Source of the DNA: a virus
IMG/VR virus record: IMGVR_UViG_3300030388_001521
Span: 1-24,605 of that record
Length of the DNA stretch: 24,605 nucleotides
Strand: one strand, 5' to 3'
Part shown: one piece after another, positions 1 through 24,605 of the stretch
Layout: every line of letters starts with the position of its first letter
Numbering within the stretch: position 1 is the first letter of the stretch
Position numbers and translations under genes: made by a program
Notes under the pieces: generated by a model
Databases searched by the model: none
The model's input: only the letters and a program-made list of their open reading frames with translations
Told to the model about the DNA's origin: nothing

Positions 1-1
1 A

Positions 2-70
2 TCCTCTTATACTAATGTAGCTCCTCTTTTGGCTCCCCCAATGGCTGTGGGCATTATTCAACTAGCTTAA
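2..70 (+). CDS. C-terminal end of an upstream gene (partial)
   Basis: Frame 2 is open from the window edge and ends at TAA 68-70. It encodes 22 residues ending in MAVGIIQLA, rich in Ala, Pro and hydrophobic residues. The other two forward frames contain stops close to the edge. It sits just before a terminator and upstream of the ring-protein genes, where crAss-like and related phages usually carry capsid or head-completion genes. A capsid-module protein is therefore plausible, but this is inferred from position only; too little sequence is present to recognise a family. Confidence 0.5.
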   Translation, partial: SSYTNVAPLLAPPMAVGIIQLA

Positions 71-94
71 TATTAGCTAATAACTTAATTATCT

Positions 95-131
95 AAAGAG
101 GGGTCAACAAAAATTGACCTCTTTTTTTTTT
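95..131 (+). terminator. Rho-independent terminator closing the upstream gene
   Basis: The arm AAAGAGGGGTCAA (95-107) pairs with TTGACCTCTTT (114-124), leaving a two-base GG bulge and a CAAAAA loop (108-113). A run of eleven T follows (122-132). It lies 24 bases after the stop of the upstream gene, and its 3' arm supplies the -33 part of the next promoter. Confidence 0.8.
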
Positions 132-142
132 ACTTATCTTTG
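113..142 (+). promoter_or_regulatory. Bacteroidetes-type promoter for the structural block
   Basis: ATTG at 113-116 and TATCTTTG at 135-142 are separated by 18 bases. This fits the Bacteroidetes primary sigma pattern (TTTG or TTG near -33, TAnnTTTG near -7). Transcription would start at about 147-150, shortly before the ATG at 158. The upstream element is inside the descending arm of the terminator, so the sites that end one transcript and begin the next are physically overlapped. Confidence 0.7.
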
Positions 143-157
143 TTTAAAAGAATAACA

Positions 158-1366
158 ATGATAAATTCTGTACGGAATACAGTTTTAGCAATAATTAATA
201 AAAACAATTACGGGTATTTATCTCCTAATGATTTTAACCTCTTTGCTAAACAAGCACAATTAGATTTGTTTGATGAATATTTTTTTCAATATAACCAGCA
301 AATAAATGACGAAAATTCTAGGATGTCAGGAACTGGGTATGCAGATTTAAAGAAAGGGTATGAAGAGGTAATAGACACTTTTTCTTCAACAGGAAGTCTA
401 GCTCAAACATACACCAGTCAGACTATCGTTGCGTCAGGAACAACAACTGCAATAGGAGGAGGGAATAGTCAAATTATAGATGCTACAGCAAATTTTACTG
501 CCGAAATGGTTGGTGATATAGTTTCAATAACTATAAACAATGTAGTGTCAAAAGTTTGTGTAACCGCATTTGTTTCAACAACAACAATAACAACTGAGTC
601 AACTGCTATAACAACTTTTAGTAATACTTATAAAATATCTAAAATTACTGATGCACCTCAAGGTGTTAACAATGCATATATACTACCAAGCACACCTACC
701 ACGGGGTTTGATTATTACTTATTAAATAAGCTTTTGGTATATAGTTCGATAACAGCAACAGGAACAACAACAAGTTTTGTTACAGCTGGCAATCAAATAA
801 TAGATACAGGCGCTGCGTTTACCTCTTCTTTAGTGGGAGATAAAGTTTCTTTTATACTTAACAACAATGTTGTAACCACTGCGTTAATTATTGGTTTTAC
901 AAACGCCTCTACCATAACAATTGATTCTACAAGTATTATTTATTCTTGTATATCTTATTCAATATATAAAGAATCTAATCTTAATAATGAAGCGGAGCTT
1001 GTTAATAATAGTAAAATAACTATGTTAAATAATTCTTTACTTACAGCTCCAAATTTAACCTATCCAGCTTACACGCAAGAGGCAAACAATATTAGTTTGC
1101 ACCCCATAACTATATCCACTATGGGACAAGTGATTGCTCAATACATAAGATATCCGAAAGATCCGAATTGGACCTTCACAACTATATCTAACGGAGATCC
1201 TATATTTGATCAAAGTCAACCGGATTATCAAGATTTTGAATTGCCTTTAGATGACGGAAACGATTTGGTTTCAAAAATATTGCAGTACGCAGGAATATCA
1301 ATTAGAGAAGGGGATGTATTTAAATTTGGTCAAGTTGAAGAACAAACTCAAAATCAAGAACAATAA
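158..1366 (+). CDS. Ring / tail-adaptor-like virion protein with two inserted beta modules
   Basis: The protein is 402 residues from the ATG at 158. The TTG at 140 is in frame but lies inside the -7 promoter element, so a transcript from that promoter would not contain it. The N-terminus (KNNYGYLSP, then DFNLFAKQAQLDLFDEYF) and the C-terminal part (QVIAQYIRYPKDPNW to LQYAGISIREGDV) resemble structural proteins of Bacteroidetes podoviruses, probably a ring or tail-adaptor protein under the portal. Residues about 91-162 and 199-271 are two copies of a roughly 72-residue Thr/Ser-rich beta module that separates the conserved ends. The next gene starts 2 bases after its stop, so the two are surely co-transcribed. 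The structural role is confident; the exact position in the virion is inferred. Confidence 0.75.
   Translation: MINSVRNTVLAIINKNNYGYLSPNDFNLFAKQAQLDLFDEYFFQYNQQINDENSRMSGTGYADLKKGYEEVIDTFSSTGSLAQTYTSQTIVASGTTTAIGGGNSQIIDATANFTAEMVGDIVSITINNVVSKVCVTAFVSTTTITTESTAITTFSNTYKISKITDAPQGVNNAYILPSTPTTGFDYYLLNKLLVYSSITATGTTTSFVTAGNQIIDTGAAFTSSLVGDKVSFILNNNVVTTALIIGFTNASTITIDSTSIIYSCISYSIYKESNLNNEAELVNNSKITMLNNSLLTAPNLTYPAYTQEANNISLHPITISTMGQVIAQYIRYPKDPNWTFTTISNGDPIFDQSQPDYQDFELPLDDGNDLVSKILQYAGISIREGDVFKFGQVEEQTQNQEQ
428..970 (+). repeat. Two degenerate protein-coding repeats (428-643 and 752-970)
   Basis: Both copies follow the pattern GTTT, a short linker, GN-x-QIID, A-x-FT, VGD-x-VS, NN-x-V, TIT-x-x-ST, ending Y-x-I-x-K. 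The first spans bases 428-643 and the second 752-970, with about 36 codons between them. The pattern (xxAxFTxxxVGDxV) resembles a small beta domain seen repeatedly in marine phage structural proteins. Divergence between copies is large, so this is an old duplication or two separate acquisitions rather than a recent copy. Confidence 0.8.
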
Positions 1367-1368
1367 TT

Positions 1369-2283
1369 ATGGCTTACATAGATCAAAAAAAATATTATAC
1401 TAATAACAGTGTCACCCCAACAGATTTAAATTGGGGCTCTTATCAGTATGTTAGTTTAACAGATATTGTCAATAATTTTCTTTTAATGTTTGATGGGAAT
1501 CATTCTTTAGTGAACAATGAAGAGAGGTTTAAGATTTTGTTTCATGCTAAAAGAGGTATACAGGAATTAAACTATGACGCCTTTAAAGAAATTAAATCAT
1601 TACAACTTACTGTATATTCTGATTTACGCTTTGTATTGCCTTCTGATTATGTAAACTGGGTTCGTATTTCTTTATTTAAAAATAATACCATCCGACCTCT
1701 ATTAGAAAATATACAAGTTCAGTCTGCACTTTCTTATGTACAAACCGCAACAGCTGATTTTACATATGACGTATCTGACAATGTAAATCTTCAAACTTCA
1801 ACTTTAGATTCTTCTAGAACAGATGGATCGTTAAATAGTATTTACTTAAACCAGGCTAATTTAGACCAAGATAATAATCCGCCTTATAATGAAGATTTTT
1901 ACACTACAAATATAGGGGCTCGCTATGGTTTAAATACTGAAACCGCAAACATAAATCCTACGTTTACTATAGATAAAAAAGCAGGAGTCATAAATTTTAA
2001 TTCTACTATGGCAAATGAGCAGTGCATTTTAGAATACATATCAGATGGTATGGAGGGGGGAGATGATTCTTTAATAACGCTAAATAAATTATTTGAAGAT
2101 TATATTTATGCTTATATTAAATACGCCATATTAAACAGTAAATTTGGAGTACAAGAGTATATAGTAAATAGAGCAAGAAAAGATAAAACAGCATTGCTAC
2201 GTAATGCAAAAATACGTTTAAGTAATATTCATCCTGGAAGATTGTTAATGAATATGAGGGGTCAAAACAAGTGGATAAAATAA
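1369..2283 (+). CDS. Ring / tail-tube-like virion protein
   Basis: The protein is 304 residues. The start is fixed by the 2-base gap after the preceding stop and by the conserved N-terminal region (YQYVSLTDIVNNFLLMF, then FHAKRGIQELNYD). The middle has SDLRFVLPSDYVNWVRISLF, and the C-terminal end has ARKDKTALLRNAKIRLSN followed by RGQNKWIK. This arrangement is familiar from podovirus-type phages of Bacteroidetes, where the protein is annotated as a structural or tail tubular protein and probably forms one ring of the portal-tail assembly. There are no enzyme motifs or membrane segments. It is followed one base later by the stabilisation protein gene, in an operon with no visible promoter of its own. 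Assignment to a specific ring is inference. Confidence 0.75.
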   Translation: MAYIDQKKYYTNNSVTPTDLNWGSYQYVSLTDIVNNFLLMFDGNHSLVNNEERFKILFHAKRGIQELNYDAFKEIKSLQLTVYSDLRFVLPSDYVNWVRISLFKNNTIRPLLENIQVQSALSYVQTATADFTYDVSDNVNLQTSTLDSSRTDGSLNSIYLNQANLDQDNNPPYNEDFYTTNIGARYGLNTETANINPTFTIDKKAGVINFNSTMANEQCILEYISDGMEGGDDSLITLNKLFEDYIYAYIKYAILNSKFGVQEYIVNRARKDKTALLRNAKIRLSNIHPGRLLMNMRGQNKWIK

Positions 2284-2284
2284 A

Positions 2285-3322
2285 ATGGCAAGAACGCAAA
2301 GGAATTTTATTGCTGGTCGGATGAATAAAAGCCTTGACGAAAGGCTTATACCAAATGGCGAATATGAAGACGCACTCAATGTAAGGTTGGGGTCTACCGA
2401 AGCGTCAGAAATTGGATCTGTAGAAAACTCAAAAGGAAATACAAGACTCACTGAGTTATTTTTTTTAGATCAAACTGCTTTAAGTACTAGCGCAAGAGCT
2501 ATAGGGGTTTACGAAGATAGTGCTAACGAAACAATATATTGGTTTGTACACGACCCATCTTTTACTTTGTCGGATACAGGGAAATGTGATATGATTTGTT
2601 CTTTTAACACTACTACGGCTCAAGTAACGTACCATGTAGTAAGTACCGATGATGGAACAGGGATATTGACAACGTTAAATTTTAATCCTATAAATTTAAT
2701 TACCGCTGCTGATATGGCGGGAGACTTGTTATTTTTTACTGATAATTTTAATCCTCCTCGTTTTATAAATATTAAAAACAATTATGCAGAGCCGTTATTA
2801 AATGGATTACCTCCTGTAACTCAAACAGGATTATGGAGATTTAAAGCAGGTAAATTTGTTTTAGGCGTATCTACATTTTTAGGATTTCATCAAGGGACTA
2901 TTGAAGGTTGTCCTGTACCACTCGCCCCTTTTGGTCAGGGAGTGGCACCAACAACAACACAAATATTATTACCGGGAATAGATTGTTATACATCTGGAAC
3001 GACACAATATACAAAAGGATATGGCATACAGGGTATTAATTCAGCCCAGGGTTTAGCGCTTACGCAGTTTTCAACAGAATTAAGCACTGGTGTAACAACG
3101 ATAAGCCTAATTAACACAAACACAATAGGAAATCCTGGGGCATCAGGAATATCTGGTACTATTGTAGGAGATGACGGAACTTCAGGAACTTGGTCAGGAT
3201 CATATGTGATAGGCACTTCGTATGCTGATGGGAACTTTGATCCACAACAACCTGAATCAACAGGAACAGTAAGTTTAACTGGAATAACATTAACGGAAAA
3301 CGTAACTTATACTATATCATAA
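2285..3322 (+). CDS. Tail stabilisation / muzzle protein, N-terminal part (split gene)
   Basis: The protein is 345 residues. Residues 1-55 (MARTQRNFIAGRMNKSLDER, then LIPNGEYEDALNVRLGSTE) are the hallmark N-terminus of the large tail stabilisation protein of crAss-like and related Bacteroidetes phages. The match continues through residue about 168 (FTDNFNPPRFINIKNNY). In the usual single-chain protein this leads directly to a segment like IDQFSAESIMVIKKPP, which here appears only at residue 5 of the next gene. Residues about 170-345 are a Thr/Ser/Gly-rich, probably beta-structured stretch that I do not recognise, ending in TAA at 3320-3322. The TAA overlaps the ATG of the next gene by one base (TAATG), a typical arrangement for translational coupling. 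The family call is confident; the insertion reading is inference from remembered family architecture. Confidence 0.75.
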   Translation: MARTQRNFIAGRMNKSLDERLIPNGEYEDALNVRLGSTEASEIGSVENSKGNTRLTELFFLDQTALSTSARAIGVYEDSANETIYWFVHDPSFTLSDTGKCDMICSFNTTTAQVTYHVVSTDDGTGILTTLNFNPINLITAADMAGDLLFFTDNFNPPRFINIKNNYAEPLLNGLPPVTQTGLWRFKAGKFVLGVSTFLGFHQGTIEGCPVPLAPFGQGVAPTTTQILLPGIDCYTSGTTQYTKGYGIQGINSAQGLALTQFSTELSTGVTTISLINTNTIGNPGASGISGTIVGDDGTSGTWSGSYVIGTSYADGNFDPQQPESTGTVSLTGITLTENVTYTIS

Positions 3323-6300
3323 TGGCTTCATATATAGATCAATTTTCCGCAGAGTCAATAATGGTAATTAAAAAACCACCGGCGGCGGCGCCTTCTATTG
3401 TTCCTTTTATCACGGCAACTAAAAATAATTTCGTAGAAGAAAGGTTTATTTGCTTTGGCTATAGATACCAGTATGCAGATGGAGAGTTTTCTGCAACCTC
3501 TCAATTTAGCGAGCCGGCTTTTACGTCCGGGACTTTTAGGTTTAGCACGGGAAGCTTTCTTAATGAAGGAATGCTAAATACTACAAACGCTACTCGAATA
3601 ACATATAACACTGGGGGACCTTTAGTAAAATCAATTGAAATACTATTTAAGGAGCTTACTGATCCTACTATTAAAATTATCGAAAGCTTAAATAAAATAG
3701 ATTTAGGGTTAGGTAATAACGCTTTAGCTGTTTATACTTTTAATAATCAAAAAATATTTAGCGTTCTACCCGAGTATGAAATATTAAGAGCCTATGACAA
3801 CGTACCTCTAGTTGCGAAAGCTCAAACATTAATGGGAAACCGTATGGTATACGGTAACTACGTAGAGGGTTATGATTTAGTAGATCGATTTAATAATGCA
3901 GTACAGTTTAACTATTCAGCAGATCATAAAGTAGAGGAAATAGGGTTAACAAGTTTAGTCAGCTCAAGAGTAGATGGTACTTACCTTTTAGGTAGTAGTG
4001 TTACTATACCTCAATCTAAATTAGAAATGATATTAAATCCTTTAGACTTGGTACAAGGATCGTCACTTCAAATTACCGTACAGCTTCAACATTATTCTTT
4101 TGCCGGGCAAGCTCCCTTTCCTACGGAAACAACTATAGCAACGACAATTAATTTTAACTATACTCTTCCTCAAGCTTTTTCTTCTGTTTACGCTTTATCA
4201 CAAAGCTCAGACTTTGTGGCTAAAATAGGAACATCAGCAAATATACAAACTGTAGCTAACGCTTGTAATGGAGCAACTTTTACAGATATATTTAATTGTT
4301 CTATTCCTGCTCAACTTGATTCTTTTATAAAAAACGCTAGTGGAATAAGCGCTATAAACCAGCCCATAGCTATAACATCTGCACCTAATTCAAACGCAAT
4401 TACACTACAATTCCCAGTTATGCAGTTTGTTGATAATGTGATTACGCCAACACAAACATTTTATGAGTACTACACCTTAACTTTTGATAGTATAGAATAC
4501 ACGAAAGTTTCAAACAATTATTCTTTGCATAGTAACCGGGGTTATGAAGTTGGAATAGTATACATGGATGAATTTAACAGAGCGTCTACTGCTTTAGTAA
4601 GTCCTTTTAATACTGTTCATATTTCATGTGGAGATTCGGCATTCAAAAACTCCATACAAGTAACGATCCCTGGAGGAAGTGTAACTCCTGCTCAAATAGC
4701 TCCATTCTGGGCAAAGAGATATAAGTTTGTTATTAAAGCTGATAGAGATTCTTATAACACAATATATACAAATATTTACTTTGAAGACCCTGATGGAAAT
4801 GTTGTTTATTTTTTACTTGAGGGAGAAAATATAAAAAAAGTAGAAGAGGGAGATAGGTTGATTGTTAAAAGAGATACAACTGGTCCGAGGCAAAATTGTA
4901 CTTTTACAACAGTTTTAGAAAAAACCACGCAACCACCAAATTTAAAAATTCAAGATCCTTTACAACCAGCTGATCCTGACGCTTTAATTGTTATTCCGTC
5001 AGGTGTGTACATGAAATTAAATCCAAATAATTTTATAGTAAACAATGAAGAAACAGCCGGAGGCAATATAGTAGAAGGGCCTCTAATAACAGTAATAGCA
5101 AGATCGGCAGGGACTTATGGAGTTGCAGCTGCTGCTATAACCGTACCAAATCCAGTGGGAGCGGGAGCTACCCGAAATATTGATTATACCGTCCCTGCTG
5201 GGAGTATAGTTAAAATTGAATATTCTACCCGAAGAAATGGTAAGAATAATAAAATGGAGCAGTTGGCGTATGATTTAACATTAGAACTAGAATCTACAAA
5301 AGACTACGATAACTTCAAAGATTTTTTTGATGGCGACAACGTATCTTCTTTACTAGACACTGGTGAGTCTTGTAATGGATGGCCAAGAAATTCCTGTAAT
5401 TTCAGCACCTATTTAACTTCTTATGACAACACATATGAATCACCTCCTACTACAGGAGCTCCAAAAACTATAATTAGACCAGGTGACCCGCAAATAAATG
5501 CCGCATTTGGAACATTATTTTTTAGGTTTTATGAGGACACGAGTAATGGAGTAAAATACCTAATGGCTACAGGCGCAGAGTCTGCGGGAAATGGTGTAAA
5601 TCAAAAAACGTTTACCACTTTAAGGATAGAAGTTGTTAGAGCAGAAACAGCTATAGTATTTGAAACTTTACCACTAGATGCATTGCCAGACGTGTGGTAC
5701 GAGAACAATTTATCTTTACCTATTGATAGTCAAGGGCAGCATGAAGGAAATGTTCAGAATCAAATTATCGACTTTCAAAACACCGGAACCATTACACCTC
5801 AAGCCGCTATTATTGACACAGGGTTTTCTAATTGTATTGCTTTTGGAAACGGTATTGAAAGTTATAAAATTAGAGATTCCATTAACGCAAAAACATTAAA
5901 CTTTGGAAATAGAGCAACTACGACTTCCGCTCGTCTATATAAAAAAGCTCATAGATTTGCGGACTTGACATACAGTGGCATATTCAATGATGAGTCAAAC
6001 GTAAATAAGCTAAATGAATTCAATGTAGGATTACTAAACTTCAAGCCGCTTGAAGACTTATACGGCCCTATAGAAAGGCTTCACGCTAGGCGAACAGATA
6101 TTTTAACCTTGCAAGAGGACAAGATATCCTACGTTCTGCAAGGAAAAGATATTTTAACTGACGCTTCAGGAGGCGGCGCACTAACCTCTGTACCTACCGT
6201 TTTGGGTCAACAGATTGCAAGAGACGAAGAGTTTGGGATAAGTAATAATCCTGAAAGTTTTGCTGTATATGGAGCAGACAAATTTTTTACTGATGCAAAA

Positions 6301-7809
6301 AGAGGCGCGGTTTTAAGATTGCGTGGAGGAGAGTCTGGTCCAGAAGCGTTATCCGTTATATCAGAATCGGGTATGAGAGGATGGTTTAGAGACTTCTTTA
6401 TTGACACAATAGGCAATCAGAAGCTTGGAGGTTATGATCCTTATATGAATGAATTCGTATTGGCCTCTAATGCCGAAAACATTCCTGGATTTACAAATTG
6501 TTTACCTTGTGGATTAACTGAAAATGTGTATGTAAACCCAGGACAAGAAACAATATATTGTGTTAACGTTACTCAAGAAATTGGAACTGTAGCAATAAAC
6601 TATGTTATACCAAACGCTGTAGACGACAATATTATTACAGAAATTAACACCCCTACCACAGGCACAGGGTTACAACAAATTGTTACTCAACAAGATCTTC
6701 CTATTGTTACTGAAGAAACAAACACTGGTATTGGGTATACAATTGAAGCTATCTACAATAACGTATCTTACACTACGGGATTAGTTTTTGTTAGCGGTAC
6801 GCTGTTTGTAAACAAAAACATTGTTGATGCTACGCAAGTAATATTAAGGATAACAACAGACTCACTTTCTCCCGATACGATACAAGTAACGACAGAGTGT
6901 CCAGCAGAAAACCTATTGACAATATATAATATAGCAATAACGAGTAGTAACGAAGCCGGTCAGTTTATTCATAATCAATATTCATGGACTGATAATACTT
7001 TTACCTCCCCACCTCATTCAAAACAAATAACATTTTCCTCCGACACGTCGTCTAATCCTATTGTTTCACAATATGACACAGTAATAGGACCACTGGGCTC
7101 AGGAATAATACCTAATGAAGGGGCATTAGTAAATATTATTAGTAATAAGATAGATACCGACAATTATGTCTTTGACGCAACAACAAATAAATTTAGGTAT
7201 TTACGAACAAACACTTTATATAACAACATATCATTTGATATTGTATCGTTATTAGGAGCTTCTGCAATAGCAACTCCTATTGTTACGACGGGAGATAAAC
7301 ACTCAGCTCAATTTGCAATGCCAAATAATACAGGTGACAAATTGTATTTAATATGGGACTACAGAAAGCCAACACAGGTTTTATTAAACGTAGACAACAC
7401 CGCATACAACGCTTGTTGTAACAACGTGCCAGTTGGACCAGTAATTCAATGTAATGTCGGGACAGGTTTTAGTGGAGGAATAGCATATCCAGACACACAA
7501 GTTATTGAATTAGGCTCAACAACAGGCGTAGTAACCCTAACCTTTCAAGCGTTTAGTGTTCCGGATAGATTTACATTAGAGTTTGATGGTGTGGTAGTTC
7601 TGGACACAGGATATAGAGGAAGCACTGCTAATCAAGGTTTATTAAATAGCGCATTAGCAGCTCTAGGAGCGCCAGCTGCAACAATAACATCACCTGGAAA
7701 CGGAACAGCAACTTTTAATAAAACAACAACAACGCAGACGGCAGTGTTAAAAGTTTATGCACCAATAGCATCTACAGCATGGAATGCTACAGTAAGTTGC
7801 CCAGTATAA
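3322..7809 (+). CDS. Tail stabilisation / muzzle protein, main body (split gene)
   Basis: The protein is 1495 residues. It begins MASYIDQFSAESIMVIKKPP and continues with family landmarks: ERFICFGYRYQYADGEFSA (about 40-60), MGNRMVYGNYVEGYDLVD (about 170-190), and HARRTDILTLQEDKISYV near 921-938. The C-terminal third is beta-rich and ends in an Ala/Thr-rich domain (VPDRFTLEFDGVVVLDTGYR to AWNATVSCPV). This is the body of the large tail stabilisation protein, thought to form the outer collar or muzzle of the short tail. Its start lacks the family N-terminus, which is in the preceding gene one frame away. No other in-frame start upstream gives the missing part. Together the two chains are 1840 residues and presumably assemble as a two-piece protein. 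No signal peptide, protease or hydrolase motif is visible. Confidence 0.8.
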   Translation: MASYIDQFSAESIMVIKKPPAAAPSIVPFITATKNNFVEERFICFGYRYQYADGEFSATSQFSEPAFTSGTFRFSTGSFLNEGMLNTTNATRITYNTGGPLVKSIEILFKELTDPTIKIIESLNKIDLGLGNNALAVYTFNNQKIFSVLPEYEILRAYDNVPLVAKAQTLMGNRMVYGNYVEGYDLVDRFNNAVQFNYSADHKVEEIGLTSLVSSRVDGTYLLGSSVTIPQSKLEMILNPLDLVQGSSLQITVQLQHYSFAGQAPFPTETTIATTINFNYTLPQAFSSVYALSQSSDFVAKIGTSANIQTVANACNGATFTDIFNCSIPAQLDSFIKNASGISAINQPIAITSAPNSNAITLQFPVMQFVDNVITPTQTFYEYYTLTFDSIEYTKVSNNYSLHSNRGYEVGIVYMDEFNRASTALVSPFNTVHISCGDSAFKNSIQVTIPGGSVTPAQIAPFWAKRYKFVIKADRDSYNTIYTNIYFEDPDGNVVYFLLEGENIKKVEEGDRLIVKRDTTGPRQNCTFTTVLEKTTQPPNLKIQDPLQPADPDALIVIPSGVYMKLNPNNFIVNNEETAGGNIVEGPLITVIARSAGTYGVAAAAITVPNPVGAGATRNIDYTVPAGSIVKIEYSTRRNGKNNKMEQLAYDLTLELESTKDYDNFKDFFDGDNVSSLLDTGESCNGWPRNSCNFSTYLTSYDNTYESPPTTGAPKTIIRPGDPQINAAFGTLFFRFYEDTSNGVKYLMATGAESAGNGVNQKTFTTLRIEVVRAETAIVFETLPLDALPDVWYENNLSLPIDSQGQHEGNVQNQIIDFQNTGTITPQAAIIDTGFSNCIAFGNGIESYKIRDSINAKTLNFGNRATTTSARLYKKAHRFADLTYSGIFNDESNVNKLNEFNVGLLNFKPLEDLYGPIERLHARRTDILTLQEDKISYVLQGKDILTDASGGGALTSVPTVLGQQIARDEEFGISNNPESFAVYGADKFFTDAKRGAVLRLRGGESGPEALSVISESGMRGWFRDFFIDTIGNQKLGGYDPYMNEFVLASNAENIPGFTNCLPCGLTENVYVNPGQETIYCVNVTQEIGTVAINYVIPNAVDDNIITEINTPTTGTGLQQIVTQQDLPIVTEETNTGIGYTIEAIYNNVSYTTGLVFVSGTLFVNKNIVDATQVILRITTDSLSPDTIQVTTECPAENLLTIYNIAITSSNEAGQFIHNQYSWTDNTFTSPPHSKQITFSSDTSSNPIVSQYDTVIGPLGSGIIPNEGALVNIISNKIDTDNYVFDATTNKFRYLRTNTLYNNISFDIVSLLGASAIATPIVTTGDKHSAQFAMPNNTGDKLYLIWDYRKPTQVLLNVDNTAYNACCNNVPVGPVIQCNVGTGFSGGIAYPDTQVIELGSTTGVVTLTFQAFSVPDRFTLEFDGVVVLDTGYRGSTANQGLLNSALAALGAPAATITSPGNGTATFNKTTTTQTAVLKVYAPIASTAWNATVSCPV

Positions 7810-7821
7810 AATAAAAAAATT

Positions 7822-9018
7822 ATGGCAGTAGGAACATATTATTTTGACACCGCAACTTTTGCAAACGCAACTACGGTTTATACTGACTTAGCTTTAACTT
7901 TGGTTGCCCCAAACGGATTTTATTCTGATGACACTATAGTTAGAGAGCAAATTAATGGACAGCTGCAAGTAGCGGAAACTTGTGACTGTGCCGGCATGCC
8001 GGTGTCACCATCAATATTTACTGTTACTCAAAACGTATCGAATGGAATTACGGGGGTTTTAGGGGTAGATTATACTTTAAGTGGAAATGGATATGATGGA
8101 GCTAATCCAGCAGGACCACTTACTCAGTCTGGCCCAGAATTAACTTTGTACTCATTTATAATTGACGCTACCCCCGCCGCGGGGTTGCAGTTTTCAGTAG
8201 GGGCTCCCTTTAGCGCTACCAACCCAAATGGTTCAATTCCTGCTTCGGACACAACCGTAACAAATACCCTTGCGGGAACTATTGAGCCTATTCCAACGCC
8301 GGTCGTTTCTAGTTTTTATTACAGGCTAACTCCGTGTTTCCCTTGTGACACAAACGAATACAGATATATAGGTCCGGATACAGTAGGGCCTGGAGATCAG
8401 CAACGATTTTTAGATCCTAATTCTGGATGTTATTACAAATATGTTCCAGGAGGCTTTACAAACCCTCCTGCGGTGTTTATAAACGAAGATCTACTAATTA
8501 ATGCTGAATCAATCCCAGGAGAGTTTGGCTGTCCTGTGGTAACAAGTCTTAATTATTATGTTGTAAGAAGTTGTGCAACAAACGAGAATTATGTAATGGA
8601 GACAGAGGAGACCTACGCTCTTAATACTAGAATATCTTATGATCAAGATTTATATATAGTGGTGGGTAACGCTAATGGTCTAGGTGGAGGTTATACAACT
8701 CTTCCGACGTCTCCTTGTGTTGATGAGCAAAACAGAGCAGATGGTGACCCTGGATTTACTGGATGTGCAACAGACTGTGGTGGATCTCAATACTTACGTT
8801 TAGCAGAGTGTACGACAGGAATTCAGCCTATAACACAATCCTTAAATACAGCAGGTTTTTGGTATGCTCTAGGCTTTGCAGTGAACGACTATGTTTATGC
8901 GCCAGAAACTCAAAAATGTTATCAAATTACCTCTGAAACTACTGATCGTATTGAAATTATTGATTTGACAGGAATGAATATAATCGCAAGTTGTAGCCAG
9001 TGTACTGGGGATGATTAA
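7822..9018 (+). CDS. Cysteine-repeat tail protein (putative appendage or receptor-binding)
   Basis: The protein is 398 residues, starting 12 bases after the muzzle gene behind an A-rich tract with no Shine-Dalgarno. The N-terminus (AVGTYYFDTATFANATTVY) resembles short phage tail proteins that follow the stabilisation gene in Bacteroidetes phages. Residues 164-398 contain three imperfect repeats of 79 residues, anchored by C172, C251 and C330. Each opens with an aromatic/Arg strand (FYYRLTPC, YYVVRSC, YLRLAEC) and closes near another Cys or Cys pair. The protein has 14 cysteines in total, unusual for a cytoplasmically made phage protein, so disulfides or metal binding after release are possible. 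I place it as an external tail appendage by context and composition; receptor binding is inference. Confidence 0.6.
   Translation: MAVGTYYFDTATFANATTVYTDLALTLVAPNGFYSDDTIVREQINGQLQVAETCDCAGMPVSPSIFTVTQNVSNGITGVLGVDYTLSGNGYDGANPAGPLTQSGPELTLYSFIIDATPAAGLQFSVGAPFSATNPNGSIPASDTTVTNTLAGTIEPIPTPVVSSFYYRLTPCFPCDTNEYRYIGPDTVGPGDQQRFLDPNSGCYYKYVPGGFTNPPAVFINEDLLINAESIPGEFGCPVVTSLNYYVVRSCATNENYVMETEETYALNTRISYDQDLYIVVGNANGLGGGYTTLPTSPCVDEQNRADGDPGFTGCATDCGGSQYLRLAECTTGIQPITQSLNTAGFWYALGFAVNDYVYAPETQKCYQITSETTDRIEIIDLTGMNIIASCSQCTGDD
8311..9015 (+). repeat. Three 79-residue cysteine-anchored protein repeats
   Basis: Repeat units cover residues 164-242, 243-321 and 322-398 of the tail protein. The first Cys of each unit (C172, C251, C330) is spaced exactly 79 residues apart. 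Later Cys in each unit (C203/C237, C299/C315/C319, C366/C391/C394) are spaced less regularly. At the nucleotide level the copies have diverged too far to be obvious direct repeats. Confidence 0.7.
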
Positions 9019-9063
9019 CCCCTAAGCGTTATAAAATAAAAAAATTAAATTTAATCAAATCAA

Positions 9064-10275
9064 ATGGAATCTATATTTATACAAATTGCTAGCTATCGCG
9101 ACCCTGAGCTTATACCCACTATTGATGACTTACTTGCTAATGCTGACAATCCAGAGAGCCTAACAATATGCATTGCTCATCAACACAGTAAAGAGGATGC
9201 ATGGGATACTCTAGAAAAGTACGCGCTGGATGGACGGTTTATAATTATAGACATACCACACTTAGAATCACAAGGTGCTTGCTGGGCAAGAAATCAAATA
9301 CAACAACACTATAATGGGGAAACATATACATTGCAGCTAGACTCACATCATAGGTTTGTAAAAGGTTGGGATACTTTGTCTATCAATATGTTAAAAGATT
9401 TACAATCAAAAGGATATAAAAAACCCATGCTTACTGGTTATATTCCTTCGTATAATCCAAAAAAAGACCCAGAGGATAGACATCAAGTCCCGTGGGGTAT
9501 GTTGTTTGACAAATTCATTGATGAGGGTATTGTTTTTTTTAAACCTTATCACGTTAACGATTTACCCGCTAATCCTATTAAAGCAAGATTTTATTCTGCA
9601 CATTTTGCATTTACTTTAGGGGAATTTAGCACTGAAGTACAACACGATCCTTTGCTATATTTTCATGGAGAAGAAATAACTATAAGCGTTAGGGCCTTTA
9701 CACACGGTTACGATTTGTTTCACCCTCATAAGGTTATAGCTTGGCATGAATACACAAGGGAGGGAAGAACAAAACATTGGAACGATGACCTAAGTTGGTC
9801 TCATAAAAACATAGTGTCACATACAAGAACTAAAACTTTACTCGGGGTAGACGGTCTCGTTTGTACACCGTGTAACGCTAAAAGTTTTGAAAAATATAAT
9901 GTAGGGACTCAACGAACAATAAGTGATTATGAACTATACGCCGGTATACGGTTTAAAGATAGGGCAGTTACGCAGGCTTGTAAGAACAATGATCCACCTC
10001 CGGGAAATTTAACAGATAGGTATCTGACAAAGTTTAATTATTCTTTTACTTTTAATGCGAGCAGTTTTACTAAACAAGATTATGAATTTGCAGCGCTGAT
10101 ACTACAAGATAATAAGGGCAAAGAAGTATATAGAAAAGACTACTTTTATTTTACATCTATCTTAGACAGCCCAACATTTAAGATTAATGAAAACATAGTT
10201 ACACCTTATAAATGGATTATATGGAGCTACTCAAAAACTAATGGCTGGGCTGAACGGATCGAAGGTTTGATATAA
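9064..10275 (+). CDS. GlcNAc-transferase-like glycosyltransferase (GT60-like)
   Basis: The protein is 403 residues. Residues 1-70 read as the nucleotide-sugar fold of the family Pfam names Glycosyltransferase (GlcNAc): IFIQIASYRDPELIPTI, then HLESQGACWARNQIQ. The metal/sugar-nucleotide motif is LDSHHRF at 92-98, a DxH variant of DxD. HGEE at 201-204 and AWHEY near 226 are further family landmarks. Residues about 280-403 form an extra C-terminal domain I do not recognise. Family members add GlcNAc-type sugars to protein; the eukaryotic prototype modifies hydroxyproline on Skp1. The gene lies between a tail protein and a Pro/Thr-rich virion-type protein, after a 45-base A/T-rich gap, so a virion or host-surface substrate is likely. 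The acceptor is unknown. No membrane segment or signal peptide is seen, so it should act in the cytoplasm. Confidence 0.85.
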   Translation: MESIFIQIASYRDPELIPTIDDLLANADNPESLTICIAHQHSKEDAWDTLEKYALDGRFIIIDIPHLESQGACWARNQIQQHYNGETYTLQLDSHHRFVKGWDTLSINMLKDLQSKGYKKPMLTGYIPSYNPKKDPEDRHQVPWGMLFDKFIDEGIVFFKPYHVNDLPANPIKARFYSAHFAFTLGEFSTEVQHDPLLYFHGEEITISVRAFTHGYDLFHPHKVIAWHEYTREGRTKHWNDDLSWSHKNIVSHTRTKTLLGVDGLVCTPCNAKSFEKYNVGTQRTISDYELYAGIRFKDRAVTQACKNNDPPPGNLTDRYLTKFNYSFTFNASSFTKQDYEFAALILQDNKGKEVYRKDYFYFTSILDSPTFKINENIVTPYKWIIWSYSKTNGWAERIEGLI

Positions 10276-10297
10276 AAACTAACTAAAAAAAAAATTG

Positions 10298-10305
10298 TAA
10301 TTTTG
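10298..10305 (+). promoter_or_regulatory. TAnnTTTG -7 promoter element before the Pro/Thr-hinge gene
   Basis: TAATTTTG ends 5 bases before the ATG at 10311, preceded by a ten-base A-tract (10285-10294). No TTTG lies at the ideal distance for a -33 element; the nearest, at 10266-10269, is 28 bases away. If active, transcription would start at or next to the ATG, giving a leaderless message. The motif alone is expected by chance every 1-2 kb in such AT-rich DNA, so the location is the evidence. Confidence 0.5.
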
Positions 10306-10310
10306 CATCT

Positions 10311-11756
10311 ATGAGCGTATTAACATTCTGCGGGCAAACAGTTACAACAGGTCAAAATACTGGACAGACAATGGGTGGTCAAGCAGCGCCATCTGGATGG
10401 GGCAAAGGCGTTTTAACGGTTGCTAACATAACAACAATCACTTTGCCTTGTGATTTAATTATCGACGATGTAAATAGACCTTTTGTTCAGGCTAACTATG
10501 CTTCTTCTGGGTCTCAAGCTGATACTATTGGAATAATGGGTTATATAGCTGAGACTTCCGGAGGTGTAGTAGTAAGTTTTGTGCCTAGATTCGTTATACA
10601 AACTCCAGGTGTTAGCGCAGTAGCTGATTTTCTAAATCCTGTAGTAAAAGTTTTAACTACTGGAATTATTACTGCTGGCAATATTTTACGTGCTGGAGAC
10701 TATACAATTGTAACTCTAACGCCAGTTGGACTTGACAGGAGCAACCCTTACGATAATGTAGCAGCTGGGACTGGGTTTATCTGTTTAAGAGGAACCTGTG
10801 TAACACCTACAGTAACTCCTGTCGTACCTTTAGTGCCTACGCCAATACCGTCAGTTACTCCCTCACCTGGTCCTGCACCCACGCCTTTTCCGGTTCCTAC
10901 ACCTAGGCCTGCGCCGATTCTTCCAAATCCTGTTCCTACTCCACTTATACCTCAAAGTGCTCAATACACTTTATCATACAGCGAAAACTCTAAGGGGTGG
11001 CCTTCTTTTTATTCATATAACCCTGACTACATGGTGGGGATGAATAATTATTTTTATACATTTTCACAAGGGAACTTATACAGACATAACACTAATGATT
11101 TAAGAAATAATTTTTATGACGTACAGTATAACTCTACTGTAACCAGTGTAATAAATGAGCTACCTATTACAACTAAAATATTTCAAACAATTAATTTGCA
11201 GTCAGACGAACCGTGGACAGTTACACTTAATACAGACCTACAAAATAACGGGTTTATCAGTAATGAGTGGTTTGAACTTAAGGAAGGATCTTGGTATGCA
11301 GCTGTGAAGAACACAACAATCTCACCTACAGTCATATCAAATTTTGCTTCAAGAGCTATTAATGGGATAGGACGAGCAGATAATTACTTTGGTCTACCAT
11401 CAACACGACAGTTTGATTTTATTTCTAATCCAAGTTTTAGTATCGGATCTATATTGAGTATAGGAGATTTTTTATATTACAACAACGAACTAACCAATAC
11501 TCCAATGCTAGCTGGACAAGTTATACAGATTAACATTAACTTAATGTTAAATATAAACAACATAGTAGTAGACGCTAGTATAGATGGCGCAAGTTCTCCT
11601 GACGTCTTAAATCCTTACGTTATAGGTGTTAAAAACGATACGGCGGAGTCTTATGGGTTACTAGGGCATTTCTGTAGATTTACAATAGAAAATATTGGGC
11701 CATCACCAACGGAGCTCTTTGCTGTACAAGCTGAGCTAATGAAAAGCTATCCATAA
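10311..11756 (+). CDS. Virion-type protein with Pro/Thr-rich hinge
   Basis: The protein is 481 residues in three parts. Residues 1-163 are a Gly/Thr-rich beta-like domain (MSVLTFCGQTVTTGQNTG onward). Residues 165-215 are a low-complexity hinge with 21 prolines alternating with Thr, Val, Ser and Ala. Residues 216-481 start with KGWPSFYSYNPDYMVGMNN, FYTFSQGNLYRHN and RNNFYDVQY, a motif series seen in structural or tail proteins of Bacteroidetes phages. The hinge resembles linkers of secreted cell-surface proteins and suggests two domains held apart on the virion surface. It is directly downstream of the glycosyltransferase and has its own candidate -7 element. A tail fibre or appendage is my best reading; I cannot assign a receptor or enzyme activity. 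Confidence 0.6.
   Translation: MSVLTFCGQTVTTGQNTGQTMGGQAAPSGWGKGVLTVANITTITLPCDLIIDDVNRPFVQANYASSGSQADTIGIMGYIAETSGGVVVSFVPRFVIQTPGVSAVADFLNPVVKVLTTGIITAGNILRAGDYTIVTLTPVGLDRSNPYDNVAAGTGFICLRGTCVTPTVTPVVPLVPTPIPSVTPSPGPAPTPFPVPTPRPAPILPNPVPTPLIPQSAQYTLSYSENSKGWPSFYSYNPDYMVGMNNYFYTFSQGNLYRHNTNDLRNNFYDVQYNSTVTSVINELPITTKIFQTINLQSDEPWTVTLNTDLQNNGFISNEWFELKEGSWYAAVKNTTISPTVISNFASRAINGIGRADNYFGLPSTRQFDFISNPSFSIGSILSIGDFLYYNNELTNTPMLAGQVIQININLMLNINNIVVDASIDGASSPDVLNPYVIGVKNDTAESYGLLGHFCRFTIENIGPSPTELFAVQAELMKSYP
10803..10955 (+). other. Pro/Thr-rich hinge (51 residues, 21 Pro)
   Basis: Residues 165-215 of the 481-residue protein alternate proline with Thr, Val, Ser, Ala and Phe, with almost no charged residues (one Arg). 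It includes runs such as VPTPIPSVTPSPGPAPTP. This composition is typical of extended, protease-resistant and often O-glycosylated linkers. It is flanked on both sides by folded-looking domains. Confidence 0.85.
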
Positions 11757-11763
11757 AAATTAG

Positions 11764-11771
11764 TATCTTTG
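11764..11771 (+). promoter_or_regulatory. TAnnTTTG -7 promoter element before the GNAT gene
   Basis: TATCTTTG ends 7 bases before the ATG at 11779, in the 22-base gap after the preceding stop. It is the same octamer found at 135-142. No convincing -33 TTG is present at 17-23 bases upstream. Transcription would begin within a base or two of the start codon. Confidence 0.5.
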
Positions 11772-11778
11772 TTAGTGT

Positions 11779-12189
11779 ATGGAGTTTAATATTCGTAAAC
11801 TAAATTCTACTGACTACGATAGCGTATTAGTAGGTTGGTGGAAAGACTGGGGATGGGAGCCTCCTGCTAAAGATTTTTTACCAGATAATGGTGAAGGAGG
11901 TTTAATAGTATTAGATGGAGACGTTCCTGTTTGTGCGGGATTTATTTATATAACTAATTCAAAAGTAGCCTGGGTAAACTGGATTATTTCTGACAAAAGT
12001 TTTGAGAATAAAGAAAATAGAAATAAAGCTATCGAAGTATTGTTAAAAAAGTTAGTGTCAATGGCTGTTAAAAATAAAAACTCTTATGTGTTTGCTAGCA
12101 ATAACAACCTATCTTTAATTCAAAGGTTTGTAAATATAGGTTTTACTAAAGGATGTGAGAATACAACGGAAATAATATTTAAGATTTAA
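11779..12189 (+). CDS. GNAT-family N-acetyltransferase
   Basis: The protein is 136 residues, somewhat shorter than a typical GNAT. The opening (FNIRKLNSTDYDSVLVGWWK, then PPAKDFLPDNGEGGLIVLDG) and VPVCAGFIYITNSKVAWVNW match a small acetyltransferase-like family often found in phage structural regions. The later part has a helix (NRNKAIEVLLKKLV) and a C-terminal strand/helix with LIQRFVNIGFTKG, as in the GNAT acetyl-CoA fold. The usual acetyl-CoA loop (QxxGxG/A) is not clearly present; NRNKA sits where it should be, so catalysis is uncertain. The gene is placed between appendage and ejection-protein genes with its own candidate promoter, which suggests an accessory cargo gene. Substrate unknown. 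Confidence 0.7.
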   Translation: MEFNIRKLNSTDYDSVLVGWWKDWGWEPPAKDFLPDNGEGGLIVLDGDVPVCAGFIYITNSKVAWVNWIISDKSFENKENRNKAIEVLLKKLVSMAVKNKNSYVFASNNNLSLIQRFVNIGFTKGCENTTEIIFKI

Positions 12190-12192
12190 AAT

Positions 12193-12966
12193 ATGGGACT
12201 TGAAACAGCAGCAGTATTAGGAATAGGAAAAGCAGTTGGAGCGATTGGAGGCGCGGTCGGCAGTTTTGCTCAAGCCGGAAAGCAAAAAAGAAGGCAAATG
12301 GACGCGGAAAGAGCTGCAGCAAAATCAATGGCTGAAGCTAAATCTAAGCTTAATGAAAACTTTTACGAAGGAATGTCTGTTCAAAAAGAACCTTATGAAT
12401 TAGAAAGAGAAGCATCGCTAGCAGGCTTAGGACAAATAGTCCAAGCTGGACAAGCAGGGGAGAGAGGCGTAGGCGCTATAGCGGGAAGAGCAGCTCTATA
12501 CAACCAAAACCAGCAAGCTCAAACTAGAACAGCTATGGGTAATGAGATGCAAAATCTTGATAAGTTAGTCGCTGATGAAGATGCGAGGTTGAATAATGCA
12601 AAAATTAATTTGGATTTAGCAGAGGCGCAAGGGCAGCAACAGATTGCAGCCGATGCAAGAGCAGCAAGATCAGCCGCTCTTCAGCAAGGTGTTGGAGGAT
12701 TAGGAAACGCTTTAACGGCTGGATTAACTGTGCCAGGGCTTTATGGAGCTGGAGACGGCGGCGCAGACATTTTCAATTCGGTCACGCAAAGGCAGATACC
12801 CAAAGGTTTTGCAGCGCTAACTGATAAAGGAATACAGGGTTTAGGAACATTTAAATCTATCATTAATCCTGAAACAACAAACCTATTTGGGGTAAACACA
12901 AACACAATAACACCATCTGTAGGGTTACCAAACACATGGCAAGAATTTAATTCTAAGCCAAACTAA
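12193..12966 (+). CDS. Small internal virion protein (T7 gp14-like by position and composition)
   Basis: The protein is 257 residues, 3 bases after the GNAT stop. Residues 1-30 are a glycine-zipper-like hydrophobic helix (ETAAVLGIGKAVGAIGGAVG). A basic/Ala-rich helical stretch follows (KQKRRQMDAERAAAKSMAEA), then long Gln/Ala-rich helices to about residue 165. A second Gly-rich hydrophobic segment (GVGGLGNALTAGLTVPG) lies at about 165-182. This is the pattern of the smallest podoviral ejection protein, thought to insert into the outer membrane when DNA is delivered. It heads a run of three genes of rising size, as gp14-gp15-gp16 do in T7. There is no enzyme motif. The role is inferred from composition and order rather than clear homology. 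Confidence 0.65.
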   Translation: MGLETAAVLGIGKAVGAIGGAVGSFAQAGKQKRRQMDAERAAAKSMAEAKSKLNENFYEGMSVQKEPYELEREASLAGLGQIVQAGQAGERGVGAIAGRAALYNQNQQAQTRTAMGNEMQNLDKLVADEDARLNNAKINLDLAEAQGQQQIAADARAARSAALQQGVGGLGNALTAGLTVPGLYGAGDGGADIFNSVTQRQIPKGFAALTDKGIQGLGTFKSIINPETTNLFGVNTNTITPSVGLPNTWQEFNSKPN

Positions 12967-12976
12967 TAAATATAAT

Positions 12977-14641
12977 ATGGCAACAGGGTACGGTTACGTA
13001 AAAGATTCAAAGCCTTTACAAATAGATTGGCAGAGTGTAGGTGAGAAGATGAGTCTAAGTATTGATGCTGAAGTAAAAGATCGTCAATCAAGAAAAGATA
13101 AAATTAATGAAAGTCTTGCTAAATACAACAAAGATTTATTAAACCAACCTCAAGGAACCAACGCGGAGTCTAATAGATTTATGAGCGACTTCTCTTCAGA
13201 TGCAGGAAATGCAATGCGAGAAGCAAAACGTCTTTTAAGAGGTGGCAACATGTCGGAAAGAGACTTTTATAAGTTCCGCGCTAACGCCACTCAAGGAACC
13301 GATTTAATGTTTGAGGCAGGTAAAAAATTTAATGCAGGGTACGATGAAGCAATGAAAAGGTTTGAGTCGGGAGAGAGTCAGGCTAAAGAAAACTTTATGC
13401 GTCAACAAACAGAAGGTTATTTAAACTTTGCGAACAACGGTGCTTACATTAATCCTCTTACTGGAGAAGTAAATGTAGCTAGAAGAGATAAAGAAACAGG
13501 AGAAATATCAACAGATCCAAATGATTTCGCCAATGCCTCCGAACTTGTACAACAAGCTACACGTCAATATAATAGTTTTAATGTAACTCAATCTATTAAG
13601 GGCGCAGTAGATGGGTTAGCGACAACCTTAGTGACGGAAGGAGACGGGAGATCTGTAAAGCAGTTATTTCAAGCCATGAACTCAGACCCTAAAGCGCAAG
13701 CCCTTCTAGATAAAGCCAAAGCAGATATGATTGCTTCGTTTACGGTAAACCCTGATAATGTTTCTAGTATTCTTACTGGTAACCTAGGAGGGTACGATTT
13801 TACCTATAGTGAAGAGGAAGCTGCGAAAGATGATAGTTTAATATTATTAAACCCTGATGGTACAAATAATTTTGAATCTACAAATGGTAAAAAGCAAAAG
13901 TTGAGAGCTGAAGAATTTATGCAAGCGCAATTTGAAGCAGCCCTAGGTGGAGAAACAAAAGAGAGACAGGAATTAACAGAGATTCAAAAGGTAAACACGA
14001 ATCAAAGCCAGCAACAAATAAATCAGGCGCAGCAAAGAATAGACAACGCTGAAACACAAAATGTAGTAGATAATCAATTGAAAGGCGTGGCTAGCGTTCA
14101 AGCAGACCTAAGAATACTCGAGACCGAGAGGAAAAATAGAGAAGCTGAAAGGATAGCACTATTAAAAATAGACCAAAACAAACGCAAGGGGTCAGTAATT
14201 TTCGCTGATCCTGCTGCAGCATTTGAAGACTATATAAAGGCAGATGATATTGTTAAAGTTGGTTTATTTTCTAAAGACATTGATGAATCAATATTCAGTC
14301 CTAACACGGTAGCAACTAAGGAAATAATACAACCTTTAGTTAAAAAATTTGGAGACTTAGGGTTCTCTTTTACTTTAAACAACACACAAGACTTTTTTAC
14401 AATTGTGGGTCCTAGCGGTGGAGAAGGTTTAAGAATAGATTATGATGAAGATGAAAATGATGCTGGAGAGTCATATCAAAAAATGATGACCTATATAAGG
14501 GGTGAATTTAAAGATGATGAGTCTTTAGTGTCTAAATACAGCATAATTGGCTATGATCCTTATGGTCCAGGATCTTATGATGTAGATGCATCTGGTCGGC
14601 CTACCAACCGCGGTGTTGGTGGAAAGTATAATAAAGAATAA
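12977..14641 (+). CDS. Coiled-coil internal virion protein
   Basis: The protein is 554 residues. The N-terminal third is helical and charged (SDFSSDAGNAMREAKRLL, then MSERDFYKFRANATQGTD). It is followed by a mixed region with NPLTGEVNVARRDKETGEIS. A Gln/Asn-rich coiled coil spans about 335-395 (QSQQQINQAQQRIDNAETQN), and the C-terminal domain is acidic (DYDEDENDAGESYQKMM). The family is recognisable from position and style in Bacteroidetes phages, between a short glycine-rich protein and a giant protein, and is usually called a structural or cargo protein. It probably rides inside the head or tail and is ejected with DNA. Gene spacing is 10 bases upstream and 3 bases downstream, so it is co-transcribed. 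No catalytic motif was seen. Confidence 0.6.
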   Translation: MATGYGYVKDSKPLQIDWQSVGEKMSLSIDAEVKDRQSRKDKINESLAKYNKDLLNQPQGTNAESNRFMSDFSSDAGNAMREAKRLLRGGNMSERDFYKFRANATQGTDLMFEAGKKFNAGYDEAMKRFESGESQAKENFMRQQTEGYLNFANNGAYINPLTGEVNVARRDKETGEISTDPNDFANASELVQQATRQYNSFNVTQSIKGAVDGLATTLVTEGDGRSVKQLFQAMNSDPKAQALLDKAKADMIASFTVNPDNVSSILTGNLGGYDFTYSEEEAAKDDSLILLNPDGTNNFESTNGKKQKLRAEEFMQAQFEAALGGETKERQELTEIQKVNTNQSQQQINQAQQRIDNAETQNVVDNQLKGVASVQADLRILETERKNREAERIALLKIDQNKRKGSVIFADPAAAFEDYIKADDIVKVGLFSKDIDESIFSPNTVATKEIIQPLVKKFGDLGFSFTLNNTQDFFTIVGPSGGEGLRIDYDEDENDAGESYQKMMTYIRGEFKDDESLVSKYSIIGYDPYGPGSYDVDASGRPTNRGVGGKYNKE

Positions 14642-14644
14642 AAT

Positions 14645-17600
14645 ATGAATGAAGAAGCTTTAAAAGACGCATATGATTTATTTGTTACTGAAGGGTATGA
14701 GGGTTCTATAGAAGAGTTTTCATCTTTACTTAGTAGTAATCCAGAAGCTTTAAAAGACTCCTACTCTCTTTTTCAAAGGGAAGGCTATGAACAGCCAATC
14801 GAATCTTATGAAATTCTAATGGGGGTAAAAAAAAAAGGCGAACCCGAATTGGTTTTACCGTTGGGCGATGGTTCTTCGGCGCTACCTTCATTCCCTCCGA
14901 GTGAAACTTTCAATATAGACGGTAAAGAGGTTACTGAACAAGAATTTATAGACTATGAGAATGAAATAGTCACTGAAAAGGTACAGTATGATCCCAGAGA
15001 AGATGATGACCAAGGTACAGAAATATCCTACAGGAGAGGTGCAGACCAATTTGAAAAATCTCTTTCTTATATAACACCAGACCTTATAGATCGAGAGGAA
15101 GAGGAGGTTGTAGATAGGATGAACTATCTATTTGAAGAAGATGGCTTTGAATTTACCGAAGGAGGAGGACTTTTGTCAGGCTTTGATGGGATGACGGTTA
15201 AGTCTAAAAACACTGGAGAAGAAATGGTGGTAAACTTAGATCCTGTGTTAGGGGATTTAGCTGGAGGACAAACGGAAGGAGCTCAGGAATTACAAAACTT
15301 TATTAAACAAAATAAAAAAGAGCAATCAAAAATGGATGCTCTAGAAAAAAGCTATGACAATGAAAGAAAGAAATATTTCAGCGCAAAAGCAAGGCAAAAT
15401 GATATTGAGTCTTTTTCTCTACAAGCAGAAGCATTAAATAAAAGAATAAAAGCATTTTTAAAAACAGAAGGTCAAGTTAAAACTGCAATGGACGCGTTAA
15501 TGAATCAGCCCAAAGAAATTCAAGCAACTCCTCAATGGCAAGCATCTTATGCGCAATTAAAAACACAGCAGGCACAAGTACAATCTGAAAAAAATTCATT
15601 AAGAAAAGAGGGCGCTTCGTTTAAACAAATGCAAAGCGATTTAAATAGAGCTACAGGAGAATATTTATTAATGAAACAATCGGATAGCTCCTCTAATATA
15701 CTAGAAACTTCATTGACTAGCGTTAAGGGAATGATTAATAAATTTCTTTCAGGTAGTACAGATGTAGCCGCGTCAGGTGTTGGCGCTGCAATGGACTTAT
15801 TCTATGGCGTTGGTCAAGCGTTTGATGACGATTTTCTCATGAACAGAGAAGAATATAGAGATAGTTATGAAGATATAGCAGACTATTTAAATGTCAGTAT
15901 CCCGGAGGGAGCTGTAAAAAATGAAAAAAAATTCCAAAAATGGCTTGATTCTTTAGCAGATACACCGGTCGATAAAGAAAAGTTTAAAAAATTAGGATGG
16001 GACCTTGAAAGAACTTTAGTTTCTGGAGGTACTACAATGGTGTGGAAAAATAATGGCGGTCTTTTAGGTAATGGTGGGTATGAAGAGGCTCCAGAAGGCT
16101 TATTAGATGGAAACTTAAAAAATACATTTCAACGATTAGTGAAGGATCAAAAAGTTAAATCTGTAAAAAATCCAACGAAAAAATTTGTGAGGGAGATAAC
16201 TGATTTTTTAAAATTTGACGATGTCAGTGATGAGTTAGTAGCAAAACAAAGCGAAGACAGTATTATTATGGAAGGTCTTTATGGGGTATCTAAATCCATG
16301 CCATCAATGCTTCCTATGATTTTATCTAGGGGCAAGACAAAATATAAAGGAGCTAAAGGACTGCCCGCTAAAATTGTTCAAAGCTTTAAAAATTATATAA
16401 CGAACAAAGGAAGGGTAGGAACCACAACAATGATGAGCTTCCTACAGACAGATGCCCTGATGCGGGAAATGGAGAATGATCCCACCTTTAATTTCATAAC
16501 TGAAAAAGAAAAGAGAAAACTAACACTTCCTTTAGCTTTATCTACTGCCATACTAGAAAGTTATGGGTTAAGAAACGTAATTCAAAATAAAACTTTACTA
16601 ACAGGACTTCTAAATAATGTCACTAAAATATTACCCAAAGGAGCTACAGCAAATCAATTTACACGAGCGATTAAAAAAATTATTGAAAGCAATGTAGCGA
16701 AAGGTTTGTATAGTAGTAAAGGGTTTAAAGCTTCATCACGGCTTGCTAGAGGATTTTTAGCTGAAGCAGAAACTGGAGGACTACAGTCAGCTGCGGAAAT
16801 AAAAATGAAAAATGTATGGAATTCATTTGAAGAAAAAGCTTTGTTCAGTACACCTGAAATGTGGTCGGAGGAGTTTGGTAAGCAGGTCATAAGAGGAGCT
16901 TTAGCAGAAGGTGTAGGAGGATTTGTAATGAGTGTTCCTAGCGCTGTATTATCTAAAGCATCAGAAAATAAACTTGAAGAGTTGTCACAAGAAACTTTTG
17001 AGCTGTTTGAAAAATTTGGTACTGATAAAACTACGATGTTAGCCTACAAAAATAAGCTACAAACTGAAGTGGATAGTGGAGATAAAACTCAAGAACAAGT
17101 TGATTTGGAATACCAAGAGTTTGAAATATTATCAAACACCGCAAACAAATTGATCGGCAGCGATTTATCTATAGAAGACAGACAGTCTGCGCTAAATAAA
17201 ATAAATCAAATAAATCAGCTAGAAAAACAAATGGACGAGTTACCTTCGAAAGAATTAGGGACTTACCAACGAAAGAAAGCTCAAGTAGATTTTTTAAAAG
17301 AACAACTATCAGAAATAGGAAGATCAGAGGCACAAGCTCAATCGGAATTATCCAGTGAAATACAAACTTTTGAGCAACAAGATGACACCACAACAGCGCC
17401 GGAGACTGACACAAAAATATCCCCAGAAGAAGTAGGTATAGACGAAGAGGTAACCGAAGAAGACAGGAGTGACATAGATGACTTTTTTGACGAAACGGTA
17501 GAGTCTAACGAGGTTATATTAGACAATCTAAGTATTAATAACGCTCCAGAAGGGGAGACAGCACCAGTTAGAGATAGTAAAATGCAAGTGTTTGTTATTA

Positions 17601-20600
17601 GGGCAGCTAAAAAAGCAGCTGCATCCATTAAAACATTGCTTCCAAATGTAAAAATGGTTATACATCAAACACAAAAACAGTATGAAGAGGCGACTGATGG
17701 TCGAAAAGGCGCAGGATTTTTTAGAATTAATGACAATTCAATACACGTTAACCTAAATAAAGCAGGGAGAACTACAGTGGCTCATGAAGTATTTCATGCG
17801 TTAGTTAGGGACAAGATAGGAGATAAAAATGGAGGCAAGCAAATTGTAAATGCCATGTCTTCTTTAATTGGTTCAATAAGAAAAACTTTACCAGAAAACT
17901 CTGAGTTAATTGAGTCTATGGATAAGTTTGTAGCAAACTATGACAGCAACTCAAAAGAAATAAATGAAGAGCGAGCAGCAGAATTATTTGGAATATTAGC
18001 AGGACAGTATGAAACTTTGAGTACACCTAGCAAAAATAAAGTAATTGAGTTTATAAAATCTATAGCAAAAAGATTTGGACTAAACCTAGGAAGTGACTTT
18101 ACTCAAACAGATCAAGATGTTATCGATCTATTAAACACTGTAGCTCAAAAAGTTAGATCTGGAGAGACAATTTTAGAAGAAGATTTAGTAGCCTTAGACG
18201 ATACCTCCCAAGATAAAGAGCTGGATAAAGAGCAAGAACAAGGTGAAGGTGGCCAAGTGGGAACGTTTACGTTTCCAGAGGACACTACAGGAAAAGAACA
18301 AAAAGCCCCTAGCGTATCTACTGACATCAGATCATACGCGTCTCTTATACAAGACAGAAGTTTGTCTGACTTTAATGGTCAATCATTTGTCACCAATATG
18401 TATGACTTTACTAATGCAGGACCAACAGAAATTGCACCCGGCATTACACTAGAGTTAGATGGTGGTAAAAGTTACGTACCGATGATGATGGAAAGACAAG
18501 GCTTAAAGATTGGAGACAAATCAAACCTAGCTGCTTTTAATACTAAAGATAACGCTGAAGCGTTTATAAGAAATTCTATTAAAGGAAACGCTAATTTATT
18601 CGCTCCTCACGTAGGAACCAAAAGAGTTTCGTGGCAATATCAACAGAATATATTTGAGCAATTAACGAATGCTGCTTTGAATAATAACATACTATCTAAC
18701 GAGGAATTAATAAGCGTATTTAATGAAGGCTTAACTAGTAAAAATGGAGTTAAATATTTTAATATATTTAAGAAAAAATTAGGCAAGGATATAAAAAACT
18801 TAGATTCATTTATTAGTAATCCTCAGCAGTTAATTGATCTTCTTGATATCAACAATAATTATTCTCCTAATTTAAGAAAAATATTAAATAATACACTTTC
18901 AACTAATAAAAAATATCAAAAAGCAGTAGGAGTAAAAGAACAAATAGCCTTTGTTAGTAAATTTGAAGATCCTTTAAACATAGGGATTAAAGACTTTGAT
19001 TTGATGAGTGTTGTTGAATTTGACAATAAAACATTTGAAATATCTAAACCAAAAAAAGGAGCTGTAGATTATCACCCGTCATTTGCTTTTACTATTAAAG
19101 CTGACATTAAGGGTATATATCAACCCACTAATTTTTTACAATCTATCGACGTAACTAGTAGCTACACGAAATACAATAAAAAAGGGACCGTAGTGTCCAA
19201 AAAAGAAACTGTAGGAAAAGAGAAATTTAGCACATCAAATGTATCTAGCACCGCGGGATCTGGACCTAAACTCGCTAAATTTGACGAGATTCAAGGACTA
19301 GAACAAAGATCACCTCTAGAGTTAGGGCTTTTGTATAAGATGAATAAAAAAGGATTCATGCCTACCAATATTTCAGAAGGTCCTTTAATTAAATCAGCAA
19401 GGGCTTATGGTCTTAGAGTGGAAAGGGATTTTATAAAAGAAGGACCAAGACGTGGAGACTTTGCAGGGTATCATTTTTCAAAAGACGGAAATTTTTTTAA
19501 TCCTAGATCGGGAACAGGAACTATTCAAGGACGTGAACAAAAAATGGATAATACAAATGATTTATTTGAAGCTATTGTCCAGGGAAGAGAAGAAGGGGGG
19601 TTCTCGGACTCTGAAATAAAAGATTATTTAATTAGAAACACAGACTTTAAAGCTCTGCAAATAAACAAAGCATTTAAAACTTTAAGTTCTCAGGCCTTTG
19701 ATTCTTCTACATTCAGAGAGTTTCCAAGAAGCTTTGGTAACATAAAGGGAGGTTTTAACGCTGGGTTAAACCTAATGTCTAAGATTGATGATTATTATCA
19801 AAAACTTGTAGAAAAAAACAACAGATTAAAAGACAAGGTAGCAAAAAAAACTAAATCAAAGTATGATGAGTTAACTGATTATGGAGCTCTTACTCCACTT
19901 ACTGAAGATCAGCTAAGAGAAAATGTAATAGAATGGTTTACAACTTTACCAGAGTTTACTAAAGAAGGCGGCAAAGGAAAGGGTAGGACTTCTCAACAGT
20001 TAACAATGGAGAAGGATTTATTAAATCTTATGCTTCCAGATCCTCTTAGAGCTAATCCTGAAAGAATAGCTTCTATTAATAAAAGAATAAGAGAAATTAA
20101 ATTTGACGAGAAGAACTTAAAAGAGATTCAACGTCAACTTAGAGCTTATATAAGATCTGTACTACCTAGAACTATATATACTAAAACAGAGACTGGAAGA
20201 TTATTAAAATTAGTAAATGAAATTAATGCATCAAACATAGAGTCGGTTAAAAACGAAGTTACCAAAGTAGTAACTGAGAAGACCAATCAATCTTTACAGG
20301 AAACAATACTAGATATTTTAAATAGAAAAAATCAGATAATACAAACAGGAAGACTAAAAGGTGTAAAAATTGATAATGAAACAAGAAAGCGGTTGATTAA
20401 AATCAATAACATGGTTTTAGATCCAAAAGCTACAGGCGATCAGCTAAATGAAAAGATAGCGGAGTTATTAGAAAAATATAATGAAGCAGCAAAAATCTCT
20501 CAGGAGATAGATGGTAAGCAAAAAATATCTCTTAAAGATGATTTAAATCAAGCGGAAATAGATTTAATGGCAGAGCTTACTATTGCCATGCAAATAAACA

Positions 20601-23227
20601 ACGCGTTTACTCAGGAAATGAATGATCCTAATAAGACCACCCTGCTAGGTAGTGTTCTTAATAGCCTTAATCAAATGGAGGCGACTGGTAAAGCTTTGTT
20701 TGAATATCAACTAATAGAAGACGCTGCGATTTACAGAGAGAACTCACGAAAAGCTTTTAAAGAAATCACTGGTATAGATTTAGATCCTTTAGCGTCTTTA
20801 GTAGAACAAGGCTTGGACAAGAAAGATATTACCACAGCAATGCTTAATCGTGAATATAAAAGATTAAAAGACGAAGTCGCTTTGGATCAAGAGAGAGTTA
20901 CTCCTGAGAAGAAAACTAAAATATTAGGACGCGTAAAAGATAGCGTTTTAAAAATATTAAGATCTCTGGATGAGACTTTTTTAGGCACCGCCTCAGATCT
21001 AACGGCATTAATAGAGCAAATTTCAACACAGCCTGGTGAAATATTTCAAGGCGATATTCAACTACAAAATGATCAAATAAGAGCTGGGACTAGAGAGTAT
21101 AAACAAAGAATGATGAGCCAAGAACTGCAGATTAGTCAAAAAATGACAGATTTGTATGGAAAGAGTTGGACTAAGATAAATAGAAAAAATTCTAATCAAA
21201 CAGAATCAATCGTATACAGTGAAGAAAAGCAACGAGTATTAGAGGCAGAGCTAAAAAAAATAGAAAGCAATAAAGAATTAACTTCAGCAGAAAGAACTAT
21301 AGCATTAAAGAAAAAGCATGCTGAGATAAATTCTAACATAATGCCTATAAGTCAAAACCAATTGCTTTATTATTATAGTCAAATGCAAGACCCTTCATTG
21401 GCGAAAAGTTTTGAGAACACATTTAAACCTACTGATAATTATAATAACGAGTTTGAATCTAGAATAAGAAAAGAAATAGAAAATAAGTTAGATCCTAAGT
21501 TAAAAGAATTTTCTACATGGTTAGTTCAGGAGTATTATCCATCTGTATACAATCACTATAATGATACATACAAGAAAATATATAGAACCGACATGCCGTG
21601 GAATCAATTTTATGCGGGTCGTCTTTATCGTCAAAATACAGAGGATGCTGACTCGTTAGACTTGTTAGCCGATAGCATGTCCTGGATAACAAATGTCGCC
21701 TCCTCTAGCTCTAAAGCAAGACAACAAAATTCTAACCCCATTAAACAAATTGACGGTATTGATGCTCTCTTAAACTACACGAGAGACATGGAGTATTTTG
21801 CAGCCTTAGCAGTTCCGATTAGAGACATAAATAAAATGTTCACAGACCCTTTAATAGTTAACACAATTGAAAATGAATTTGGAAAAGATGTTCTTAATTT
21901 AATAAATGCATCAATTCAAAAAATTGCTAATAAAGGAATACGACAACAGAGAGAGTCTTCTATTATAAATGTTATGAACAACTCGTTTTTGTTGGCTCGT
22001 TTAGGATTAAATCCAACATTAATAATAAAACAGATGACATCATTTGTTACCTATGCTAATGACATAGGGTATATTAATTGGATATTAAACGCTCCATCTA
22101 TACCAAAAGGTATTGCTGCGTATAAAGAAATTATGGCTAATTCTGTTGTGCTTAAAGACAGGTATAATAAACCTATCACGGAGTCTATAGAAACCTATGC
22201 AGAAAAAAAGTTTACTGAATTAAACGGGTCACCTTTAGATGCTATAGGTATAACAAAAGAACGACAAAACACCTACACCAGATGGTTAATGTCAACAACT
22301 ATGACCGGAGATAAAGCGGCAATTATATTTGGTGGAGTTCCTAATTACTTATACTATAAGAAACAATTTAAAGCTAAAAACCCAAAAGCTACAGAGAAAG
22401 AAGTTATAGATTATGCAATTAAAAGATTTGAGTCCGACACTTTAAGGACTCAGCAATCTAGCGACTTGCAAGATAAAGATTACTATCAAACTGGTGGCGC
22501 CTTAGCGAGAGCTTTTAATATGTTTTTGACAACACCTAAACAATACTTTAGAAGAGAAATTATAGCTGTTAGAAACATGAATAGAATTATTGCGTCGGGA
22601 GGAAAAAAAGGTAAAGGAAGTTTTGGAGAAAATCTAAGAACCTTTGCTACATACCACATTGTTATGCCAGTTTTTTTCGAATGGGCATCACAAGGTTTCC
22701 CAGGGCTTGCAAGAGATGGCGATGATGAGGATTTACAGGATCTTGGAATGGCAGCAATTATAGGAAATATAAATGCAATATTTATATTAGGAGATATGGT
22801 TGAGATTTTTAGTGATTATATAACAGGGAAGCCTTGGGCGGACAAAGCTCCTACTCTTCCGGCATTATCACAAACTACGAGAATTTTGTCCCTTCTTTCA
22901 CAAGCGGAGAAAACAAAAGACCCAAAAAAGAGAGCGGAGGCGATGAATAAATTTTATGGGGAGCTTGCAACCCTCTCTTCACTTCCAATACCAACGCTTC
23001 AGAGGTTTGTAGATAACTGGGGAGACTTATTAAGAGGAGACTCTAAAGACACGGGTCAATTTATATTAAAGCTTTTTAATTTTTCTAAGTATGCTCAAGG
23101 AGATAGAAAAAAGAAGAAAACAACTATAAAAAAACGAAAAACTAAAAAAAAATCTAGATTTTCTAATGATATCTTAAGAAAATTACAAAATCAAAGAAAG
23201 AAGCAAAGACTCAACAGACCATTTTAA
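14645..23227 (+). CDS. Giant internal virion / polyvalent protein with zincin-type motif
   Basis: The protein is 2860 residues, over a third of the window. Residues 4-63 are two 30-residue repeats (EALKDAYDLF / EALKDSYSLF). Residues about 150-1000 are helical, with several Gly/Ala-rich amphipathic or membrane-like segments (STDVAASGVGAAMDLFYGVG; GALAEGVGGFVMSVPSAVLS). A zinc-metalloprotease motif HEVFH lies at 1047-1051, with acidic ligand candidates in NEERAAEL (E1108-E1113), a gluzincin-like layout. From about 1250 it resembles large polyvalent proteins. The C-terminal region carries LGLNPTLIIKQMTSF (about 2450), GDKAAIIFGGVPNYLYY (about 2555), TQQSS (about 2600) and hydrophobic stretches near 2670-2720, then a Lys/Arg-rich tail (2820-2860). 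It is probably the largest ejection protein (gp16-like role). No lytic transglycosylase and no RNA polymerase DxDxD motif was found. Zincin call moderate; C-terminal functions unknown. Confidence 0.7.
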   Translation: MNEEALKDAYDLFVTEGYEGSIEEFSSLLSSNPEALKDSYSLFQREGYEQPIESYEILMGVKKKGEPELVLPLGDGSSALPSFPPSETFNIDGKEVTEQEFIDYENEIVTEKVQYDPREDDDQGTEISYRRGADQFEKSLSYITPDLIDREEEEVVDRMNYLFEEDGFEFTEGGGLLSGFDGMTVKSKNTGEEMVVNLDPVLGDLAGGQTEGAQELQNFIKQNKKEQSKMDALEKSYDNERKKYFSAKARQNDIESFSLQAEALNKRIKAFLKTEGQVKTAMDALMNQPKEIQATPQWQASYAQLKTQQAQVQSEKNSLRKEGASFKQMQSDLNRATGEYLLMKQSDSSSNILETSLTSVKGMINKFLSGSTDVAASGVGAAMDLFYGVGQAFDDDFLMNREEYRDSYEDIADYLNVSIPEGAVKNEKKFQKWLDSLADTPVDKEKFKKLGWDLERTLVSGGTTMVWKNNGGLLGNGGYEEAPEGLLDGNLKNTFQRLVKDQKVKSVKNPTKKFVREITDFLKFDDVSDELVAKQSEDSIIMEGLYGVSKSMPSMLPMILSRGKTKYKGAKGLPAKIVQSFKNYITNKGRVGTTTMMSFLQTDALMREMENDPTFNFITEKEKRKLTLPLALSTAILESYGLRNVIQNKTLLTGLLNNVTKILPKGATANQFTRAIKKIIESNVAKGLYSSKGFKASSRLARGFLAEAETGGLQSAAEIKMKNVWNSFEEKALFSTPEMWSEEFGKQVIRGALAEGVGGFVMSVPSAVLSKASENKLEELSQETFELFEKFGTDKTTMLAYKNKLQTEVDSGDKTQEQVDLEYQEFEILSNTANKLIGSDLSIEDRQSALNKINQINQLEKQMDELPSKELGTYQRKKAQVDFLKEQLSEIGRSEAQAQSELSSEIQTFEQQDDTTTAPETDTKISPEEVGIDEEVTEEDRSDIDDFFDETVESNEVILDNLSINNAPEGETAPVRDSKMQVFVIRAAKKAAASIKTLLPNVKMVIHQTQKQYEEATDGRKGAGFFRINDNSIHVNLNKAGRTTVAHEVFHALVRDKIGDKNGGKQIVNAMSSLIGSIRKTLPENSELIESMDKFVANYDSNSKEINEERAAELFGILAGQYETLSTPSKNKVIEFIKSIAKRFGLNLGSDFTQTDQDVIDLLNTVAQKVRSGETILEEDLVALDDTSQDKELDKEQEQGEGGQVGTFTFPEDTTGKEQKAPSVSTDIRSYASLIQDRSLSDFNGQSFVTNMYDFTNAGPTEIAPGITLELDGGKSYVPMMMERQGLKIGDKSNLAAFNTKDNAEAFIRNSIKGNANLFAPHVGTKRVSWQYQQNIFEQLTNAALNNNILSNEELISVFNEGLTSKNGVKYFNIFKKKLGKDIKNLDSFISNPQQLIDLLDINNNYSPNLRKILNNTLSTNKKYQKAVGVKEQIAFVSKFEDPLNIGIKDFDLMSVVEFDNKTFEISKPKKGAVDYHPSFAFTIKADIKGIYQPTNFLQSIDVTSSYTKYNKKGTVVSKKETVGKEKFSTSNVSSTAGSGPKLAKFDEIQGLEQRSPLELGLLYKMNKKGFMPTNISEGPLIKSARAYGLRVERDFIKEGPRRGDFAGYHFSKDGNFFNPRSGTGTIQGREQKMDNTNDLFEAIVQGREEGGFSDSEIKDYLIRNTDFKALQINKAFKTLSSQAFDSSTFREFPRSFGNIKGGFNAGLNLMSKIDDYYQKLVEKNNRLKDKVAKKTKSKYDELTDYGALTPLTEDQLRENVIEWFTTLPEFTKEGGKGKGRTSQQLTMEKDLLNLMLPDPLRANPERIASINKRIREIKFDEKNLKEIQRQLRAYIRSVLPRTIYTKTETGRLLKLVNEINASNIESVKNEVTKVVTEKTNQSLQETILDILNRKNQIIQTGRLKGVKIDNETRKRLIKINNMVLDPKATGDQLNEKIAELLEKYNEAAKISQEIDGKQKISLKDDLNQAEIDLMAELTIAMQINNAFTQEMNDPNKTTLLGSVLNSLNQMEATGKALFEYQLIEDAAIYRENSRKAFKEITGIDLDPLASLVEQGLDKKDITTAMLNREYKRLKDEVALDQERVTPEKKTKILGRVKDSVLKILRSLDETFLGTASDLTALIEQISTQPGEIFQGDIQLQNDQIRAGTREYKQRMMSQELQISQKMTDLYGKSWTKINRKNSNQTESIVYSEEKQRVLEAELKKIESNKELTSAERTIALKKKHAEINSNIMPISQNQLLYYYSQMQDPSLAKSFENTFKPTDNYNNEFESRIRKEIENKLDPKLKEFSTWLVQEYYPSVYNHYNDTYKKIYRTDMPWNQFYAGRLYRQNTEDADSLDLLADSMSWITNVASSSSKARQQNSNPIKQIDGIDALLNYTRDMEYFAALAVPIRDINKMFTDPLIVNTIENEFGKDVLNLINASIQKIANKGIRQQRESSIINVMNNSFLLARLGLNPTLIIKQMTSFVTYANDIGYINWILNAPSIPKGIAAYKEIMANSVVLKDRYNKPITESIETYAEKKFTELNGSPLDAIGITKERQNTYTRWLMSTTMTGDKAAIIFGGVPNYLYYKKQFKAKNPKATEKEVIDYAIKRFESDTLRTQQSSDLQDKDYYQTGGALARAFNMFLTTPKQYFRREIIAVRNMNRIIASGGKKGKGSFGENLRTFATYHIVMPVFFEWASQGFPGLARDGDDEDLQDLGMAAIIGNINAIFILGDMVEIFSDYITGKPWADKAPTLPALSQTTRILSLLSQAEKTKDPKKRAEAMNKFYGELATLSSLPIPTLQRFVDNWGDLLRGDSKDTGQFILKLFNFSKYAQGDRKKKKTTIKKRKTKKKSRFSNDILRKLQNQRKKQRLNRPF
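14654..14833 (+). repeat. Two tandem 30-residue repeats at the N-terminus of the giant protein
   Basis: Units cover residues 4-33 and 34-63 with the pattern EALKD-[AS]-Y-x-LF-x-x-EGYE-x-x-IE. The nucleotides GAAGCTTTAAAAGAC occur identically at 14654-14668 and 14744-14758, exactly 90 bases apart. The same kind of repeat opens giant virion proteins of other Bacteroidetes phages, so it may be a packaging or assembly tag. Confidence 0.8.
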
Positions 23228-23237
23228 ACTATAAACT

Positions 23238-23417
23238 ATGCCATTTAAAAGTGAAGCGCAAAAAGCGTACATGTATAAAAACTTACCGAAAATAGCAGAA
23301 AAATGGGAGAAAGAAACTATTTCTGATAACCTTCCTAAACGTTTACATCCTAAAAAGAAAAAACCTTCATTGATAACACAGCGCAGAAGAAGTAGGTTAA
23401 TTAAAAAACGAGCATAG
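23238..23417 (+). CDS. Small basic phage protein (MPFKSxAQ family)
   Basis: The protein is 59 residues, starting 10 bases after the giant gene. It opens MPFKSEAQKAYMYKNLPKIA and continues EKWEKET, the signature of a very common short phage protein of unknown role (pattern MPFKS-x-AQ-x-x-Y-x-Y, P-x-IA-x-x-W). The C-terminal half is strongly basic (HPKKKKPS, then QRRRSRLIKKRA), suggesting nucleic-acid contact or a virion location. It is the last plus-strand gene. Its 3' end overlaps a minus-strand mini-gene by 17 bases. The family match is confident; the function is not known to me. Confidence 0.8.
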   Translation: MPFKSEAQKAYMYKNLPKIAEKWEKETISDNLPKRLHPKKKKPSLITQRRRSRLIKKRA

Positions 23418-23487
23418 AAATTAAGTACATCACTATTAAAGTAATGCAAACAGCAGCTATAAAGTCATAATCCTGCTTAAACTTCAT
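23401..23487 (-). CDS. 28-residue single-span membrane protein (candidate)
   Basis: On the minus strand, ATG at 23485-23487 opens a frame ending TAA at 23401-23403. The product begins MKFKQDYDF, a charged cytoplasmic-looking head, and continues with about 19 uncharged, mostly hydrophobic residues (IAAVCITLIVMYLISMLVF) to the end. That is the length of one membrane helix with no charges in it. The start overlaps the end of the 63-residue gene by 11 bases, as in tightly packed operons, and the frame fills the gap to the convergent gene. Such proteins act as holin-like, lysis-regulating or superinfection-exclusion factors in various phages, but nothing here says which. It is short, so chance is not excluded. 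Confidence 0.5.
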   Translation of the reverse strand: MKFKQDYDFIAAVCITLIVMYLISMLVF

Positions 23488-23668
23488 CAGTCACTGACTC
23501 TCCCACTCTACGTAGTTTCTTGGTTAAAGAGTTAACTTCTCCTTTTAAGGTTGAGTATTCTTTATCCATTAAATGTTCGTAAATAGTGTTTAGTGAGGTA
23601 TGAAGCTCAGCCATTACAAAATTTATATTTTGTATTCGCTTGTGCTCAATTGGAGGTAAACCATTCAT
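23477..23668 (-). CDS. Small coiled-coil protein, unrecognised
   Basis: The protein is 63 residues, starting at the ATG 23666-23668. It is almost entirely predicted-helix-like (HKRIQNINFVMAELHTSLNT, then MDKEYSTLKGEVNSLTKKLR) with heptad-like hydrophobics, and ends acidic (ESVTDEV). It lies 39 bases after the stop of the 112-residue gene, in the same minus-strand operon, and overlaps the start of the 28-residue gene by 11 bases. I do not recognise the family. Length, composition and operon position suggest a small oligomeric regulator or accessory replication protein, but that is speculation. Confidence 0.6.
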   Translation of the reverse strand: MNGLPPIEHKRIQNINFVMAELHTSLNTIYEHLMDKEYSTLKGEVNSLTKKLRRVGESVTDEV

Positions 23669-23707
23669 GCTCTCTAAGTTATAAATAATTTTTGAAATAT
23701 AAAAAAG

Positions 23708-24046
23708 TTAAACCTTTTTACTTAAAACTTGATTCTTATTATAATAATCTAAATAAGTATCACTATCTATGGCTGTTAAGCTAAGAAAAGTTATATGATG
23801 CACGTCAAGAACTGTCATAACAAAGAAATAAGGTTTCTTTAATTTTATAACTCCGGCTAATTCAAACTCATCATCAGGAGTATACTGGTAATTTTCATCA
23901 ATATAATTTTCAATTTGTAAAACTAAACTTACTGATTTTTCTAAATCCAGGCGCATCAGCTCTAATATAAAGTCGCTTTCAAAGGTGTAAACAACACCTT
24001 CTTCTATTGTCTCATGTACCTTTGTGTACCTCTGCTTTAAATCCAT
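23708..24046 (-). CDS. 112-residue acidic protein, unrecognised
   Basis: The frame starts MDLKQRYTKVHETIEEGVVY and overlaps the end of the VRR-NUC gene by 35 bases in a different frame. No later Met is available before residue 31, so the overlap is likely real. The sequence alternates helix (DFILELMRLDLEKSVSLVLQ) and beta-like stretches (KKPYFFVMTVLDVHHITFLS) and is acidic overall. No catalytic motif, membrane segment or signal peptide is seen. Its position downstream of a helicase and nuclease suggests a role in DNA metabolism, by context only. Confidence 0.55.
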   Translation of the reverse strand: MDLKQRYTKVHETIEEGVVYTFESDFILELMRLDLEKSVSLVLQIENYIDENYQYTPDDEFELAGVIKLKKPYFFVMTVLDVHHITFLSLTAIDSDTYLDYYNKNQVLSKKV

Positions 24047-24254
24047 GTTCTTTTAATTCTTTAATACGATACTCCTGGAGCTTAGACACCCTGCCTTTTT
24101 TTGTTTTTACCTCAACAAATAGTATGTCTTTGTCTGAGTGCAAAGCCAACAAATCAGGTATACCATTCTTGTTTGTCTTGATAAGCTTAAGAACGTAGTA
24201 CCCTTCAGCCTCCAGTTCTTTAATCTTTTTGGCTTGTACTTGTTGTTCCGTCAT
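24012..24254 (-). CDS. Stand-alone VRR-NUC nuclease
   Basis: The protein is 80 residues, a minimal VRR-NUC (PD-(D/E)xK superfamily) domain. Motifs in order: an N-terminal helix with basic residues, GIPDLLAL (catalytic D34), FVEVKTKKG (E48-x-K50), and SKLQ (Q60 of the QxxY-like helix), followed by an ELKEHGFKAEV strand/helix. Stand-alone VRR-NUC proteins in phages act as structure-specific nucleases, some resolving Holliday junctions as dimers. The ATG directly abuts the helicase stop (TAGATG), so the two are translated from one message and may work together in recombination or replication-fork processing. Catalytic residues look intact. Confidence 0.85.
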   Translation of the reverse strand: MTEQQVQAKKIKELEAEGYYVLKLIKTNKNGIPDLLALHSDKDILFVEVKTKKGRVSKLQEYRIKELKEHGFKAEVHKGT

Positions 24255-24605
24255 CTATAAATTTAGTAAATCTTTTTTGAAATGATTAAGGGTATAGTCC
24301 TTCTTGTTAATAACTGCCTTATAGATCTGGTCCTCTATACCCCCCTTAGAGAAGATCCAAAACACATCGCTTTTTAATCGTTCTTTAGTAGTCATCCTAT
24401 CGCGAGACTGCCAGTAACTAGTAGCACTAAAGTCAATATTATAATAAACCAAACAGTCTGCTTGACGTAAACTTATACCCTCTCTTCCGCTAACTATTTG
24501 AAGGGCAATACTTTTGCTAGTGTTAACAAATTCTTCTAGATCTGTAGTCAAATTATCCTGAAAAACCTCCTTTAAAGCTTTGAGCTCCTGTTTAAACTTG
24601 TAAAA
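24255..24605 (-). CDS. SNF2-type superfamily II helicase, C-terminal end (partial)
   Basis: The frame is open from the window's right edge (116 codons plus stop), so the gene begins outside; the internal TTG at 24549-24551 is not needed as a start. Visible parts are an acidic/helical segment (FKQELKALKEVFQDN), helicase motif V (SGREGISL, residues 39-46) and motif VI (WQSRDRMTTKERL, residues 65-77). A typical SNF2 end then follows (FWIFSKGGIEDQIYKAVINK). This is the second RecA-like lobe of an SNF2/SWI2 ATPase, a family present in the replication block of crAss-like phages. ATP-binding motifs I-III lie beyond the window. Confidence 0.85.
   Translation of the reverse strand, partial: FYKFKQELKALKEVFQDNLTTDLEEFVNTSKSIALQIVSGREGISLRQADCLVYYNIDFSATSYWQSRDRMTTKERLKSDVFWIFSKGGIEDQIYKAVINKKDYTLNHFKKDLLNL

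Follow-up and report, generated by a model that had tools for sequence, protein, structure and literature searches.

A GT60-type glycosyltransferase paired with Pro/Thr-rich tail-tip linkers in crAss-like phages suggests phage-encoded mucin-type O-glycosylation

An uncultured crAss-like phage encodes, side by side among its tail genes, a glycosyltransferase and a protein with a Pro/Thr-rich hinge. We consider it probable that the phage enzyme performs mucin-type O-glycosylation of tail-tip linkers and that this hinge is one of its acceptors. Phage-encoded virion glycosylation is already known, though from few cases, and so is the enzyme family; what is new is the pairing of the enzyme with Pro/Thr-rich tail linkers, of which we found no published description in the open literature, a scope outside which most subscription journals lie.

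Results

The window, that is, the whole stretch of DNA analyzed here, equals the full record length of 24,605 bases and represents a fragment of the late gene block of a crAss-like phage. Its gene order runs from virion genes through the muzzle, c9, the glycosyltransferase and the hinge protein to three conserved genes and an open reading frame of 2860 amino acids (Table 1). Membership in the Crassvirales is indicated by the muzzle and adjoining virion genes, with matches to PF25731, to phrog_14478 and, in the C-terminal part of the hinge protein, to the crassvirus muzzle C-terminal domain PF25729 (E 2e-16). The initial annotation had called the two central reading frames and assigned them to a structural block; both frames are recovered, and the block is now recognizable as that of the muzzle, an identity new to this analysis. 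The enzyme and hinge genes share a strand and are separated by 35 bp, in which no terminator-like site was found. The muzzle family at the tail end, with its PF25731 and PF25729 domains, is shared with gp44 of crAss001 (PMC10172136); unlike gp44, however, the muzzle of the window is split, and its C-terminal domain is found in a protein of its own, together with a linker and an extra N-terminal domain.

Table 1. Features of the muzzle and glycosyltransferase region of the window
Feature	Positions	Strand	Basis
Muzzle N-terminal piece, 345 aa, separate from body gene	2285..3322	+	PF25731 (E 2e-8)
Muzzle body, 1495 aa	3322..7809	+	phrog_14478 (3e-185)
c9 protein, 398 aa; Tyr/Cys repeat motifs YYRLTPC, YYVVRSC	7822..9018	+	
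GT60/PF11397-type glycosyltransferase, 403 aa	9064..10275	+	Pfam, phrog_24687, AlphaFold model
Hinge protein, putative acceptor, 481 aa: N-terminal beta domain, Pro/Thr hinge, PF25729	10311..11756	+	
N-terminal beta domain, residues 1-163	10311..10799	+	pLDDT mostly 80-93
Pro/Thr hinge, residues 164-214; proposed O-glycosylation sites	10800..10952	+	
Crassvirus muzzle C-terminal domain, residues 217-481	10959..11756	+	PF25729

The glycosyltransferase was initially described as GlcNAc-type, and this is borne out by its match to PF11397, 'Glycosyltransferase (GlcNAc)', with an E of 2.4e-72 (244.8 bits, gathering cut-off 21), while phrog_24687, 'glycosyltransferase', matches over almost the full length. 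PF11397 corresponds to family GT60. The AlphaFold model of the enzyme, built on an alignment of 21 homologs, has a mean pLDDT of 89.8 and consists of a GT-A catalytic part at about residues 1-300 followed by a C-terminal beta domain of about 95 residues (300-403). PDB sequence searches with the enzyme returned nothing useful, but a Foldseek search with the model did match: the closest folds are polypeptide GalNAc-transferases, with 6e7i best (E 5e-11, about 12% identity) and GalNAc-T2, T4, T1 and T12 among the matches. The motif D93-S94-H95 (DxH), which we take to be the counterpart of the metal-binding motif of these enzymes, is invariant across the 21 homologs. On the other hand, the phage enzyme lies outside the GalNAc-transferase family by sequence, and a Pfam scan, in which PF11397 was the sole match, detected no ricin-type lectin domain. 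No signal or membrane segment is apparent from the sequence, and the catalytic fold starts at the N-terminus. Judging by its model, the enzyme is a PF11397/GT60-type polypeptide HexNAc-transferase, closest to the mucin-initiating polypeptide GalNAc-transferases; from the family, its donor is predicted to be UDP-GlcNAc and its acceptor a polypeptide. Since members of the family act on protein and the gene is located in a run of tail genes, we discarded a role in DNA modification.

The hinge itself (residues 164-214, VTPTVTPVVPLVPTPIPSVTPSPGPAPTPFPVPTPRPAPILPNPVPTPLIP) comprises 51 residues with 21 prolines, just as initially annotated. With Pro at 3.9% in the proteins of the window, the binomial tail is 1e-16 for each of about 8,100 positions, so the composition is not due to chance. 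Pro (CCT 13, CCA 3, CCG 3, CCC 2) and Thr (ACA 3, ACT 3, ACG 2, ACC 1) are encoded by mixed codons and Tandem Repeats Finder reported no tandem DNA repeat there, which together rule out an origin as a DNA microsatellite. In the model of the hinge protein (mean pLDDT 61) the N-terminal domain is good and the C-terminal part poor, and the hinge region is of low confidence and without secondary structure. Foldseek matches of this model to viral jelly-rolls were too weak for use, and PDB sequence searches gave only composition matches to Pro-rich linkers and weak chance hits. With 8 Thr and 2 Ser, the hinge is among the Thr-poorer tracts that we encountered. Linkers of comparable make-up also frequently act as simple spacers.

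The initial annotation had proposed a survey of related phages for co-occurrence of the two genes, and crAss-like loci were retrieved both by the enzyme and, separately, by the hinge protein. After dereplication, 23 loci have both enzyme and tract, 26 have neither, five have the enzyme only and two the tract only, so that hinge and enzyme are indeed found together. The associated Fisher value of 1e-8 is inflated by descent, since the crAss-like tree shows only about three changes each for enzyme and tract. With 2-3 independent contrasts the correlation within these phages proves little when taken alone, and a tree-based sign test was dropped for having too few independent events. A Pro/Thr tract is thus present in 23 of 28 loci bearing GT60, and the enzyme without an above-threshold tract is confined to a single clade. 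CrAss-like phages that share the muzzle domain but lack the enzyme also lack the hinge, except for a lineage with prolyl 4-hydroxylase genes next to Pro-rich linkers. At the level of coding sequence, TPTPTP-coding sites occur in 11 of 20 crAss-like records with GT60 and in 0 of 17 without it.

Every complete enzyme-bearing crAss-like locus has the enzyme gene between those for the muzzle body and the muzzle C-terminal domain; the position of the tract varies. Besides the hinge of the C-terminal protein, as in the window, the tract may reside in a separate N-domain reading frame, in c9 or in the muzzle. The N-terminal beta domain is a separate reading frame in one set of relatives (L040-L049). 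No Pro/Thr tract is present in the c9 protein of the window, and c9 homologs in eight relatives have tracts of 17-23 Pro per 50 residues, with maxima of 23 for Pro and 20 for Thr; we therefore propose c9, from its composition, as a second putative acceptor in relatives. Muzzle homologs carry a tract in L005 and L039, the latter with a 353-residue stretch that includes 100 Pro and 153 Thr. Additional genes, for a DXD glycosyltransferase, an HtrL/YibB-type protein or an FkbM methyltransferase, are found between the enzyme and the C-terminal gene at some loci.

Which residue would accept the sugar is a question raised by the enzyme family itself. On the one hand, GT60 includes Skp1 Gnt1, which requires hydroxyproline (PMC6939170); on the other hand, it also includes mucin-type polypeptide alpha-GlcNAc-transferases of Dictyostelium and T. 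cruzi that act on Thr/Ser (PMC8724618, PMC6939170). A route modelled on Skp1, the prototype chosen in the initial annotation, would have the hinge prolines hydroxylated before the enzyme adds GlcNAc to hydroxyproline. Such a route is conceivable given the requirement of Skp1 Gnt1 and the occurrence, in some other crAss-like phages, of a prolyl 4-hydroxylase together with the transferase. The two tract-only loci, L050 and L051, possess homologous prolyl 4-hydroxylase-like genes; that of L050 matches solved prolyl 4-hydroxylases (2e-25), and the same locus further encodes O-fucosyltransferase-like and carbamoyltransferase genes. Relatives of the hydroxylase are found at 40 loci, 38 of which have a Pro-rich tract and most of which have the muzzle C-terminal domain, and six loci have both GT60 and the hydroxylase under a strict cut-off. 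The set to which the window belongs is different: no PF13640 hydroxylase was detected in 16 crAss-like records with GT60, two of them 58.6 kb long, and no prolyl hydroxylase among the scanned reading frames of the window, a 24.6 kb fragment. Moreover, Thr precedes 58% of prolines in tracts accompanied by GT60 only, versus 35% in those accompanied by the hydroxylase only. The composition of the tract tracks the enzyme, which points to Thr as the residue modified in the clade of the window and to hydroxyproline chemistry in the hydroxylase set. Given that no prolyl hydroxylase was found, and that Thr:Ser is 7.6 in the linkers versus 1.4 in the remainder of the same proteins, the sequences indicate that the acceptor in the window's clade is likely Thr, of the mucin type, and not hydroxyproline. 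The Skp1-like route is quite unlikely here, and the earlier choice of prototype appears right as to the GT60 family and probably wrong as to the modified residue.

Outside the crAss-like group, an alignment query for relatives of the enzyme yielded at least 585 confirmed stretches, the best 80 of which were kept. Among these best 80 of at least 585, a Pro/Thr tract gene is present in 19 of 53 dereplicated non-crAss enzyme loci versus 5 of 54 control loci (p 0.001) and directly adjoins the enzyme nine times, versus 3.7 expected by permutation (p 0.002); 34 of the 53 lack a Pro/Thr protein up to a distance of about 10 kb. Frequent occurrence of the enzyme without such a protein had been named beforehand as evidence against the pairing, and this is what we find in part, in non-crAss loci but not in crAss-like ones, which are mostly paired. 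TPTPTP-coding sites are found in 16 of 26 records of other phages with GT60 versus 3 of 19 controls without it, Thr-Pro-repeat coding in all phage records pooled in 27 of 46 with the enzyme versus 3 of 36 without, and, in the reverse test, GT60 in 8 of 120 Thr-Pro-repeat loci (absent from the other 112) versus 0 of 119 Ala-Pro-repeat loci (p 0.007); the controls, being picked for Ala-Pro repeats and shorter on average, are neither a random nor a length-matched sample of phages.

These figures bear on an alternative in which the enzyme acts on the host surface, be it on LPS, on the capsule or on a protein there, for superinfection exclusion or a change of receptor, and the hinge is a mere flexible spacer. 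Glycosyltransferases of temperate phages are known to change host serotype (PMC12619734), and both the many unpaired phage loci and the bacterial ones, 55 of 79 of which lack a Pro/Thr protein up to about 10 kb from the PF11397 gene, would fit such a function. Nevertheless, the gene resides within a tail-gene block, away from early or lysogeny genes, its product has neither apparent signal nor membrane segment and folds like polypeptide transferases, and the enzyme is statistically linked to Thr-Pro repeats. We regard modification of the host surface as unlikely.

A further setting is provided by Burkholderiales, in which the enzyme gene is located near vgrG, encoding the spike of the type VI secretion system (T6SS). 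The 12 VgrG proteins encoded near the enzyme all have repetitive C-termini, with units such as (TP)n, PPPSE, ETPD or PPPTE. In all six genomes compared, a tail of Pro-(Thr/Ser) repeats marks the VgrG encoded no more than a few kb from GT60, and no such tail was found in 24 other VgrG-like loci of the same genomes. This within-genome paralog control, a comparison of sequences, agrees with the pairing of enzyme and tract. Could the two nonetheless be common features of aquatic phages that merely hitch-hike together in a variable tail locus? Both are located in variable tail regions, independent events in crAss-like phages are few, and most Thr-Pro repeats have no enzyme in their locus. Yet the pairing recurs in at least three unrelated settings, namely crAss-like phages, other phages including jumbo phages, and Burkholderiales VgrG, and where crAss-like phages have a Pro-rich tract without the enzyme a hydroxylase is present. 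Hitch-hiking without a functional link is therefore, in our judgement, very unlikely.

Discussion

Co-occurrence, Thr-Pro enrichment and the Burkholderiales control support the earlier suggestion that the phage glycosylates a linker of its own appendage; the hinge is not, however, the only acceptor that the loci suggest. From the gene families, the enzyme fold, the tract composition and the co-occurrence we infer the following course. The glycosyltransferase of the window would be a cytosolic, phage-encoded, GT60-like mucin-type protein O-glycosyltransferase, probably expressed alongside the late tail genes. Before assembly it would put a HexNAc, most likely alpha-GlcNAc, on Thr, and less often on Ser, of Pro-rich tail-tip linkers. 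In the window the acceptor would be the hinge linking the N-terminal beta domain to the muzzle C-terminal domain, and in relatives the same enzyme may act on the tracts of c9, of the separate N-domain protein or of the muzzle. Elongation or capping of the glycan may fall to the DXD glycosyltransferases, HtrL/YibB-type proteins and FkbM methyltransferase. Glycosylation would likely make the linker stiffer, extend it and protect it from proteases; altered receptor contact, the other effect suggested in the initial annotation, may play a part as well.

The GT60 transferases of Dictyostelium and Trypanosoma cruzi, mucin-type as well as Skp1 Gnt1, share the Pfam family PF11397 with the enzyme of the window. 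Like Skp1 Gnt1 it is a soluble form without a signal peptide, and like the mucin-type members it has putative acceptors that are rich in Pro and Thr (PMC8724618). It differs from the protist enzymes in being encoded by a phage, in its extra C-terminal beta domain and in its presumed acceptor, a virion linker.

Cultured phages offer a parallel. Homologs of the enzyme are encoded by the Xanthomonas phage XacN1 (ORF334, 41% identity over 99%) and by the Stenotrophomonas phage RAS14 (45% identity); the two have 29 and 19 TPTPTP sites, respectively, versus 0 and 1 for a reversed-pattern control, and ORF232-237 of XacN1 are paralogs bearing Pro/Thr tracts. Virions of XacN1 are reported to contain at least two glycoproteins, for which the authors suggest phage glycosyltransferases as the cause (PMC5852040). 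XacN1 therefore resembles the window in having a GT60 homolog together with Pro/Thr-rich reading frames. It differs in being a jumbo myovirus whose enzyme gene does not adjoin those frames, and its glycoproteins are reported, in the text consulted, without assignment to reading frames. Virion glycosylation has also been described for mycobacteriophages (Freeman et al. 2023, as cited in PMC11256854 and PMC12619734), in which phage-encoded glycosyltransferases are thought to decorate virion proteins. The targets given there are the C-termini of capsid and tail tube subunits, whereas in the window they would be Pro/Thr linkers of the tail tip and the enzyme one of mucin-type initiation.

A broader reading, which we offer tentatively and as close to an even call, is that phages and phage-tail-like machines such as the T6SS with its VgrG share a dedicated system for modifying Pro-rich tail linkers, by GT60 acting on Thr/Ser-Pro repeats as in mucins, by prolyl 4-hydroxylase and other sugar enzymes as in the hydroxyproline-rich glycoproteins of plants, or by both. 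If so, bacterial viruses would encode their own mucin-type and hydroxyproline-type glycoproteins. Mucin-type O-glycosylation, if it is indeed what the phage enzyme performs, would extend to environmental crAss-like and jumbo phages, with a link to T6SS spikes, and would leave a recognizable genomic signature, a GT60 gene together with Thr-Pro repeats. The VgrG tails themselves are not uniform in this respect; those of L461, L457 and some others are rich in Ser instead of Thr.

Pro/Thr-rich linkers in crAss-like phages and in Burkholderiales

Pro/Thr-rich linkers are proposed as glycan acceptors of the GT60 enzyme (a PF11397-type glycosyltransferase); in the relative L039 the protein adjoining the enzyme has a long Pro/Thr-rich stretch (table). 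The 398-aa protein c9, encoded directly upstream of the enzyme in the window, and its homologs carry recurrent Tyr/Cys motifs of the form YYxLxxC, which in the relatives' homologs come after Pro/Thr tracts, an arrangement like beads on linkers. In one crAss-like clade (L138, L146, L149, L152, L154) the enzyme occurs without a strong tract, and the muzzles of L138 and L152 have the short segment PTPTPGPDVTP. Long Pro-(Thr/Ser) repeats form the ends of Burkholderiales VgrG spikes, a T6SS protein, encoded near a PF11397 gene (L452, L469, L457, L461, L464, L467 and six more); other VgrG-like loci in the same genomes have no such repeat ends.

Coordinates of the features discussed
Feature	Locus	Position	Remark
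Split muzzle gene	window	2285-7809	N-terminal ORF, 345 aa; second ORF, 1495 aa
c9	window	7822-9018	YYxLxxC motifs
136-aa protein	window	11779-12189	directly 3' of muzzle C-terminal gene
1052-aa protein adjoining enzyme	L039	2038-5193	353-residue stretch, 100 Pro and 153 Thr
Carbamoyltransferase gene	L513 (XacN1)	9412-11709	
Carbamoyltransferase gene	L025	11080-12690	
Carbamoyltransferase gene	L050	5715-7148	

Neighbouring genes

In the window, the stop codon of the muzzle N-terminal ORF overlaps the ATG of the second ORF; 34 loci have a homolog of this N-terminal ORF, and in L017, L018 and L066 the muzzle appears unsplit. The 136-aa protein matches no Pfam family, looks by sequence like a GNAT acetyltransferase, and belongs to a family kept in 65 loci immediately behind the muzzle C-terminal gene, enzyme present or absent.

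A prolyl 4-hydroxylase gene adjoins Pro-rich tail linkers in a crAss-like set (L050, L051, L547-L585), some loci of which also encode the GT60 enzyme; a phage virion may here contain hydroxyproline. Within GT60 or hydroxylase islands a carbamoyltransferase gene recurs, and its product perhaps caps the glycan.
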